From: Emticicia oligotrophica DSM 17448
Lineage (GTDB): Bacteria > Bacteroidota > Bacteroidia > Cytophagales > Spirosomataceae
Direction of reading: 5' to 3'
NCBI RefSeq assembly: GCF_000263195.1
Contig: NC_018748.1
Location: 3,410,001 to 3,474,000 of the forward strand
Length of the DNA: 64,000 bases
The position numbers and the translations under genes were made by a program. The notes under the pieces are model-generated. The model was given only the letters and a program-made list of their open reading frames with translations. It did no database searches and had not been told where the DNA came from. Each line of letters begins with the position of its first letter. The first letter of the stretch is position 1. Below are positions 1 through 64,000 of this stretch, in pieces.

Positions 1-576
1 TCCTAAATTCACCACCGCCCCTAAAAATTCGGCACCATCTTTTTCTTTGTTTAGGTTTATAACTTCTCCTTTTCCGTTCACAAACTCAATTCCTGAAACA
101 CTACTTGCCAAACATCCATTTTTGATACCCGAACCGTGCGTAGCTGTGGCACAAGCACCAGCCACCGAAATATGAGGCAATGACGCCAAATTATAAAGTG
201 CAAACCCATTTTCATCGAGGTATTTACAGAGTTCCCCATATTTGATTCCAGCCTCAACAGTAACAGTTTTTTTATCTTTATCTAACGATATTATTTTGTT
301 AAATGCTGCCGAGGAAATTTGATTTTCAGTGCTATCGGCGATTTTATTAAAGCAATGTTTGGTGCCGAGCCCACGAACCTTTTTAAGTTTTTTGATTGTA
401 TCTTGTAGTTCGGAGATATTTTTTGGTGTGTAAAGATTATCAGTGCTGTAAGTTAAATTGCCTGCCCAGTTTGTACGAGGGTCTGATTTTGGTTTTTCTT
501 TGCAAGAAATGAGTTGAGGAAAAGCCGCTCCCGCTGCCAAAACAGAGGTGGTTTTGAGAAAGGTACGTTTGTTCAT
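1..576 (-). CDS. FAD-linked oxidase, alditol/L-gulonolactone oxidase-like lipoprotein (3' part outside window)
   Basis: I translated 192 codons by hand from the ATG at 576. The gene runs off the left edge, so the C-terminal part is missing. The N-terminus (MNKRTFLKTTSVLAAG) looks like a Tat/Sec signal and ends in a lipobox-like LISC, so an exported, lipid-anchored protein is likely. The FAD-binding PCMH fold follows. RGLGTKHCF (His about 74) matches the site where alditol oxidases bind FAD covalently, and ATHGSG lies further on. The family oxidises sugar alcohols or aldonolactones with oxygen. It is the last visible gene of the minus-strand hydrolase cluster, which fits a sugar-derived substrate. 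The exact substrate cannot be read from the fragment. Confidence 0.8.
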   Translation of the reverse strand, partial: MNKRTFLKTTSVLAAGAAFPQLISCKEKPKSDPRTNWAGNLTYSTDNLYTPKNISELQDTIKKLKKVRGLGTKHCFNKIADSTENQISSAAFNKIISLDKDKKTVTVEAGIKYGELCKYLDENGFALYNLASLPHISVAGACATATHGSGIKNGCLASSVSGIEFVNGKGEVINLNKEKDGAEFLGAVVNLG

Positions 577-646
577 AAATTAATGGAGTAAATAGGTTTG
601 AATAGAAAAAATTAGGTAAATGCTTAATTTTTAGGCAAATGGGTTA

Positions 647-2254
647 TTATTTTAATACAACTTCTAAAAGTTCACCATCATGTTGAGGCATCACTTTACA
701 GGTATTATCAAAATGCATAGTAGCTGTATTAGAGGCATTATATACTGGCCAATTAGGTAAACCTTTGTGATTAGGGTTGCCCGAACGAGCAAAGTTTATC
801 CATGCTTGACTCATTTTTTCGGCAAGAATATATGCTTCTTTGGTACCTCCTGTCATTTCTTCGCAACGAGCAATATTATTAAATACAAATGGAATTTCCA
901 TGCAATGAACGGCTTTGTATTTTCCATCCATCACTGGTGATTGCCAATCAAAAAGGTATAAATAGACAGGAGCTGCCTTCAAAGCCGATTTTTCATTAGA
1001 AAACCTGATAGCACCCGGGCGATAGGTGAAGTCAAAACTCAAGTAATTTGATGGTTTTACACTTGGATAAGCCTTTTTTAGTGCCGATAAATAAGCATCA
1101 GTTTTTGCTCCATAAGTTTTCTTTACTGCCTCAATGGCTTGTTGTTCAGTTGTATTGGGATTTAATCCACCGCGAAATGGCATAAACTCATTGATGGTTG
1201 TTCCAATCAAAAGAGGTATATCTTTTGATAATTCTAATGATTGCTTGTCATAATAGTCAAAAGGAAGTACGTTACCATCAATGCTCGGCCCCCAACCAAT
1301 TCCATAACCCGGAATACCAACAGGTTTCCCTTCCGCTTTCAAGCGGTCTGTTACTACTTGAATTGCTTTTTTTCCAGCATCACTTAGTTTTTGAAAAGGT
1401 ACATTTTGTATCTCATCCACTTTATCGGTTGAAATATTAAGTTCTTTCAAAACTTGGGCGGCAACGGCCTGCGTAGTTGCTTTATCGAGCATTCCAGGGC
1501 GAGCGGCACCACTTTCGTTGATTGCTTTATGAAATAAACCTTTGGCAGAAGGCATACACATGAGGGTTTGCACTTTTGCTCCACCTCCCGATTGACCAAA
1601 AATTGTCACATTTGATGGGTCTCCACCAAAATTTGAAATATTATTTTTTACCCATTCTAATGCCGATACAATATCAACCATGCCAGCATTAGCTGAATTT
1701 TTATACTTTTCGCCGTAGGCTGATAAATCTAAAAATCCAAGGATATTTAATCGGTGATTGATAGAAACGACTACAACATCACCTTTTTTTGATAAATTTT
1801 CACCGTCATAAGAAGGAAGTTCTTGTGATGAACCAGTGGTGAAACCACCGCCATGAATCCAAAACATGACTGGACGTTTTTTACCATCATTTAATGCAGG
1901 TGACCAAATATTGATTCGAAGGCAGTCTTCATTCGTAAAGCCCCAATCATGGTGAAAAACAAATTCGGGTTCGTCAGAAACACTTGTAGTTGGGTCTGGT
2001 AAAGGAGCAACTGGACCATAGCTCAATGAACTTCTTGTGTTTGTCCATGATTTAGCTTTTTGTGGATATTCGAATCTCTTTGCCTCCGCATAAGGGATTC
2101 CTTTGTAGGTATATATACCATTATGAATGTAACCACGCACTTTTCCTGCTTCGGTGTTGGTAACGGCTACATTTTCACCAGTTTGCAATTGTGCGAAGCT
2201 GGTTTGTATGAAAATGGTGTAAAGTGTAATGAGAGAAAGGAAGGATTGTTTCAT
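647..2254 (-). CDS. Secreted type-B carboxylesterase
   Basis: 535 aa with a signal peptide ending near TSFA-Q. It is an alpha/beta hydrolase of the carboxylesterase type B family (PF00135). The oxyanion loop HGGG is at about 134-137. The nucleophile Ser is about 222 in GQSGGG, where the family more often has GESAGG. The catalytic His lies near AVHCMEIPFVF. The protein is probably periplasmic and cleaves carboxylic esters; the substrate is unknown. It is a close paralogue of the enzyme at 14938-16545, with the same LQTGENVAV start after the signal and the same HHDWGFTNE segment. This points to duplication within the cluster. Confidence 0.9.
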   Translation of the reverse strand: MKQSFLSLITLYTIFIQTSFAQLQTGENVAVTNTEAGKVRGYIHNGIYTYKGIPYAEAKRFEYPQKAKSWTNTRSSLSYGPVAPLPDPTTSVSDEPEFVFHHDWGFTNEDCLRINIWSPALNDGKKRPVMFWIHGGGFTTGSSQELPSYDGENLSKKGDVVVVSINHRLNILGFLDLSAYGEKYKNSANAGMVDIVSALEWVKNNISNFGGDPSNVTIFGQSGGGAKVQTLMCMPSAKGLFHKAINESGAARPGMLDKATTQAVAAQVLKELNISTDKVDEIQNVPFQKLSDAGKKAIQVVTDRLKAEGKPVGIPGYGIGWGPSIDGNVLPFDYYDKQSLELSKDIPLLIGTTINEFMPFRGGLNPNTTEQQAIEAVKKTYGAKTDAYLSALKKAYPSVKPSNYLSFDFTYRPGAIRFSNEKSALKAAPVYLYLFDWQSPVMDGKYKAVHCMEIPFVFNNIARCEEMTGGTKEAYILAEKMSQAWINFARSGNPNHKGLPNWPVYNASNTATMHFDNTCKVMPQHDGELLEVVLK

Positions 2255-2277
2255 TGTATTGGTTGAATGATTGAGGT

Positions 2278-2577
2278 TTAAATGTCCATTTCTAATAATT
2301 TATAGCTCAGTGCTTTTCCATGTGTATCTATTCGAAGTGATGTTGTCACTCCACCTGCAAGGGCATCTTGGCAAACAAAAAGTAAAGAGGAGATATTAGG
2401 CATTTCATAGCGGATGATTTCTCCTTCGATAATTCCTGCAAAATGTTGTTTTACTTTTTCAACACTTACTTTTTGACAAAGCATGTCATAATCATTTTCA
2501 TTATAAGGAATAAGCGAAAGGGTTGAAATATTACCTTTATCGCCAGCACGGCTATGGGCTATATCGTATAGTTTCAT
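2278..2577 (-). CDS. AtuA C-terminal-like small protein
   Basis: 99 aa, starting MKLYDIAHSRAGDKGN. This matches the small ferredoxin-like domain that follows AtuA (acyclic terpene utilisation) proteins and is fused to them in some species. The gene overlaps the upstream AtuA gene by 4 bases (ATGA), so the two are almost certainly co-translated and form one functional unit. No signal peptide is seen, so it is cytoplasmic. The biochemical role of the family is poorly known. Confidence 0.85.
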   Translation of the reverse strand: MKLYDIAHSRAGDKGNISTLSLIPYNENDYDMLCQKVSVEKVKQHFAGIIEGEIIRYEMPNISSLLFVCQDALAGGVTTSLRIDTHGKALSYKLLEMDI

Positions 2578-3959
2578 GATTCAAAAATTGAAATTTGTGG
2601 TAAAACTTTTTTTCTATCTACTAAAACAGATACAATACCAATTACTTCGTTGGTATACTTTCGTACACCTCCACCTCCTGCAGGCCCATTGGTGTAGAGT
2701 GCTTCTACTTCTTCTCCAATTAAAGAGGCTTCAGCTTGCGTTTGTGCTTTGGCGGCTACTCTTAATCGAACTTCGGACATTTGGGCTTCGGAAATCGGTG
2801 GCTGAGCGAAGTCGAAGCCCCGATTTCCAAATGTTGAATTTATTCCAATGTAATCAATTTTTAATTCTTCAAAATAAGGTTTTAAACGTTTTTCGATGAT
2901 TTCACCTGCTAATTGGGCTCTTTCAAAGGCAGATGGACCTGCATAAGAGATTTCTCCTTCTCCCTGCCAAAAGGCTTTATAGCCAACACTAACTTTGTAG
3001 GTTGGTGGTTTTTCTTTGCCACTTCCACCACTAACTTTTACTTGATTTTTGGCTATTTCTTCTAATTTAACACTTGTAAAATCAGCAATTACATCAGGGG
3101 TAAAATATTCATAAGGATTAATTACTTCATAGAGTAATTGTTCTTTGGCTGTTTGCAAATTGATAGCTCCACCCGTTCCTTCTACCTTACTAATAATTGC
3201 TGTACCATCAGTAAAAATATCTGCAAAAGGATGCCCAAGGTTTTCCATATTTTCGACTGGTTTTTTGATAGGGTCTGCGTAATAACCGCCTGTAATATGA
3301 CCTGCACATTCCATTAAATGCCCAATCACAGTCCCTTTTCCCAGTAAATCATAATCTTCAGTTGACCAACCAAATTCATGAATCATTGGTGCAAGAAAAA
3401 GCGATGGGTCAGCTACACGCCCAGTGATGATTATTTGAGCCTCAGCTTGTAATGCTTCTAAGATTCCTTCAACTCCGAGATATGCGTTTGCAGAAATTAG
3501 TGATGAGTGATGAGTGATAACTGAAGATTGTTTTTTGATTAATTCTAAGGTAAAATCTTCATTTCCAAATTTTTCAAACTCATCACTCATCACTTTCAAC
3601 TCATTACCCAAATCATCTACACTGACAGCTGCCACTTTTATTGAAACGCCTTGTTTTTTTGCAATTTCAACAATTTTTTTTGCTCCCTCAATCGGATTTG
3701 CAGCACCCATATTCGTGATTAATCGAATGTTGTTTTTAACCAAATGAGGTAATAAAGTTTCGATTCTACGTTCTAAAAGTGGGTCGTAACCTTTGGTTGG
3801 GTCGGCTATTTTACGTTTATTGGCGAGGGCAATGGTTCGCTCGGCCAGACATTCTAAAACTAAAAAATCTAATTCACCTTTTTCGGCAAGTACAATGGCT
3901 GGTTCTATTCTATCACCCGAAAACCCTGCCCCGCAACCAATTCTGATTTTATTTTTCAT
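2574..3959 (-). CDS. AtuA-family protein (DUF1446)
   Basis: 461 aa starting MKNKIRIGCGAGFSGDRIEPA, typical of the acyclic terpene utilisation AtuA family (PF07287). Relatives act with acyl-CoA enzymes in citronellol or geraniol breakdown, but many Bacteroidota copies lie beside carboxylate transporters and have no proven function. It is cytoplasmic and coupled to the AtuA-C gene downstream. Two repeat structures sit inside the frame. One is a hairpin with the dispersed core GCTGAGCGAAGTCGA at 2790-2828, read as GFDFAQPPISEAQ. The other is a 17-bp inverted repeat at 3499-3515 and 3578-3594, read around SVITHHSSLIS. Both look like inserted DNA that kept the frame. Confidence 0.85.
   Translation of the reverse strand: MKNKIRIGCGAGFSGDRIEPAIVLAEKGELDFLVLECLAERTIALANKRKIADPTKGYDPLLERRIETLLPHLVKNNIRLITNMGAANPIEGAKKIVEIAKKQGVSIKVAAVSVDDLGNELKVMSDEFEKFGNEDFTLELIKKQSSVITHHSSLISANAYLGVEGILEALQAEAQIIITGRVADPSLFLAPMIHEFGWSTEDYDLLGKGTVIGHLMECAGHITGGYYADPIKKPVENMENLGHPFADIFTDGTAIISKVEGTGGAINLQTAKEQLLYEVINPYEYFTPDVIADFTSVKLEEIAKNQVKVSGGSGKEKPPTYKVSVGYKAFWQGEGEISYAGPSAFERAQLAGEIIEKRLKPYFEELKIDYIGINSTFGNRGFDFAQPPISEAQMSEVRLRVAAKAQTQAEASLIGEEVEALYTNGPAGGGGVRKYTNEVIGIVSVLVDRKKVLPQISIFES
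2790..2828. repeat. Dispersed hairpin repeat inserted in the AtuA gene
   Basis: A perfect 9-bp stem (GGAAATCGG at 2790-2798 and its complement at 2820-2828) encloses the core GGTGGCTGAGCGAAGTCGA. The same core recurs at 18630-18651, 18921-18942 and three times in 42796-42893. Here it keeps the reading frame. Confidence 0.85.
3499..3594. repeat. Inverted repeat within the AtuA gene
   Basis: AGTGATGAGTGATGAGT (3499-3515) and its exact complement (3578-3594) lie 62 bases apart inside the coding frame. The intervening residues look less family-like than the flanks. It is probably an inserted palindromic element. Confidence 0.6.
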
Positions 3960-3981
3960 TTTGTATAATATTTTCCCGTTT

Positions 3982-4009
3982 GTAGAGACGTTGCATGCAA
4001 CGTCTCTAC
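3982..4009. repeat. REP-like palindrome, copy 1
   Basis: A perfect 28-bp palindrome with half-site GTAGAGACGTTGCA. It sits between the RAYT gene and the AtuA gene. The same family occurs at 4292, 4649, 6008, 8655 and 9759. Confidence 0.95.
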
Positions 4010-4028
4010 GTTGTTGGTTTTGAATTCA

Positions 4029-4619
4029 TCATTCATTTTTATAAAATTTGTCATACTCCCAATTCAATGGGTTATTTTCAATGTAGTCATTTATTCGTTG
4101 ATATTCTACGTCATTTCTTATAATATGGTCGTGAAATCTTGTTTGCCAAGCGAATATAAGACTATTTTCATCAGTTAATTTTAGGCGATTACAATGTTTA
4201 GTTACTGCGGATTTGTATGAGCGAATGATTGTTGAAACCGAATTTGATTTTGGCGAAATAGCAGACATGAATTGATTTTTCTGTGTCGCTGGTAGAGACG
4301 TTGCATGCAACGTCTCTACGGTTTCAATGATTTTATTTTCAGGTTTATCTAAAACCAAAATCCCATGTATATGATTGGGCATTACCACAAATGTACCTAA
4401 TTCAATATTTTCGGTGTGATTCTTTATTTCATGCCAAAATACATCGGCCAATATGCCAATTTTTGATAATCGCATCTGACCATTTTCTATTTCTCCGAAG
4501 AAATGATCCATATTTTTTGTGCAAATGGTGATAAAATATGCTCCATTCCATCCATAATCCCACCACGAGGCACGTGCTGAGGCAATACGGTATTTATTTT
4601 TAAATTTGTCGGTGGACAT
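4029..4619 (-). CDS. REP-associated tyrosine transposase (RAYT, Y1_Tnp family)
   Basis: 197 aa when started at ATG 4619 (MSTDKFKNKYRIASARAS). The frame is open 20 codons further up, but that extension is translated REP sequence (VETLHATSLP), so the internal start is better. It is an HUH-type single-strand nuclease: VVMPNHIHGIL carries the HUH pair, and the front region RASWWDYGWNGAYFITICT is typical of RAYTs. RAYTs bind and nick REP palindromes. Palindromes flank this gene on both sides, and a third copy lies in frame inside it (KIIETVETLHATSLPATQ). The in-frame copy may disturb or merely decorate the protein. Confidence 0.9.
   Translation of the reverse strand: MSTDKFKNKYRIASARASWWDYGWNGAYFITICTKNMDHFFGEIENGQMRLSKIGILADVFWHEIKNHTENIELGTFVVMPNHIHGILVLDKPENKIIETVETLHATSLPATQKNQFMSAISPKSNSVSTIIRSYKSAVTKHCNRLKLTDENSLIFAWQTRFHDHIIRNDVEYQRINDYIENNPLNWEYDKFYKNE
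4292..4319. repeat. REP-like palindrome, copy 2, inside the RAYT gene
   Basis: An exact copy of the 28-bp palindrome at 3982, located within the RAYT coding sequence and read as VETLHATSLP. The frame is maintained across it. Confidence 0.95.
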
Positions 4620-4638
4620 TTTTTTTGTTGTTGTCTGG

Positions 4639-4686
4639 ATTTTAATTGGTAGAGACGTTGCATGCAACGTCTCTACCAATTAAAAT
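4639..4686. repeat. REP-like palindrome, copy 3 (48-bp perfect palindrome)
   Basis: The 28-bp core is at 4649-4676. The symmetry extends a further 10 bp on each side (ATTTTAATTG outside the core), giving a perfect 48-bp palindrome. It lies immediately upstream of the RAYT start and just past the end of the transporter gene. It may also act as a terminator. Confidence 0.95.
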
Positions 4687-4695
4687 TAATTTTTT

Positions 4696-5991
4696 TTATA
4701 TATGTAACGACCCTGTTAATATCGCAATAACTGTCATTACAATCGTTGTTCCCCAAGCCCATTTGAAGGTATGGCGTTGATGTTCTCCCAAATCAACTTC
4801 CGATAAACCTACCAATAAAAAAGTTGAAGCTGTTAACGGACTAATCGGAAAACCAACGGTCATTTGTCCAAGCAAGGCAGCTCGACCGATTTCGAGTTGG
4901 TCGATGCCAAATTGTGTGGCAGTTTGACTCAGAATTGGCACAACCCCAAAATAATAAGCATCAGGTGTGAACAAAATACTAGCAGGTAAACTCGTAAAGG
5001 CTGTAATGGCAGGCAACCAATTGGCATGAGTTTGAGGGATTAAGGCAACCAAGGCGTTAGCCATTTCTTCAATCATTTTAGAACCAGTCAGTATTCCAGA
5101 AAAAATCCCCGCAGCAAAAATCATACTCGAAACCATGAAAATATTCGTTCCGTGCCCTTTCATTACTTTTTGCTGGTCGGCGAGTTTTGGATAATTTACC
5201 AATAAAGCAACCATACTGGCTACTACAAATAAAACAGATGCAGGAATCCAACCTTTCATCAAAGCAACGATTAGAGAAATAGTAAGAATTGAATTGAAAA
5301 TAATCAGTTTGGGTCTTCTAAGTCCTTGTTGTTCTTCGCTTAGATTTTCTTGATGATTATACTGAAAATCAATGATTCCGAGGCGATTCCGTTCTTTTTT
5401 ACCAAAAATATAAGCCACAAATAATACCCATAAAATTCCCCCAATAATAGCTGGTACATTTGGATTGAAAATATGAACAGCATCAGATTTCATGACCGAA
5501 ATAGCTCTTGCTGAAGTGCCCGACCAAGGAACAAGGTGCATAGGACCAACGCTTAATGCAACGATACTAGAAAGTATTAAACGATTGATTTTTAGTTGTT
5601 TATAAATGGGTAGAAACGCAGAGAGAACAATCATAAAAGTAGCGGTTCCATCGCCATCTAAATGCACAATCATGGTTAGAATAGCTGTGCCAAGAATTAC
5701 CTTTAACGGGTCTCCTTTGACAGATTTTATGATTGCTGCTATCACAGGATCGAAAAGTCCTGCATCAAGCATAGTGGCAAAGTAAAGCACCGCAAACATT
5801 AATAGAATGCCCGTTGGAGCAACTTGTTTGATTCCAGTAATGGCAAATTCTCCTAATTCCTTTGGCGAAAAACCTGCGATTAAACCAAAGATTATAGGTG
5901 TAATGACCAAAGCAGTCATGACTGACATTTTCTTGGTCATTATCAAAACCAAGAAAATGAATATTGTAGCGAAACCGAAAATTGATAACAT
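4696..5991 (-). CDS. CitMHS-family carboxylate transporter
   Basis: 431 aa, strongly hydrophobic, with about 12 predicted membrane segments. HLDGDGTATFMIVLSAFLP and PWSGTSARAISVMKSD are hallmarks of the citrate-Mg/H+ symporter family (CitM/CitH of Bacillus; TC 2.A.11). It is likely an inner-membrane proton- or metal-coupled importer of citrate or a related di- or tricarboxylate. The gene lies between the RAYT and sulfatase genes, in line with the AtuA pair. It could import an acid released by the nearby esterases; that link is inference. Confidence 0.85.
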   Translation of the reverse strand: MLSIFGFATIFIFLVLIMTKKMSVMTALVITPIIFGLIAGFSPKELGEFAITGIKQVAPTGILLMFAVLYFATMLDAGLFDPVIAAIIKSVKGDPLKVILGTAILTMIVHLDGDGTATFMIVLSAFLPIYKQLKINRLILSSIVALSVGPMHLVPWSGTSARAISVMKSDAVHIFNPNVPAIIGGILWVLFVAYIFGKKERNRLGIIDFQYNHQENLSEEQQGLRRPKLIIFNSILTISLIVALMKGWIPASVLFVVASMVALLVNYPKLADQQKVMKGHGTNIFMVSSMIFAAGIFSGILTGSKMIEEMANALVALIPQTHANWLPAITAFTSLPASILFTPDAYYFGVVPILSQTATQFGIDQLEIGRAALLGQMTVGFPISPLTASTFLLVGLSEVDLGEHQRHTFKWAWGTTIVMTVIAILTGSLHI

Positions 5992-6007
5992 TATTTATTT
6001 TTATTTG

Positions 6008-6035
6008 GTAGAGACAAGGCATACCTTGTCTCTAC
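6008..6035. repeat. REP-like palindrome, copy 4 (variant)
   Basis: 28-bp near-perfect palindrome with half-site GTAGAGACAAGGCA and one mismatched pair. It keeps the GTAGAGAC ends of copies 1-3 but has a different centre. It sits between the sulfatase and transporter genes. Confidence 0.9.
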
Positions 6036-6051
6036 GGGATTTTAATTTATA

Positions 6052-7692
6052 TCATCTAAAAATCTTCCCCTGTTTCACCAGTTGGTCATACTTCTCAATA
6101 TACATTTTATCCAAAGTTTCGGAGTCTTTGTATTTTACACGGAGAGCGGCTAATTTTTTATGCAATTCTTCTTTTACTTTGGCATATTTAGGGTCATTAT
6201 AAACATTTTTCATTTCATTTTTATCGTTTACACGGTCATATAATTCCCATTCATCGACATCGTAATAGAAATGCACTAATTTGTATTTTTCCGTGACAAT
6301 CCCATAATGACGTTTCACCATGTGAACGCTCGGGTATTCGTAATAATGGTAATAGGCAGCATCACGGAAATTTTTGCCTTGACCTTTGAAAATCGGAATC
6401 AAACTTTCTCCTTGCATATCTGATGGAGGCGTAATGCCCGCAGCTTCAAGGAAAGTTTGTGCAAAATCTAGGTTTTGAACCATTTGCGTATTTTTAGAAC
6501 CTGCTTTTATCACATTTGGCCAACGTACCAAAAGCGGAGTTTTGAAGGATTCATCAAAGATAAATCGCTTATCAAACCAACCGTGTTCGCCCAAATAAAA
6601 GCCTTGGTCAGAAGTATAAACCACAATAGTGTTTTCTTCTAAATTGTTCTTTTTTAAGAAATCTAGAACTTTACCAACCCCTTCATCAACTGCCGCAATG
6701 CTTCCTAGATAATCCTGCATATATCGCTGATAACGCCATTTCATTTTATCCCTTTCAGTCATGCTTGGGTAACGTTTAATGAACTCCTCGTTCATTTTAC
6801 CGTAGTATTCATCCCAAACTTTGCGTTGCTCGGCGTTCATTCTGCCCACGGTATAATTATAATTTCGTTTATCATATGAGTGAGATTCCTTGATACCGAG
6901 TTTATCCATGTTTTCAGGGAAAATTTTTGAATCTCCCGCCCAGTTCATGTGCGTTAGTAGGTTCATTTCTGCTTCTTTCGATGCTCTTCCACGGCCTTCA
7001 TAATTATCAAAAAGGGTAGTTGGCTCAGGGAATGTTTTCTTCAAATATTCTTTAAAATGGCGTTCGGCTGGTAGCCATTCACGGTGAGGTGCCTTATGTA
7101 GATACGCCAAAAAGAAAGGCTTTTCTTCATCACGTTCGTTTTTCAACCAGTTTAATGTAATATCTGTAATGAGGTCGGTTACATAGCCAGTTAATTTCTT
7201 TTTCCCTTCTTTTTTTGTAATGAAATCAGGGTTGTAATAATCGCCTTGGTCTGGTAAAATCTGAAATTCATCAAATCCTTTGGGGTTATTTCCAAAATGT
7301 AGTTTCCCAAACATAGCTGTCTGATAACCATTCTTTTGTAGAATCTGTGGGAAAGTAATATTGGTCGTATCAAATGGGAAATAGTTGTCAATTTTTCCAT
7401 TCAAATGGCTATGTTTTCCAGTTAAGATAACCGCTCTTGATGGGGCACAAATAGAGTTTGTTACACAAGCATTTGTGAATAACATACCTTCTTTGGCAAT
7501 TCTATCAATATTTGGCGTTTGGGTAAGACGTTTATCATAGGCCGAAATTGCTTGATAAGCATGGTCGTCGGACATGATGAAAACGATGTTGGGACGCCTC
7601 ATCGCATGACTTTTTGTTTTCTTGGGTTTGAATGCAAAAAAACTTAAAGAGACAATTCCAATGGCAAGGAGAGAATAGAAGATTTTTTTCAT
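6052..7692 (-). CDS. Exported sulfatase
   Basis: About 546 aa from ATG 7692 (MKKIFYSLLAIGIVSLSFF); the 14 codons further upstream would precede the signal peptide. RPNIVFIMSDDHAYQ holds the metal-binding Asp pair. CAPSRAVILTGKHSH holds the CxPxR motif whose Cys is converted to formylglycine, so a maturase is needed; none is in the window. YTSDQGFYLGEHGW holds the second metal and active-site group. It is a type I sulfatase, probably periplasmic, removing sulfate esters from a glycan or small molecule. It fits a locus that degrades a decorated polymer or secondary metabolite. Confidence 0.92.
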   Translation of the reverse strand: MKKIFYSLLAIGIVSLSFFAFKPKKTKSHAMRRPNIVFIMSDDHAYQAISAYDKRLTQTPNIDRIAKEGMLFTNACVTNSICAPSRAVILTGKHSHLNGKIDNYFPFDTTNITFPQILQKNGYQTAMFGKLHFGNNPKGFDEFQILPDQGDYYNPDFITKKEGKKKLTGYVTDLITDITLNWLKNERDEEKPFFLAYLHKAPHREWLPAERHFKEYLKKTFPEPTTLFDNYEGRGRASKEAEMNLLTHMNWAGDSKIFPENMDKLGIKESHSYDKRNYNYTVGRMNAEQRKVWDEYYGKMNEEFIKRYPSMTERDKMKWRYQRYMQDYLGSIAAVDEGVGKVLDFLKKNNLEENTIVVYTSDQGFYLGEHGWFDKRFIFDESFKTPLLVRWPNVIKAGSKNTQMVQNLDFAQTFLEAAGITPPSDMQGESLIPIFKGQGKNFRDAAYYHYYEYPSVHMVKRHYGIVTEKYKLVHFYYDVDEWELYDRVNDKNEMKNVYNDPKYAKVKEELHKKLAALRVKYKDSETLDKMYIEKYDQLVKQGKIFR

Positions 7693-7716
7693 GTTGGTTG
7701 AGTTGAAATAGTTTGA

Positions 7717-7752
7717 TTTGCCACGAATATACAAAATTCCATTGGTGGCAAA
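7717..7752. promoter_or_regulatory. Inverted repeat between esterase and sulfatase genes
   Basis: TTTGCCAC (7717-7724) and GTGGCAAA (7745-7752) are exact complements spaced by 20 bases, upstream of the sulfatase and just past the esterase stop. It could be an operator or a transcript-end hairpin. Confidence 0.4.
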
Positions 7753-7763
7753 AAAGGTGTTAT

Positions 7764-8630
7764 TTATTCTACAACTACTCCATTCTTTTTCAAAACATTA
7801 TGGAAGAAAAGAACGTGGTAAGGCAATGAGTTTTCCCAATAAGGCCATGTGTGTGCACCCGGACGCTCTGTGTAATCATGTGCCACGCCTGCATAGAGTA
7901 AACGGCTATGGAGTTCACGATTAGCATCAATTAAAAAATCATCTACGCCGCAATCAATCGTGATGGGCATGCCGTTTTTCTTGATAGCATCAACCATATT
8001 TACAATAGAGTTTTTTACAAAAACTTCTTGAGAAACATCCGAAGTACCCAATAATTTCTCGAAGCGTTCTTTCAATGATTTTGTAAAATCAGCATTTACC
8101 TTAAACTTCGTGTAGTTCATATCCATTGCACCACTCATTGTCCCTGCTGCACCAAACAATTCTGGGTGACGAGTAGAAAGATACATGGCTCCGTGTCCAC
8201 CCATCGAGAGACCCGTAATTACTCTACCTTTATTGCTTTTTACAGTACGATAAGTAGCATCAATTTTTTGAATAACTTCTTTTGTAATATAAGTTTCGAA
8301 TTTATTATTTGGGTCAGATGGGCTATCCAAATACCAACCGAAAGTTTCACCTTCTGGCATCACAATGATTAAATTGTATTTATCAGCAAGGTTTCGTACT
8401 AAGTTTTTGTCAGGCGTCGAAGTTAGCCAATCACGAAAATGCCCACCACCACCATGTAGCAGATATAAAACAGGATAAGATGCTTGGTTTTTGGAATAAG
8501 AAGCAGGTAAAACAACCGCTGCTTTGTAGGCTTTGTTCATCACGGCACTCGGCACATCCAAGGTATCAACTGTTGATGCTTTGGCTGAAAAGGTAAAGAG
8601 AATTAGGGTGAAATAGAGAAATTTTTGCAT
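7764..8630 (-). CDS. Secreted PF00756-type esterase
   Basis: 288 aa with a signal peptide ending near TFSAKA. LLHGGGGHFRDWL, the nucleophile elbow GLSMGGHGAM (Ser about 144) and GAHTWPYWEN with the catalytic His near the C-terminus identify the esterase D / feruloyl-esterase-like group. Members hydrolyse acyl or hydroxycinnamoyl esters on sugars. It is probably co-expressed with the sulfatase and the next esterase, with a REP palindrome in the gap between the two esterases. Confidence 0.88.
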   Translation of the reverse strand: MQKFLYFTLILFTFSAKASTVDTLDVPSAVMNKAYKAAVVLPASYSKNQASYPVLYLLHGGGGHFRDWLTSTPDKNLVRNLADKYNLIIVMPEGETFGWYLDSPSDPNNKFETYITKEVIQKIDATYRTVKSNKGRVITGLSMGGHGAMYLSTRHPELFGAAGTMSGAMDMNYTKFKVNADFTKSLKERFEKLLGTSDVSQEVFVKNSIVNMVDAIKKNGMPITIDCGVDDFLIDANRELHSRLLYAGVAHDYTERPGAHTWPYWENSLPYHVLFFHNVLKKNGVVVE

Positions 8631-8654
8631 AGTTTTTTAGAGGTTTAATTTTCC

Positions 8655-8682
8655 GTAGAGACGTTACATGTAACGTCTCTAC
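8655..8682. repeat. REP-like palindrome, copy 5
   Basis: Perfect 28-bp palindrome with half-site GTAGAGACGTTACA, one base different per half from copy 1. It is intergenic between two esterase genes. Confidence 0.95.
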
Positions 8683-8702
8683 CATGGTAATTTATTTTAA
8701 TA

Positions 8703-9725
8703 TCAAAATTTCAAATAGTCATTAAAAAATGGCAATAAATCATTCAAAACACGGCCATCCATTGTCCAGATTTTGTTGCCGTGGTCGCCGATGTATTCCT
8801 CTGCAAAATGATTAATTCCTAGGTTTTCTAAACGCTGGCTCAACATACCGATTTGCACTGGAAAGCGTGGTGAATCATTTCGTCCCCAATCTAATTTTAT
8901 GGCTGTCATTTTACGTAAATTATCCGCATATTTATCGACCATGTAAACAGGCATATTGGCCTCCCATTTTTCTAAAATAGGCTGATTTACAATCATTTTA
9001 TCCCCTTCATAACTAAATGGAAAATCACAGAAGAAAGGAGGTTTGTTTGGGTTTGGTGACCATGCACGAGCTACTGCTACCAATACTTTTGGATAATAAG
9101 TCTTCTTTAGTTCTTCAGGAGTTTTGATATTTTGTACTTCTTTGAAAGAATTGCTATTGGGTCCAAATTCTTTTACCATTGCTAATAAACCTGGGCTCAA
9201 GGCATAAATGCTGCTGAAAACCTCGGGGTGAAGCATCCCGATTTTGAAAGCACCATATCCTCCCATCGAATGCCCAGCAATGCCTCGACTTTCACGAGTG
9301 GCGAGGGTTCGGTAGTTTTTATCCATGTATTCTACCAATTCTTTACTCTCGAACTCATCCCAATTGCCTGTTAATGAGGAGTTTGAGTAAAAACTTCCTT
9401 CAAAAATTGTGTATTGGTCGGCTTGAACAAAAATGAAAGGCTTAATTTTTTGGCGTGCAATGCCTTCATCTAAAATCTTCTGCATTTGCGGAAAAATATT
9501 ATCTTTTCCCATGAAACCGTGTAGATAATAAATAACTGGATAACGCTGAGTTGAAGCATCATAATTTGGTGGAAGGTACACCGAAACTTTACGATTAGGG
9601 TCTTCACCACCTGTATTTTGTAGAGCTTTTGAATTGAGCGTAAAACTTACCACTTTTCCAGTTTGGGCAGTTGCCCATGTGACGAGTGATAAATTAAGAA
9701 CAAAAAAAAGTATTTTTGTTTTCAT
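8703..9725 (-). CDS. Secreted PF00756-type esterase
   Basis: 340 aa with a signal peptide (MKTKILFFVLNLSLVTWATA-Q). Motifs are YYLHGFMGKDN, the nucleophile elbow AGHSMGGYGAFKIG, and a C-terminal YIGDHGNKIW with the likely catalytic His. It is longer than the esterase at 7764 and only distantly related, so the two probably differ in substrate. Expected to act in the periplasm on acylated sugars or similar esters. Confidence 0.88.
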   Translation of the reverse strand: MKTKILFFVLNLSLVTWATAQTGKVVSFTLNSKALQNTGGEDPNRKVSVYLPPNYDASTQRYPVIYYLHGFMGKDNIFPQMQKILDEGIARQKIKPFIFVQADQYTIFEGSFYSNSSLTGNWDEFESKELVEYMDKNYRTLATRESRGIAGHSMGGYGAFKIGMLHPEVFSSIYALSPGLLAMVKEFGPNSNSFKEVQNIKTPEELKKTYYPKVLVAVARAWSPNPNKPPFFCDFPFSYEGDKMIVNQPILEKWEANMPVYMVDKYADNLRKMTAIKLDWGRNDSPRFPVQIGMLSQRLENLGINHFAEEYIGDHGNKIWTMDGRVLNDLLPFFNDYLKF

Positions 9726-9758
9726 AGTGAATGTTGGTTTAAAATTTAATTTTTAGGT

Positions 9759-9786
9759 GTAGAGACAAGACATGCCTTGTCTCTAC
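9759..9786. repeat. REP-like palindrome, copy 6 (variant)
   Basis: Half-site GTAGAGACAAGACA with one mismatched pair; same variant type as copy 4. It lies between the TonB-dependent receptor gene and the esterase gene. Confidence 0.9.
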
Positions 9787-9801
9787 GGAGAATATGAATT
9801 T

Positions 9802-12216
9802 CTAAAACTTATAATTATATCCGGCTCTGATTACTTGGGTTTCGTAGTAATCATGACTTGTGTATTTAAAGCCGGCACCTTGAATTTCTCGCTTGATAAC
9901 CAGCGTATTAAATAAATCAGTGGCGTTGATAAATACTTCACCTTTGCCCGATTGAACGCTTTTCTTGAATCCTGTATCGACTGAAAATCTGGAATTGATT
10001 TTTCCCTGCGGAATAATGTCAGGAGCGAGATAAGCCACTGATATTTGTCCATCAATTCCTTTTGATAAATGTAAAGTGCTATTTAACTTAACATTTCCCG
10101 AAAAAATCTCTTGCTTTTCTGCTGAAAAGATATTTTGTACGGGATATTTATTGAAGACCGAGAACGCATTTATCTGATTATGATAAGCATTTAAGTTGAG
10201 GTTAAATGAAAACTTACTCGAAACTTCTTTTGAAAATACCATTTCAACGCCTGAATTATAGCTTTTGCCCGCATTCTGAAAAATGGCGTAAATCAAAGTA
10301 CTATTGGGCACAATACTCGAAATTCGGGTGATTGTTCCGTCGGCCATTTTGTGGTATAGAGCGGTATAGAAAGTGTTTTTTGCCCATTTTGCTTTGTAAC
10401 CCAATTCAATAGAATTGGTAAATTGAGGTTTTAGAGCAGGGTTTCCGACTTTTATGATTTCGGCATCATCATATTTTGGAAAAATTCTGATGTCCACTTC
10501 ATTGGGTCTATCTACTCTACGATTAAAAAATGCCGAAATCTTCTGATTATCATTGATTTTATATGCCAAACGAACATTCGGGAATGGTTGAGAATATTTA
10601 TAGCCATCACTTTTGTAAGTCGGATGGTCGGGATTTACTTCATATTTTAGATTGATGTATTCGTAGCGTAAGCCAATTTCGGCTTCATAGTTTTTATCTT
10701 CATAAATATAATTTCCATAAACCGCAGGAATGATTTCTCGATAATTTGCCCAACCCCCCGCTTTCACATCAATGATGGAGTTTTTTGAATCTGGGTAAAA
10801 CTGCATATTGGTTGGGATATCACGCTTACGAAACTTCACACCACTTTCAAATCGACCATATTTAAGCGGCTTTTGGTAATCGACCGTAAAATCTTGTACT
10901 TGTTCATCAGAAAGTAACTTGAAGGCATCTCTTCCTGTGAAAGTTGGCATGTAATTATCGAAAAAGTATTTCTCGTTTTCACGGTGAAAAGTATAATTAT
11001 AGCCAATATTCAGGGTATGTCCTGCATCTTTGAATTTATGTATATAATTGGCGGTGGCCATTGCGGTAGTTTTGAGTTCGTCTTCTAAAAACTGCCATAG
11101 TCGTAATCTTTCGCTTAGGTTTTTATTGAAAAAAGGCTCATCACCACGGTCGATGATTTTTTCTCCCCCGTAAAGTCCTGAAATAGTCAGTGAATTTTGC
11201 TCATCAATATTCCAATCAAAACCAGTTTTGGCAGTAATGAAATGAGTATTTCTATTCCGCTTTAATTGTTGGTTTATCACATCGCCATTGTCGTAGGTTC
11301 TTACCACAAACTCATTTTTATTGAGTGTTTCGGTATAGAGATAATCGCCTTGCAAGAAATAGTTTACTTTATTTTTGCGGTAATTAAGTGCCAAAGAAGG
11401 ATTAATTTTAGGTGTATGTGTGTATTGTGGTCGAATACTCGGGAGATTCTCTTTTCTTACCCATAAAGCTCCTAAACCTCCTGCCAATCCAACTTTTCCG
11501 TTGAAACCTTCTTTTTTATTCTTCTTAAAAATAATGTTAATGATTCCGGCATTACCATTGGCATCGTATTTTGAAGATGGATTATTGATAATTTCCACTT
11601 TCTCGATTGCCGAAGCAGGAATATTATCTAAACCTGTTTGCGAGCCAAAACCCGTGAGGGCCGTTTGTTTACCATCAATCAAAACCGCAATTTTATCGTT
11701 GCCACGTAATTGTATTTTTCCATCTTGTACCGTAATTCCTGGAAGATTTTGCATGGCTTGCAAGACAGAACCGCCACTTTGACTAATATTATCGGTTAAA
11801 GAGAATGTTTTTTTGTCCATCACTTCACTAATCTGTTCGGTTTTGGCGGTTACACTCACTTCTTTTAATACCTGTGTGTCTTCCTCTAATTCCAGATTAT
11901 TAAAATCTAAGAATTGAGTTAAGCTTCCAACATAGACAGCTTTTTTGTTTTTAGTATATCCCACTGAAGAATATTCTAAATTATAGCTGCCATTTTTTAT
12001 TCCACTAATCGAAAAACGACCTTCTTCATTGCTAACCGTGCCAGCAACAAATGCGTTTTCTTTTTCGGTTTTCAGGACAACACTGACAAATGGTAGCACA
12101 CTTTTACTTTTTTTGTCTTTGATAGTGCCTGAAATTGTTACATTTCCTTGTCCGAATATAAGCGTAGAAATGCTTATAAATAGACTCAAACTAAGTAATA
12201 CTTTTCTTTTGGTCAT
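9802..12216 (-). CDS. TonB-dependent receptor-like outer-membrane protein
   Basis: 804 aa. A signal peptide is followed by a carboxypeptidase-D-regulatory-like domain (about 27-115, TISGTIKDKKSKSVLPFVSV). A plug domain follows (about 130-235, NLPGITVQDGKIQLRGNDK and NPSSKYDANGNAGIINI), then a long beta barrel ending in an aromatic residue (AGYNYKF). This is the outer-membrane beta-barrel family often found without a SusD partner, and no susD gene is seen here. It probably imports the substrate or breakdown products handled by the surrounding esterases. Confidence 0.9.
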   Translation of the reverse strand: MTKRKVLLSLSLFISISTLIFGQGNVTISGTIKDKKSKSVLPFVSVVLKTEKENAFVAGTVSNEEGRFSISGIKNGSYNLEYSSVGYTKNKKAVYVGSLTQFLDFNNLELEEDTQVLKEVSVTAKTEQISEVMDKKTFSLTDNISQSGGSVLQAMQNLPGITVQDGKIQLRGNDKIAVLIDGKQTALTGFGSQTGLDNIPASAIEKVEIINNPSSKYDANGNAGIINIIFKKNKKEGFNGKVGLAGGLGALWVRKENLPSIRPQYTHTPKINPSLALNYRKNKVNYFLQGDYLYTETLNKNEFVVRTYDNGDVINQQLKRNRNTHFITAKTGFDWNIDEQNSLTISGLYGGEKIIDRGDEPFFNKNLSERLRLWQFLEDELKTTAMATANYIHKFKDAGHTLNIGYNYTFHRENEKYFFDNYMPTFTGRDAFKLLSDEQVQDFTVDYQKPLKYGRFESGVKFRKRDIPTNMQFYPDSKNSIIDVKAGGWANYREIIPAVYGNYIYEDKNYEAEIGLRYEYINLKYEVNPDHPTYKSDGYKYSQPFPNVRLAYKINDNQKISAFFNRRVDRPNEVDIRIFPKYDDAEIIKVGNPALKPQFTNSIELGYKAKWAKNTFYTALYHKMADGTITRISSIVPNSTLIYAIFQNAGKSYNSGVEMVFSKEVSSKFSFNLNLNAYHNQINAFSVFNKYPVQNIFSAEKQEIFSGNVKLNSTLHLSKGIDGQISVAYLAPDIIPQGKINSRFSVDTGFKKSVQSGKGEVFINATDLFNTLVIKREIQGAGFKYTSHDYYETQVIRAGYNYKF

Positions 12217-12327
12217 TAGTCTTTTTGATTAATATTTGTGGTAAAATTGACCAAAAACTTATTAAAATGGGGTTAAAAGTGATTTAGGACGTATTAATTA
12301 TAATTTTTAGCGGCAATACTGTAAATT

Positions 12328-13845
12328 TTATTTTTCCATATTGGTCTCTAAGAAATCAAATTCTTTTTTGAATAATCCTGCTTTTGTGGCAGTTTTATCA
12401 CTAAATTCCAGAATATTTCCTACTTTTTTTTCATAAGGTTTCCACTGAGGTAGACCAGCTCCGTTTGGGTCGCCCGTTTTAGCAAAGTTTACCCAATAAC
12501 TAGACATCATGTTTTCTAAATCTTTATCTAATTGTTGCCAAGGGCGTTTCCAAGTATGTAGCGTATGCAAAGCGTAAGGCACTTCTGATGTGTGAAAAGC
12601 TCCATAATTCGGGAAGTTCGGTTTATCAGGTGGAACGTGACTGAATTGATAAACATAACTTGGTTTATTGGTGTAAATTGCCAATAGGTGAGAAGGCATT
12701 CCTGCAAAACCTATTAATCCTTGTTTTAATTTTGCTTCTTTGGCCTCTTCATCTGTGCTGGCAGGGAAGATGCTCAGGAACTCATCTGCTTTAGACCTAT
12801 ATTTGGTTTGAGCTTCTTTTTTATAATCTTCTAAATTTGTTTTTGGAGTTCCCATTAATCCTCCATCACCTGTTACCCAACCTGTAATAATAGGCACTTG
12901 ATTATGTTTTCCATTTTGAAAATGCTCCGTAATATTTTTCGGTAAAACATAGCCATCCATCGTTACTCCAAATCTCCCAGCGGCTTGATTATTACTTAAT
13001 TTTTGAATTTCATAAGCCGAAAGTTTGCGTAAATCTGCAATTGAGGAGGCTTTGGCTAATTCCATGAATTTTGTGCCTTGTTTCTCAGCATTAGCTAAGT
13101 CTTGACTCAACATTCTTGATAAAAGTCCACCACTTTGAGGAATCGCTTTGTGAAAAAGCCCTTTTGCTAAAGGTGATGCAATCATGGCATTTACGCTAAA
13201 TGCACCTGCCGATTGCCCTAAGATGGTCACATTTGAAGGGTCTCCACCAAATGCAGCGATGTTTTTTTGTACCCATTTTAAAGCAGCAATTTGATCAAGA
13301 AATCCATAGTTACCAGAAGCATTGTAGCCAGATTCTTTGCTCAATTCGGGGTGAGCCATAAAGCCCATCACACCTACTCGATAATTGATACTGACAAAGA
13401 CGACGCCTTTCTTGGCCATTTCTTCGCCGTCATAAATATCGCAATTGGCCGAACCGCTGCTTAATCCACCACCATAAATCCAAACCATTACTGGTTGTTT
13501 TTCTTTGGCTGATTTGGCGGTTGTCCAAACATTTAAGTATAAACAATCTTCGTTTAATGGCTCTGGTTTGGCAATAAATTCCTCTGTCCAACAATAGAAT
13601 GGAGCAGGATTGTTTTGAATCGGACTTGCAGAAAAGTCAGTACATTTCTTTATTCCAGACCAATTTTGTACAGGTTGTGGAGCTTTCCAACGCAAATCAC
13701 CAACTGGTGGAGCTGCGAATGGAATTCCTTTAAAAATTTTTAAGTTTTCTTTGGCATACCCTTCAATTTTGCCATTTGCTGTTTGAATGATAGTTTGGGC
13801 AAAAGTTGAAATTGAAAGTAGATAGAGAAAGAGTAGTTTTTTCAT
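12328..13845 (-). CDS. Secreted type-B carboxylesterase
   Basis: 505 aa with a signal peptide (MKKLLFLYLLSISTFA-Q). Motifs: FKGIPFAAPPVGDLRW, EDCLYLNVW, the nucleophile elbow GQSAGAFSV, and GAFHTSEVPYALHTL with the likely catalytic His. It is the classic para-nitrobenzyl-esterase type and clearly different from the paralogous pair at 647 and 14938. The substrate is unknown. A 17-bp-stem inverted repeat lies immediately upstream. Confidence 0.9.
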   Translation of the reverse strand: MKKLLFLYLLSISTFAQTIIQTANGKIEGYAKENLKIFKGIPFAAPPVGDLRWKAPQPVQNWSGIKKCTDFSASPIQNNPAPFYCWTEEFIAKPEPLNEDCLYLNVWTTAKSAKEKQPVMVWIYGGGLSSGSANCDIYDGEEMAKKGVVFVSINYRVGVMGFMAHPELSKESGYNASGNYGFLDQIAALKWVQKNIAAFGGDPSNVTILGQSAGAFSVNAMIASPLAKGLFHKAIPQSGGLLSRMLSQDLANAEKQGTKFMELAKASSIADLRKLSAYEIQKLSNNQAAGRFGVTMDGYVLPKNITEHFQNGKHNQVPIITGWVTGDGGLMGTPKTNLEDYKKEAQTKYRSKADEFLSIFPASTDEEAKEAKLKQGLIGFAGMPSHLLAIYTNKPSYVYQFSHVPPDKPNFPNYGAFHTSEVPYALHTLHTWKRPWQQLDKDLENMMSSYWVNFAKTGDPNGAGLPQWKPYEKKVGNILEFSDKTATKAGLFKKEFDFLETNMEK

Positions 13846-13858
13846 TTTTATAGAAATT

Positions 13859-13893
13859 TAACTTTGGCAGAGTTTTAAACTCTGCCAAAGTTA
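13859..13893. terminator. Inverted repeat between two hydrolase genes
   Basis: A perfect 17-bp stem around one central base; the arm is AACTTTGGCAGAGTTT and its complement. It lies between the stop of the 13902 gene and the start of the 12328 gene. It may terminate transcription or be another dispersed palindrome. Confidence 0.6.
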
Positions 13894-13901
13894 GTTGACA
13901 A

Positions 13902-14831
13902 TTACTTTTTTATTTTCGATTTAAAGAAAGTTATCATCTGAACATAATATTTATCAATCATTACACCAGGGCCATGTCCACCACCTTCTATAATAATCAA
14001 TTCACTTTTTACGCCTTCTTTTTGCATTTTTTCGTAAAGTTTCTCGCTCTCACAATGCGGTACAAGTGGGTCTTTTGTTCCATGAAAAATTAGGAATGGG
14101 GGAGTAGCTTTACTTACGTAACTAATAGGATTGGCCAATGCCACTTTTTCTTTGTTCTCTTGAATAGCTCCGCCAATAAGGGTAGATTCAGGCGATTTTG
14201 CTTCATTATGGCTAAATGAGCTTCCACAAGCATCCATCAAAAGGAAATCTGTTGGCCCAAACCAATCAACAACGGCATCAACATTACTACTTTCACCGAG
14301 AGATTTTCCAATATTTCCTTCTAAATCAATTGGTAAATGATTAATAGTTGTAGATTTTATACCGCTAGTTACACCCGCCATTGTAGAAAGATGCCCACCC
14401 GAAGAAAAACCAGTTATACCCAAGAAAGACGTATCCAGCGAAAATACCGAAGCATTGGCTCTGACGAATCTGATAGCCGCCTTCACATCATGGATTTGTG
14501 CTGGCCATATGGCATCTCTGCTGGAACGATGATTGATACTAACTACCGCAAAACCATTCTTTAAAAGCGTTTGACCCAAGCCATCATTAAAACAAGTAGC
14601 TTTTGAAGTGTTTGAAAACCACGCACTTCCGTAAATAGTAACCACTACTGGAAAAGGCCCTTTTCCTTCATTTGGTAAGAAAATATCTAATTTATGCCCA
14701 ATAATTCCATCGCCTACATAATCAATATCAATCCAAGATTTTGAAGCTTCAATTGCAGATTTTGCGAAGTCTGGTTTGGGTTGGGCGAATATTTTTATGC
14801 AAAAAAAGAGTAAAATAAAGGTCTTTTTCAT
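13902..14831 (-). CDS. Secreted alpha/beta hydrolase, BD-FAE-like
   Basis: 309 aa with a signal peptide (MKKTFILLFFCIKIFA-Q). Motifs: VVVTIYGSAWFSNT, the nucleophile elbow GFSSGGHLST, FHGTKDPLVPHCES (acid) and GGGHGPG (His), all in the expected order. It resembles the bifunctional feruloyl/acetyl esterase group (PF20434). It probably removes acyl groups from a carbohydrate or related ester in the periplasm. Confidence 0.85.
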   Translation of the reverse strand: MKKTFILLFFCIKIFAQPKPDFAKSAIEASKSWIDIDYVGDGIIGHKLDIFLPNEGKGPFPVVVTIYGSAWFSNTSKATCFNDGLGQTLLKNGFAVVSINHRSSRDAIWPAQIHDVKAAIRFVRANASVFSLDTSFLGITGFSSGGHLSTMAGVTSGIKSTTINHLPIDLEGNIGKSLGESSNVDAVVDWFGPTDFLLMDACGSSFSHNEAKSPESTLIGGAIQENKEKVALANPISYVSKATPPFLIFHGTKDPLVPHCESEKLYEKMQKEGVKSELIIIEGGGHGPGVMIDKYYVQMITFFKSKIKK

Positions 14832-14937
14832 GAGGAATTTATTTACAGAATAAAGCGAGTATTATTTCTCTTAAATTTAGATAATAATACTCGCTTTGTG
14901 GGAATAATACAATATAATTATAAAAAAATGATAGGAA

Positions 14938-16545
14938 TTACTGTTCTGTAACTTTCAATAATTCGGCATCGTGATGATTGCTGATAGAGCATTTGTTATC
15001 AAACATCATCGTTGCCCCTTTATCTACTGTGTAAGGCTCCCATTTTGGTAAACCTGCATGATTAGGATTTCCAGTTTTAGCAAAGTTTATCCATGCTTGA
15101 CTTACTTTATCGGCAAGTGCATAAGCTTCTTTAGTACCACCAGTCATTTCTTCACAACGAGCGATGTTGTTGAATACAAATGGAATTTCGATGCAGTGAA
15201 TGGCTTTGTATTTTCCATCCATTACTGGTGATTGCCAAGTAAATAAGTACATATAAGTAGGAGCACCGCCTGCAATTGAAGCTTTTGCTTTTGCTTGATT
15301 CACCGCTCCACGACGGAACATTAAGTCTATATCCATCAAGTCAGAAGGTTTAGTATCATTTGGATAAGCTTTTTTCACTGCTGCTAAATAAGCATCCGCT
15401 TTATCTTTATAGCGATTTTTGATAAATTCTGTCACTTTTTCTGTCGAACCATTGCTTAACCCTGCACCTAACGAAGCCATGAATTCGTTTTTAACAGTTC
15501 CAATCATCAATGGAATATTTTTATAAAGTTCAACTGCTTGTGCATCATCGAATTGATATGGCAATACATTTCCATCAAGTGTTGGGCCGAAGCCTAGACC
15601 AAAGTTCCCTACTTGTTTTCCTTCAGCTTTTAATTGGTCTCCAATGGTTTTTGATGCTTTTTGAGAAGCCGCTACCAACGTTGCATAAGGAATTGACTGA
15701 ATTTCATCTACTTTATCGGCTGAAAGATTTAAGTTTTTCAAAACTTCAGCACCTAATCTTTGTGTTTCTGCTTTGGTAAGCATTTTGCTCATAAAAGCAC
15801 CACTTTGATTAACAGCTTTGTGGAATAAACCTTTGGCTGCAGGTGTCATCATTAAAGTATTTACTTTACCGCCACCGCCAGATTGACCAAAGATTGTAAC
15901 ATTACCAGCATCTCCACCAAAATTTGAGATATTGGCTTTAACCCACTCTAAAGCTGCAACCATGTCTAAAACGCTATTATTAGCTGAGTTTTTGTATTTG
16001 TCGCCGTAAGCCGATAAATCTAAAAAGCCCAAAACATTTAATCGGTGATTGATAGAAACAACAACCACATCGCCTTTTTTAGCTAAATTCTCGCCTTCAT
16101 AAGATGGTAATTCTTGAGAAGAACCAGCCGCAAAACCACCACCATGAATCCAGAATAAAACAGGGCGTTTTTTGCCGTCGTTAATTCCAGGTGTCCAAAC
16201 GTTTAACACTAAGCAGTTTTCGTTAGTAAAACCCCAGTCGTGGTGGAACACAAACTCAGATTCGTCTTGAACAGAAGTTGTTGGTGTCATTAATGGCGAA
16301 ACTGGACCATAAGAAAGTGAACTACGAACATTACTCCATGCTTTTGGTTTCTGTGGTGCTTCGAAGCGTTTAGCTTCTGCATACGGAATGCCTTTGTATG
16401 TGTAGATACCATTGTGTACATAACCACGAACCTTACCTAAATCGGTGCTTGTAACGGCTACATTTTCGCCTGTTTGAAGCTGTGCATTAACTTTGGTTGT
16501 CAGTAATCCCAAAGCCATCATCGCAAAAAGCGTAATTTTTTTCAT
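14938..16545 (-). CDS. Secreted type-B carboxylesterase (paralogue of the 647-2254 enzyme)
   Basis: About 535 aa when started at ATG 16545 (MKKITLFAMMALGLLTTKVNA-Q); the frame is open 38 codons further up but without signal-peptide character. LQTGENVAV, HHDWGFTNE, FWIHGGGFAAGSS, GQSGGGGKV and IHCIEIPFVFNN align throughout with the first esterase of the cluster. Length is equal and identity appears high by eye. A duplicated enzyme suggests gene dosage or a slightly different ester. Confidence 0.9.
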   Translation of the reverse strand: MKKITLFAMMALGLLTTKVNAQLQTGENVAVTSTDLGKVRGYVHNGIYTYKGIPYAEAKRFEAPQKPKAWSNVRSSLSYGPVSPLMTPTTSVQDESEFVFHHDWGFTNENCLVLNVWTPGINDGKKRPVLFWIHGGGFAAGSSQELPSYEGENLAKKGDVVVVSINHRLNVLGFLDLSAYGDKYKNSANNSVLDMVAALEWVKANISNFGGDAGNVTIFGQSGGGGKVNTLMMTPAAKGLFHKAVNQSGAFMSKMLTKAETQRLGAEVLKNLNLSADKVDEIQSIPYATLVAASQKASKTIGDQLKAEGKQVGNFGLGFGPTLDGNVLPYQFDDAQAVELYKNIPLMIGTVKNEFMASLGAGLSNGSTEKVTEFIKNRYKDKADAYLAAVKKAYPNDTKPSDLMDIDLMFRRGAVNQAKAKASIAGGAPTYMYLFTWQSPVMDGKYKAIHCIEIPFVFNNIARCEEMTGGTKEAYALADKVSQAWINFAKTGNPNHAGLPKWEPYTVDKGATMMFDNKCSISNHHDAELLKVTEQ

Positions 16546-16675
16546 TGTTTTGATTATAATTAGAGAATGAATAGAAAGTTTAATAATTTTTCGAGTAATG
16601 AATGGGTCGAATATTTCGAAGGATTGTTTTAGAGTAATAATTCGAGAAACTTGAATCATTCGATTTATTCTACAT

Positions 16676-17545
16676 TTATTTTAAATATCCTTGCATTTTT
16701 AGCCAGTTTCCAAAGTTTTCAATCCAGCCCTCGCTTGAAGTATTAGTTTTTCTCATGCCAAAGCCGTGTCCACCTTTTTCGTAGATGTGCAATTCTGCTG
16801 GATGTTTCGCATCGAACCATTTTTTGAAAATATTGATGCTATGAGGCATAAAACCTAATTGGTCATCGGCGGCCACAGCCACAAAAATTGGTGTTTTTTC
16901 TTTGGGCATATTTGTACCAATAATTGCATTTTCATAGGCGTAGATTGGTGCTACAAAGTTTGGTCTGCGAGCATCATCAGCACTATAAACCACCGACATA
17001 GTAAGTGTTCCTCCAGCCGAAAACCCCATAAATCCAATCTTTTTTGAGTCAAGTTTATATTCAGAAGCGTGCTCTCGAACATATTTTACGGCATTCATAC
17101 CATCTTCCGTTGCTAAAGGTATAACAGGAGCATTTTCCTCATCTAATGTTTTGAAATTCTGCATTTTGCCCATTAATTCCTTCACTGGGTCATCGGTAAA
17201 GCTACGAGCAACACGATATTTCAAAACAAAAGCAGTAATTCCTCTAGCATTTAACCATTTGGCTACGTCAATTCCTTCGCTATCAATCGAAAGTGTATGA
17301 AACGCCCCACCGGGGGCAATTACAATGGCTGTTCCGTTTGGATTTTCAGGAATATAAGCGGTGATTGAAGGTCGAGAAACATTATAAACTACCTTTGTAT
17401 TGAAAACATTTTTATCCGAAATGGCTTCATCCCAATTCCAATTTTCTGAGCCTTTGGGCCTACCTTCGTAGAGAAAAATTTGTTTTTGTGCATTTGCTGA
17501 TAGCAAAACACCCATTAAAGAGAGAATAGTTAGTAGGGTTTTCAT
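16676..17545 (-). CDS. Secreted alpha/beta hydrolase (acetyl-xylan-esterase-like)
   Basis: 289 aa with a signal peptide (MKTLLTILSLMGVLLSANA-Q). LYEGRPKGSENW, AIVIAPGGAFHTL, the nucleophile elbow GFSAGGTLTM, AADDQLG and KGGHGFG match exported esterases of the BD-FAE / acetyl esterase type, usually found near glycan-degrading enzymes. It adds to the ester-cleaving capacity of the cluster. Confidence 0.87.
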   Translation of the reverse strand: MKTLLTILSLMGVLLSANAQKQIFLYEGRPKGSENWNWDEAISDKNVFNTKVVYNVSRPSITAYIPENPNGTAIVIAPGGAFHTLSIDSEGIDVAKWLNARGITAFVLKYRVARSFTDDPVKELMGKMQNFKTLDEENAPVIPLATEDGMNAVKYVREHASEYKLDSKKIGFMGFSAGGTLTMSVVYSADDARRPNFVAPIYAYENAIIGTNMPKEKTPIFVAVAADDQLGFMPHSINIFKKWFDAKHPAELHIYEKGGHGFGMRKTNTSSEGWIENFGNWLKMQGYLK

Positions 17546-17552
17546 GTGATTG

Positions 17553-17641
17553 AATTAAGAATTGAGAATGAAGAATTATGAATGAAACGGATTAAGAACT
17601 AATTTTCTTAATTCTCAATTTTTAATTCTTCATTCTTAATT
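17553..17641. repeat. Imperfect inverted repeat in intergenic gap
   Basis: Runs of AATTAAGAATTGAGAATG and complementary AATTCTCAATT / CATTCTTAATT fill the gap between the TIM-barrel and hydrolase genes. It folds into a long imperfect hairpin and may act as a transcript end. Confidence 0.55.
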
Positions 17642-17644
17642 ATT

Positions 17645-18607
17645 TTAAATCTTGCTCGTCAAATAATCCGAACTACGTTTTAAGGCTACATGAGGATTCG
17701 CTACCATATCTTGCTCAACAAAGAAATGTTCAACGCCAACTTCTTTGGCTTTTTTCACAATACCTTGTAAGTCGAGCACTCCATCACCAGCCGAAGCCAT
17801 TAACGAAAACATCGGCATCCAATCACCCATACCGCCACCATCGCCAGTAAATTGCTTTTTCTCTTTCATATCCTTCAAGTGAAGCATTTTATAGCGATTT
17901 GGATATTTTGTCAATAGTTCAATTGGGTCAGCACCACCGCAGGTTGTCCAGAAAATATCCATTTCGAAGAATACTAAACTAGGGTCAGTATTTTTCAGAA
18001 TGATTTCAAGTGGACGTACACCATCGACAGGTTTGATGCCGTAGCCGTGATTATGATAGCCGAAACGAATGCCTTGCTTCTTGGCCTCAGCACCAATTTT
18101 ATTAAACGCATCGGCAATACGTTTGTAATCATCAATTGTTTTGCGGCGGTCGTCAGGAATCGCAGGAAGCGTTACATATTTCCAGCCCATTGTATGAGAG
18201 GCTTCACCTAAAGCTCCCATATTTTGCTCTAGAGTATCGAGGTCGGTATGAGTACCGGGGGTGCTTAGTCCGTGGTCAGCTAAAATCTTTTTCACTTCTT
18301 GAGCAGATTTTCCGAAATACCCACTGCCCGAAAAACCTAGCATTTTTCCAGCAGCTTCCCAACCTTTTCTTGCTTTTTCTACACTAAATGGATACGGCCC
18401 ATAAAGCTCTAATTCTTTATAGCCCAATTCTTGTAGCATTTTCATTCCAGCCATGTAATCTTCCGAAAGCATTTTAGGAATTGAAAATAGTTGGATACCC
18501 AATTTATTCTCTTTTTTCAATGCTGCCATTACTTCTGCCATTGGCGAAACTGCCATTGCTGCTGCAGCTAATGAGGTATTTTTTAGAAATTCTCGTCTTG
18601 TTGCCAT
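17645..18607 (-). CDS. Sugar phosphate isomerase/epimerase-like TIM barrel, Tat-exported
   Basis: About 320 aa from ATG 18607. MATRREFLKNTSLAAAAMAV is a twin-arginine signal, so a folded, cofactor-bearing protein is exported. The AP-endonuclease-2-like barrel (PF01261) follows, with metal-ligand segments GTHTDLD, GYHNHGYG, FFEMDIFW and HLKDMK. Relatives act as xylose-isomerase-like or sugar epimerase enzymes. The frame extends 14 codons further up into a copy of the dispersed repeat (MLSEVEAKEF), which shows why the later start is preferred. Confidence 0.85.
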   Translation of the reverse strand: MATRREFLKNTSLAAAAMAVSPMAEVMAALKKENKLGIQLFSIPKMLSEDYMAGMKMLQELGYKELELYGPYPFSVEKARKGWEAAGKMLGFSGSGYFGKSAQEVKKILADHGLSTPGTHTDLDTLEQNMGALGEASHTMGWKYVTLPAIPDDRRKTIDDYKRIADAFNKIGAEAKKQGIRFGYHNHGYGIKPVDGVRPLEIILKNTDPSLVFFEMDIFWTTCGGADPIELLTKYPNRYKMLHLKDMKEKKQFTGDGGGMGDWMPMFSLMASAGDGVLDLQGIVKKAKEVGVEHFFVEQDMVANPHVALKRSSDYLTSKI

Positions 18608-18629
18608 AGTGTTATTGATAAACTCTTTT

Positions 18630-18942
18630 GCTTCGACTTCGCTCAGCAACCGATAATTTCAGTAACCGTAAAATAGTTTCGGTAGCCAAGAAATAGATTC
18701 GGTAACCAAGAAATAATTTCAGTAACCAAGAAATAATTTCAGTAACCAAGAAATAGATTCGGTAACCAAGAAATAATTTCAGTAACCAAGAAATAGTTTC
18801 GGTTGCCAAGAAATAGTTTCGGTAGCCAAGAAATAGTTTCGGTAGCCAAGAAATAGTTTCAGTAACCAAGAAATAGTTTCGGTAACCAAGAAATAGTTTC
18901 AGTAACTAAGAAATAGTTTCGGTAGCCGAGCGAAGTCGAGGC
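18630..18942. repeat. 20-bp tandem array bounded by inverted copies of a dispersed repeat
   Basis: Thirteen units of 20 bp (18661-18920; for example GGTAGCCAAGAAATAGTTTC) follow each other with no spacer. Outside them lie GCTTCGACTTCGCTCAGCAA (from 18630) and GGTAGCCGAGCGAAGTCGAG (from 18921), which are inverted to each other over 22 bp. The unit begins GGTAGCC like the right flank, so the array may have grown from the repeat. No gene is seen here. Confidence 0.95.
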
Positions 18943-18943
18943 T

Positions 18944-20575
18944 TTATTTATTCTTATATGCCTTATCTAAAAACTCGTAGCGAGCATCAATCATTGATTT
19001 TTCGGTGCGAGATTCCACATCAATAATCATTACAGGTGGAGTTGTATCCCCACTTTTTGCTACTGTCCATTCTGGTAACTTATCGCCGTTTGGATTACCC
19101 ATCTTGATGAAATTTGCAAAGTAATTAAGCATAGTATTCGATACTTTGAAATCATCAGCTGTCCAAGCATAGTCTTTCACTAAAGGAAGGTTGCCCATTG
19201 CATATTCAATCTCACAAGCGTGTGGAGCTCCTATTGCTTTTGGTCTAGGAGTATTGCCATCAGCTCTTACCGTTCCACCTGCCAAGCCAGAAGCTAAAGT
19301 TTTATCAACTAATTCTGGGCGAATTTTGCTGTATAAGTAGCGGTAAACTGGCTGTGAAGAATTATTGCGGTGTAAATCAAACCATTTCCAAGTTGAATAT
19401 GAGATAAATCTATCCGAAGCCAGTTGTGTTGCCGAAAGTTCAACTTCTGTTGGATTAGAATGAGGATATAATTTCAAAACCTCTTCAGCATCATTTGGAT
19501 ATTCTTTTTTCACTCTCGTGATAAAGTTTTCAGTAGTATTTGGCAAACCAAACATAAAAGCTCCTCCCGGAATTTCTGCCGAATTCCAACCCAAAAGAAG
19601 TGGCACTTGTGCTTGTTCCTTGGCAGCAAAAATCTGAGGAAGTGTTTTTGGTAAGAAATAATTATCAATAATGATAGGGAAACCAAAACGTTTTGATTCA
19701 TTATAAATTTCATAAACCTCACGAGTAGACATCGCTCTTAATTCTTTAATCGACTTGATACCAGCTTTTTGCAAAAACTCAACACCTTGTTTTTCACCTT
19801 CTGCCAAAGGTACTGGAGCCATTGTTGGGTTGATACCCGCACCACTTTCGCCGATTGCACCTGCAATAAGGTTTTTTGAAAGAGGAGAAGCCATCTGACA
19901 GCTTACACCAATCGAACCTGCTGACTCACCTGCGATTGTTACTTTTTTAGGGTCGCCACCGAATGATGCAATGTTTTTCTGAACCCATTTCAAGGCTGCA
20001 TTTTGGTCGAGCATGCCATAATTGCCTGATGCCTTGTATGGTGATTCAGCAGTAAGTTCTGGATGAACCAAGAAACCGAAGATATTTAAGCGATAATTAC
20101 AAGTAACTACCACAATACCTTTTTTAGCCATTGCTTCGCCATCGTAGCGAGGTTCTGAAGCGTCGCCTGCCACATTTCCACCACCATAGAAATATACTAA
20201 AACTGGTAAATCTTTTGAATTACGCTTGGCTGGAGTCCATACATTTAAGTATAAACAATCTTCACTCACACCGTTTGAGCGGGATTGCATATCGCCAAAT
20301 ACCATCGTTTGCATTGGGCGTGGGCCAAATTCCTTGGTTTGTTTGACACCCGTCCAATTGGCAACAGGTTGTGGAGCTTTCCAACGTAACTCACCAATAG
20401 GCGGTTTGGCAAATGGAATTCCGAAGTAGGTCTGAATACCCGTATGAGTATTGTAATTGCCTTCGATTATCCCATTTTCGATTTTTGTTTGTACTGAAAA
20501 TGAGTTTGTGTTTTGTGCCGAAACCTCTGAATTATAAAACATAATTAGAGCGAATAAATAGACTATTTTTTTCAT
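18944..20575 (-). CDS. Secreted type-B carboxylesterase
   Basis: About 543 aa from ATG 20575 (MKKIVYLFALIMFYNSEVSA-Q); the frame is open 14 codons further up, without added signal features. Motifs: YFGIPFAKPPIGELRW, EDCLYLNVW, YFYGGGNVAGD, the nucleophile elbow GESAGSIGV, and APHACEIEYAMGN with the likely His. This is the fourth type-B esterase and the only one with the canonical GESAG elbow. It is the first minus-strand gene of the cluster and is divergent from the Nudix-type regulator. Confidence 0.9.
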   Translation of the reverse strand: MKKIVYLFALIMFYNSEVSAQNTNSFSVQTKIENGIIEGNYNTHTGIQTYFGIPFAKPPIGELRWKAPQPVANWTGVKQTKEFGPRPMQTMVFGDMQSRSNGVSEDCLYLNVWTPAKRNSKDLPVLVYFYGGGNVAGDASEPRYDGEAMAKKGIVVVTCNYRLNIFGFLVHPELTAESPYKASGNYGMLDQNAALKWVQKNIASFGGDPKKVTIAGESAGSIGVSCQMASPLSKNLIAGAIGESGAGINPTMAPVPLAEGEKQGVEFLQKAGIKSIKELRAMSTREVYEIYNESKRFGFPIIIDNYFLPKTLPQIFAAKEQAQVPLLLGWNSAEIPGGAFMFGLPNTTENFITRVKKEYPNDAEEVLKLYPHSNPTEVELSATQLASDRFISYSTWKWFDLHRNNSSQPVYRYLYSKIRPELVDKTLASGLAGGTVRADGNTPRPKAIGAPHACEIEYAMGNLPLVKDYAWTADDFKVSNTMLNYFANFIKMGNPNGDKLPEWTVAKSGDTTPPVMIIDVESRTEKSMIDARYEFLDKAYKNK

Positions 20576-20679
20576 TGATTTAGAAGAGAATTGTTTCATT
20601 GTCGCAAATTGAGACAATAATAGTTGCTTTTTTAAAATAATCCTACTTTTTTTTCGAAAATTATATATTTAGTAGATTA

Positions 20680-20714
20680 TTTGGCATTAATTGTAGATTT
20701 CAGCTTTATCTTTG
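20680..20714 (+). promoter_or_regulatory. Bacteroidota-type promoter for the Nudix regulator
   Basis: TTTG at 20680-20683 and TATCTTTG at 20707-20714 are separated by 23 bases and match the -33/-7 pattern TTTG...TAnnTTTG. It lies about 50 bases before the regulator start in the divergent gap 20576-20764. Confidence 0.45.
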
Positions 20715-20764
20715 TCAAAAAAATAGACCTTCAAAATAAATTTATAAGCTATTAAGCCAATCGA

Positions 20765-21457
20765 ATGCAATCAAACGAATATCTAAAACATATAGCCTAC
20801 GATTCAGTAGTATTTGGGTTTTCTGGTGAAAAGCTTAAAATATTGATAATCAGATATCATAATACTGGTTTATTTGCATTACCCGGTGGGTTTGTAAGAA
20901 TGAATGAAAATTTGAACGATGCCGTAAGGAGAGGGCTAAAGGAGCGTACAGGTTTAGATAATATTTATCTTGAACAATTTTATACATTTGGTGATGTGGC
21001 TCGATATAAGCCCGAGGTAATGGATACTATTATGAAAGCCAATGGGCATACCATTGATGAATATCCTTGGTTCTTAGATAGGTTCATTTCGGTGGCTTAT
21101 TATGCCTTGATTAATTACGAGGAGGTAGTGCCTACACCTGATGCTTTATCGGATTCGTGCGATTGGTATGACATTGACAAATTGCCCAATCTGATGCTTG
21201 ACCACGCCGAAATTGTGGCAAAAGCGTTACAAACACTTAGAGAGAATTTGGAAAAGAAATTGGTAGGTATGAATCTACTACCGCAACTTTTTACGATGAA
21301 AGAATTACAAAAGGTGTACGAAGTAATCTTAGGAGAAAAGCTACATCGCGGTACTTTTCAGCGTAAAATACTCAATTTAGGCATTTTGCAACGACACGAA
21401 AAGCAGTATTCGGGAGCTGCCCATAAAGCACCTTTTTTATATAGTTTTGGTGTTTAA
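20765..21457 (+). CDS. Nudix-winged-helix transcriptional regulator (NrtR/AraR-like)
   Basis: 230 aa. The Nudix-like domain (about 1-150) contains LPGGFVRMNENLNDAV followed by RRGLKERTGL. Compared with the Nudix box (GX5EX7REUXEEXGU), RE is replaced by RG and EE by ER, so hydrolysis is probably lost and the domain works as a ligand sensor. A C-terminal winged helix follows (about 165-230, FTMKELQKVYEVI and RGTFQRKILNLGIL). In Bacteroidota such proteins control sugar-use genes. The divergent position makes the esterase cluster the most likely target; this is inference. Confidence 0.88.
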   Translation: MQSNEYLKHIAYDSVVFGFSGEKLKILIIRYHNTGLFALPGGFVRMNENLNDAVRRGLKERTGLDNIYLEQFYTFGDVARYKPEVMDTIMKANGHTIDEYPWFLDRFISVAYYALINYEEVVPTPDALSDSCDWYDIDKLPNLMLDHAEIVAKALQTLRENLEKKLVGMNLLPQLFTMKELQKVYEVILGEKLHRGTFQRKILNLGILQRHEKQYSGAAHKAPFLYSFGV

Positions 21458-21463
21458 AAAAAA

Positions 21464-21490
21464 GTAACTCATCTAAATAAGATGAGTTAC
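21464..21490 (-). terminator. Rho-independent terminator
   Basis: An 11-bp perfect stem (GTAACTCATCT and its complement) has a 5-base loop. On the minus strand it is followed by a T run, so it suits the end of the LytTR gene. It may also stop plus-strand transcripts from the Nudix regulator. Confidence 0.75.
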
Positions 21491-21539
21491 AACATTGTAA
21501 AGATTTAATAAAGGTATATAATTGAGTTATTGTTTTTAC

Positions 21540-21818
21540 TTATTTGATTTTTCTCCTTCTAGCCAATGGTAACTCTTTCCCTGAATTGAGAATTACAATA
21601 TTTAGTGGTCGAGTCTTAATTTCTTTAATTGAATCTTTTTTTACTAAGTATGATTTATGAATCCTTATGAAGGAGTGTCCGTGTATTTGAGATAAAAATG
21701 CCTCACATTTTTTTAAAGTATATGGAAACATTTTCTTGTGTCCGTTGTTTAAATGAACGATTGTGTAGTTGATTGAGCCTTCAAGATGACAGATTTGATT
21801 TAGAGATGGGAATTGCAT
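21540..21818 (-). CDS. Stand-alone LytTR DNA-binding protein
   Basis: 92 aa consisting almost only of a LytTR domain (PF04397): EGSINYTIVHLNNGHKKMF, HSFIRIHKSYLVKKDSI and LNSGKELPLARRRK. There is no receiver domain or membrane anchor. Such short LytTR proteins in Bacteroidota may be regulated by partners or autoregulate. No histidine kinase gene is nearby. The target is unknown. Confidence 0.85.
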   Translation of the reverse strand: MQFPSLNQICHLEGSINYTIVHLNNGHKKMFPYTLKKCEAFLSQIHGHSFIRIHKSYLVKKDSIKEIKTRPLNIVILNSGKELPLARRRKIK

Positions 21819-22014
21819 GGCAAAGATTATTAAGCTTTATGTTTAAAATGTCTTATACTGAAAAAGTTTCCATGGCTACACTTGTTTGATTACGCAATAA
21901 AATCCTTTTTTTATTGAAAAATTACACATAGATGTCATTTGATAATTTATCAAAACTTTTGTAAAATTGTAAGTATTTGAAAATTAGGTAGTTACTAAGA
22001 AAGAAGGGGGTTCG

Positions 22015-23301
22015 GTGGAAAGTATAAGATTAAGATTTTTGAAGCGTAAATTTATTGAGAAAGTCATTGCAGATTTTGGCGATGATTATCAGCCTATACG
22101 CAAAAATGATTTTGAGAGCATAAATTTATCTGCTTTAATAACCGCTATTTTAAAAAAGAATCGAGGGGGAATTCCAGAGCAAAAATTAAAAGATTACTTA
22201 GTTAGTGAGCAAACTCTTCGAAGAATTTTTGAAGAACGAGATAAAGATACCACTTTTCAGCAAGCAACTCGAAACTTCCTATCACTTTACATTGGATTTC
22301 AGAATTATCAAGATTTTATTGATAATGCTAATTTTGAAGAGAATCTCCCACAAAAAAACTTTAATTGGCCGCTCATTAGTATAATAGTTGGTTTTGGGGT
22401 TCTATTTCTGATGCTCGGATTTATTTGGAGTAAAAAAACTTTGGTCGAAGCTGCCAAGGGTAAGATTACTAATGTAACTCTTGAAAGCGATAAAGCTCCT
22501 ATTACTGTTAAGTTTGACTATCAACTAAAAAATATTGAGGACGTAGAGAAAGTTTATCTTGACTATAGTGCGAATTCTAGAAGTATTGATACAACTTTGT
22601 TGAGTCCACAAAAAAATACTGCTTCGGTTTGCTTTATTCATCCAACGATTCGGACTGTCAAATTGATGGCTGATAATCGTAAACTAGATTCAATCAAAGT
22701 AATCATACCTTCAGAGGGGTGGGTGGCTGGTTATGAAGAGATTTTTTATCTAAATTCAACGCAGTGGAAGAAAAATGGAGTGGCACATATTCAGAAGGAA
22801 GATTTGATTGAGGAGGTTCGAAATAAATCTACTTATTATTCATTTTTGAAAAAGGTTAGTAATTTCAATGGTTCTCCTTCCACTGATGAAATCTCATTTG
22901 AGGCCAAAGTAAAAAATCCATCTTCTGAAGGAGGGATAGTCTGTAATGATATTTCTTTTGAGTTAATAGGTGAAGATGATAAGATACAATTAAATCTGAC
23001 CAAGAAAGGATGTTCACATTATTCTTATATTCATTATCCGAATAAGAAGATAAAAGGTGCAACACACGACCTCCAAAAGCTAGGGATAAATTTAGATGAG
23101 TTTGTGGATGTGAAAATTGTTACGCACCAAATGAAATTAGAAATTTTTATAGATAACGAATTAGTATATCAAACTAACTATGATGAGCGTTTAGGTAAAT
23201 TAAATGCTATTTATATTGGTTTCAGAGGTTTAGGGACAATTGATTATATTAAATTGTCTAACCCGATTACGAATAAGCTTTTGGAAGTGGAAAATTTCTA
23301 A
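22015..23301 (+). CDS. Unknown single-pass membrane protein with C-terminal sugar-binding-like beta domain
   Basis: 428 aa from GTG 22015, preceded by GAAGGGGG, which could serve as a ribosome binding site. The N-terminal region (about 1-115) is helical, charged and cytoplasmic-looking. One membrane span lies at about 119-138 (WPLISIIVGFGVLFLML). The outer part is beta-rich, and its last 150 residues (FEAKVKNPSSEGGIV to IYIGFRGLGTIDYIKL) look like a LamG/concanavalin-type lectin fold. I do not recognise a named family. The layout suggests sensing or binding across the inner membrane, with the LytTR gene as a divergent neighbour. Confidence 0.7.
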   Translation: MESIRLRFLKRKFIEKVIADFGDDYQPIRKNDFESINLSALITAILKKNRGGIPEQKLKDYLVSEQTLRRIFEERDKDTTFQQATRNFLSLYIGFQNYQDFIDNANFEENLPQKNFNWPLISIIVGFGVLFLMLGFIWSKKTLVEAAKGKITNVTLESDKAPITVKFDYQLKNIEDVEKVYLDYSANSRSIDTTLLSPQKNTASVCFIHPTIRTVKLMADNRKLDSIKVIIPSEGWVAGYEEIFYLNSTQWKKNGVAHIQKEDLIEEVRNKSTYYSFLKKVSNFNGSPSTDEISFEAKVKNPSSEGGIVCNDISFELIGEDDKIQLNLTKKGCSHYSYIHYPNKKIKGATHDLQKLGINLDEFVDVKIVTHQMKLEIFIDNELVYQTNYDERLGKLNAIYIGFRGLGTIDYIKLSNPITNKLLEVENF

Positions 23302-23370
23302 ATTGATTTAACTTTAGATTCTCCTTTGACCCAAAAAGGGTACTTAGTTGTTGTCATTTTTATATGTTTC

Positions 23371-23402
23371 AACAGAATTTCATCTTAAGATGAAATTCTG
23401 TT
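23371..23402 (+). terminator. Palindromic terminator
   Basis: A perfect 32-bp palindrome with arm AACAGAATTTCATCTT, ending in a short T run on the plus strand, lies after the 22015 gene and before the convergent copper genes. It could serve both strands. Confidence 0.7.
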
Positions 23403-23437
23403 TTCGAATAAAGACTTCATGCAATAGTTTTGCACTT

Positions 23438-23650
23438 TTAGTTTAAAGGTTCTATCTTAAAACCTACTTTCTTTATTGCCTCAATAATATCTTCTGTAGA
23501 AACATCGGGATTATCTACACTCAATATTTTATTGGGGTTTTCAGTATCAACCTTCCACTTATTTTCTCCCACCGTTGAATTAAGAGAATTGGTTACTCTT
23601 GCAACACAGCCACTACAATTGATATTTGTTTTAAATGATTGATTTTTCAT
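23438..23650 (-). CDS. Small heavy-metal-associated (HMA) protein
   Basis: 70 aa with one HMA fold; TNINCSGCVARV carries the CxxC metal site. It resembles CopZ/Atx1 copper chaperones. It lies 27 bases after the CopA gene on the same strand, so it likely hands Cu(I) to CopA or buffers it. Confidence 0.85.
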   Translation of the reverse strand: MKNQSFKTNINCSGCVARVTNSLNSTVGENKWKVDTENPNKILSVDNPDVSTEDIIEAIKKVGFKIEPLN

Positions 23651-23677
23651 ATATATATTTATTTTATGATAACAAAA

Positions 23678-26098
23678 TTATAAATTTTTATTCCGAAGTC
23701 TTAGACTATTACTTACAACTGAAACTGAACTGAGTGCCATTGCTGCTCCCGCAATCATAGGGTTTAGTAAATATCCATTAATAGGATAGAGAATCCCCGC
23801 TGCAATTGGAATACCTATAAGGTTGTAAATAAATGCCCAAAAAAGATTTTGTTTAATTGTTGAAGTAGTTATTTTAGATAGTTTGATTGCTTGACCAATT
23901 TTGGTTAAATCCGATGAAATGATAGTCATTTTGGCAACATCCATTGCGATATCACTACCTTTTCCCATGGCAATACTCACATCTGCCTGTGCCAAAGCAC
24001 TACTATCGTTGATTCCATCGCCAACCATTGCTACAATATTACCTTTTTCTTGTAGCGACTTGATGAATGCCGCTTTTTGAGCAGGTAAAACTTCGGCTTG
24101 AAAATTTTCGATACCTGCCACCTTCGCAACAAGAGCCGCTGTTTTAGGGTTATCGCCAGTGAGCATATAGACCTTTACTCCTTTTGTCTGTAATTCATTA
24201 ATAGCTTTCTTAGAAGTTTCTTTGATTTGGTCTTCAATAGCAATGACGGCTAGGGCTTCAGTTGAATTAGCAAACCAAATAACTGTTTTGGCTTGTTCGA
24301 GCCATTCTTGGGCTTTTTGAGTCAGTACAGAATCTATTTTAATGGCACATTTTGTTAGTAGGTTTTGATTTCCAATGAAATATACCTCCTGACCTATTTG
24401 TGCTTTAGCTCCGAAACCTGTAATACTCTCAAATTCATTTATCGAAATAAGAGCAACATCTTTGAAATGATTGACTACTGCTTCTGCCAAGGGGTGCTCA
24501 GATTGTTTTTCTATCGAAACTAAAGCTCCAATTAATAAAGGGTCTTCGTTTTTCCAACAGATATCTGTTACAACTGGTTTTCCCTCTGTGATTGTTCCTG
24601 TTTTATCTAAAACAACCGCATTGATTTTTTTAGCTAACTCCAAACTTTCGGCATCTTTGATAAGTATTCCATTTTCAGCACCTTTTCCTACCCCTGCCAT
24701 GATAGCGGTTGGAGTAGCTAAACCCAAGGCACATGGACATGCAATTACTAAAACCGTGACCATCGTGAGCAAACCATGTGTTAGTCCGTTTTCTCCTCCT
24801 AAAATTACCCAAGTTATTAAAGTGATAACGGCTATACTGATTACGATTGGCACAAAAATGCTGGCAATTTTATCTACTAATTTCTGTACGGGGGCTTTAC
24901 TACCTTGTGCCTCTTGAACCATTTTGATAATGTGTGCCAAGACCGTATCGCTGCCAATTTTGGTAGCTTTAAATTGAAAACTTCCTTTTTGGTTAATTGT
25001 ACCTGCAAAAACCTTATGCGTTATTGTCTTTTCAACAGGGATAGGTTCTCCGCTGAGCATACTTTCGTCAATAAAAGAAGTTCCCTGAGTTATCTCTCCA
25101 TCAACAGGAATCCTCTCGCCTGGTTTTACTATCATCTCATCGCCAATCTTAATAGAGGCAATCGGTACTTCCATTTGGTGGCCGCCTTCGTGTACAATGG
25201 TCACCGTTTTGGGTTGTAGTCCCATGAGTTTTTTCAAGGCAGAAGAAGTATGGCCTTTGGCTCTCTCTTCCAACCATTTACCTAATAAGATAAAAGCTAT
25301 CACAACCGCAGCCGCTTCAAAATACACGTGTGCGTGTAATCCTCTTTTATGCCAATAACCAGGGAATAGAGTATTAAAAACGCTAAAAATGTATGCGACA
25401 CTTGTGCTTAAAGCTACCAATGTATCCATGTTTGCAGAACGATGCTTGGTTTGTTTCCAAGCATTGATGAAGAATTGACTTCCGAAAACAAATAGTACTG
25501 GAGTTGATAATGCCCACATGATGTAATTACCATATGGTAAATCCATGAAAAACATAGAAATTATTACCACAGGTATCGAAAAAGCAGAAGCCCATATTGT
25601 TTTTCTTTTTAACGATTCAAATTTTTGAAGTTTTGCTTTTTCAAGTTCGTCTTTTGCTTCTTCACTTTCATCAATTAATAAATCATAACCAACTGATTGT
25701 AAGGAAGTTTTTAGTTCTTTTGGCTCGGTTACTGTTGGAATATACTCCACTTGAGCCGCAGCATTGGCATAATTTACATTTGCACTTACTACACCATTTT
25801 GGTTTTCAAGAATGCTTTGTACACTACTTGCACAGCTTGCACAAGTCATATTTGATACTGGATAGCTTTTCTTAATAGTCGTTACGCCGTAGCCTAAATC
25901 TCTAATGGCTTTGACTGATTCTATAAGCGTTTCATTATTTAGTGTAGATGTAATGACGGCTCTATTATTGTTTAATTCTACTTTATGTTTTAAAACGCCC
26001 GTAACTTTATCCAGACCTTTGTCAATAATCAAAGCACAGTGTTCGCTATCTACCCCTTCAAGTGGTATATTAAGCGTGATATTTTTACTGGTATCCAT
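23678..26098 (-). CDS. copA: Cu(I)-exporting P1B-type ATPase
   Basis: 806 aa. The first N-terminal HMA-like domain (about 1-72) has lost its CxxC (GVDSEHCALII). The second (about 78-145) keeps MTCASCAS. Eight membrane spans, the GEPIPVEK actuator loop, the CPC metal site in VIACPCALGLATPTA, the phosphorylated Asp in DKTGTITEG, SEHPLAE and GDGINDS define a copper exporter. It is followed by the HMA chaperone and preceded by the AraC-type regulator. A TACCTTTG -7 element lies on the minus strand at 26120-26127, just upstream of the ATG; a clear -33 box was not seen. Confidence 0.95.
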   Translation of the reverse strand: MDTSKNITLNIPLEGVDSEHCALIIDKGLDKVTGVLKHKVELNNNRAVITSTLNNETLIESVKAIRDLGYGVTTIKKSYPVSNMTCASCASSVQSILENQNGVVSANVNYANAAAQVEYIPTVTEPKELKTSLQSVGYDLLIDESEEAKDELEKAKLQKFESLKRKTIWASAFSIPVVIISMFFMDLPYGNYIMWALSTPVLFVFGSQFFINAWKQTKHRSANMDTLVALSTSVAYIFSVFNTLFPGYWHKRGLHAHVYFEAAAVVIAFILLGKWLEERAKGHTSSALKKLMGLQPKTVTIVHEGGHQMEVPIASIKIGDEMIVKPGERIPVDGEITQGTSFIDESMLSGEPIPVEKTITHKVFAGTINQKGSFQFKATKIGSDTVLAHIIKMVQEAQGSKAPVQKLVDKIASIFVPIVISIAVITLITWVILGGENGLTHGLLTMVTVLVIACPCALGLATPTAIMAGVGKGAENGILIKDAESLELAKKINAVVLDKTGTITEGKPVVTDICWKNEDPLLIGALVSIEKQSEHPLAEAVVNHFKDVALISINEFESITGFGAKAQIGQEVYFIGNQNLLTKCAIKIDSVLTQKAQEWLEQAKTVIWFANSTEALAVIAIEDQIKETSKKAINELQTKGVKVYMLTGDNPKTAALVAKVAGIENFQAEVLPAQKAAFIKSLQEKGNIVAMVGDGINDSSALAQADVSIAMGKGSDIAMDVAKMTIISSDLTKIGQAIKLSKITTSTIKQNLFWAFIYNLIGIPIAAGILYPINGYLLNPMIAGAAMALSSVSVVSNSLRLRNKNL

Positions 26099-26213
26099 TT
26101 GTCTGATTGTTTAATATGACAAAGGTATGAAGGAGCTTAAATATTTTAATTATAGGTATTTTAAATTGATTTATATAATTTTCAGAATGAACCCAATTAA
26201 TCTTTAAAAAAAT

Positions 26214-26295
26214 GAGTCATCCCGAGCTTTAGATTATACATCACGGCAATAAACCAAAGCATGTTAGTAAACCTTTTAAAAATCCGGAATGACTC
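26214..26295. terminator. Imperfect inverted repeat upstream of copA
   Basis: GAGTCATCCCG (26214-26224) pairs with CGGAATGACTC (26285-26295), one mismatch in 11. It lies between the regulator stop and the copA start and could end the regulator transcript or form a leader structure. Confidence 0.45.
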
Positions 26296-26323
26296 TTTTC
26301 AAAATTAACCTAATTTGTTTTTA

Positions 26324-26887
26324 TTAGATTTGGTTAATCGAAATCCTTTTATTTTCCTTTAATTGCTTAAAATGGCTCGGAGTTAGACCTGTAACCTTCT
26401 TAAATTGCGTTGAAAGGTGCTGAACGCTGCTATAGTATAATAAGTCTGCTATCTGACTTAAGGAGTATTCATCATAGACTAAAAGCTCTTTTACTTTCTC
26501 TATTTTTTGATTAATCAGGAATTGCTCAATGGTAGTTCCTTCAACTTCTGAGAAAAGCGTGCTAAGATACTTATAATCCCGACCAACTTTTTCGGAGATA
26601 TGGGTTGAGGGGTTTATCTTCTGCAATTTCTCGGGCTGCGTTTGTACTAACTCAATGAGGGTAGTTTTAATGATATGAACCATTTGTTTGCGTTTATCAT
26701 CTAGTAATTCAAAACCATACGATTGCAGTTTTTGTGAAATGGTTTCGGTTTGTTTGTCATCCAAATCATTGCTAGTTTCAACTACACCTAAATCAACTTT
26801 TGTAGTTGGGATATCACTTTTATCAAAAAGGTCAGCCACAACCATTTTGCATCTATCACAAACCATATTTTTTACATATAGAGTCAT
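26324..26887 (-). CDS. AraC-type regulator with N-terminal CxxC domain (probable copper sensor)
   Basis: 187 aa. The first about 70 residues contain NMVCDRCKMVV (CxxC) and resemble a shortened HMA/metal-binding fold. An AraC helix-turn-helix pair follows (about 85-187, YSLSQIADLLYYSSVQHLSTQFKKV, read here in two parts). The direct neighbourhood of copA and the HMA gene, plus the CxxC, suggest copper-responsive control of export. That the N-terminus senses metal is inference. Confidence 0.8.
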   Translation of the reverse strand: MTLYVKNMVCDRCKMVVADLFDKSDIPTTKVDLGVVETSNDLDDKQTETISQKLQSYGFELLDDKRKQMVHIIKTTLIELVQTQPEKLQKINPSTHISEKVGRDYKYLSTLFSEVEGTTIEQFLINQKIEKVKELLVYDEYSLSQIADLLYYSSVQHLSTQFKKVTGLTPSHFKQLKENKRISINQI

Positions 26888-27349
26888 GCTTTTATTACGT
26901 TATTTTATATTTAATTCTAAATAAATCACTCTGACAAACATAGGCTTCAATACATTACAGTATCAAAATGTTTTCCAAAAGGGTCATTCGATGCAAAAGT
27001 TAAAACAGAGCCTGATTCAATAAATGTTAAGGCAAATAAATATTATTGATGCTTTTTTCTCTTGTGTACAAATTAAACAGAAAATACTACTTTCAGAACT
27101 AATTGAATAAGAAAACTTAAATATTGAAGAAGCAAAAAGATATATTACGGTGTGAATATTCTACTGAAAATGGTACAGAACTTAGTACTATTTTACACAA
27201 AATAAGTCAGCTAAACTCATATTATTTGACAAAAAACAAAATGTTTTTCAAAAGATTAGTGCCTTTGTTGAGAAGATTAAGGGTGTTGGAAGACAAATTT
27301 TAAAAATTGACATAAAAAAAGTACTCAAATTGAGTACTTTTGAAAATTT
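26888..27349. other. Gene-free stretch left of the island edge
   Basis: No intact gene is visible. A 58-codon open stretch without a start codon (from about 27124, LKKQKDILRCEYSTENG) has no recognisable family. The last part carries the hairpin that follows the ancestral tRNA-Asp 3' end. Confidence 0.5.
27320..27338 (-). terminator. tRNA-type terminator at the left att site
   Basis: AGTACTCA, loop AAT, TGAGTACT, followed on the minus strand by seven Ts. Similar hairpins lie beside the other att copies (about 33334-33349 and 53192-53211). This one is probably the original chromosomal terminator of tRNA-Asp. Confidence 0.7.
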
Positions 27350-27472
27350 TGGCGGTCTGGACATGGTTATACAAATGACTGATTGTCAATAAGTTATGGT
27401 TTTTTTGAGTGGGTAGCAAAAAAAGTAGCAAGGGGGCTTGAATTAAATCAATTATACATCATCGTATGTCTT

Positions 27473-27661
27473 TCAAATAACACCCACTTCACTGCTAAAC
27501 ATATCTAACACTTGATTTATTTTGTCTAATCTTAGAGTAGTTTTTCATTGCTTAAGTTCTCTTAAAAAGCTTAGTCAGACACCTGACTTTAGTTCAAGCT
27601 CTTCTTGCGTAAGTTTAAGACTCTTACGTTTTACTTTTACGAATTGCCCAATTTGTTGCAT
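27473..27661 (-). pseudogene. HipB-like antitoxin regulator, dead
   Basis: Translation from ATG 27661 reads MQQIGQFVKVKRKSLKLTQE, ELELKSGV-stop-LSFLRELKQ-stop-KTTLRLDKINQVLDMF. This is the HipB Xre fold (normally GLSFLRELEQGKTT...) broken by two in-frame TGA codons. It is the only trace of a hip module in this island; an intact HipBA pair lies at 40269-41848. Confidence 0.85.
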
Positions 27662-27675
27662 ATTTTTTGTACCTT

Positions 27676-27718
27676 ATCGGGTATAGATATTTTGTTCAGT
27701 AGTAGATTTATACCCGAT
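27676..27718. promoter_or_regulatory. Operator-like inverted repeat before the dead hipB gene
   Basis: ATCGGGTATA (27676-27685) and its exact complement TATACCCGAT (27709-27718) lie just upstream of the dead gene's start, where HipB-type autoregulators bind. Confidence 0.6.
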
Positions 27719-27872
27719 TGGGTATCTTCTAAAGGTTTGTAATATGAATTTTAACTTCCTAATAATCTTTATCACTATTTATTTTGAACTCAAATAGGTC
27801 TTAAATAAATTTGGATTTTTCTTAGTATTACTAAAATTGATCCTGAAAAAAAGTTCACACACATAATCAAAC

Positions 27873-30800
27873 ATGAAAAATTTACGATTACTATTTCACA
27901 TCCTTTTTTCTATATTTTTTATTGAGAATTCCTCTGCTCAATATATCACTATTGATGTTGGTACAATAAATTCATTCTGTGCTGGTACTGCTAAAGATAT
28001 TCGTATTTATGCAAGTGGTTTTTCCGCTACTACGCCTCGTTTTGCCATTATATTATCAAATTCACAAGGGCAGTTTATTGAGCCAGATACGATAGCTAAA
28101 GGAACGATTGTGCAACAAAATGTCTATCAGACTATTTCCGTTTCTATTCCTGCTAATGCGGTATATTCAACAAGCTATAAAGTAAAAGCAGCAAATGTTT
28201 CAAGCAGTGAGACGTATGTATCTATAAATACATCAACAAATAATTTAACCGCAAATCTATCTGGTAGCTTTCAAGTATCAGCCTGTTCGCCTGTTATGGC
28301 ATTACCTATAACTTATACAGGACAAGAATCAATATTTGTGGAAATAAAAGATAGTTTACGTAATCAAGTTTTATCCACTCGTGTTTATCCGCCCCCTTAC
28401 AATACATTTACTTTAAGTCATGGTATTTATAGATTGTTAAAGGTCTCAAATGGTTGTGGAAATGGTATTGTTTCAGGGATAGCTACTGTTTCTATTGTTC
28501 CTCCAATTATTTCATTAAGTATGCCCAGCGATACTGTAATTTGTAGTGGAGAGATTGTAAAAATTAATTATAATATATCGAGTAATGGGTGTACGAGGAA
28601 CCTTTATATTTCTGATGCTAGTGGAGTAAATTATAACTCAATAACACCAATAAATTATGGGAGTAGTAGCATTTTTGAGGTTAGAATTCCTGAAGATTTG
28701 CCTACTGGAGAAAACTATAAGTTTAAAATGGAAGTTATTGGGGCTTATGGAACTAATTATAAGGGTGAGGTGGAGACTACTTCAAGGCTAAGGATACAAC
28801 AAAGCCCTAAAGTTACGCTCACTAATAATTTCTCAGGAACTTTACAATTTTATGGAGTCGATAAAGCTCTTAATTTTACTTTCAGAGGATTACCACCATT
28901 CAACTTTTACTTTGATGGAAATCGCTATTTGTCTGATAATAATACTTTTACAATCAATAAGAAGTTTTATAAGTCACAAACTATTCAGTATGGTATAGTT
29001 AATGATGCTACTTCTTGTATGAATGGCTCACTGAGCAGCCAGTATGTAAATGTAGCTACAAGTACTCAGATTAATACTCTACCCGCAAATACTCCAGTTA
29101 GCTTTACATCAAGTTATAATTTTAAGAATTACTGTAAAGGTCAGCAGATGCGAGTAGCTTACAAAATTTTTGGCGAATTGCCCGTAAATACTACGTTGAA
29201 GGTTCAAATAAAAAAAACTACCAATACTGATTGGATTGATGTGACGAGTAGTGCTGGATATGAAGAAAAACAATTTATTGTCGATTTACCAAATAATTTG
29301 GAAAAGGGACAATATGTCGTGCGGGTATTACCAATAAACCCTAATATTCTAGTAACACAAGGAACAGAAAATGATGGTTCTTACTTTGCATCAAATGTCA
29401 TAAATATCATCGGAGACGTGACACCATATTTAGGGGACAGTCCTGATACAATCTATATTAGAAAAAACGATGTTGTAAAGTTTAGTGCTAATATAACGGG
29501 TGGAGCAGAAGGATACCCTTATTATTTGACCCAACAACCACTCTATACACTGAAACTAAAAAATTCGCAAAATAATATTTTATACGACTTTCAACCATTC
29601 TGGAATAATCAAAACCAAAGTACTCTGATATCTACTGATACAATTACTCGTAATACTACCTTTGAGCTGGTCAATGCTTCCAGTTTGTTTGAGTGTCCGA
29701 ATGTATCTCCGATACCCAGCAATAAAATTACCATAATTGTTGAAAATCATATCAATAACGTACGAATAAGCACTAATGGGTTGAGTGACTGGTATTCAAG
29801 TACTAATCCATGCGGTGGTTCACAAATAGATATTCCAATTTGGCTATCTGGTAATTTTAATTCCAATAATCAGGTTAAAGTTATGATGGCCAGATATAAT
29901 TCTCCTAATCTTTTATTTGAAGTGCCTTCGATTGATAATGGAAATAATACCAGAAAAATAATACTACCTATATCAGATAAACCTGAGAGTTTTTACATAA
30001 AAGCAATTGCAAGTTCGCCTTATACGCTTGGAAAGTTTAATCAAAATAGCTTATTTATCCAACCACCCGCCAAAATTAACTTATCGGGAGAGTTTTCAGT
30101 TGTGGCTGGTTCAGTAATTGGAATACCTGTTCAAGTAAATGCAATAAATAACGGATATTCAATAACCATTACCGATGGTTTCAACGATTATCCATTTAGT
30201 ATTGGTTATACATCATCACCATATACCTATATTTTAAAGCTTAAAATTCCAGCAAATACTCCACCATCTGATTTAACCTTTAAGGTGAAAAACTTTACCA
30301 CCAGTTGTGGCAATGCAATCATTGAAGGACAAACTTTAGTACATATTTTAAGTTCGCCACTGATTACAATCTCAAATCCAATAGGTGTTTGTCCTGTAAA
30401 TAGTGTACGTAATATTTCAATGGATTTTTCATCCAACTTAGTTTTTCAGGCAAATAATATCTTTAAGGCTAGACTTGTAAATAGAAGTAACAATCAGGTC
30501 ATTAACGAATATGATGCTAATTTGGTTAATGGTAAAATTGCTTTCAGCTATCCTGCGAATGGTTTAACGCCGCCCAATTATGATGTACAAATTTTATCTA
30601 CTGATCCTCAAGCAGTAAGTAACATTTATACAATAACAGAGAGCAATAATCCTTCACTAAACTTTTATGTACCATCAACCATACAAAAAGGTGGTTTGTT
30701 ATCTTTAAATTATACTCTCAGTGGTACTCCTCCTTTTTGGTTTAAGGTGCTGGAAGGGGATAACATTACTGAGTACTACACAACAACTAATACGGCTGGA

Positions 30801-32300
30801 AAGGGTATTGTGGTTGATAGAACAATGACTTTTCAAGTTTTAGAAATTAAAGATGCAAATTGTACCTTTTCAGTAATAGATGATGCAACCTATGCAGCAG
30901 TTTATTTAAGAAAAGCTGAGGTTTTTGAAAGTTTATATCCATTAGAAATAAGTACTTTGAATAAGGTAAGCTTCTGTGATAATGAGCAGATAATTGCTAA
31001 TATTAGCAAAAATAAGACTTACACAACCTATCAATTTCAACTTGCACCTTATGGTACTTCCATGTTTTTTGATTTGCCAACTACTGTTCAAGACGAGCAA
31101 TTAGTTGCTACTTTTTTGCCAAATTTGAGCAAACAAACCAGCTTTCAGCTAAGAGTCAAGGGAATTTTAGCCGATGGTAGTATTGAGTATAGTTCTGTTT
31201 ATCAATATGCAATAAAACTTAATAATTCATCAAATGCTACACTTACTGGAGGTGGGAATTATATTAAAGGTAGTGATTCTGGGGTAGATTTAGTTTTCAG
31301 ATTTACTGGTTCAGCACCTTGGAGTTTAACATATACAGATGGTATCAATTATTACAGTTTTGCAACCTCTGATTCAATAAAAGTTATTAAAAGATACGAT
31401 ACCGAAAGCAAGCAATTTTCAATAGTTTCAGTTAGAAATGGTTGTGGATATGGCACTTTTTCAGGCCAAGCGTATATAAATGTGCTAAATATTCAGACTC
31501 AAAGATTAGTTGGTTTAGAGGGTATTTGTTATGGACAAACACTTATTATTCCTTTTTCGCAAAGTGGTACGTTTGATGCCTCAAATCAGTTTAAGATACA
31601 ATTGTACAGAGACGTGCCTAATGCTTATAACATCGCTAATAACTATTTTACTTTAGATGCAACTTGGAGTGGGAACGCACTTTATGCAACAATTCCAAAT
31701 TCATTACCATTTGATACTCAAAAAAACAGTCCATACTACATACGTGTGATTTCTACACAACCTAAGCTTTTAGGAACATACGCTTTGAACTTATCAAATA
31801 CAGAAAAACAAGCTGTTTTTGTGTGGGGGAATGTCCCAACTATCTCTTTGACAGGAGGAAATACCATTTTGGCGGGGCAAACGTCAAAGTTGATAGCTAA
31901 AGTTAATGGATTTTCTAATTTTTGGTACTTTAGGATTTCGGATGGTACAACTAATTATTATTACTATCCTCAGTCATTTCCTTTTGAAGTTTCATTCTCG
32001 CCTACACAAACAACGAATTATACAATCACACAATTTTACTCTGCATGTGGTGGTGAAATAGGTTCACCAAGTTCTCAAATCATAAAGATTGGAACATGTA
32101 TTCCTGTTGAAATTGTTAATACCCCATTTATTAATACTAACGAAAGTAAATTTGCAGGTGTAAGGGTGGAAGCTGACAATGAGATAAAAATGGGGTCTAA
32201 TATAAACTATAATGCAGGAAGTAATATCCTCCTCCTTCCTGGATTTAGCGTTGATAGTGGGTCAACATTCAAAGCTGTTATAAAAGGTTGTAGTAATTGA
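27873..32300 (+). CDS. Giant secreted surface protein with repeated Ig-like units and 3-coathanger-like C-terminus
   Basis: 1475 aa with a signal peptide (MKNLRLLFHILFSIFFIENSSA-Q). The mature part is Ser/Thr/Asn-rich with alternating beta-sandwich units of about 95 and 110 residues, recurring as Gly-rich starts (SLTGGNTILAG, TLTGGGNYIKG) and Cys-containing ends (SCGNAII, GCGYGTF, ACGGEIG). The last about 65 residues (AGVRVEADNEIKMGSN, YNAGSNILLLPGFSVDSGS, ending KGCSN) resemble the C-terminal 3-coathanger / GCX-type domain of Bacteroidota surface proteins. It is probably an adhesin. It is the only intact gene of the left island and has no partner genes. Confidence 0.8.
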   Translation: MKNLRLLFHILFSIFFIENSSAQYITIDVGTINSFCAGTAKDIRIYASGFSATTPRFAIILSNSQGQFIEPDTIAKGTIVQQNVYQTISVSIPANAVYSTSYKVKAANVSSSETYVSINTSTNNLTANLSGSFQVSACSPVMALPITYTGQESIFVEIKDSLRNQVLSTRVYPPPYNTFTLSHGIYRLLKVSNGCGNGIVSGIATVSIVPPIISLSMPSDTVICSGEIVKINYNISSNGCTRNLYISDASGVNYNSITPINYGSSSIFEVRIPEDLPTGENYKFKMEVIGAYGTNYKGEVETTSRLRIQQSPKVTLTNNFSGTLQFYGVDKALNFTFRGLPPFNFYFDGNRYLSDNNTFTINKKFYKSQTIQYGIVNDATSCMNGSLSSQYVNVATSTQINTLPANTPVSFTSSYNFKNYCKGQQMRVAYKIFGELPVNTTLKVQIKKTTNTDWIDVTSSAGYEEKQFIVDLPNNLEKGQYVVRVLPINPNILVTQGTENDGSYFASNVINIIGDVTPYLGDSPDTIYIRKNDVVKFSANITGGAEGYPYYLTQQPLYTLKLKNSQNNILYDFQPFWNNQNQSTLISTDTITRNTTFELVNASSLFECPNVSPIPSNKITIIVENHINNVRISTNGLSDWYSSTNPCGGSQIDIPIWLSGNFNSNNQVKVMMARYNSPNLLFEVPSIDNGNNTRKIILPISDKPESFYIKAIASSPYTLGKFNQNSLFIQPPAKINLSGEFSVVAGSVIGIPVQVNAINNGYSITITDGFNDYPFSIGYTSSPYTYILKLKIPANTPPSDLTFKVKNFTTSCGNAIIEGQTLVHILSSPLITISNPIGVCPVNSVRNISMDFSSNLVFQANNIFKARLVNRSNNQVINEYDANLVNGKIAFSYPANGLTPPNYDVQILSTDPQAVSNIYTITESNNPSLNFYVPSTIQKGGLLSLNYTLSGTPPFWFKVLEGDNITEYYTTTNTAGKGIVVDRTMTFQVLEIKDANCTFSVIDDATYAAVYLRKAEVFESLYPLEISTLNKVSFCDNEQIIANISKNKTYTTYQFQLAPYGTSMFFDLPTTVQDEQLVATFLPNLSKQTSFQLRVKGILADGSIEYSSVYQYAIKLNNSSNATLTGGGNYIKGSDSGVDLVFRFTGSAPWSLTYTDGINYYSFATSDSIKVIKRYDTESKQFSIVSVRNGCGYGTFSGQAYINVLNIQTQRLVGLEGICYGQTLIIPFSQSGTFDASNQFKIQLYRDVPNAYNIANNYFTLDATWSGNALYATIPNSLPFDTQKNSPYYIRVISTQPKLLGTYALNLSNTEKQAVFVWGNVPTISLTGGNTILAGQTSKLIAKVNGFSNFWYFRISDGTTNYYYYPQSFPFEVSFSPTQTTNYTITQFYSACGGEIGSPSSQIIKIGTCIPVEIVNTPFINTNESKFAGVRVEADNEIKMGSNINYNAGSNILLLPGFSVDSGSTFKAVIKGCSN

Positions 32301-32511
32301 TACGAATATTTGAATGTATCTAATTTTTCAAGCCCTATAAGTTCGTAGTTCCCTTTTTAGATTTAGATATTTGCTTGTAATATGTAATGAGTTTTGTCGC
32401 AAAAGTTGTAAATATTTGCGACCACTTTGGAAGGAAACTTGGATTATTATATTTTTATCCCAAACATATCTGTAAGCATGTACTTAAGAAAGAATAGTTT
32501 CTGGTATAGAA
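32301..32511. other. Short gap after the surface protein gene
   Basis: AT-rich sequence without recognisable gene or clear hairpin between the surface protein and the dead zeta-like gene. Confidence 0.5.
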
Positions 32512-32952
32512 TTATATCTTATCTAAAATATATTTTTGAAACCAGGCTGGGATTTCTTCCGTCTGAAGATTTATCTCTGTTCCCCCAACAATTTCAGCAA
32601 TCCATATTTTGTTATCGCGTGAGTTGTCAAAAATAAAAGTTCTATCTGTGTGCTTAACTGCTTCAAACAATAACTCTAATGAACGATAATATCTTGAAAC
32701 TACCTTTTCGTTTGGAACATTATGGCCGCCAGATTTTACTCAATGCCCAATTCGTAAAAGGTTTATAAGTGGGTCTTCTGTTGCAACGTAGTATGAATAT
32801 GTACGATAACCTTCTATTTGAGCTTTTTTAGAATTTCAATCTTATCAGGAGATGACATTACAGTCTCAAATGTAAAAGACTTGCCCTCATTCAAAAGTTT
32901 ATGACGCAAGAAGTCTGTCAGAATAGCACTTAAATAAGAATCAAAACCACGG
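32512..32952 (-). pseudogene. Zeta-toxin-like kinase (COG4185-type ATPase), dead 3' part
   Basis: Hand translation gives DSYLSAILTDFLRHKLLNEG, then KSFTFETVMSSPDKIEILKK, a one-base shift in an A run, then AQIEGYRTYSYYVATEDPLI, an in-frame TGA (GH-stop-VKSGGHNVP), then KVVSRYYRSLELLFEAVKHT. These are the family's TYLYYVATEDP and RYxRS signatures. The P-loop front is missing, and the fragment abuts the integrase remnant at 32953. Confidence 0.85.
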
Positions 32953-33376
32953 TTTTGTGTAATGCTAGAAATTCAACTTCATATTGTTCAAATTCGGCAA
33001 TTCTATCCCTTAATAATTGAGCCCAATAAGCATCTTTTACATTCAATTTCTTGTTGTCCCATTTTTTGGAGTAACGTAGATTTTTGTTGAGAAATGCCTT
33101 CTTTTACCATATAGATAAACTTGAATTTGAATTAAACCCTTCTCAAGGTTTTTTTTAGTAATTTCTTTCTTTCGAAAATTAAGCTGTACGATACTTTTCT
33201 TTTGATAGCTGTTTACATTAATAATGGCATAAATCTAAGGTAGAAAAATGGAAACAAAATGAGTAGCAAAAATATGCTAAAACATACTAAAATTTGCTAT
33301 GTTTTTGGGGTAGGCTTTGAAACAAAAAAAGCACCCATTTATGAGTGCTTTTGAAAATTTTGGCGGTCTGGACGGG
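32953..33376. repeat. 424-bp direct repeat, left copy (with integrase 5' remnant)
   Basis: Nearly identical to 52815-53238, with a constant offset of 19862 and no indels; I saw two mismatches by eye. It contains the first 31 codons of the integrase (down from 33046), its upstream region, the terminator hairpin and the tRNA-Asp 3' end. The integrase is cut off at 32953. Confidence 0.95.
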
Positions 33377-33494
33377 GCTGTACAAATAATTGATTAACAG
33401 GTAGTTATGAGCGTTTTTGAGCGGGTAGCAAAAAAAGTAGCAATGGGGCTTGAATTAATTGAGTTATACCTTTTTATATTTCTTTTTATTGTTT

Positions 33495-33690
33495 CAACTA
33501 CGTAGATAAAACGATGTTATTCTTCTCGAGAATTTTATTGAGATGTTCAACTCCATAGACTTTATAATCAGTTCTTTTTTTGTATTGGTCGCCAAATGAA
33601 GATTGGGGGCTGGTCGTATTTTTTTAAGATAATTTAGCCCTTTGAAATAGTCGGGTTGTATGGTTTTGCCAGATTTGAGTTCTATGGCTT
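33495..33690 (-). pseudogene. Remnant of AAA/DUF4143 ATPase C-terminus
   Basis: The minus strand reads AIELKSGKTIQPDYFKGLNY and LKKIRPAPNLHL, then continues after a frameshift as FGDQYKKRTDYKVYGVEHLN. This is the typical end of AAA/DUF4143 proteins. Front part absent. Confidence 0.65.
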
Positions 33691-33707
33691 AGTTACTTGG
33701 GTAATCA

Positions 33708-33744
33708 TTTGTATATTTAGGAATTGGATTCCTAAATATACAAA
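33708..33744. terminator. Strong inverted repeat after brxL
   Basis: A perfect 17-bp stem (TTTGTATATTTAGGAAT) with loop TGG lies 71 bases past the brxL stop. It is the likely end of the defence operon transcript. Confidence 0.6.
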
Positions 33745-33814
33745 TTGGTTTTCAGGGCTATCATATAATTAAAAATATATAAAATAATGACATTATATCT
33801 TGCAAAAGACGTGT

Positions 33815-35833
33815 TTAACCTTCATCATAAATAAATGTCACCTCACAAGCCTTGCAAAGACGTTTTTCTTGGATATACTCATTAATATCATACCAGCCGC
33901 CAGTTTTTTGCCAAATGTCCAAACCCCTGCCCAAAACTATCTTCCAACCATTATCAATTTTAATAGAGCGGTCATGGATATTTTCATCAAATTCGTAGGT
34001 GAAAATGATTCCGATGGTTTCTAACGAATAAGTTATTTGCGAAAATGCCTCTCTTGCTCCTTCGATAAAGTCTTCATTATTGTTCGTAATCAAGTGCAGT
34101 CGAAGCTCGTTTTCTTTGTTCTTTTTTTCCGAAAGCAACTTTGCAAATTCCATAAAATTGCGTAGCTGATACGGAAGTCTAATATAAGGGTCAATGAGCG
34201 TTATTGAGTTTGCACCAGCCAAATAATCACCAAATAGATTTTCGTAAGAAATTCCTGTCTGATTATCCAAAATTATTCTTTGTCCATTGCTTAAAGTCTT
34301 AATTTTACTTTTCTCAACCTTACTATTATCGGTGTTTTCTGCTGAATTACTTAGTAAAATATCCTTTTGTTCATCATTTAAATACTCAATAACTTCAAGG
34401 GTTTCGATGCTTACTTTCTTACCAGTTTTTCGGTTTATATAACTAAAATCAACAGCTTCAAAAGTTTCGTCCATTTTTTGTAATTGTTGTTTCACTCGTT
34501 TGCGGCATTCAATGGCAAAATCAAGTAATTCTTTGGCATCGGTTTCTGCAATATTTCCATCAGGAAAAATCACTTTTGAAAGCCCAGCATAAGTTTTAAT
34601 TATTGCAGTTTTATCACGGGTAGTGATGCTATCCGAAAGTTCAAAAAACTGATTATATTCATTCGTTCGGTCTTCCTTACGTTGTTCTTTTAGAATTTCT
34701 GCCAAATAATCTACAATAAAACCATAGTCAGACGTAAACATATCGTTACACAATTTCTGGACTTCCCAACCTGGTAAATAAGCATGGATTCTATCCAAAA
34801 AGGCTGTATCATAATAATCTTTTGGAAGTGCATCAAACAAGTTGCTGTGGCGAAGCATATACGGCACACTATGGTCTGTATTGCCCACAAAAACCATCGA
34901 AGCGGAAGCACCGTAAACTTGCGTTCCTCTCGAAAACGACTTGTTTGCCATGTAGTTTTTCATGATGTCAACCAAACCACGGTCGGTTGTTTTGGTTTTA
35001 CCCGCAAATTCATCATAAGCCACTACATCCCAATAGCCGACCAAACCAATTTCGCCCGAACTATTATTGACAAATAATTTTGCTTTTGAAACCTCTCCAC
35101 CCGAAATCAACATTCCATGCGGCGATAATTCCGAAAAAATATGCGACTTCCCTGTTCCTTTTGGCCCCAATTCTATCAGATTATAGTTGTTTTCTACAAA
35201 AGGCACTAATCTGGTGAGTTGCAGTAATTTAGACCTAAACGTAAATTCATCTGGATTTAGCCCCATCGTTTGCAACAGTATGTCAATCCACTCCTCTTTT
35301 GTGAATTGCTTGCGTCCTTCTTTATATTCGTCTAAATCTCCGCTGGCAATTTGTATTGGTTTTAATGATTCTATGACCCATGGCAGGCTATCTCGTTCAT
35401 CGGTAGAAATATATGCCAAAGTAAGAATACACCAAACCCCACTCGAAAGTAGCTTCTGGTGTTCTCTGATAATGTCATCGGCGATTGGCACTTTTGAAAG
35501 CCCTAAATTGGCAAATGTTGCCTCATATTGGTCTTTTCGGTCATTGAGCCTGACCGATACTTTATCAATGATTCGGTGAGAACCCTTTTCACGTACAGTC
35601 GATTTGATTATTTGAGCTTCATCTCGATGAACAAAGTGTTTGGCCAGAATACTTTTTACCGTTTCTACGCCTTGTGTGATTGTTTCTTCATCATCGGTTG
35701 CACAATACTGCCCCAAAAGGTATTCTAATACATAAATTGGTACTATGGCATCACCTTTTACCAATTTTGTTAGGTCTTTTCTAACAACTTTACCACCAAA
35801 AAACTCATTTAGTTTTTTATCTAATATTTTCAT
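33815..35833 (-). CDS. brxL: BREX protein BrxL, variant with MIT-C/PLD-like C-terminus
   Basis: About 672 aa from ATG 35833 (MKILDKKLNEFFGGKVVRKD); an ATG three codons earlier is possible. The N-terminal part (about 1-190, VPIYVLEYLLGQYCATDDE) and AAA+ core are typical BrxL, with Walker A GPKGTGKS about 223-230 and Walker B VVAYDEF about 270. From about residue 510 the sequence does not look like the Lon-protease domain. It reads ISYENLFGDYLAG, DPYIRLPYQLRNFMEF, HDRSIKIDNGW and KIVLGRGLDIWQK, which resembles the PLD-like MITD1 C-terminal domain. BrxL binds DNA in BREX type 1 defence. It is the last gene of the partial operon, 115 bases after pglZ. Confidence 0.88.
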   Translation of the reverse strand: MKILDKKLNEFFGGKVVRKDLTKLVKGDAIVPIYVLEYLLGQYCATDDEETITQGVETVKSILAKHFVHRDEAQIIKSTVREKGSHRIIDKVSVRLNDRKDQYEATFANLGLSKVPIADDIIREHQKLLSSGVWCILTLAYISTDERDSLPWVIESLKPIQIASGDLDEYKEGRKQFTKEEWIDILLQTMGLNPDEFTFRSKLLQLTRLVPFVENNYNLIELGPKGTGKSHIFSELSPHGMLISGGEVSKAKLFVNNSSGEIGLVGYWDVVAYDEFAGKTKTTDRGLVDIMKNYMANKSFSRGTQVYGASASMVFVGNTDHSVPYMLRHSNLFDALPKDYYDTAFLDRIHAYLPGWEVQKLCNDMFTSDYGFIVDYLAEILKEQRKEDRTNEYNQFFELSDSITTRDKTAIIKTYAGLSKVIFPDGNIAETDAKELLDFAIECRKRVKQQLQKMDETFEAVDFSYINRKTGKKVSIETLEVIEYLNDEQKDILLSNSAENTDNSKVEKSKIKTLSNGQRIILDNQTGISYENLFGDYLAGANSITLIDPYIRLPYQLRNFMEFAKLLSEKKNKENELRLHLITNNNEDFIEGAREAFSQITYSLETIGIIFTYEFDENIHDRSIKIDNGWKIVLGRGLDIWQKTGGWYDINEYIQEKRLCKACEVTFIYDEG

Positions 35834-35947
35834 TTTGAGCATTAAAATAAAGTTCTTCTACTGTCAAGTAATTTGAAGCTAATTGCTTGGTAAGTTTATT
35901 TATCATAACCAGTCAACCAATCACAAATTTCCAGTAATCACTCTCAA

Positions 35948-38443
35948 TCAATCAAAATCATTCGTGAATGATATGTTAAGTGTGTAATAAAATTCCTTGT
36001 AAGGTTTCCATTTGGTAGTGCCTTCAACGGGTTCTTCCAAAATCAGTTTTACACGCGGGTTTTTGTATTTTGTGGTGGCTTTTGAACTTATCTGGAAACG
36101 GTGTTTTACCTCTCTTTGGCGTTCTGAACCTTCCTGAATATCAAACATATACCTAAATTGGTCGCTTAATAGTTCTCCATCTTCGGCATAAAGCCCCGCT
36201 CTGATGTCACGAGCAAGTATTTGTTCACCAACGAGTTCGGACTGAATAAACGATACTGCTAAAATATTGGTCGTTATTCTATCGGTCGATTTGATGATGT
36301 CAATTTCGACTACCGCAACTGCAGCACCTTCTTTGTTGTGTCTGATTTTGATAATCGGAAAAATCACCTCTTGCAAGCTTGCTCCACCGTGTACAAACCT
36401 TGAGCCTGCTCCTTTCACCCGAAGCCGGTTGATAGATTTCGGTATCAAAACTTGTATTTCTGGCTGTAAACGAAGGGCATCACCATCAAATAATTTAGTA
36501 GAGCTTTCTGACTGAATATTTTTACCAATAATAAACCTCCTATTTTCTTTCCAAACCTCACCCGTATGGTTTGAACTACTAAAATCACTTTCTTGCAGCT
36601 CGCTGTGTTGGTAAATAAAACCATGGTCAGCCGTGATAATGATATTCGTACCATTCATATTGGCAATTTTTTTGACAATATCTGCCAAAAACACTATTTC
36701 TTCTTCTACGGCATCAAAAACCTTTTCTTCGGTTATTTTATCATCGCCAGTTTTGTCGATTCGGTTGTGATAAATATAAAATAAATCATATTGTTTTACC
36801 AACTCACGCCCTTCTTTGCTGGAATTCAGGCTCATAAATTCTTCAGCTGAGATGGTTGTTGTTCGTACCTCCGTATTGGCAGCCAAAATGCGGCTTCGGC
36901 CTTCCAAACCGCTACTTGCCATGCCATCAGCCATTACTGAATCGGAATTTTCTTTGAGCATTAAATGCTTGTGTGGCAGCAATGATGCCATACAAAGTTG
37001 CGTGTAAGAAGGCAAGCTACTCACACCATAAGATATGCTCGACTCAAAGCGTTTTTCACTCTGAAATCTTTTGTTTAGCTCAACTCCACATTCATAGCGA
37101 AACGCATCCGATATTATTACAAACAGCCTTTGTTTTTTATCAATGATGGGTTTTACGTGGTTATCAAAAAAACGTCTTTGCCCAAACTGTAAACTGTTTG
37201 GCCATTCGTTGAGCGAATCCACCACATTTTGCCATTGATTATTATATGGCACTAACCAATCATTCGTATAAAGGCGTTCGATTTTAGCCGAAAGCTCGCC
37301 CAAAACTTTATTTTGATTGGTTTTTCGGTAATACCAAACAAATTTTCGATAGTGCAAATCTATTTCGTGTACTGTCTGGGTGTAGTGGTTTGTGCCTTCA
37401 TCAAATGTTTTATATTGAATCTGGGCAGCGTATTTGCGTATAAGCGTCGTAAGTTCAGAAGCTTCTGACACACAACTATAAAGGTCTTTTACTTGTGCGT
37501 ACCAAAATTTATTTTGTCGCTTTTTGGCGTAAAAACTTAGTTTTTCGTGTGTTATATCTTCACTAATGAGCTGATTGATAAGCTCATGTAAGATTTTGAA
37601 ATCAATCAGTTTATACGAATCGTCTTCTATGATATCATCAATTTTGGCATCAGAAAGTAGGGTTTCGATACTCAAATCGGTTTCTATTTTTGCCGAAATA
37701 CGCTCAAAACTTTCTCTAAATTGCAGCGTATCTTTCCACGAAATCAATAACAGTCTTGCTTCTCGATTGAGGCTTTCTTTGCGACCAATACTAAAATTAT
37801 TGCTGAAAACTTCAATAAGGAAGTCGTATATACTCGGTGAAACTGCTTGATAACTGTATTTTCGTTCAATTTCTTTCCAGAAAAAACTCTTCAGCTGATA
37901 GCGTTCCAGTTCTTTTTCAAAACGTTCGTTTTCATCAATAAATGCTGCTGAAAGTGTAAAAATATAATTGGATAGACTTAGGTATTCGGTATTGAAAACA
38001 ACCGCCAGCATTTTATAACGAATGGCATTATGGGTTTCATCGCCATCTATTAAATCTTTCAGTTTTTGGCGTCTTTCCTTAGCCTTGAAAAATTCAAGGT
38101 GTTCGCTTACCAATTCTTTAAAATGATATTCCAAACCAATTTCTTGCAAAAACATTGCTTCTTGGTCGGTTCGGAAAATGTAGTGAGCCAACTCCATATC
38201 CAACAGCCAATTATCTTCGTTGGCGGGTCGGGGTTTTGAAAAATACAGCAGAAATTTCCCATAAGGGTGCTGTTTTTCGATCAGATACTTGACCGCAAAC
38301 TCATTGCCTTCTACGTGGATTTTGGTTATATCAAACAAGCTTAGGTCTTTGAATTGCTCCAAAAACTCGGCTTTTTCATCGTACCAGAATATAATTCGTT
38401 GCTCAACAAAACGCTGTTCTAAAGCTTCTACTATTTTATTCAT
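35948..38443 (-). CDS. pglZ: BREX phosphatase-like protein PglZ (type A)
   Basis: 831 aa, the usual length. The N-terminus (ALEQRFVEQRIIFWYDEKAE) is typical of BREX-1 PglZ. The alkaline-phosphatase-fold core carries SDAFRYE (about 445-451) and TADHGFIYQ (about 604-612), the metal-site motifs. PglZ is essential in all known BREX types, where it works with PglX and BrxC. Start ATG 38443 lies 6 bases after the AbiEii-like stop, so the toxin-antitoxin gene and pglZ are probably read as one transcript. Confidence 0.92.
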   Translation of the reverse strand: MNKIVEALEQRFVEQRIIFWYDEKAEFLEQFKDLSLFDITKIHVEGNEFAVKYLIEKQHPYGKFLLYFSKPRPANEDNWLLDMELAHYIFRTDQEAMFLQEIGLEYHFKELVSEHLEFFKAKERRQKLKDLIDGDETHNAIRYKMLAVVFNTEYLSLSNYIFTLSAAFIDENERFEKELERYQLKSFFWKEIERKYSYQAVSPSIYDFLIEVFSNNFSIGRKESLNREARLLLISWKDTLQFRESFERISAKIETDLSIETLLSDAKIDDIIEDDSYKLIDFKILHELINQLISEDITHEKLSFYAKKRQNKFWYAQVKDLYSCVSEASELTTLIRKYAAQIQYKTFDEGTNHYTQTVHEIDLHYRKFVWYYRKTNQNKVLGELSAKIERLYTNDWLVPYNNQWQNVVDSLNEWPNSLQFGQRRFFDNHVKPIIDKKQRLFVIISDAFRYECGVELNKRFQSEKRFESSISYGVSSLPSYTQLCMASLLPHKHLMLKENSDSVMADGMASSGLEGRSRILAANTEVRTTTISAEEFMSLNSSKEGRELVKQYDLFYIYHNRIDKTGDDKITEEKVFDAVEEEIVFLADIVKKIANMNGTNIIITADHGFIYQHSELQESDFSSSNHTGEVWKENRRFIIGKNIQSESSTKLFDGDALRLQPEIQVLIPKSINRLRVKGAGSRFVHGGASLQEVIFPIIKIRHNKEGAAVAVVEIDIIKSTDRITTNILAVSFIQSELVGEQILARDIRAGLYAEDGELLSDQFRYMFDIQEGSERQREVKHRFQISSKATTKYKNPRVKLILEEPVEGTTKWKPYKEFYYTLNISFTNDFD

Positions 38444-38449
38444 GTTATC

Positions 38450-39463
38450 TTATCTGTATGGATTTTTATTGATTTCTTCTTTCAATAAAACTATCCGTTC
38501 TATGAGTTTTTCAAATACTAATGATGAGCCATAAATCATACTTGCTTGCATAGTTTCATAATCTGTTTTCCACTCATCTATTAGGTTATCTGGTGGAATT
38601 GGATTTATCAACTCAGGTACGTGATTTTCATAATTGATTCCTCGTAGGGCTGTAATCGTACTTCTGTGATGCACAATGGCGTCATAGAGACTTTTATCCG
38701 TCAATCCGATTTTAGCATACTCAGTATCCATTATTTTTTCAATGTCGTATAAATGCCTACTCAGACGCTCAATCCTTATTTTATCTTCGCTTTTTTGAAA
38801 CTCTTCGTGCAATAAAAAAATCTTTTCTAAAAATGTGCGTTCAGGGTTTACGGTCGGAATTGTGAGTGCAGAATCGGCAAAAGCTTGTCCATCATAATGT
38901 TCACCTACCATCGACCTAAACTTTTTGGGAGTGAAGGGTTCTCGGAGTGAACGACTACCAATTTCAACCAAAATTCGAGGTTGAATATAGGTTAAAGCTT
39001 CCGTGACACTCGGATAATATATTTCTATGATAAGTGGGTCTTGGTCTTTTGATTTGACCTCCGATAACCTCAGTTCTACACCAAGTTCGGCTGCACTGAA
39101 TGCTGTTTGAAGTTGTGGAAATAATCTTTTTGAGAGATAATCGAATGATTTTTCTCGCAATCGGCGTACTTGTGAGATACTCAACTCATCGCCAAAGTTC
39201 AGAAACTTGCGGTCAAGAGCTAAATCAATATCTTCCGAAAAACGCTCTATCAGCCCCCATGCTTTGCTCAACGAAGTTCCTCCTTTAAATACTGTAAAAG
39301 GTGCAATTTCGGTCGTGAAAATAATTTCAAGCGTTCGCATAATCCACCAATCTTTTTCTACGGCGGCATCAGGTAAGCCAATTTCTTTACTTACTTCCGA
39401 AAATACGTTTTGTTTGGTTCGAGTTGTCAGTTTTAACCACTCTTGTATTGCTAAGTTATTCAT
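38450..39463 (-). CDS. AbiEii/AbiGii-type nucleotidyltransferase toxin
   Basis: 337 aa. FKGGTSLSKAWGLI and FSEDIDLAL form the nucleotidyltransferase core; PERTFLEKIFLLHEEF follows. AbiEii toxins transfer nucleotides to RNA (tRNA acceptor ends for characterised relatives) and are blocked by AbiEi. It lies 12 bases after the antitoxin-like gene and directly before pglZ. It could be phage-abortive by itself or an accessory of the BREX operon. Confidence 0.88.
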   Translation of the reverse strand: MNNLAIQEWLKLTTRTKQNVFSEVSKEIGLPDAAVEKDWWIMRTLEIIFTTEIAPFTVFKGGTSLSKAWGLIERFSEDIDLALDRKFLNFGDELSISQVRRLREKSFDYLSKRLFPQLQTAFSAAELGVELRLSEVKSKDQDPLIIEIYYPSVTEALTYIQPRILVEIGSRSLREPFTPKKFRSMVGEHYDGQAFADSALTIPTVNPERTFLEKIFLLHEEFQKSEDKIRIERLSRHLYDIEKIMDTEYAKIGLTDKSLYDAIVHHRSTITALRGINYENHVPELINPIPPDNLIDEWKTDYETMQASMIYGSSLVFEKLIERIVLLKEEINKNPYR

Positions 39464-39475
39464 TGGTGGTTAATT

Positions 39476-40072
39476 TTATAGGGCTTGTTTTAATAGTTGT
39501 CTTATCCATTCGGGGGCCAATCTGAGGTCGTGCTGTAAGTGGCTTTTGTTTTCTTTTTTTAGCAGTTGTATTATTTTCTCCCGTTCTTCTTCCTTCACTT
39601 TATCTTTCCCAATACTTCTGAGAGCTTGAATGGCCAGTGTGCTGATTTCGCCCTGAGTAGCTAAATTTTTGGGACTTGTTCGTTTGAATACAATGGTGCG
39701 TTTACCAATTTTCACTTTTCGAGCCGAGCCATCGGTTAAGTAGCTGATATTCATTGGTACTTGGCTCGTAAGTCCCAAGCGATTGAGTGCGTAGATGCCC
39801 GTAGGTATAATGCGGGCTTTGTCTCGTTTGGCAATGGCTCGTATGATTGTTTCGATACTGGGGCTAACATAACCCAAAACAGGGTCTTTTTCTGGGCGTA
39901 CATAAATGCCCGTGGCTACTCGCTGTAATTCTCCTGATTTTACTAATCTTTCAAGTGCTTTTCGTACGGCATCGGCATTATTTTTTGCCAAAAAGTTTTC
40001 AATAAAAAACACCGAACCCCTATTGGCTTTTTTTATTTTGCTAAGTACTTGATATTCAGTAGTTTCTGACAT
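39476..40072 (-). CDS. AbiEi-like antitoxin (DUF6088 type)
   Basis: 198 aa. An N-terminal winged helix (about 1-60, RGSVFFIENFLAKNNADAV and GELQRVATGIYVRP) is followed by the domain with IPTGIYALNRLGLTSQVP and SYLTDGSARKVKIG. This type pairs with AbiEii toxins and usually represses its own operon. The ATG at 40072 lies about 200 bases after the HipA stop. That gap has no clear gene and may hold the promoter. Confidence 0.85.
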   Translation of the reverse strand: MSETTEYQVLSKIKKANRGSVFFIENFLAKNNADAVRKALERLVKSGELQRVATGIYVRPEKDPVLGYVSPSIETIIRAIAKRDKARIIPTGIYALNRLGLTSQVPMNISYLTDGSARKVKIGKRTIVFKRTSPKNLATQGEISTLAIQALRSIGKDKVKEEEREKIIQLLKKENKSHLQHDLRLAPEWIRQLLKQAL

Positions 40073-40268
40073 AGAAATGATTTGTATTTGTCACAAATAT
40101 AATAAATATTCGTGACAAAACAAGTGTGCTAAGAAGTGACCATAGATGTGGCATGCTTTTGTTTATTGTCACCATGCTGCTACTTTTCTGTCACCCTCCA
40201 TTTACCAATTCTATCAATAATTCCCAATTCTTTTTTGTTGATTTTGACTCACCGAGGCACACTTTTAC

Positions 40269-41528
40269 TCAGTTTTCAATAAATGCACGACTCATTAGTT
40301 CTTGTTCATTTTTACTGATTTTATACTTTATAGCCAAATTTCGCCAAGTTGAAGTTGCCTTTTTTAATTCCTCGATTATCTCCTTGGCTTTGTCATGCTT
40401 GATGCGAAAATAAGGAGCAACTTCCAATGCTAAATCTACCTCTAAGGCATTATCATTTTCGCTAATATTGAGTTTCAGCCCTGTGCCGTTTTCATTAGGA
40501 TTGATGTCATAAGCAGGAGATAATGCCCAGCCTTTTGGCGTGAGCAGAAAACCATGGTTTCGGAGGTGGTCATCGGTATTTGATACACAAATACTGAATA
40601 CAATTCTTCGCCACAGTTCTTCCAAATCTTGGTCAATATTTACGCCATTTTGCATGATAAATTCGGCTAATTTCAAGTAACTCACGCCTTCTTGATAATC
40701 TGCTCCATCAGAATAGCCCAGTAATGTCATTGCCGAAGCAAAATGTATGCGTTGCTTGCCGATTCTATCAAATCTTTTGGTAATAAAAGTATGATACCGA
40801 CTACCAAATTTCTCAACGAAAGCATCTGCCATATTTATGTTGGCTTGTTTGGCCAAATCATGCACTACCATTTCCCAAGCTCCCATGTTTCTATCATCAA
40901 ATTTACTCGGAAATTTGGCAATCCAGAGTTGTTGATTTGGGTCTAAAACACTTGCTTTGGGTCTTGCTCCACCAAGCGACGAACCTGGTGCCATGAGCAT
41001 ATTAAGCCATTTGAGGTATCCGGGGTCGTTGGTGCTGTTGTCTTGTTCGAGCTTTAAACTTGCTTGTTCGAGTTCTCTTAACGAAGTAAATGGCGGAGCG
41101 GCCATTGCTCGATTATCGTTCAGAAATGTATCATTTCCTTCAATTTTGAAGCGTAATGCACCCATTCGGTGTTCGTCATACACGCCCATCAAATAGTCAG
41201 TTTCAAACAAAAGATTCTCTTTTCGTTGTTCTTGTCTTGCCAAAGCTGCTTCTCTTCTACGCATCAATAAACGCCCCCAACGGTCGGGCGAAGAATCCAT
41301 GAAAATACCAAAATTGGGCTTGGTATCATTCAGAAACTGTCTTCCATTGAAAAAATACAAATCGGGGTCAAGCTGAATATAATTAGCTTGCAACCATTCT
41401 TTGTCATATTCAAAGGCAAAAATCTCTTTTCCTCGCAAAAGTGTAGCCGAAAGTCTGCCCATCAACATTGGGTTTTCGAGTGCTTGCCAATCGGCATAAA
41501 CCAAAATATTTTTTTCTCTTTGGCTCAT
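40269..41528 (-). CDS. hipA: HipA-type serine/threonine kinase toxin
   Basis: 419 aa. Glycine-rich loop SSLGGARPK (about 183-191), catalytic SNTDDHLRNHGF (about 316-327) and metal-binding LSPAYDINP (about 337-345) are all intact. HipA kinases phosphorylate glutamyl-tRNA synthetase or other targets and cause dormancy. The ATG overlaps the upstream hipB-like gene by 4 bases (ATGA), so translation is coupled. It sits inside the BREX gene order between pglX and pglZ. Confidence 0.92.
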   Translation of the reverse strand: MSQREKNILVYADWQALENPMLMGRLSATLLRGKEIFAFEYDKEWLQANYIQLDPDLYFFNGRQFLNDTKPNFGIFMDSSPDRWGRLLMRRREAALARQEQRKENLLFETDYLMGVYDEHRMGALRFKIEGNDTFLNDNRAMAAPPFTSLRELEQASLKLEQDNSTNDPGYLKWLNMLMAPGSSLGGARPKASVLDPNQQLWIAKFPSKFDDRNMGAWEMVVHDLAKQANINMADAFVEKFGSRYHTFITKRFDRIGKQRIHFASAMTLLGYSDGADYQEGVSYLKLAEFIMQNGVNIDQDLEELWRRIVFSICVSNTDDHLRNHGFLLTPKGWALSPAYDINPNENGTGLKLNISENDNALEVDLALEVAPYFRIKHDKAKEIIEELKKATSTWRNLAIKYKISKNEQELMSRAFIEN

Positions 41529-41848
41529 TTTTTTATTTTTGGAGCTCGTTTTCTTACCAAAATTTCGGCATCTTGTAGTTTCCTTCCTAAAATATCATCG
41601 TTGGCGATATTCAGGAAATTTTTCTCTAAGCCGAATACAAAAAGTACTTGAAGATACGAACCAATCGCCACGCTTGGCATTCCTTTTTCGATTTGCCAGA
41701 GTGTCGAACGGCTGATTCCGGCCCTTTCTGCTACTTGTTCGGTATTGAGTTTTCGTCTTAATCGAGCCAATTTGATGTCTTCGCCTAATTGCTCGAGAAT
41801 CCTTTGGTGATTGGGTAATAACATCATAACGTTTGATATTTTAGACAA
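41525..41848 (-). CDS. hipB: HipB-type Xre antitoxin regulator
   Basis: 107 aa. The helix-turn-helix covers about 22-70 (LARLRRKLNTEQVAERAGIS, RSTLWQIEKGMPSVAIGSYL); the charged tail ends KRAPKIKK. It neutralises HipA and represses the pair. It differs clearly from the dead HipB-like gene at 27473, which is shorter and of the LSFLREL type. The repeat at 41930-42123 lies in its upstream region. Confidence 0.9.
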   Translation of the reverse strand: MSKISNVMMLLPNHQRILEQLGEDIKLARLRRKLNTEQVAERAGISRSTLWQIEKGMPSVAIGSYLQVLFVFGLEKNFLNIANDDILGRKLQDAEILVRKRAPKIKK

Positions 41849-41929
41849 ATATGCGAAGAATATTGTTTAAATCAAACATTATTTTTGATTGGATAAATCC
41901 ATTTTAAGACAATACTGTTCAAAATTTTT

Positions 41930-42123
41930 CCTCCTTTTTTCAAGCAGGGCTGTTAAGTTCTCCAATTTAAAGCCCTTCTCCTCAGAGGAGAAGGGTTGGG
42001 ATGAGGTGAAAAGGTATCAAAAAGAGGCAAAAATGCTGCGTTTTGACCTCACCCTAAATCCCTCTCCTGAAAAAGGAGAGGGACTTTTCGGAGAACTTAG
42101 CAACCCTGCTTTTTTCAAGGAGG
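41930..42123. repeat. MITE-like element between hipB and pglX
   Basis: 34-bp terminal inverted repeats (41930-41963 and 42090-42123, sharing AGCAGGG and TAAGTTCTCC) enclose two inner hairpins, CCCTTCTCCTC with its complement and CCCTCTCCT with its complement. It is 194 bp long with no coding potential. It is probably a non-autonomous mobile repeat. Confidence 0.8.
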
Positions 42124-42157
42124 GGAAAATTACATACTATCCACCAGCCATCTACCA

Positions 42158-44965
42158 TCACCTAATCAGCTTCCCATCAATCCAATCAAAGTCTTTTACT
42201 TTCTTTTTGGTGGCTTTGTCGTTTAGGCCTGAGATTTCTTTGATGGCTGCCCCAAATTTGTTGTAATTGACCAACACGCCATCGTCGAGGTCGATGCTGA
42301 TTCGCTCGGTTGCCAACGGATACAAGACTTCTCGCTCGTAGGCTTTGAGTTCGAGCAGGATTTTCTTGATTTTGTCTTGTTCTTTGGCGGCTTTGGTTTG
42401 CTCGGCCGAGCTGCCCGAAACAATAATATGACTCAGCGACTCAATGCGGGTATTGAGTTTCTCTCGGTATTCTACCAAATAGCCGTTGAGTATCTTATTG
42501 AGGGTATCGGGTGTGTAGCGGTGCATATAGATAAGCACATTGAAGCTGCCATTGGCCGACGAGAACATCCAGTAAATAGGGCGTTTTTTGTAGCGTTTGA
42601 TGTGGTCGGCGTAGAAATCTTTGACAAAGTATTTGCGAATATCTTTGCCCAGACTTTCTTCGACAAATGCCAGATTTCGCTCGAAATTGGCGGTGCCGAA
42701 AGTTACTTTCAAAAATTCTTTGAAACGCCCCACGATGTCGTCTTCAAACCATTCATCGTCGAGAACTGGAATAATGTTGTCGTCGTCGGGGAGGTACGCT
42801 TCGGCTTCGCTCAGCGACCGTTTTTCGACTTCGCTCAGCGACCGCCCCGAAATGGTTTCTTGTTGGTCTCGGTGGCTGAGCGAAGTCGATGCCGCCGAAG
42901 TCAGAGCCAAATAATCTTGCAATGTTTCACCTTGATTTGCCAAGACAAGCCCTTGTTTATCAAGCGAATACCGCCCAAACATACAGCCTACGGCGTAGCT
43001 CACAAATTGTGCCATTACTTCGGTGGCATCAAAGACCAACTGGTTGTTTTGGATGCTGGTTTCTTCTTTTAGAATCGTGATGTCTTCGAGCGGTACATCG
43101 GGTGTTAGCTCATCTTGTAGGCCGTAGATTTCTATAAATTGGCGGTTGAGTGCCTCTTCGTTGCGGTGAAGCTCAAAGAATTTCTTTTGCCAATAGGCTT
43201 TGTATAAATCGTAGGCTTCTTCGAGGTCAATGTCTGATTTGCCCTTGATTCTGAGTAATTCGTTTTCTTGAAAATCCCATGAGATTTCTCGGGAATTCCA
43301 TTCTTGTTTTTCAATTTTTACTTGGTCGCCAACCTTTTTATCATAATCATATTCATCTTCGGGTAGAAGTATAGGAATATTTGAAATTGTTCCAGAGCCA
43401 AAGTTTAAGGTTGGGTTTAAGAGTAATAATATATTTTTAACTACGGGAGAATTTAATAAACCTAACAAGAAGAATGTGTTTTCTTGAGGTATCATAGTTG
43501 AACCTGCTGAATCAAAAATAGCTCCATAGTCCGTATATCTAAAACTTGAAACACTTGATGTTAACGCACTCCAAGTTATCCCATCTTTAAAATATTTGTC
43601 TTCACTTCTAATTTCTTTAGTATAACTGCCCCCATTATATCTAATTACTACTGCCTCTTTGAGTTCAGAACCATCATTAAACCAATTAATTACATACTCT
43701 TTATTTCCATACCACTTTCTAAATTGCCCTCCTTTATTTAGAGGAAACCATTTTTTACCAGAAGTTTGTGCTAATTCTTTTGTAGTGCAATCAGCATAAA
43801 AATTAGATTTAGAAACTTCAAACCAAAGTTTAATAAATCTATTGTTGTCTGTTGTTGCCAAACCTTTCTTTGGACTTGCAATATCTCCTAATAAAACACT
43901 ATTTTTGAATGCTTTTAAGAGTTTTTGGGTTGCCCAATATCCAACAGGGCTTGTTGGAATCTTTTCAAAATCTTTTTGATTAGCAATATAAAACCAGCCA
44001 CAATCTGAATTTTGTATTGCTTCCAAGGTTCTCGGGGCTTGGTTTTCAGAGCCTTTAAAATCACTTAATCTTATGTAGCTTCCTTTTCCATCAATAATGG
44101 CTTTGTTTCGTAGCGTAAATGTACAAATCGGTACAGTCGCACCGTCAAAGCCTGAGTATTCTAATTGTATAAGGTTATTTATGAAATGTTGGTCAATTAT
44201 GACTTTTCTTAATTGCTCATAACTCTGAATAAACATCCAAACAAAAGGTGTCATGTAACCAGTTAGCCCATCTTCATTACAATATTCTAAACATCGGAGA
44301 ATAAAAGTAGCAAACAAATCTGTTTTTGTTTCTGGGTGGTTAGTTTCAACGTAGGTTTTCAAACTGCCTTCCATTCTCGAAGAATTGATATAAGGCGGAT
44401 TTGTAACAACAACGTCGTACTTTTGGCTCAAAAGTTTGTATAAGAACTGTAATTCTTCTTGTCGTGCGGCAAATAAACTGCCCGAATCAACTGTAATTTT
44501 AGCTAAATCGGCTGAGTCAACCCTAATTAATGAGCCGATAGCAGTCGCATTTGAGAACTTATCATCAAATTTGAAATCTTGATAAAAAGATATATTTGGA
44601 CGTAGATTATTGTTCTTTATATTTCTTAGAAATCTTCTACTTTTTTGTCGTCCTTTCATCAATAAAATGAACGATGCTAATTGTGCAGCTCTTTGGTCAA
44701 TATCTACACCATAAAGATTTTTAGAAATGATGAGTTCGGGTATTTCTGTTGGGTTATAACCTTCTTCTTCGTAAATCTTATAAAATAAATCAAAAGCGTA
44801 GGATAAAATATGCCCAGAACCAACGCAAGGCTCAAAAAACTTTATATCTTCTATGCTTTTTTTCTCACGTTTGGGTAATTCATAAGATGGTTTTATGTAA
44901 AACTTTAAATCATTTGTAATCTGAGTTTCAGGTTTTATTTCTTTCCATAATTGCCCCAAAGTATT
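42158..44965 (-). pseudogene. pglX: BREX adenine methyltransferase PglX, N-terminally truncated by an IS
   Basis: The frame is open from the IS edge (44965) for about 935 codons. Intact BREX-1 PglX is about 1200 aa, so roughly 250-300 residues are missing. No ATG is near the junction; the first possible start is TTG 44959. Retained: SAM-binding FEPCVGSGH, catalytic NPPY, the target-recognition part, and the family C-terminus (VLYPLATERISIDLDDGVLV). About 35 residues of inserted repeat (GRSLSEVEKRSLSEAEAY) break up the middle. Whether a shortened protein is made is unknown; without the N-terminus and brxABC, function is doubtful. Confidence 0.85.
42796..42893. repeat. Three copies of the dispersed hairpin repeat inside pglX
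   Basis: Two tandem copies (cores TTCGCTCAGCGACCG from about 42806 and 42830) and one inverted copy (GGTGGCTGAGCGAAGTCGA from 42871) lie within the coding frame, which remains open through all of them. Confidence 0.9.
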
Positions 44966-45898
44966 GAAACTGTTTAAACTTTTATTTTTTTAATGATTTT
45001 ACGTAAAAAAATGACTGAGAATGCTATAAAATGCAATGCAACCCAATTTTTGACAGAAAACTCGAACCTTATCAACAAGGCTTTAAATCCATCAATCCAA
45101 GCATTTGAGTGTTCAATAACCGACCTGTCTTTATATAGTTCTTCGTCAAAAATGTGAGTATTACATATGTATGGTTCAAGTCTTTGCTCTTCTGAATCAT
45201 TCCTTGTATTGGGCTTTACGTTAGGGATTATATCTTCATACTCGCAGGCTTTACGGAAGTTATCACTATCAAAACCTGGGTCTGCGTTTAAAAATAAACC
45301 TTTTAGGTTAATACCTGCTTTTTTTAAGGGGTCACATATCTCTTTGAATAGGGTTTGTATTTCAAATAAATCATGATGATGACCTTCTTGTGGCGTTGAC
45401 ATACCAAGTATAACTCCTTGATTATCAGACATAAATAGTGCATTTGTTGTATTACAAGCCTTACGTCCTTGATAACCAATGGCATCTCCCCCATTTTTTG
45501 CAGGAGTATGACTGCCATCAAATTCTATACTTGATAAATCCAAATGTTTAAGGTTTTTATTCAGAATATTTGACCATATTTTTTGCCAACATCCTGATTT
45601 TGACCACTTATTAAAATAATAGTAGACAGATTCCCAAACTAATATTTTTGTCGTAAAAAACTGTTTTGTTGGTAATTCTCGCCACTGACATCCAGTTTTT
45701 AAACGATACAAAATACATTCTACAATCTCAATTAAAGGTACTGTGGTTTCAAAACCACGTTCTCCTATTGGCAAATGGGGTAAAATCCATTTTTCAATTG
45801 TACTTTTGTTAAGTATTCCCATGATGTGTTGAGTTTTTGTTCGCAACACAAAATTTGCACTTCTTTGGGAATACTTTTATATAAGTTTAAACAGCTTC
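44966..45898. mobile_element. IS5-family insertion sequence
   Basis: About 933 bp. The 20-bp ends (GAAACTGTTTAAACTTTTAT at 44966-44985; complement of GAAGCTGTTTAAACTTATAT at 45879-45898) match at 18 of 20. One transposase gene fills it. No matching target duplication is obvious, and pglX does not continue on the other side. Deletion of the flanking DNA after insertion is therefore likely. Confidence 0.85.
44974..45822 (-). CDS. IS5-family DDE transposase
   Basis: About 282 aa from ATG 45822 (MGILNKSTIEKWILPHLPIG); an earlier in-frame start would add 9 residues. The DDE triad is read from FDGSHTP, NADPGFDS and RSVIEHSNAWID. An N-terminal DUF4096-like region (YRLKTGCQWRELP) is present. It looks intact, so the IS may still be active. 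Confidence 0.9.
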   Translation of the reverse strand: MGILNKSTIEKWILPHLPIGERGFETTVPLIEIVECILYRLKTGCQWRELPTKQFFTTKILVWESVYYYFNKWSKSGCWQKIWSNILNKNLKHLDLSSIEFDGSHTPAKNGGDAIGYQGRKACNTTNALFMSDNQGVILGMSTPQEGHHHDLFEIQTLFKEICDPLKKAGINLKGLFLNADPGFDSDNFRKACEYEDIIPNVKPNTRNDSEEQRLEPYICNTHIFDEELYKDRSVIEHSNAWIDGFKALLIRFEFSVKNWVALHFIAFSVIFLRKIIKKIKV

Positions 45899-45981
45899 TA
45901 AAACTAAATACTATTCATTTCACAATTTTAGCAAATAGAAATCTAATGTACAAGTGAGATTTATTAAACGGTAATTAGAAT

Positions 45982-46043
45982 GTAAAACGGCGTATAACAT
46001 GGTTATACACCGTTTTACCTCGTAATACAGTGTTATACACTGT
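45982..46043. repeat. Cluster of short inverted repeats
   Basis: GTAAAACGGCGTATAAC (45982-45998) and its near complement (46002-46018) are followed by ACAGTGT-TAT-ACACTGT (46027-46043). They lie between the IS and the end of the 46053 gene. A terminator, a partition site or the remains of an origin are possible. Confidence 0.7.
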
Positions 46044-46052
46044 AAAACACTG

Positions 46053-46394
46053 TTATTCAACGATTATAGCACCAGTACCTTCTTCTGGAGTTTCAGTTTT
46101 GGGTGGAGTAGTTTTTTGTATTACAACTTCTCTATCAATATCCTTTTCGTTAGCTGCATCGTTAGGTTTGGCTTGCTTGGTCTGTATAATTTTATCCAAG
46201 AAAAACTTCTTTATAACATCTTTAAAGAAGAACGCCGCAGCTATGCCTATAATTAGGAGTACGACCAAGATGATTTTAACTATTGGGGGCTTTGAGCTTT
46301 TGGCTAAGCTATCTCCACTGATAATTTGAATTGATGGCTCTACTTTAAATACCCCGAAAGGGTCTTTCGAGTAAAAGTTATTGTATTTGGACAT
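46053..46394 (-). CDS. Small membrane protein of unknown function
   Basis: 113 aa. One membrane span at about 41-62 (VKIILVVLLIIGIAAAFFF) is followed by a charged tail (KFFLDKIIQTKQAKPNDAAN) and an acidic, Pro/Thr-rich end. It overlaps the upstream RHH gene by 17 bases, so co-translation is likely. It may belong to the mobilisation or maintenance functions of the island. No family recognised. Confidence 0.6.
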   Translation of the reverse strand: MSKYNNFYSKDPFGVFKVEPSIQIISGDSLAKSSKPPIVKIILVVLLIIGIAAAFFFKDVIKKFFLDKIIQTKQAKPNDAANEKDIDREVVIQKTTPPKTETPEEGTGAIIVE

Positions 46395-46974
46395 ATTGGT
46401 GATTGCTTAAAAACTGTTGATAATATTGTTTTACTAAGGCCTGTACTACGTCTGGCAAGTCTTTAATGTTGGTATTTTGTCGCACTGCTTGAAATACCTT
46501 TCTCAAGGTTTCAGTTTCATAAAGACTAAGCCTATTAGTATACCACTGAAGTTTTTCTTGGTTGGTGTTTACTGTACAACTTAAATTCTCTTCAATATAC
46601 TCTCGTACGGCAATGGCTCTTTCTTGGGTGATTCTTTCTTTAGATAAACGCTCAGCAGTTTCATTGGCTTCTTGCCAAATGCTCTTAGTTGCCAGAGCAT
46701 GTTGTTGCAGCAATTCCTCTTTTTCGACTGTCAAACGCTCAAGCTTCCTATTGGCCATAGCCAATTCATTTTCAGTGTTCTCCAGTTCAAATACAATTTC
46801 ATTGTACTCCTTAGCATCCGTTTTTCGTCCATTTTCTATTATATCCCAATAGTCCTCTAACGAGAACAGAATACATTCTGAAATGGTCATACCTCTTTTG
46901 TGAGCTTCATCCATGATTCGTTTTTTCATCTCATGGGTAGTTCTAACATTCACATTTGCACTTAAATCAGTCAT
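46378..46974 (-). CDS. Ribbon-helix-helix protein with long coiled coil
   Basis: About 198 aa from ATG 46974 (MTDLSANVNVRTTHEMKKRI); the open frame begins 12 codons earlier. The first about 50 residues form an Arc/MetJ-like ribbon-helix-helix (NVNVRTTHEMKKRIMDEAHK, then GMTISECILFSL). A coiled coil (about 65-140) and a helical end follow. Such proteins serve as mobilisation accessory or partition DNA-binding factors on plasmids and ICEs. Its function here is inferred from position only. Confidence 0.65.
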   Translation of the reverse strand: MTDLSANVNVRTTHEMKKRIMDEAHKRGMTISECILFSLEDYWDIIENGRKTDAKEYNEIVFELENTENELAMANRKLERLTVEKEELLQQHALATKSIWQEANETAERLSKERITQERAIAVREYIEENLSCTVNTNQEKLQWYTNRLSLYETETLRKVFQAVRQNTNIKDLPDVVQALVKQYYQQFLSNHQYVQIQ

Positions 46975-47082
46975 GTTTTGATTTGTTTTTGATGTAATAC
47001 CATGTATCACATTGATTATTGATTTGTATAACTTCGTAAAACTGGTGCAAGATTAATGTAAAACTGTGATACGCACTGGACA

Positions 47083-47156
47083 ATATGGAATATATGGAAT
47101 ATATGGAATGACTTAAAAAAACACCTCAAAAACATATCTTCATAAGTTTTGAGGTG
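47083..47156. repeat. 9-bp tandem repeat and terminator hairpin
   Basis: ATATGGAAT occurs three times in tandem (47083-47109). It is followed by the stem CACCTCAAAA (47122-47131) / TTTTGAGGTG (47147-47156), which has a T run on the minus strand and fits the end of the 47164 gene. The tandem repeat may be a binding site of the neighbouring RHH protein. Confidence 0.65.
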
Positions 47157-47163
47157 CTTTGTT

Positions 47164-47364
47164 TTATTCATTGAGGCATCTTTCAATCGCCTCCAAACTT
47201 ATATTATACTCTTCTGCTAAATTGACTGTTCTAATTTTACTTCCACTGAGCTTTGCCGAATCAGGATAATTCTCCCTTATCTCTTTGATAATCCTGTAAC
47301 TATCGCTTCTGCATGTGTTTAGTATTTTCTGAACATCTGCTGCTCTTAAAACTATTGGTTCCAT
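47164..47364 (-). CDS. Small helix-turn-helix protein
   Basis: 66 aa: VLRAADVQKILNTCRSDSYR, IIKEIRENYPDSAKL, TVNLAEEYNISLEAIERCL. It looks like a short excisionase- or MerR-type DNA-binding protein, common in Bacteroidota mobile elements beside replication genes. Exact role unknown. Confidence 0.6.
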   Translation of the reverse strand: MEPIVLRAADVQKILNTCRSDSYRIIKEIRENYPDSAKLSGSKIRTVNLAEEYNISLEAIERCLNE

Positions 47365-47695
47365 TGCATTAGAATTTGTATTTTTTTTAGTTTAAAATTT
47401 AGCTTTTTTCTGCTCGCACACAGATTTTTATACCTATGTTTTTTACAACAAAACAACACTTAGTTAAGTGTCTGATAATCAATTATTTACAATGATTTTG
47501 TCGTTGTAATTTCGTTGTAAATGGCTACAACGCCAACAACACAAAAAAAAGATTTACAACGATTACAACGCATTTACAACGAAAATACAACGATATTTAT
47601 AATAATAAAAAATATAATTAATTGATAATCAGTAAGTTATACTCTTTGTTGTAGCGTTGTAAAAATGTATGCTATTTTTTTGAAAATTTGTGTAG
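47365..47695. other. Probable replication origin with TTACAACG iterons
   Basis: No gene. TTACAACG or its close forms occur in direct order at 47554, 47563, 47574 and 47585 (spacing 9-11 bp). Inverted copies lie at 47502, 47513 and 47655, with variants at 47486 and 47525. A strongly AT-rich block (about 47593-47625) follows. This is the layout of an iteron origin with an unwinding region, and it sits directly after the primase-helicase gene. Confidence 0.7.
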
Positions 47696-50338
47696 CTAAG
47701 ATTTTGCCATTCGATTGGTAAAATCTAACCCAAATTTTGTTGAATAAATACTGTAAGTAATTGATAAAGAATTTGTTACGGCATTTTTCATTGTATTTAC
47801 ATTGCCATCATTTTCTTCTCTAAAACGAATAGTTTTAATGATTTCTCTGATTTCACGCGGAGATTCGAGTTTTAAAATCTCTTGGATGATTGAATCCTTA
47901 TCAGAAGAGTCCCTAAAGTAAATACTGCGGTATCTTTGCTTGAAAATTAGATAAATCGAAGGAAGTCGAAGAAGCAATAAATCACCATCAAATCTAAAAT
48001 GGATACCCTCATGTAGTTTATAATCTTCAAATAATATCTGTAAAGTTGAAAAGAATTCATTTAAGATAGAGGTTTCATCTTGAATCTGGTATTGCTTACG
48101 GATATAGATTACAGCCATTTCGGCGAACTCATCCAAAATGTCAGCTTCATTAATTGATTCTCCGATTGAAATCAGCCCCTTGCTACAAAGAATGTAGGCA
48201 CAAGTCATGGTTTGAACCATGTTACTAAATAATCGTTCGGGAATAACTTCATTTTTAAATGCTGATTCAATTCTTTTTGATAACACCTTGAATGCGGATG
48301 GGTAATTTTCTTGAATGAGTTTACGATGTCTCAAAATTTCTACTGTAACACAAGCTAAACCACCTCTTTCAAGGTCTTTGAGCTCTTGAAACCCTTCTTT
48401 TTGATATTTATCTTTTTCTTTGCTTTCAACCTGAATCAATAGGCATCGAGAAAAGAAAATATGATTACTCGGAATGAAGTTACTGGTTAAAGCCAATGCT
48501 GAATGGATTTCGATGCTATCAGTTTCTGCATTACTTTTACTTGAATCTGGGCTTTTGTGATAGCCAGCATTATCATAAGCCGCTTGTAGTAAGCCTTCGT
48601 GCGGGAAATCATTATAAAACTCATCCATCCAAAGCAAAGAATTAGCAGCTTGACTCATTAATTTTACAAGAGCGGCCTCAGTATTCTTTGATTTAAGATT
48701 AATATCATCTTGCTGAAATCCAAATAAGCAAGTCAGACTTCTGATTATACTACTTTTTCCAGTTCCTGCTGAGCCTTTTAGATACAAAATAGGAGAGGAG
48801 CCTTTATGATTTACTACAATGTCTCTAAAAAGCGACATAATATAGAAACATGCAGGTATAAAAGCCTTTTCAAGTGTATGCGTTTTCGCATAAATTCTAT
48901 ACCACTCATTGAACGATACATCAGAATCGGTAATTTGAAATCTATGCTGCATTTTGGCGTTTGTGGTAGGCATTGACAAGTAAAATTCACCACTCTGAAC
49001 AATTCTAAACTCATCTGGCTCTAAAACTTTGCCTTTTGTTGTGATTACCTTATTAGAGAAGAAATAAACACCTGAATCTCTATGATAGCCAAAACGATTA
49101 ATTTTTGTAGCTGTACCAAATTGAGTTTTATTGAATAATAGTGCATGTAACTCTGTGACATGATTATCATTTGCTCTAAAACTTAGGTGTTTAGCTGCAA
49201 GTATTGTCTTCAACCTTTTAGCAGAACAAAAGTCTTCATGTGGTACTTCAATAAAAATTGAATCTCTATTTTTAATTTTTAGCTCTAAAATCCAAGTGTT
49301 TTGTTCATTTTCATCCTTAGTAAAGTACTTGATAAAGATATGGAAGTTATCAGCAATGACTTCCCAATTATATCTACCTTTTACCCAGATAGTATGGTCT
49401 ATTTTGTACTGAGCAGTATTATTCTTAATTACTATTTCTGAAAACTGACCTTCAGTTTTTTTGTCAATTGTAATTCGCTTTCCAGATAAAATTGATGGTT
49501 TAAGCTCATTCCCAATAGCATCAGCAATGTCATAACCATCTTCTTGTTCAGGAAATAAATCAATTATTTCAAAATCTAACTGATATGATTGCAGCTTCTT
49601 TATACTCGAATTACTTCTTCCTGCTTTATCAGCATCACAGAGCCAAATGATTTTCCTACCAAATAAGACCGATATTTTTTCATCCGTTAATCCGCTGCTC
49701 GAGCTACATGCTACCCAGTCAAATTCAGGGTAAAAGTAAGAAGCTATTACTTTTGTTTTTTCAGACTCAACAATTACCACTGTATTTTGCTTGGTTGAAT
49801 CAAGTAAATCTTCGCCATAAAGACACATCTTATACTTGTATTTATCATCTGCAGGCTGTTTCATCGAATATCCTTTGGTATCCTTAATTCGATGCCCAGC
49901 TATATCATAAAGCATCCACTTGGCATTTACAACTCGGTTCTCATTATTTATAAAAATGAAGACTGTTTTTCCGTTTTGGTCAGTAGCTACACTATGTTTT
50001 TTCAGATGTTCTATTGAAATGCCCAAAGTCATACAATACTGATGGAAGTAACTACTTGAATTACTTAGCCATAGGTCAAAGTTTTGTAGCCAGGTTTTAT
50101 CAGGATAAATAATTGATTTTTCACTTTTTACATTAATTACACTTTCACTTGTGATGTCCGACAACTTGGGTTTATGATGATAACCACAGGAGTTTTCTCG
50201 ATCACATTTGCCAAACTGTTCGCCTATTCTTTGTCCGTTTAAGTCCTCATAATAACGAAATTTCTGAGATTGCTTGCATGCTGGACAAGTCCCTTTTTTC
50301 TTCGGGCTTTTTTCAAATCTGAATGGGTATTCTGACAT
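47696..50338 (-). CDS. Primase-helicase replication protein (zinc finger, Toprim, SF3-like ATPase)
   Basis: About 880 aa from ATG 50338 (MSEYPFRFEKSPKKKGTCPA); 15 more codons are open upstream. A zinc-finger region (CPACKQSQKFRYYED plus CDRENSCGYHH) is followed by a Toprim-like segment (VVIVESEKTKVIASYFYPEF, IIWLCDADKAGR). The C-terminal half holds an ATPase with Walker A LKGSAGTGKSS and Walker B SLLWMDEFYN. Phage- and plasmid-type proteins of this layout open the origin and prime synthesis. With the iterons downstream, the island probably replicates autonomously after excision. Confidence 0.8.
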   Translation of the reverse strand: MSEYPFRFEKSPKKKGTCPACKQSQKFRYYEDLNGQRIGEQFGKCDRENSCGYHHKPKLSDITSESVINVKSEKSIIYPDKTWLQNFDLWLSNSSSYFHQYCMTLGISIEHLKKHSVATDQNGKTVFIFINNENRVVNAKWMLYDIAGHRIKDTKGYSMKQPADDKYKYKMCLYGEDLLDSTKQNTVVIVESEKTKVIASYFYPEFDWVACSSSSGLTDEKISVLFGRKIIWLCDADKAGRSNSSIKKLQSYQLDFEIIDLFPEQEDGYDIADAIGNELKPSILSGKRITIDKKTEGQFSEIVIKNNTAQYKIDHTIWVKGRYNWEVIADNFHIFIKYFTKDENEQNTWILELKIKNRDSIFIEVPHEDFCSAKRLKTILAAKHLSFRANDNHVTELHALLFNKTQFGTATKINRFGYHRDSGVYFFSNKVITTKGKVLEPDEFRIVQSGEFYLSMPTTNAKMQHRFQITDSDVSFNEWYRIYAKTHTLEKAFIPACFYIMSLFRDIVVNHKGSSPILYLKGSAGTGKSSIIRSLTCLFGFQQDDINLKSKNTEAALVKLMSQAANSLLWMDEFYNDFPHEGLLQAAYDNAGYHKSPDSSKSNAETDSIEIHSALALTSNFIPSNHIFFSRCLLIQVESKEKDKYQKEGFQELKDLERGGLACVTVEILRHRKLIQENYPSAFKVLSKRIESAFKNEVIPERLFSNMVQTMTCAYILCSKGLISIGESINEADILDEFAEMAVIYIRKQYQIQDETSILNEFFSTLQILFEDYKLHEGIHFRFDGDLLLLRLPSIYLIFKQRYRSIYFRDSSDKDSIIQEILKLESPREIREIIKTIRFREENDGNVNTMKNAVTNSLSITYSIYSTKFGLDFTNRMAKS

Positions 50339-50479
50339 TTTATGGGTTAAATAAAATAGGTGATTGTGATTTGAATAGTACAATAAACGGAAGCATATAA
50401 TCGCTCTTTAGAGAATGATTATAAGAATTAAGAAGACAGAATAGGCTGCATGATAGATTATCACGAGCAATAAGGAATA

Positions 50480-50597
50480 ACTCCACCCGAAGGTGGAGTT
50501 TGCATTTACGCTTACTTTTCATAACTTTACATTGCTTTAAAGGTAGTACTTAGGTGCACCTGTTAAACCGATGTGTTCCCGCACGTCGGTTTTTTTT
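50480..50597 (+). ncRNA. Possible plus-strand regulatory RNA region between primase and HTH gene
   Basis: Two hairpins on the plus strand: ACTCCACC-CGAA-GGTGGAGT (50480-50499) and AACCGATGTG...CACGTCGGTT (50566-50591) ending in a run of Ts. No plus-strand gene needs such a terminator. An antisense RNA for replication control is possible, but I could not find a clear promoter. Confidence 0.3.
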
Positions 50598-50615
50598 ATG
50601 CACCAAGCTTAAAAA

Positions 50616-50903
50616 TTAAAAAAAATCTTTTGGAAATAATCCGATTAAATCAGAAGTATAGACATATACTTTCCCGCCAATCTTGAATGTTCTGAATAAC
50701 CCTTCTCTTTTAAACTGTTCAAACTTCGAGCGTGACCAACCCATTTTTTTACAGACTACTGATGGCTGCATAACGGATGGAATTTCTGGTTTGACAGCTT
50801 TCTGGATTGTGTTTTCAAGCTGTAAAAATTTGCTTTCTACAATAGAAATGAAGTAGCGAGTTTCCTCACTTAATTTTGGTTGAAAATTTGATTTTTGGTG
50901 CAT
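50616..50903 (-). CDS. Excisionase-like helix-turn-helix protein
   Basis: 95 aa. The N-terminal helix is followed by a MerR/Xis-type HTH (about 45-90, MQPSVVCKKMGWSRSKFEQF and FKIGGKVYVYTSDLIGLF). These proteins act as excisionases or as regulators of replication genes in Bacteroidota elements. Orientation and location near the integrase fit an excisionase role. Confidence 0.7.
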   Translation of the reverse strand: MHQKSNFQPKLSEETRYFISIVESKFLQLENTIQKAVKPEIPSVMQPSVVCKKMGWSRSKFEQFKREGLFRTFKIGGKVYVYTSDLIGLFPKDFF

Positions 50904-51002
50904 AAAAATAATGGTATGATTTACTATGCAATATTAAATAAAAAAGTTGGAAGTAGTACAACTATTTTATTAATATTTTTTACTTAGTCTAAAAAATAAA
51001 AA

Positions 51003-51030
51003 AAGCCTTTATGTTTTTTCATAAAGGCTT
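51003..51030 (-). terminator. Terminator after the integrase companion gene
   Basis: 11-bp perfect stem (AAGCCTTTATG and complement) with a six-base loop, followed by Ts on the minus strand, just past the stop at 51036. Confidence 0.8.
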
Positions 51031-51035
51031 CGTTG

Positions 51036-51863
51036 TCAATTTATTATAAGATGTTCTATATTCTCAATCATTTGTTTGAAGTTATCATCAGGATAGTGTT
51101 CTAAAAACATTTTTTTGAAATTCAAATATTGAAGGTCAATTTGAGTTGCACCAAGTACCCTATATTCTTTGCACAGATTTTTGAACTGAAAGTAATGAAG
51201 ATTAAAAAACCAGATGTAAGGATGAAATTGTTCTTCAAATATTTTCCACTCTGCTTTTTCACTTTTTAAAAACTGTAATAATTGATAACTATTCAAACCT
51301 TTAGATTGCTCAAATATTCCAACATAATCATCATAGTCATTAATGTATTTTGCATAGTCGGCCATTGCTTCAATCAACTTTTGTTCAACCAAGTAAGGTA
51401 ATTCATATTGATTGTAGTCATAAGAATTAAAGACTTGATTAATATCAAAACCTCTCTTTACTTGCTCCAAGCTGTAAGGCATATCTCCAGCCCAATTGTA
51501 ATTCTCTGGAAATAAATTAGTAATATAAGCTTGATTCGATGTATCAGTAAATGCTTTAATAATATTGCAATAAATGCTACTTACAATATTCGTTAAAGCC
51601 AAAGCTTCTCGTCTAATCTGAAGTATATCTTCATCCTTTAAGTGTTGAAATTCAGTCAGCGAATATGAGGTATTAATAGCACTTTTAATCTTGACAGATT
51701 GCTTATTAAATATCACTCGAAAATAAAGCGGATACCTATCTTCTCCATTACTATCTTTACTTGTCGGAAACAGATAAGTATTCAAATAGTGTTTAATGGA
51801 TATTTTCTTACGTGTATTATTTACAGAATCAACTAAATTATCAGTCAATAGTACCTCCATCAT
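51036..51863 (-). CDS. Integrase companion protein with arm-domain-like N-terminus
   Basis: About 275 aa from ATG 51863 (MMEVLLTDNLVDSV), overlapping the integrase end by about 23 bases; the frame is open 15 codons earlier. Residues about 20-65 (RYPLYFRVIFNKQSVKIKSA) look like the arm-DNA-binding fold found at the front of Bacteroidota integrases. The rest is helical, without any recombinase catalytic motif. It is probably co-translated with the integrase and may help to position it on arm sites or set direction. This is inference; no known family was recognised. Confidence 0.55.
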   Translation of the reverse strand: MMEVLLTDNLVDSVNNTRKKISIKHYLNTYLFPTSKDSNGEDRYPLYFRVIFNKQSVKIKSAINTSYSLTEFQHLKDEDILQIRREALALTNIVSSIYCNIIKAFTDTSNQAYITNLFPENYNWAGDMPYSLEQVKRGFDINQVFNSYDYNQYELPYLVEQKLIEAMADYAKYINDYDDYVGIFEQSKGLNSYQLLQFLKSEKAEWKIFEEQFHPYIWFFNLHYFQFKNLCKEYRVLGATQIDLQYLNFKKMFLEHYPDDNFKQMIENIEHLIIN

Positions 51864-52908
51864 TGGTACTTTTGTTGCTGGGCTTAAATATTTTCTGAAG
51901 TCCTTCATTTTGAATTTGTTCTACAAAGTGAACGTATTTATCTGTTTGTTGACTCTTGCTATGTTGTAATTGCTTCTGTACTAATTTAGCATCACCAGAG
52001 AGCATGTAGAGTGTCGTTCCAAATGTGTCTCTCGATGCCTTAAAATATAGACCTCGATGCACTTTTGCCATTTCTGCAATAACTTTCAAAAGTCTATTAA
52101 CCTTTGGATTAGTCATACCTTTAAAAAGCTTCTTATTCGCTTCAGTTGGCATATACTTTCTGGCAATTTCTTGTGGTTTACCATCAAAAAGTAAATATAG
52201 CGGACGAATTGCTATTTTTTCTGTTTTCATTGCTCGAAATTTCAATATCAAACCTTCATTACTTTCGCTAAAGTTATCATTAGTAAGTGCATAACAGTCT
52301 GAAAATCTTAATCCAGTATAGCAGCTAAACAAAAACATATCCCTTGCCTTTTCCAAAAATTGATAGTTTTTGATTTCTTCAGGGAATTCTAATTGCTCAA
52401 TTCTAACAGTTTCTTCAGGTAAAAGGAATATTGTATCAGTTTCTTCAACTTTTAGTTTAAAGTGCTTGTAGGGATTCTTGTTATCGGCAAACAAATTTTG
52501 TTTGATAGCAAGATTGATATATTTTCTTAGGTGACGGTGATATTTTTCAATTGTGTTGGTACGTAAGTTTTTGGTTTGTCGCAGAAAAATTTCAAAATCC
52601 TGTATAAAGTTATAGCTCAAGTCATTAAAACTGATAATAGCTTTAAACTCTTGCAATTTCTTAAAAGTATTCGCTTGATTAGTATGGGTTACTTTCTTTA
52701 ATAAAATCTCTTTTTCAAGTTGCTGTTTATAAAAGTCTGTAAATGTAATTATTGTCTGAATGGCCTTTGCTTCTTCAGGGTGAGTGAATTTATCAAAGTC
52801 TGATAACTTGAAGTTTTTGTGTAATGCTAGAAATTCAACTTCATATTGTTCAAATTCGGCAATTCTATCCCTTAATAATTGAGCCCAATAAGCATCTTTT
52901 ACATTCAA
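51841..52908 (-). CDS. Tyrosine recombinase (integrase), apparently frameshifted at its 5' end
   Basis: 355 aa counted from TTG 52908. SAM-like core-binding domain (about 50-130), then the catalytic domain with CYTGLRFSDC (Arg), KASRDTFGTT (Arg; the usual HxxR His is replaced by Lys), LQHSKSQQTDKYVHF (His and Tyr). About 57 codons of arm domain (KGLIQIQVYLYGKRRHFSTK, IYVTPK) lie upstream (about 53096-52927) in another frame. The two frames meet at AAAAAAT (52923-52929), a slippery sequence type. Joined, the length (about 417) is normal for the family. Either a programmed -1 shift or a lesion; the left repeat copy has the same A6. Confidence 0.8.
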   Translation of the reverse strand: MNVKDAYWAQLLRDRIAEFEQYEVEFLALHKNFKLSDFDKFTHPEEAKAIQTIITFTDFYKQQLEKEILLKKVTHTNQANTFKKLQEFKAIISFNDLSYNFIQDFEIFLRQTKNLRTNTIEKYHRHLRKYINLAIKQNLFADNKNPYKHFKLKVEETDTIFLLPEETVRIEQLEFPEEIKNYQFLEKARDMFLFSCYTGLRFSDCYALTNDNFSESNEGLILKFRAMKTEKIAIRPLYLLFDGKPQEIARKYMPTEANKKLFKGMTNPKVNRLLKVIAEMAKVHRGLYFKASRDTFGTTLYMLSGDAKLVQKQLQHSKSQQTDKYVHFVEQIQNEGLQKIFKPSNKSTNDGGTID

Positions 52909-53238
52909 TTTCTTGTTGTCCCATTTTTTGGAGTAACGTAGATTTTTGTTGAGAAATGCCTTCTTTTACCATATAGATAAACTTGAATTTGAATTAAACC
53001 CTTCTCAAGGTTTTTTTTAGTAATTTCTTTCTTTCGAAAATTAAGCTGTACGATACTTTTCTTTTGATAGCTGTTTATATTAATAATGGCATAAATCTAA
53101 GGTAGAAAAATGGAAACAAAATGAGTAGCAAAAATATGCTAAAACATACTAAAATTTGCTATGTTTTTGGGGTAGGCTTTGAAACAAAAAAAGCACCCAT
53201 TTCTGAGTGCTTTTGAAAATTTTGGCGGTCTGGACGGG
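52815..53238. repeat. 424-bp direct repeat, right copy
   Basis: Counterpart of 32953-33376. It includes the integrase 5' coding part, the arm-domain segment, the terminator hairpin and the 3' end of the intact tRNA-Asp gene. Confidence 0.95.
53192..53211 (-). terminator. Terminator downstream of tRNA-Asp
   Basis: AGCACCCA / TGAGTGCT stem with one mismatch and T7 on the minus strand, 12 bases after the tRNA 3' end. It is conserved in the left repeat. Confidence 0.7.
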
Positions 53239-53299
53239 ATTCGAACCCGCGACCCCATGCGTGACAGGCATGTATTCTAACCAACTGAACTACCAAACC
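53223..53299 (-). tRNA. tRNA-Asp(GTC), integration target
   Basis: 77 nt including encoded CCA. Acceptor stem GGTTTGG/CCAGACC (with G-U pairs), TTCGAAT T-loop, anticodon loop CTGTCAC with GTC. Its 3' end recurs at 33361 and 27350 as island boundaries. Confidence 0.95.
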
Positions 53300-53362
53300 A
53301 AAACTATATGTACTTTTCGATAAAAAAAGCACTCATTTCTGAATGCTCTCGCGATTATCTCG

Positions 53363-53436
53363 CGGTCTGGACGGGACTCGAACCCGCGACCCCATGCGTG
53401 ACAGGCATGTATTCTAACCAGCTGAACTACCAAACC
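53363..53436 (-). tRNA. tRNA-Asp(GTC), second copy
   Basis: 74 nt without encoded CCA (the bases after the discriminator read CGA). Almost identical to the downstream tRNA-Asp, same anticodon. A hairpin (AGCACTCA/TGAATGCT) lies between the two genes. Confidence 0.95.
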
Positions 53437-53484
53437 GTATCATTAATAAACTTGAAAATATTTCTTCGTTTGTTTAATGTGGTG

Positions 53485-53515
53485 CAAAGGTACAACGATT
53501 ATATTTGTGTGTCAA
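53485..53515 (-). promoter_or_regulatory. Promoter of the tRNA-Asp pair
   Basis: On the minus strand TTG (53513-53515), 20 bases, TACCTTTG (53485-53492): an exact fit to the Bacteroidota consensus, 49 bases before the first tRNA. Confidence 0.7.
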
Positions 53516-53534
53516 GACTTAACACAAAAAAAAT

Positions 53535-54056
53535 ATGAAAATTTCTCGACCTACCGCAAATGAATACGATATAAATTCGTATCAAAATCGTTATATTCAG
53601 GCAGTTATGGGTGATGATGCTCTGAAAATCCTTGCAGAAAATATTTCAATTGTGGAAAATTTCTTTAAAAATATTCCCCTTGAAAAGCTTCACTTTCGTT
53701 ATGCAGAAGGAAAATGGTCACCACTCGAAATGCTCGGCCACATTGTAGATACCGAAAAAATCTTACTTTATCGTGCTTTATCGGTGGCTCGTGGCGAGAA
53801 AAAATCACTTTTAGGTTTTGAAGAAGACGATTATGTAAAGGCTGCAAATTTCGATAAAAAATCGTTGAGGAGTTTATTATTACAGTTTAAAGCACAACGC
53901 AAATCAACAATTTTGTTTTATAAATCATTAGGAAAACGCGAACTTAGTCGCATGGGTCTTGCCAATGGCTTACCTACTAATGCACGTGTATTGGCTTGGT
54001 TTATTGCTGGACATGAGTTGCACCACCTCAATATTCTAAAAGAACGTTATTTGTAA
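53535..54056 (+). CDS. DinB-family protein
   Basis: 173 aa four-helix bundle. MLGHIVDTEKI and GHELHHLNILKERYL carry the His residues of the metal site; GKWSPLEML is typical of the DinB_2 group. Family members are metal-dependent thiol or hydrolytic enzymes of varied use, often stress-linked. It is the first host gene right of the tRNA pair. TATATTTG at 53500-53507 could be its -7 element. Confidence 0.85.
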   Translation: MKISRPTANEYDINSYQNRYIQAVMGDDALKILAENISIVENFFKNIPLEKLHFRYAEGKWSPLEMLGHIVDTEKILLYRALSVARGEKKSLLGFEEDDYVKAANFDKKSLRSLLLQFKAQRKSTILFYKSLGKRELSRMGLANGLPTNARVLAWFIAGHELHHLNILKERYL

Positions 54057-54101
54057 ACAAAAATATTTTCTTAATTCATCTAACCTAAATAAAAATCAAC
54101 A

Positions 54102-55400
54102 ATGAAATTAAAATCATTCTTATTAGTATGTGTTCTTTATGCTAATTGCTTCATTGATACAAAGGCTCAGTCATTGAGTGCAGTGGAGAAAAAAATAATT
54201 GAGCATGTGAAAATTAATATGCCGCAAACAGAAAAACTTTTGATGGATGCCGTGAATATCAATAGTGGTACTCTGAATCATGAAGGGGTTCGTCAGGTAG
54301 GGCAACTTTTTAGAAATGAATTTGATGCGATGGGCTTTACTACCGAATGGGTGTCTTTACCAGACTCACTCAATCGTGCAGGACATTTGGTTGCTTATCG
54401 TAAAGGCAAAAAGGGTAAGAAACTCTTTTTGATAGGTCATTTAGATACTGTTTTTGAGAAATCTATGCCCGCTGGGCCGTTTACACGCTTAAATGATTCA
54501 ACAGCTACTGGGCAAGGTGTCAATGATATGAAAGGTGGTGATGTAATGGTAATTGCGGCATTAAAAGCCCTTCATGCTCAAGGTTTACTCGAAGATACCG
54601 ACATCACCGTTTATTTTACTGGTGATGAAGAAAATGCAGGAAAGCCTACTAGTATTAGCCGAAAAGATTTTATAGAGCGTGCGAAAGCAACTGAGGTTGC
54701 CTTAGCTTATGAAACCGCCGTTGGATTTGACATTGCCGCCACGGCACGTCGTGGGGCGAGTGGATGGCACCTAACAACGCATGGGAAAACGGGGCACTCT
54801 TCAGGTGTATTTAATAAAACTATGGGCTATGGAGCAATCTATGAGGCTGCTCGTATTTTGGACGAATTTCGTGAAGCATTAAGTCAAGAAAAGTATCTAA
54901 CATTTAATCCTGGTGTAATTGTTGGCGGAACAGAAGTAAACTACGACCCCGCCCAAGCAAAAGGTACAGCCATTGGTAAAACCAACATTGTCGCACAGAA
55001 AGTAGAAGTTACTGGTGATTTACGTTTCTTGACTGAAACTCAAAAAGAAGCTGCTCGTGCCAAAATGCGTGAAATTGTTTCTAAAAACTTGAATGCTACT
55101 TCTGCTCAAATTACATTTTCTGATGGTATTCCTGCCATGGAGCCAACTGAAGCTAACAAGAAATTATTAGAGGTTTTGAGCAAAACAAGTCAAGATATGG
55201 GCTTGGGAGTAGTGAAAGCAGGTGACCCAGGTTCTCGTGGGGCAGGAGATATTTCCTATATTGCTCAATATGTAAGTTGTTTGGATGGCCTCGGAGCATC
55301 GGGTAGGGGAGCACACGCACCCGGTGAAACTATCAATCTAAAAGAATATCCTACTCTGATTCAACGTTCGGCAGTATTGCTTTATCGCTTAACAAGATAA
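54102..55400 (+). CDS. Secreted M20 metallopeptidase (carboxypeptidase G2-like)
   Basis: 432 aa with a signal peptide ending near DTKA-Q. The di-zinc site is visible in GHLDTVFE, NDMKGGD and GDEENAG; the dimerisation domain (RRGASGWHLTTHGKTGHSSG) follows, and RGAHAPGE near the end carries the last ligand. It removes C-terminal glutamate or hydrolyses N-acyl amino acids in the periplasm. Start ATG 54102 lies 45 bases after the DinB stop, so the two may share a transcript. Confidence 0.9.
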   Translation: MKLKSFLLVCVLYANCFIDTKAQSLSAVEKKIIEHVKINMPQTEKLLMDAVNINSGTLNHEGVRQVGQLFRNEFDAMGFTTEWVSLPDSLNRAGHLVAYRKGKKGKKLFLIGHLDTVFEKSMPAGPFTRLNDSTATGQGVNDMKGGDVMVIAALKALHAQGLLEDTDITVYFTGDEENAGKPTSISRKDFIERAKATEVALAYETAVGFDIAATARRGASGWHLTTHGKTGHSSGVFNKTMGYGAIYEAARILDEFREALSQEKYLTFNPGVIVGGTEVNYDPAQAKGTAIGKTNIVAQKVEVTGDLRFLTETQKEAARAKMREIVSKNLNATSAQITFSDGIPAMEPTEANKKLLEVLSKTSQDMGLGVVKAGDPGSRGAGDISYIAQYVSCLDGLGASGRGAHAPGETINLKEYPTLIQRSAVLLYRLTR

Positions 55401-55409
55401 CGCATCTGT

Positions 55410-55453
55410 TTTCAGTTTACAGTGGGCACTAAAATACCTACTGTAAACTGAAA
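55410..55453. terminator. Bidirectional terminator-like hairpin
   Basis: TTTCAGTTTACAGT (55410-55423) and its exact complement (55440-55453) lie between two convergent genes. Confidence 0.75.
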
Positions 55454-55461
55454 GTTACCAA

Positions 55462-56355
55462 TTATTTCTTTTTATACTTACAAGTAGTGTTATCGGGCTC
55501 TAGGTAGTATGATTTGAAATTTAATGCTTTTTTATCCATACAGCCTTTTAAGTTTAGTAATTCAATATTTCTGAAATCAATGGCGTGGCTTTCTGCTTGT
55601 AGGGCAATATATCCTTCGCCCAAAGGTGTACCATCTTTTTTAGCCCATTCTTCGCCATTTTTTACATTATCAGTTGCATAATCATACGGTTTTCCAAGAA
55701 ATCCACCACCAATTCTTGCGTTTGTAAATGTTAAAACCGTATCTCCTTCAATTAAATGGTGAACGATTTTACTGCCAATGACAATAGCTTCTGCTTTTAC
55801 CCATTGATCGCCATCATAAGTTTTAGATTTCGAGTCAATGCAGTGTGCCATATCTAATCTACCGTTGATATCGACAATCGTTCCGGGAGTACAAAGATTA
55901 CCCGTATGGCGTGGGCCATTACCCAAACCTCCAAGTAATTGCATTTCGAGCGAAACAGGAAAATCTTGGTCGATGCCATTACTAGCCGCCGACTGTGAGT
56001 GAAGCATAATTCCACTATTTCTTACATTCCATGATTCTCCACCCGGTACTTGATTTCCTTGGAAACGATATTCAAATTTGATACGATAATGTGAATAAGG
56101 AGTTTTGTAATAGATATGTCCATATTTATCATCGAAGTTCTTGTATTCTTTATAATTCACTCGCATCATGCCATCTTCTACCAGAAAAGTATTCTTATAA
56201 TTGTCATTTACTTCGTGTCCTGATATTTTTATATCCCATCCACTTAAGTCTTTTCCATTAAATAATGAAATCCAATCTTTCTTCTGAGCTTGTTTTTGAG
56301 CGAAAATTTCTTTGGAAGAAAATAAAAATAAAGCAGCAATAAAAAGTTTTTTCAT
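55462..56355 (-). CDS. DUF1080 / 3-keto-disaccharide hydrolase-like secreted protein
   Basis: 297 aa with a signal peptide (MKKLFIAALFLFSSKEIFA-Q). WISLFNGKDLSGWDIKISGH and GYIALQAESHAIDFRNIEL are family signatures (PF06439, concanavalin-like fold). Members bind or cleave glycosides, in some cases 3-keto-glucosides. A Cys pair near the end (GCMDKKALNFKS...TTCKYKKK) may form a disulfide. Convergent to the M20 gene. Confidence 0.88.
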   Translation of the reverse strand: MKKLFIAALFLFSSKEIFAQKQAQKKDWISLFNGKDLSGWDIKISGHEVNDNYKNTFLVEDGMMRVNYKEYKNFDDKYGHIYYKTPYSHYRIKFEYRFQGNQVPGGESWNVRNSGIMLHSQSAASNGIDQDFPVSLEMQLLGGLGNGPRHTGNLCTPGTIVDINGRLDMAHCIDSKSKTYDGDQWVKAEAIVIGSKIVHHLIEGDTVLTFTNARIGGGFLGKPYDYATDNVKNGEEWAKKDGTPLGEGYIALQAESHAIDFRNIELLNLKGCMDKKALNFKSYYLEPDNTTCKYKKK

Positions 56356-56503
56356 GGTTGAATAGCGATTAAGGTTGAACTATTGTCAACTTGTCGATTT
56401 TGATTGAAATAGATGAATAATTGACCAAATATTTGGCGTAATTTTGTAGAATCAAACTTACAAAAAAAGGTTTTAGGTTTGGGTAAAGAATCAAAATATT
56501 TAG

Positions 56504-57601
56504 ATGATAATCAAAGAAATAACAAATTATCTTGAGAGCATTGCTCCATTGGCCTATCAAGAAAGTTATGATAATGCAGGCCTAATTGTTGGAAATGCAA
56601 CTGCCGAGGTGACAGGCATATTAGTTACCCTCGATTCTACTGAAGAGGTGATAGATGAAGCCATTGCTAAAGGTTGTAATTTGGTAGTGGCTCATCATCC
56701 GATTATTTTCAAAGGATTGAAAAAGCTTACTGGAAAAAACTATATTGAACGAACTGTCATCAAAGCAATAAAAAACGATATTGCCATTTATGCTACTCAC
56801 ACGAATCTTGACAGTGTAGTTGGTGGGGTGAATTTCAAAATTGCAGAAAAGTTAAAACTGGGAAATGTGAAAATTTTGGCTCCAAAGAGTCAAGTTTTGA
56901 TGAAATTAATCGTTTTTGTACCAACTTATAATACCCAAGATTTACTCAAGGCCCTCCATACGGCTGGGGCTGGAGTGATTGGAAATTATAGTAATGTAAG
57001 TTTTAGGGCTGAAGGAACTGGAGCGTTTCGACCTAATGAAAAAGCAAATCCTACCATCGGTGCCGCAAATGTTGATGAAGAGGTGCACGAGCATAGGGTA
57101 GAAGTGATTTTTCCTGCCTATTTAAAAAATCAGGTTTTGGCTGCTATGTACAGTACACACGTGTACGAAGAAGTTGCTCATGATATTATTACGCTCGAAA
57201 ATCAAAACCAAGAAGTTGGCTCAGGTATTGTAGGAGAATTGAGTGAAGCTCTTTCAGAAACTGATTTTCTGCGTCATTTAAAAAATAGCATGGGGGTTTC
57301 GGTTATTCGCCATACCAAACTTTTAGGCAAAAAAATAAATAAAGTAGCTGTCTGCGGAGGCTCTGGCGGATTCCTACTTGGTGATGCCATCAGTCAAGGT
57401 GCAGACGTATTTATTACGGCCGATTATAAGTACCACGAGTTTTTTGACGCTGATGGACGCATAATTATTGCAGATATTGGTCATTATGAGTCAGAACAAT
57501 ACACAAAAGAACTTTTGAAAGATTATATTTGTAAAAAATTCATTAACTTTGCAGTCCATTTGTCGGAAACTCCTACAAATCCTGTCAATTATTATTATTA
57601 A
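56504..57601 (+). CDS. Nif3-like dinuclear metal centre protein
   Basis: 365 aa. NAGLIVGN, VAHHPIIFKGLKKLTG, ATHTNLDSV and the C-terminal CGGSGG...ADYKYHEF and DIGHYESEQ contain the metal ligands of the Nif3/YbgI family. A CutA1-like insert (about 125-235) is present, as in longer members. Forms hexamers; function is poorly known (GTP cyclohydrolase-like or metal-related). Its frequent genomic partner, the zinc-ribbon protein, follows. Confidence 0.9.
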   Translation: MIIKEITNYLESIAPLAYQESYDNAGLIVGNATAEVTGILVTLDSTEEVIDEAIAKGCNLVVAHHPIIFKGLKKLTGKNYIERTVIKAIKNDIAIYATHTNLDSVVGGVNFKIAEKLKLGNVKILAPKSQVLMKLIVFVPTYNTQDLLKALHTAGAGVIGNYSNVSFRAEGTGAFRPNEKANPTIGAANVDEEVHEHRVEVIFPAYLKNQVLAAMYSTHVYEEVAHDIITLENQNQEVGSGIVGELSEALSETDFLRHLKNSMGVSVIRHTKLLGKKINKVAVCGGSGGFLLGDAISQGADVFITADYKYHEFFDADGRIIIADIGHYESEQYTKELLKDYICKKFINFAVHLSETPTNPVNYYY

Positions 57602-57610
57602 GAATAAATA

Positions 57611-57719
57611 AAAAACTGGTTAACGGTTATTTGTTATTGGTTTTTAGAAGTAAAGGCTATGGAATTAGAAGCTTTTTTCTCAATTAAACTAATAACCAAT
57701 TAACCAATAACTAATAACC
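57611..57719. repeat. Imperfect inverted repeat in gap
   Basis: AACTGGTTAACGGTTATTTG near 57617 and the complementary AACCAATTAACC / AATAACC run near 57690-57719 can form an imperfect hairpin between two co-directional genes. Confidence 0.5.
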
Positions 57720-57737
57720 AAATTAGTTTTAGATATT

Positions 57738-58478
57738 ATGGAATTAACAGTTGCACAAAAATTAGAAGCACTTCTTAATCTTCAAACCATTGATTCAGAA
57801 TTAGATGAATTAAGAAAACTTCGTGGTGATTTGCCAGATGAAGTACGAGATTTAGAAGATGAAGTGATTGGCTTTGAAACTCGTATCGGTAAGTTCAAAA
57901 AAGAAATCGAAACTTTAGAAGTTGAGTTGAATGGCTACCGTGCTGGAAAAAAAGAAGCTGAGAAGCTTATCCAGAAGTACAAAGACCAACAAATGAATGT
58001 ACGCAACAACCGCGAATATGATGCGATTGCAAAAGAATTAGAATTGCAAGAGCTTGAAATTCAATTGGCTGATAAACGTACGCGTGAAACTGAATTCAAG
58101 ATTAAAAATAAAAATACTGAAATTGCTGATGTAGAATCGGCAATGGCAAATCGTAAAAAAGACCTTGAAGTAAAACGCAAAGAATTGGATGTATTGATTG
58201 CAGAAAGCCAAGAAGACGAGAAGAAATTAACTGTTAGCCGTGATAAAGCAGCTACACACGTTGAAGAGCGTTTAGTAAATGCTTACAATCGTATTCGCGG
58301 AAATGCAGAAAATGGTTTGGCGGTAGTTCTTGTAAAACGTGGTGCTTGTGGTGGATGTTTCAATATCGTACCTCCACAACGTCAGGCTGATATCAAAGAC
58401 AAAAAGAAAATTATCGTTTGCGAACACTGCGGACGTATCTTAGCGGATGTTGACGTTGTTGAGATTGTAAGAAGATAA
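57738..58478 (+). CDS. Zinc-ribbon coiled-coil protein (zf-RING_7 type)
   Basis: 246 aa. A long coiled coil (about 25-175) ends in a C4 zinc ribbon: CGGCFNIVPPQRQ and CEHCGRIL. Such proteins (PF02591) bind nucleic acid in the CT398 group. The gene pairs with Nif3 in many bacteria, so a shared process is likely but unknown. Confidence 0.9.
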   Translation: MELTVAQKLEALLNLQTIDSELDELRKLRGDLPDEVRDLEDEVIGFETRIGKFKKEIETLEVELNGYRAGKKEAEKLIQKYKDQQMNVRNNREYDAIAKELELQELEIQLADKRTRETEFKIKNKNTEIADVESAMANRKKDLEVKRKELDVLIAESQEDEKKLTVSRDKAATHVEERLVNAYNRIRGNAENGLAVVLVKRGACGGCFNIVPPQRQADIKDKKKIIVCEHCGRILADVDVVEIVRR

Positions 58479-58632
58479 TCTTTGCTTAAAATAAGAAATT
58501 TGAAGATAGCTAAGTTTTCGGAAGAGAACTTAGCTATTTTTGTTTTACTAAAACTATTTAAAAAGTTAATTCGTATTTTAGAATAAGGCTAAGCCTACTA
58601 AAGTATAAAAACTAAACTTTCATACAATTTCA

Positions 58633-60117
58633 TTGAGAAAACTAAAATACATATTAGGCTTTATTTTAGCCTTTAGCACTTATTCAGAGAACACTTTTGC
58701 TTCGTCTGAAACAGATTTCAATGCTAATTTACAAAGAGCTTACGCAGAAATATTTAAGTTAAAAATCCAATCGGGAAGGGCAATTTTAGCCAAAGAAAAT
58801 CCAACAAATCCTTTCAAGGTTTTTTTTGAAGATTATGCTGATATGATTGAATTGCTTAATTCTGAGAATGAAGTAGCTTATGAAAAATTAGCCGATAAAG
58901 AAGAAGAAAGACTTGAGATAATTGAAAACTTTGATGAAAAATCGCCTTATAATCGGTTTCTTCGAGCAGAAATTAAAATCCATTGGGCATTATTAAAAAT
59001 ACGTTTCGGGCACGAAGTAAAAGCAGGTTATAGTGTTATTCAAGCCTATAAATTATTAGAAGAAAATCAGCGGTTATTCCCGTCTTTCACACCTAATCTA
59101 AAATCTTTAGGTTGCTTGCATGTATTGATTGGCTCTGTACCCGATAAACATAAATGGATAACAAAATTAGTTGGCCTTCGCGGAAATATTCAACAAGGTT
59201 TGAATGAACTTCGAATGGTTTCTAAAGATAAAATTTGGGGTGTAGAGGCTCGTTTTTGCTTGACTTTCATACAAGCTTATGTTTTGAAGTATGATGCTAA
59301 ACAAAATGAGGAAATGCTGCAATTCCTTGAGAATCACCCTGATAATTTGAATTTTTATTTTTTAGGAACAGCTATTTCTCTGAAAGATAATAGAACCGAG
59401 CAAGCCATAGAATTGCTAAAAAAAACGCCCAAAGATGCTTCTTATTTATATTTTCCAATCTTTGAATTATATAAAGCCGAAACGCAATTATTTAGGGGGA
59501 ATTTTGCCCAAGCTATATCGGCGTATGGAACTTATCTTAGAAACTTTCGTGGGAAAACATTTGTAAAAGATACTTATTACAAACTATTTTTATGTCATTG
59601 GCTTTTGGGCGATGAAGTGAAAAGTAGGCAATATTTACTTAAAATTAATACGTCAGGAAGTACTGTTGCAGAATCAGATAAAGCTGCTCAAAAGTTTTAT
59701 GAGAATTACTTAAAAACATCTACGCTCCCAAATAAAACTTTACTCAAACTTCGAATTGTTTTTGATGGAGGCTATTTTTTAGAAGCCAGTGAAATATTAA
59801 GCAATTTATCTGAAAATAGTTATAATACAACAAAAGACCAGGCCGAATTTATGTATCGTGCTGGTAGAATTTACCAGAAAACCAGTCAAACTGAAAAAGC
59901 TATTGACGCTTTTGAGCGGAGTATTCAGCTAACTGCTGGTCAGGACTGGGCATTTGCTCCAAGTTCGGCTTTACAATTAGGCTATATTTTTCAGCAGAAA
60001 GGACAAAAAATAAAGGCAAAGGCTTATTTTGAAAAAGCCCTTGCCTATAAAAATCACGAATATAAAACTTCTATTGATAATAAAGCTCGTGCTGCTTTAA
60101 CCGAAATGGGGATGTAG
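58633..60117 (+). CDS. Secreted TPR-repeat protein
   Basis: 494 aa from TTG 58633; no ATG is nearby in frame, and the signal peptide (RKLKYILGFILAFSTYSENTFA) begins right there. Several tetratricopeptide-like repeats follow, clearest near the end (AEFMYRAGRIYQKTSQTEKA; ALQLGYIFQQKGQKIKAKAY). Probably periplasmic and a scaffold. No enzymatic motif. Confidence 0.75.
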   Translation: MRKLKYILGFILAFSTYSENTFASSETDFNANLQRAYAEIFKLKIQSGRAILAKENPTNPFKVFFEDYADMIELLNSENEVAYEKLADKEEERLEIIENFDEKSPYNRFLRAEIKIHWALLKIRFGHEVKAGYSVIQAYKLLEENQRLFPSFTPNLKSLGCLHVLIGSVPDKHKWITKLVGLRGNIQQGLNELRMVSKDKIWGVEARFCLTFIQAYVLKYDAKQNEEMLQFLENHPDNLNFYFLGTAISLKDNRTEQAIELLKKTPKDASYLYFPIFELYKAETQLFRGNFAQAISAYGTYLRNFRGKTFVKDTYYKLFLCHWLLGDEVKSRQYLLKINTSGSTVAESDKAAQKFYENYLKTSTLPNKTLLKLRIVFDGGYFLEASEILSNLSENSYNTTKDQAEFMYRAGRIYQKTSQTEKAIDAFERSIQLTAGQDWAFAPSSALQLGYIFQQKGQKIKAKAYFEKALAYKNHEYKTSIDNKARAALTEMGM

Positions 60118-60180
60118 ACATGAGACATGAGACATGAGATATGAGATATGAGATATGAGATATGAGATATGAGATATGAT
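60118..60180. repeat. 7-bp tandem repeat
   Basis: Nine units: three ACATGAG, five ATATGAG, one ATATGAT. It starts directly after the TPR gene stop. Such short repeats can vary in copy number. Confidence 0.95.
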
Positions 60181-60232
60181 GATACCTATTTACCTTTAAT
60201 CTTTTATCTTTTGTCTAAAATCTAATATCTTT

Positions 60233-61636
60233 TTACAGCTCCATTTCAGGAATTTCACCTTCGATTATCAAATTTCCTTCAGTAGCAGCCACAATTTGTT
60301 CAACACTAATTCCTGGTGCACGCTCTAATAATTTGAAACCACCTTCGGGAACAACCTCTAAAACGGCAAGTTCAGTAACGATTTTTTTAACACATCGTAA
60401 GCCCGTAATTGGTAATGTGCAAGATTTTAGCAGTTTTGATTCGCCAGCTTTATTAACATGTTGCATGGCAACGATGATATTTTCTGCTGAGGCTACTAAA
60501 TCCATGGCTCCACCCATTCCTTTTACCATTTTTCCCGGAATCTTCCAATTGGCAATATCGCCATTTTCTGAAACCTCCATAGCACCCAGAATTGTTAGGT
60601 CAACGTGCCCTCCTCGTATCATGGCAAAGCTTTCTGCTGAACTAAACAGAGCTGAGCCATCAAGTAAGGTAACAGTTTGTTTACCTGCATTGATTAAATC
60701 GGGGTCAACTTTATCTTCAGTAGGGAAAGGACCAATACCCAAAAGCCCATTTTCAGATTGTAGCACTACATTTATTCCTTCAGGAATATAATTTGCTACT
60801 AATGTTGGTATTCCAATGCCCAAATTTACATAATAACCATCCTTAACCTCACGTGCAATGCGTTTGGCAATTTGATTTTTATCGAGACCAAGACCTGTAT
60901 TTACTTGAATTGCAGATGTTGTCTGCTCTTTTTCTGCTTGAGGTTGGCTGATGGTTCTTTGTTCAATTCGTTTCTCGTAGTTTTTTCCTTGAAAAATTCT
61001 TTGAACATAGATACCGGGTGTATGAATTTGTGCAGGGTCAAGGCTACCCGCAGGTACTAATTCTTCCACTTCAGCAATGGTAATTTTACCTGCTGCGGCC
61101 ATCATCGGACTAAAGTTTTGGGCAGTACCTTTAAAAATTAAATTTCCCGCAGTATCGCCTTTCCATGCTTTTACGATAGCGAAATCAGCTTTTAGCCAAC
61201 TTTCACGAACGTACATTTTTCCATCAAATTCTTGTATTTCTTTCCCTTCTGCCACTTCTGTTCCTACACCCGCTGGTGTAAAAAATGCTGGAATACCCGC
61301 ACCTCCTGCTCTTATACGCTCGGCTAATGTCCCTTGCGGAGTCAACTCCACTTCGAGTTCGCCTGAGAGTAACTGACGCTCAAATTCTTTATTTTCGCCT
61401 ACATACGACGAAATCATCTTTTTAACTTGTCTTGTTTTGAGCATTAAACCAATGCCAAAATCATCTACACCTGCATTATTTGAAATACACGTGAGGTCTT
61501 TTACGCCTTTACGTAAAAGGGCAGCAATTGAGTTTTCGGGAATACCACATAAGCCAAAGCCTCCCAACATTAGCGTTGCACCATTTGGAATATCCGCAAC
61601 TGCTTCATCAGCTCCACTGATTACTTTGTTTATCAT
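60233..61636 (-). CDS. Fused succinyl-CoA:3-ketoacid CoA-transferase (subunits A and B)
   Basis: 467 aa. Subunit A (about 1-230: LMLGGFGLCGIPENSI, PAFFTPAGVGT) is joined by a linker (about 231-250, QRTISQPQAEKEQ) to subunit B (about 251-467). The catalytic Glu is in QSENGLLGIGP. Most bacteria have two separate genes; the fusion is the mitochondrial-like form. It activates acetoacetate with CoA from succinyl-CoA in ketone-body use. TATATTTG (61657-61664) may be its -7 element. Confidence 0.93.
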   Translation of the reverse strand: MINKVISGADEAVADIPNGATLMLGGFGLCGIPENSIAALLRKGVKDLTCISNNAGVDDFGIGLMLKTRQVKKMISSYVGENKEFERQLLSGELEVELTPQGTLAERIRAGGAGIPAFFTPAGVGTEVAEGKEIQEFDGKMYVRESWLKADFAIVKAWKGDTAGNLIFKGTAQNFSPMMAAAGKITIAEVEELVPAGSLDPAQIHTPGIYVQRIFQGKNYEKRIEQRTISQPQAEKEQTTSAIQVNTGLGLDKNQIAKRIAREVKDGYYVNLGIGIPTLVANYIPEGINVVLQSENGLLGIGPFPTEDKVDPDLINAGKQTVTLLDGSALFSSAESFAMIRGGHVDLTILGAMEVSENGDIANWKIPGKMVKGMGGAMDLVASAENIIVAMQHVNKAGESKLLKSCTLPITGLRCVKKIVTELAVLEVVPEGGFKLLERAPGISVEQIVAATEGNLIIEGEIPEMEL

Positions 61637-61766
61637 AGTTATTTTTAATTTGTGTGCAAATATAAGGCAAGAAAGGGGGAAATTGAATTGATTATTCTGA
61701 GAAAATTATAATATAAACTTAGTTTTATGCAAAATTAGATAATACCTTTAGATAAGTAATTGATAA

Positions 61767-63971
61767 TCAGAATATACTCCATCGAATACCCACAAAACCT
61801 CTGATTTTTTGTAATGGTGCATAATTATAACTTGGGTCAAATTGCTCACTAAAAGGCATTTCTGGTCTGAATATTGGGTTTTGTGGTAAGAAATTAGTGA
61901 AATTTTTGATGCCTGTATAAATCTGAAGCCCATTTGCGAAGCGATGCGTGGCTTGTATATTATGAATTCCAAACCAAGGAGAGTATTCTGGACGGGTATC
62001 GCCATACGCTCTCACAACTGGCAAACGCATAGGGCTATAAAAATTACCCGTGAGGTCTATACTTAATTGAAGTTTCGGAAGTGTATAACTGATGGCATAA
62101 TTAGCGGTGAAGTGTGGCGTTTGTATTTGATTGATTTTCAGACCATTATCTACTCGATAAACATCCATTAAAGTTCCACCCATAAAAACTTTCCAGCTTG
62201 ATGCTAAAATGAGTTCAGCATTGAGAGCCACACCTTTCGAAATTCCGTAACCTTTCAAGTTATCGTAAACTACTAGTTCGGGGTTTTGGTCATAATCGGC
62301 AATAATTTTATTCGAGAAATAGGTATAAAAACCATTTAGTTGAAGATTGCCATAACCATTGCCGAAACTAAAGAAATGCTGATAGTCTAAGTTGGCATTA
62401 TAAGAGCGTTCAGGTTTTAAGTTGTTCTTAATCAGTACCTTACGCGAACCAGTTAGGGCGGCGTGGTCTTCTGAAAATAAATTGACCACTCGGTAGCCAT
62501 TGCCTAAACTCAATCTAAAAATATTATCTTTATTGGGTGAGAGTTTCCAGTTGATTCTTGGTGAAGCAATGCCTCCATGTTTGGAATTATAATCATATCG
62601 TAGCCCAACTAAAAGCTTGTTGGTTTGATTAAGTGAGATTTCATCCTGAAGAAAAATTCCTGGTAAACTTATATTATCTGGTGTGTTTTGAGCATCAGTA
62701 TTTTGTGTAACAGGCGTGTTATCATCATAAAAAGTTTGACGAAATGTAGCCCCAAAAAGTGCATCATGTCTTTTTCCAAGTTTTTTATCCCAAAGTAATT
62801 GTCCAAATGCAATTCGTTGCGTTGCTAGATAAAAAGTATTGCCATATACAGAATTTTGTTGATGTTGATTAAATGAGAAATTCAATATAATCTTCTGATT
62901 ATCAATGGGTAATTGATAGCTACCAAGCATTTCTATTCGTTTTGTAAAGATAGACTCTCCGTAAACCTCGCTACCACCTCTATTCTCTTTTTGCCATTGC
63001 ATTTCACCTCCAAAACGGTCTTCGTAAATATATCTTGCGGCTAAATTAAATACCCTATTGCTCTTACGATTCATACTCCATTTATTAAAAATAGAGGTCC
63101 TATTTTGTAGCGTGATATCGGTAAAGTTATCATTGTTCACATCCCAACGTTTATTGAAAAGAAAGTAATTGCCCGAAAGTAAGACATCAAACTTTCCAAC
63201 TTTAGTTTTACCACTTATATCAAAATTGTTTTCAAGATAAGAGCTAGTATTCACATCAAAGTTTATTTTAGGAGCTTTGCTAGGATTTTTGGTGATTACA
63301 TTAATCAATCCGCCCACTGCTTCTGAACCATAAAGTGTAGAAGCTGGCCCTTTCATTACTTCGATGCGTTCGACCATTGAGTTCGGGATGCCACTCAAGC
63401 CATAAACCGAAGATAACGCAGAAACAATTGGCATTCCATCAATCATTACCATTGTGTAAGGGCCTTCCATTCCATTGATGTGAATATCACCCGTATTACA
63501 AACATTACAATTTAACTGAGGTCTTACCCCATTGACCATCGAAAGTGATTCAAAAAGGCTGGGTGTAGGGTTTTTACGAAAAAATGTTGGATTTAGTATT
63601 TGTATAGGTGCTGGAGATTCGTTAATACTGGTTTCTTTCATAGTACCAGTTACTACCACTTCATTGAGTTGAGCATTGGTTTCTTCAATTTCGATATTTA
63701 ATTGATGTGATTTATTTTCCTGAATATTTATCTGAACAGACTTGCTAATGTAGCCAACACTTGAAATGATAATGTTTTGTTTGCCAGAAGGAATGTTTTT
63801 TAGATGAAAATAACCTGATTCATCAGCTTGTGTACCATATTTAGTGTTTTGAACACTGATGCTTGCAAATGCGACACCTTTCTCTCGGTTAGTAATAATT
63901 CCCTTAATTTCTGAAGCTTTTAAGGGAATCATTGGTGTGAAAACAAGGAAAAATATGTATAGCTTTTTCAT
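61767..63971 (-). CDS. TonB-dependent receptor
   Basis: About 734 aa from ATG 63971 (MKKLYIFFLVFTPMIPLKA). Carboxypeptidase-like regulatory domain (about 24-105), plug (about 115-225) with IDGMPIVSALSSVYGL and MKGPASTLYGSEAVGGLINV, then the 22-strand-type barrel ending GIRWSIF. The plug carries CNVCNTGDIHINGMEGP, where the Cys pair may bind a metal or form a disulfide. The CirA/BtuB-like plug suggests uptake of a metal chelate or cofactor; no partner gene is seen within the window. Confidence 0.9.
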   Translation of the reverse strand: MKKLYIFFLVFTPMIPLKASEIKGIITNREKGVAFASISVQNTKYGTQADESGYFHLKNIPSGKQNIIISSVGYISKSVQINIQENKSHQLNIEIEETNAQLNEVVVTGTMKETSINESPAPIQILNPTFFRKNPTPSLFESLSMVNGVRPQLNCNVCNTGDIHINGMEGPYTMVMIDGMPIVSALSSVYGLSGIPNSMVERIEVMKGPASTLYGSEAVGGLINVITKNPSKAPKINFDVNTSSYLENNFDISGKTKVGKFDVLLSGNYFLFNKRWDVNNDNFTDITLQNRTSIFNKWSMNRKSNRVFNLAARYIYEDRFGGEMQWQKENRGGSEVYGESIFTKRIEMLGSYQLPIDNQKIILNFSFNQHQQNSVYGNTFYLATQRIAFGQLLWDKKLGKRHDALFGATFRQTFYDDNTPVTQNTDAQNTPDNISLPGIFLQDEISLNQTNKLLVGLRYDYNSKHGGIASPRINWKLSPNKDNIFRLSLGNGYRVVNLFSEDHAALTGSRKVLIKNNLKPERSYNANLDYQHFFSFGNGYGNLQLNGFYTYFSNKIIADYDQNPELVVYDNLKGYGISKGVALNAELILASSWKVFMGGTLMDVYRVDNGLKINQIQTPHFTANYAISYTLPKLQLSIDLTGNFYSPMRLPVVRAYGDTRPEYSPWFGIHNIQATHRFANGLQIYTGIKNFTNFLPQNPIFRPEMPFSEQFDPSYNYAPLQKIRGFVGIRWSIF

Positions 63972-64000
63972 TTTTTTGTATTGATAATACAAATTTTGAT

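Follow-up and report, generated by a model that had tools for sequence, protein, structure and literature searches.

The RAYT proteins (TnpAREP) of subclass 2.4, which corresponds to RAYT group 4, occur in Bacteroidetes and Cyanobacteria together with double-foot REP palindromes (Quentin 2018, PMC6006769). The text of that paper available to us gives as a unique trait of the subclass that REPs inserted in frame predominate between the HuH motif and the Tyr motif, lists an insertion of 8 residues where alphaB ends as another feature, and proposes that the in-gene insertions have little impact on activity. An in-frame REP in a RAYT gene is a family feature published in 2018 and is therefore not new. 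A link between the REP core, an adjoining protein module, and the swapping of both as a cassette is not drawn in the text that was available.

The biochemical work on RAYTs and REPs considered here deals only with groups 2 and 3 (PMC8266576). In E. coli TnpAREP (PDB entry 4er8), residue K82 of helix alpha3 touches the REP stem in its middle part (PMC8266576). The RAYT described here resembles this protein in its fold, in the GTAG foot of its REPs, and in having a counterpart of the DNA-binding helix alpha3 ahead of the WQ motif, whereas the E. coli enzyme belongs to group 2, has a bulged single-foot hairpin as its REP, and has a short linker and no in-gene REP. RAYTs and REPs also change together in Stenotrophomonas (Nunvar 2010, PMC2817692), but there whole-protein trees match and the REPs are flanking only, whereas in the family described here a short exchangeable module changes with the core while the rest of the protein stays. 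Palindromes translated in frame are likewise found in the Rickettsia RPE and in the GTAG REPs known inside other genes (PMC3733652); unlike the REPs considered here, these are scattered across unrelated genes and have no fixed site in a cognate transposase. The correspondence between a protein module and the REP core, and the joint swapping of the two, are apparently new.

A subclass 2.4 REPtron in Emticicia oligotrophica

We analyzed a 64-kb stretch of DNA (the window; 35.8% GC) from the 5.22-Mb genome of Emticicia oligotrophica DSM 17448 (GCF_000263195.1, NC_018748.1, positions 3,410,001-3,474,000, forward strand). Six REPs were found in the window (Table 1), with no further copies elsewhere in the 64 kb. 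Copies 1 to 3 are identical 28-bp palindromes located 3' of, within, and 5' of a RAYT gene, and each of the three intergenic gaps beyond this gene contains one of copies 4 to 6. All six palindromes, together with their coordinates and core types, had been proposed in an earlier note on this DNA and were borne out. The note had also described the cluster as centred on the RAYT, which is not the case, as copies 1 to 3 flank or enter the gene and copies 4 to 6 lie in the gaps that follow it. Chance clustering of six REPs in 5.8 kb can be ruled out (P ~1e-12, Poisson model). The window further contains a 32-bp perfect palindrome that is unrelated to the REPs (positions 23371-23402, AACAGAATTTCATCTTAAGATGAAATTCTGTT).

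TABLE 1 Features of the RAYT locus, numbered by position in the 64-kb window
Feature	Position	Strand	Sequence or class	Remarks
RAYT / TnpAREP	4029..4619	minus	Y1 HuH single-strand nuclease-like, subclass 2.4 type	196 aa; ATG 4617-4619, stop 4029-4031
HuH motif	4365..4376	minus	NHIH	Residue 82; motif inspection
Putative specificity module	4230..4283	minus	QKNQFMSAISPKSNSVST, ISPK class	Caps the N terminus of alpha3, ~9 bp past the in-gene REP
Helix alpha3	4185..4238	minus		Model and 4er8 alignment; counterpart of the K82-bearing DNA-binding helix of E. coli TnpAREP
Tyr motif	4068..4085	minus	YIENNP	Catalytic Tyr179; motif inspection
REP copy 1	3982..4009		GTTG-type, GTAGAGACGTTGCATGCAACGTCTCTAC	Directly 3' of the RAYT
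REP copy 2 (in-gene)	4292..4319		Double-foot, GTTG-type core, GTAGAGACGTTGCATGCAACGTCTCTAC	Inside the RAYT, in the (disordered) HuH-alpha3 linker; encodes VETLHATSL
REP copy 3	4649..4676		GTTG-type, GTAGAGACGTTGCATGCAACGTCTCTAC	~30 bp upstream of the RAYT ATG
48-bp perfect palindrome	4639..4686			REP copy 3 at its centre plus 10 further pairs from local sequence
REP copy 4	6008..6035		AAGG-type, AAGGCATACCTT core	One mismatch; intergenic
REP copy 5	8655..8682		GTTA-type, GTTACATGTAAC	Perfect; intergenic
REP copy 6	9759..9786		AAGA-type, AAGACATGCCTT	One mismatch; intergenic

The protein shares with the published subclass a Y1 HuH domain with NH[IFV]H, WQ (here at residue 158), and YIxNNP motifs, a long variable insertion that runs from beta3, after the HuH motif, to helix alphaC, and double-foot REPs (GTAG ... 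CTAC) both around the gene and in frame within it. REPs of the same type are dispersed through the genome (28 copies, 13 of them of the GTT type). From these motifs, the insertion, and the REPs, we assign the locus to the REPtrons of TnpAREP subclass 2.4, with a RAYT that is flanked by and contains its predicted cognate double-foot REP. The sequence matches Y1_Tnp of Pfam (1.2e-5) and REP_Tyr_transpos of NCBIfam (E of 5.4e-18; 65.3 bits, under the 80-bit cut-off of that family). The HuH and Tyr motifs are ~96 residues apart, against a median of 88 in subclass 2.4, and the chain ends 12 residues past YIENNP, so that there is no C-terminal extension domain.

An AlphaFold model made from 57 homologues (mean pLDDT of 85.5) has as its best PDB fold match in Foldseek the E. 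coli TnpAREP-REP complex, 4er8 (TM of 0.50/0.59). The REP-encoded peptide (residues 101 to 109) is in a model block with a pLDDT of ~54, and it is followed by a short helix (113 to 121), a loop, and alpha3 (128 to 145). According to sequence and model, the in-gene REP sits in a disordered linker that leads from the HuH motif to helix alpha3. The copy is read in frame, as the earlier note had it, giving VETLHATSL within an open reading frame in which the HuH, WQ, and Tyr motifs are all intact.

In-gene REPs among RAYT homologues

We then looked into the occurrence of in-gene REPs in related genes, sampled as full-length homologues in 291 genomes belonging to the order and at 80 loci in named genomes, with the REP peptide removed from the first query (~190 relatives in the overall comparison). 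A search of the plasmid collection for relatives yielded only four. At least one hairpin was present in the linker of 83/112 full-length homologues. Linkers of these 112 genes contain 94 hairpins in 19.1 kb (4.9/kb), compared with 6 in 28.7 kb (0.21/kb) and 2 in 21.2 kb (0.09/kb) in the remaining gene parts. Among 73 in-gene REPs that could be classified by reading frame, 60 use the VET frame and 13 the next one, while the TAG-containing frame was not found. The cores turn over even among close relatives, since the gene in the window has GTTGCATGCAAC and neighbours at ~81% core identity have AAGGCATGCCTT.

The in-frame landing had been called striking in the earlier note. It is not a striking single event: a REP is found at the same place in most homologues, a state published in 2018 as the predominant one, and a one-off lucky insertion is ruled out by the 83 genes with a hairpin there. 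The note had also suggested aligning homologues to see whether others lack the inner segment, and its reading was to fall if all of them had it. The outcome is intermediate: most of them do have a REP at this place, but the cores differ and two reading frames are in use. An ancestral fixed protein segment is ruled out by these differences of core and frame between close relatives. The site of the REP is thus normal for the family, and its sequence turns over.

The in-gene core was identical to a flanking core in 18 of the 20 loci with a flanking REP (mean of 3.7 and maximum of 9 in 1000 shuffles). At 4-fold sites, gene pairs with <75% protein identity are 73 to 85% identical in the REP and 32 to 33% in the core, and the closest pairs 85% and 49%; the comparison is limited to genes with palindromic copies, yet a palindrome is in any case present in 51/55 linkers that encode a REP-like peptide. 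As 4-fold sites are conserved in the REP compared with the core, the constraint or homogenization acts on the DNA. In six genomes, of which some assemblies are incomplete, the in-gene REP is the sole same-core copy found, even at 2 mismatches (G251, G070, G293, G299, G305, and G308), and its maintenance in these genomes cannot come from the copying of REPs now present. Overall, sequence comparison shows the in-gene REP to be a recurrent, cognate feature conserved at the DNA level.

Further observations were made on these linkers. In 16/82 in-gene REPs, the arms continue for at least 3 extra pairs past the GTAG feet with local sequence, where ~1.7 would be expected. Such extended palindromes are found around REP copy 3 in the window and in the linkers of L271, L209, L060, and L151, and they hint at fold-back synthesis or at insertion into palindromes. 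REP peptides are multiplied in tandem and in frame in the linkers of L137, L139, L090, L278, and L288 (for example, as NIASLQ, ASNQDI, or VETGR repeats). Several relatives seem to be cut near the REP site, such as those in G010:C64, G384, and G641.

A protein module next to the REP that covaries with its core

We then analyzed the protein sequence adjoining the REP. Alignment and model indicate a module of ~18 residues that comes after the in-gene REP and before alpha3 and caps this helix N-terminally; the E. coli counterpart of the helix contacts the REP stem. Four classes of module pair with different cores: ISPKSxSxST with the GTTG type, RFQNxGKNTxSS with AAGG/AGGG/AACG, the FGPQ class (NKFGPQSKNLAS) with GCAA/GCGATG, and KNPMxxNISR with GCGATT. 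The matching pair was found in 68/68 training genes within the four classes, module and REP classes having been defined after inspection of this set, and the rules were then fixed before a hold-out of 92 new genes. In the hold-out, 22 genes were on matching pairs and 0 on crossed pairs, and ten more genes of these module classes (six ISPK and four FGPQ) had REPs outside the class rules. Several of the ten turned out, when looked at, to be failures of the rules. The ISPK exceptions make up 6/12 of the hold-out ISPK calls: L293 has a mis-called module, which is WQPG-like, L224 and L206 are GTTG-like by inspection, and three genes have a GAGACC core.

Looser rules, drawn up post hoc, gave 40/40 for RFQN and suggested FGKP, FQKI, IKSLSE, GLPE, SPSTIG, and WQPG as further classes. 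Poor fits to the module rule are L231, L258, L072, L081 (with respect to a distant flank), and L082 (with respect to its genome). Among eight clear cases of a RAYT gene with no internal REP, the flanking REP suits the module in seven (L128, L020, L032, L222, L260, L264, and a Spirosoma plasmid RAYT, with L258 as the misfit), and at the genome level the fit extends to G124, G025, G008, and G066, but not to L082. The module predicts the REP core, with near-perfect covariation.

We also considered shared descent and adjacency. On a tree from which the linker and alpha3 had been excluded, 30 changes are counted for the module and 30 for the REP class, and the two are concordant in 99/101 genes, although the tree is weakly resolved, with only 1 to 4 independent contrasts on strongly supported branches and 1 to 2 per class, too few for significance. 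We therefore counted disjoint close pairs (65 to 91% core identity) instead: where the modules are different, the REP class differs in 19/19 of them, and in 226/226 when all such close pairs are taken, whereas it differs in only 18/113 same-module pairs with <50% identity. L081 and L054 illustrate this pattern, as their DNA is 93% identical in the N core, 90% in the C core, and 60% in the linker, with module and REP both different. The match between module and core is kept in both reading frames in use, which indicates that separate insertions chose the same core. These comparisons show a joint replacement of REP and module as a cassette, with the catalytic core retained.

Proposed mechanism and alternatives

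We propose that the locus is a REPtron in which a swappable cassette, made of the REP and a reader module, sets the specificity of the RAYT. We give this reading a probability of about 0.7, with the binding step deduced from the covariation. The ~18-residue module on alpha3 would determine which REP core the enzyme recognizes, presumably by contact with that core, and REP and adjoining module would be replaced together while the catalytic core stays. A target located beside its reader would keep the pair matched upon recombination or gene transfer, a transferred RAYT would bring its own seed REP, and this togetherness may explain the retention of the REP within the coding sequence. A broader form of the proposal makes the exchangeable cassette a property of subclass 2.4, with an 18-residue module that would read the core by a simple code of ~ten classes, an in-frame copy of the target beside it, the two being inherited, recombined, and transferred as one, and exchange possibly promoted by the RAYT's own cut at this copy; we rate its chances at a little below even.

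The view taken in the literature is that REPs spread in the neighbourhood of the RAYT, and that those landing in an open frame of the flexible linker survive as copies without a role. This would agree with a linker that is disordered and hypervariable, with the use of both open frames and never of the one with the TAG stop, with the occurrence of REPs in frame elsewhere (for example, in a histidine kinase of the same genome), and with the little impact on activity proposed in the part of PMC6006769 cited above. It is less easily reconciled with a REP whose palindrome is preserved in a gene with otherwise saturated 4-fold sites, or with the six genomes in which the in-gene copy is the only one with its core, and neutral insertion alone does not predict the match with the module. 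We consider neutral tolerance a credible but doubtful account. The conservation at the DNA level and the strong hairpins (~-18 kcal/mol for the in-gene REP as RNA) could also point to autoregulation, in which the RAYT would limit its expression by binding to or cutting the gene or mRNA that encodes it, via the in-gene REP and the REP ~30 bp upstream of the ATG, and L048 and L078 too have a flanking REP near the start codon. However, about a quarter of the homologues are without an in-gene REP, and autoregulation does not require that core and module match under swapping; we find it unlikely.

The covariation itself could arise if module and REP were merely adjacent DNA inherited as one block, with no reading of the REP by the module. 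In many cases the distance separating the two is just some tens of base pairs, and swaps move both. Against such hitch-hiking, one module class is found with one core in two frames, as expected from separate insertions, agreement with the module is seen for most flanking REPs and also for most RAYTs that have no REP in the gene, and the module caps the DNA-binding helix; we regard it as quite improbable. With a short module that predicts the core in ~100 genes, the way in which group 4 RAYTs choose their REPs becomes directly testable, and each REP family of a Bacteroidota genome gains a predicted enzyme. The family would also provide a case from nature in which a DNA-binding specificity is exchanged along with a copy of the sequence it recognizes.

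REP families and a second RAYT in the genome

Genome-wide, we found 28 REPs with intact GTAGAGAC/GTCTCTAC ends, and 0 with the reversed control pattern. They divide into 13 of the GTT type, 12 of the AAGG/AGGG type, and 3 others, in agreement with the two main REP sub-families that the earlier note had suspected to be handled by one or two RAYTs. There are indeed two such genes in the genome, the RAYT of the window, with its own REPs and one of them in-gene, and a second, truncated RAYT (L002). The latter has an AGGG-type REP at the equivalent site. It is located at L002:1396-1803 (G000:C5 ~1661520-1661930) and ends ~ten codons past this REP, without module, alpha3, or Tyr, the C-terminal half having been lost; a LeuC-like gene begins soon after.

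With its ISPK module, the RAYT of the window should act on the GTT-type REPs of the genome, and the AAGG/AGGG-type REPs fit the second, truncated RAYT. Perfect copies account for 11/13 of the GTT type versus 2/12 of the AAGG/AGGG type (Fisher p of 0.0012), as expected if only the reader of the GTT type is intact. This fits the idea that the AAGG/AGGG type is a decaying REP family deprived of its enzyme, a single genome being no proof of it.

An AGGG-type REP of the same genome is read in frame, as VETGHALSL, in a histidine-kinase-like gene with HisKA, HATPase_c, and TPR domains (L191:2001-2028; G000:C5:3536094-3536121). The genome of a relative (G612) contains 60 double-foot palindromes with several core types (GAAAAATTTTTC, GCGATGCATCGC, and GCGATTAATCGC).
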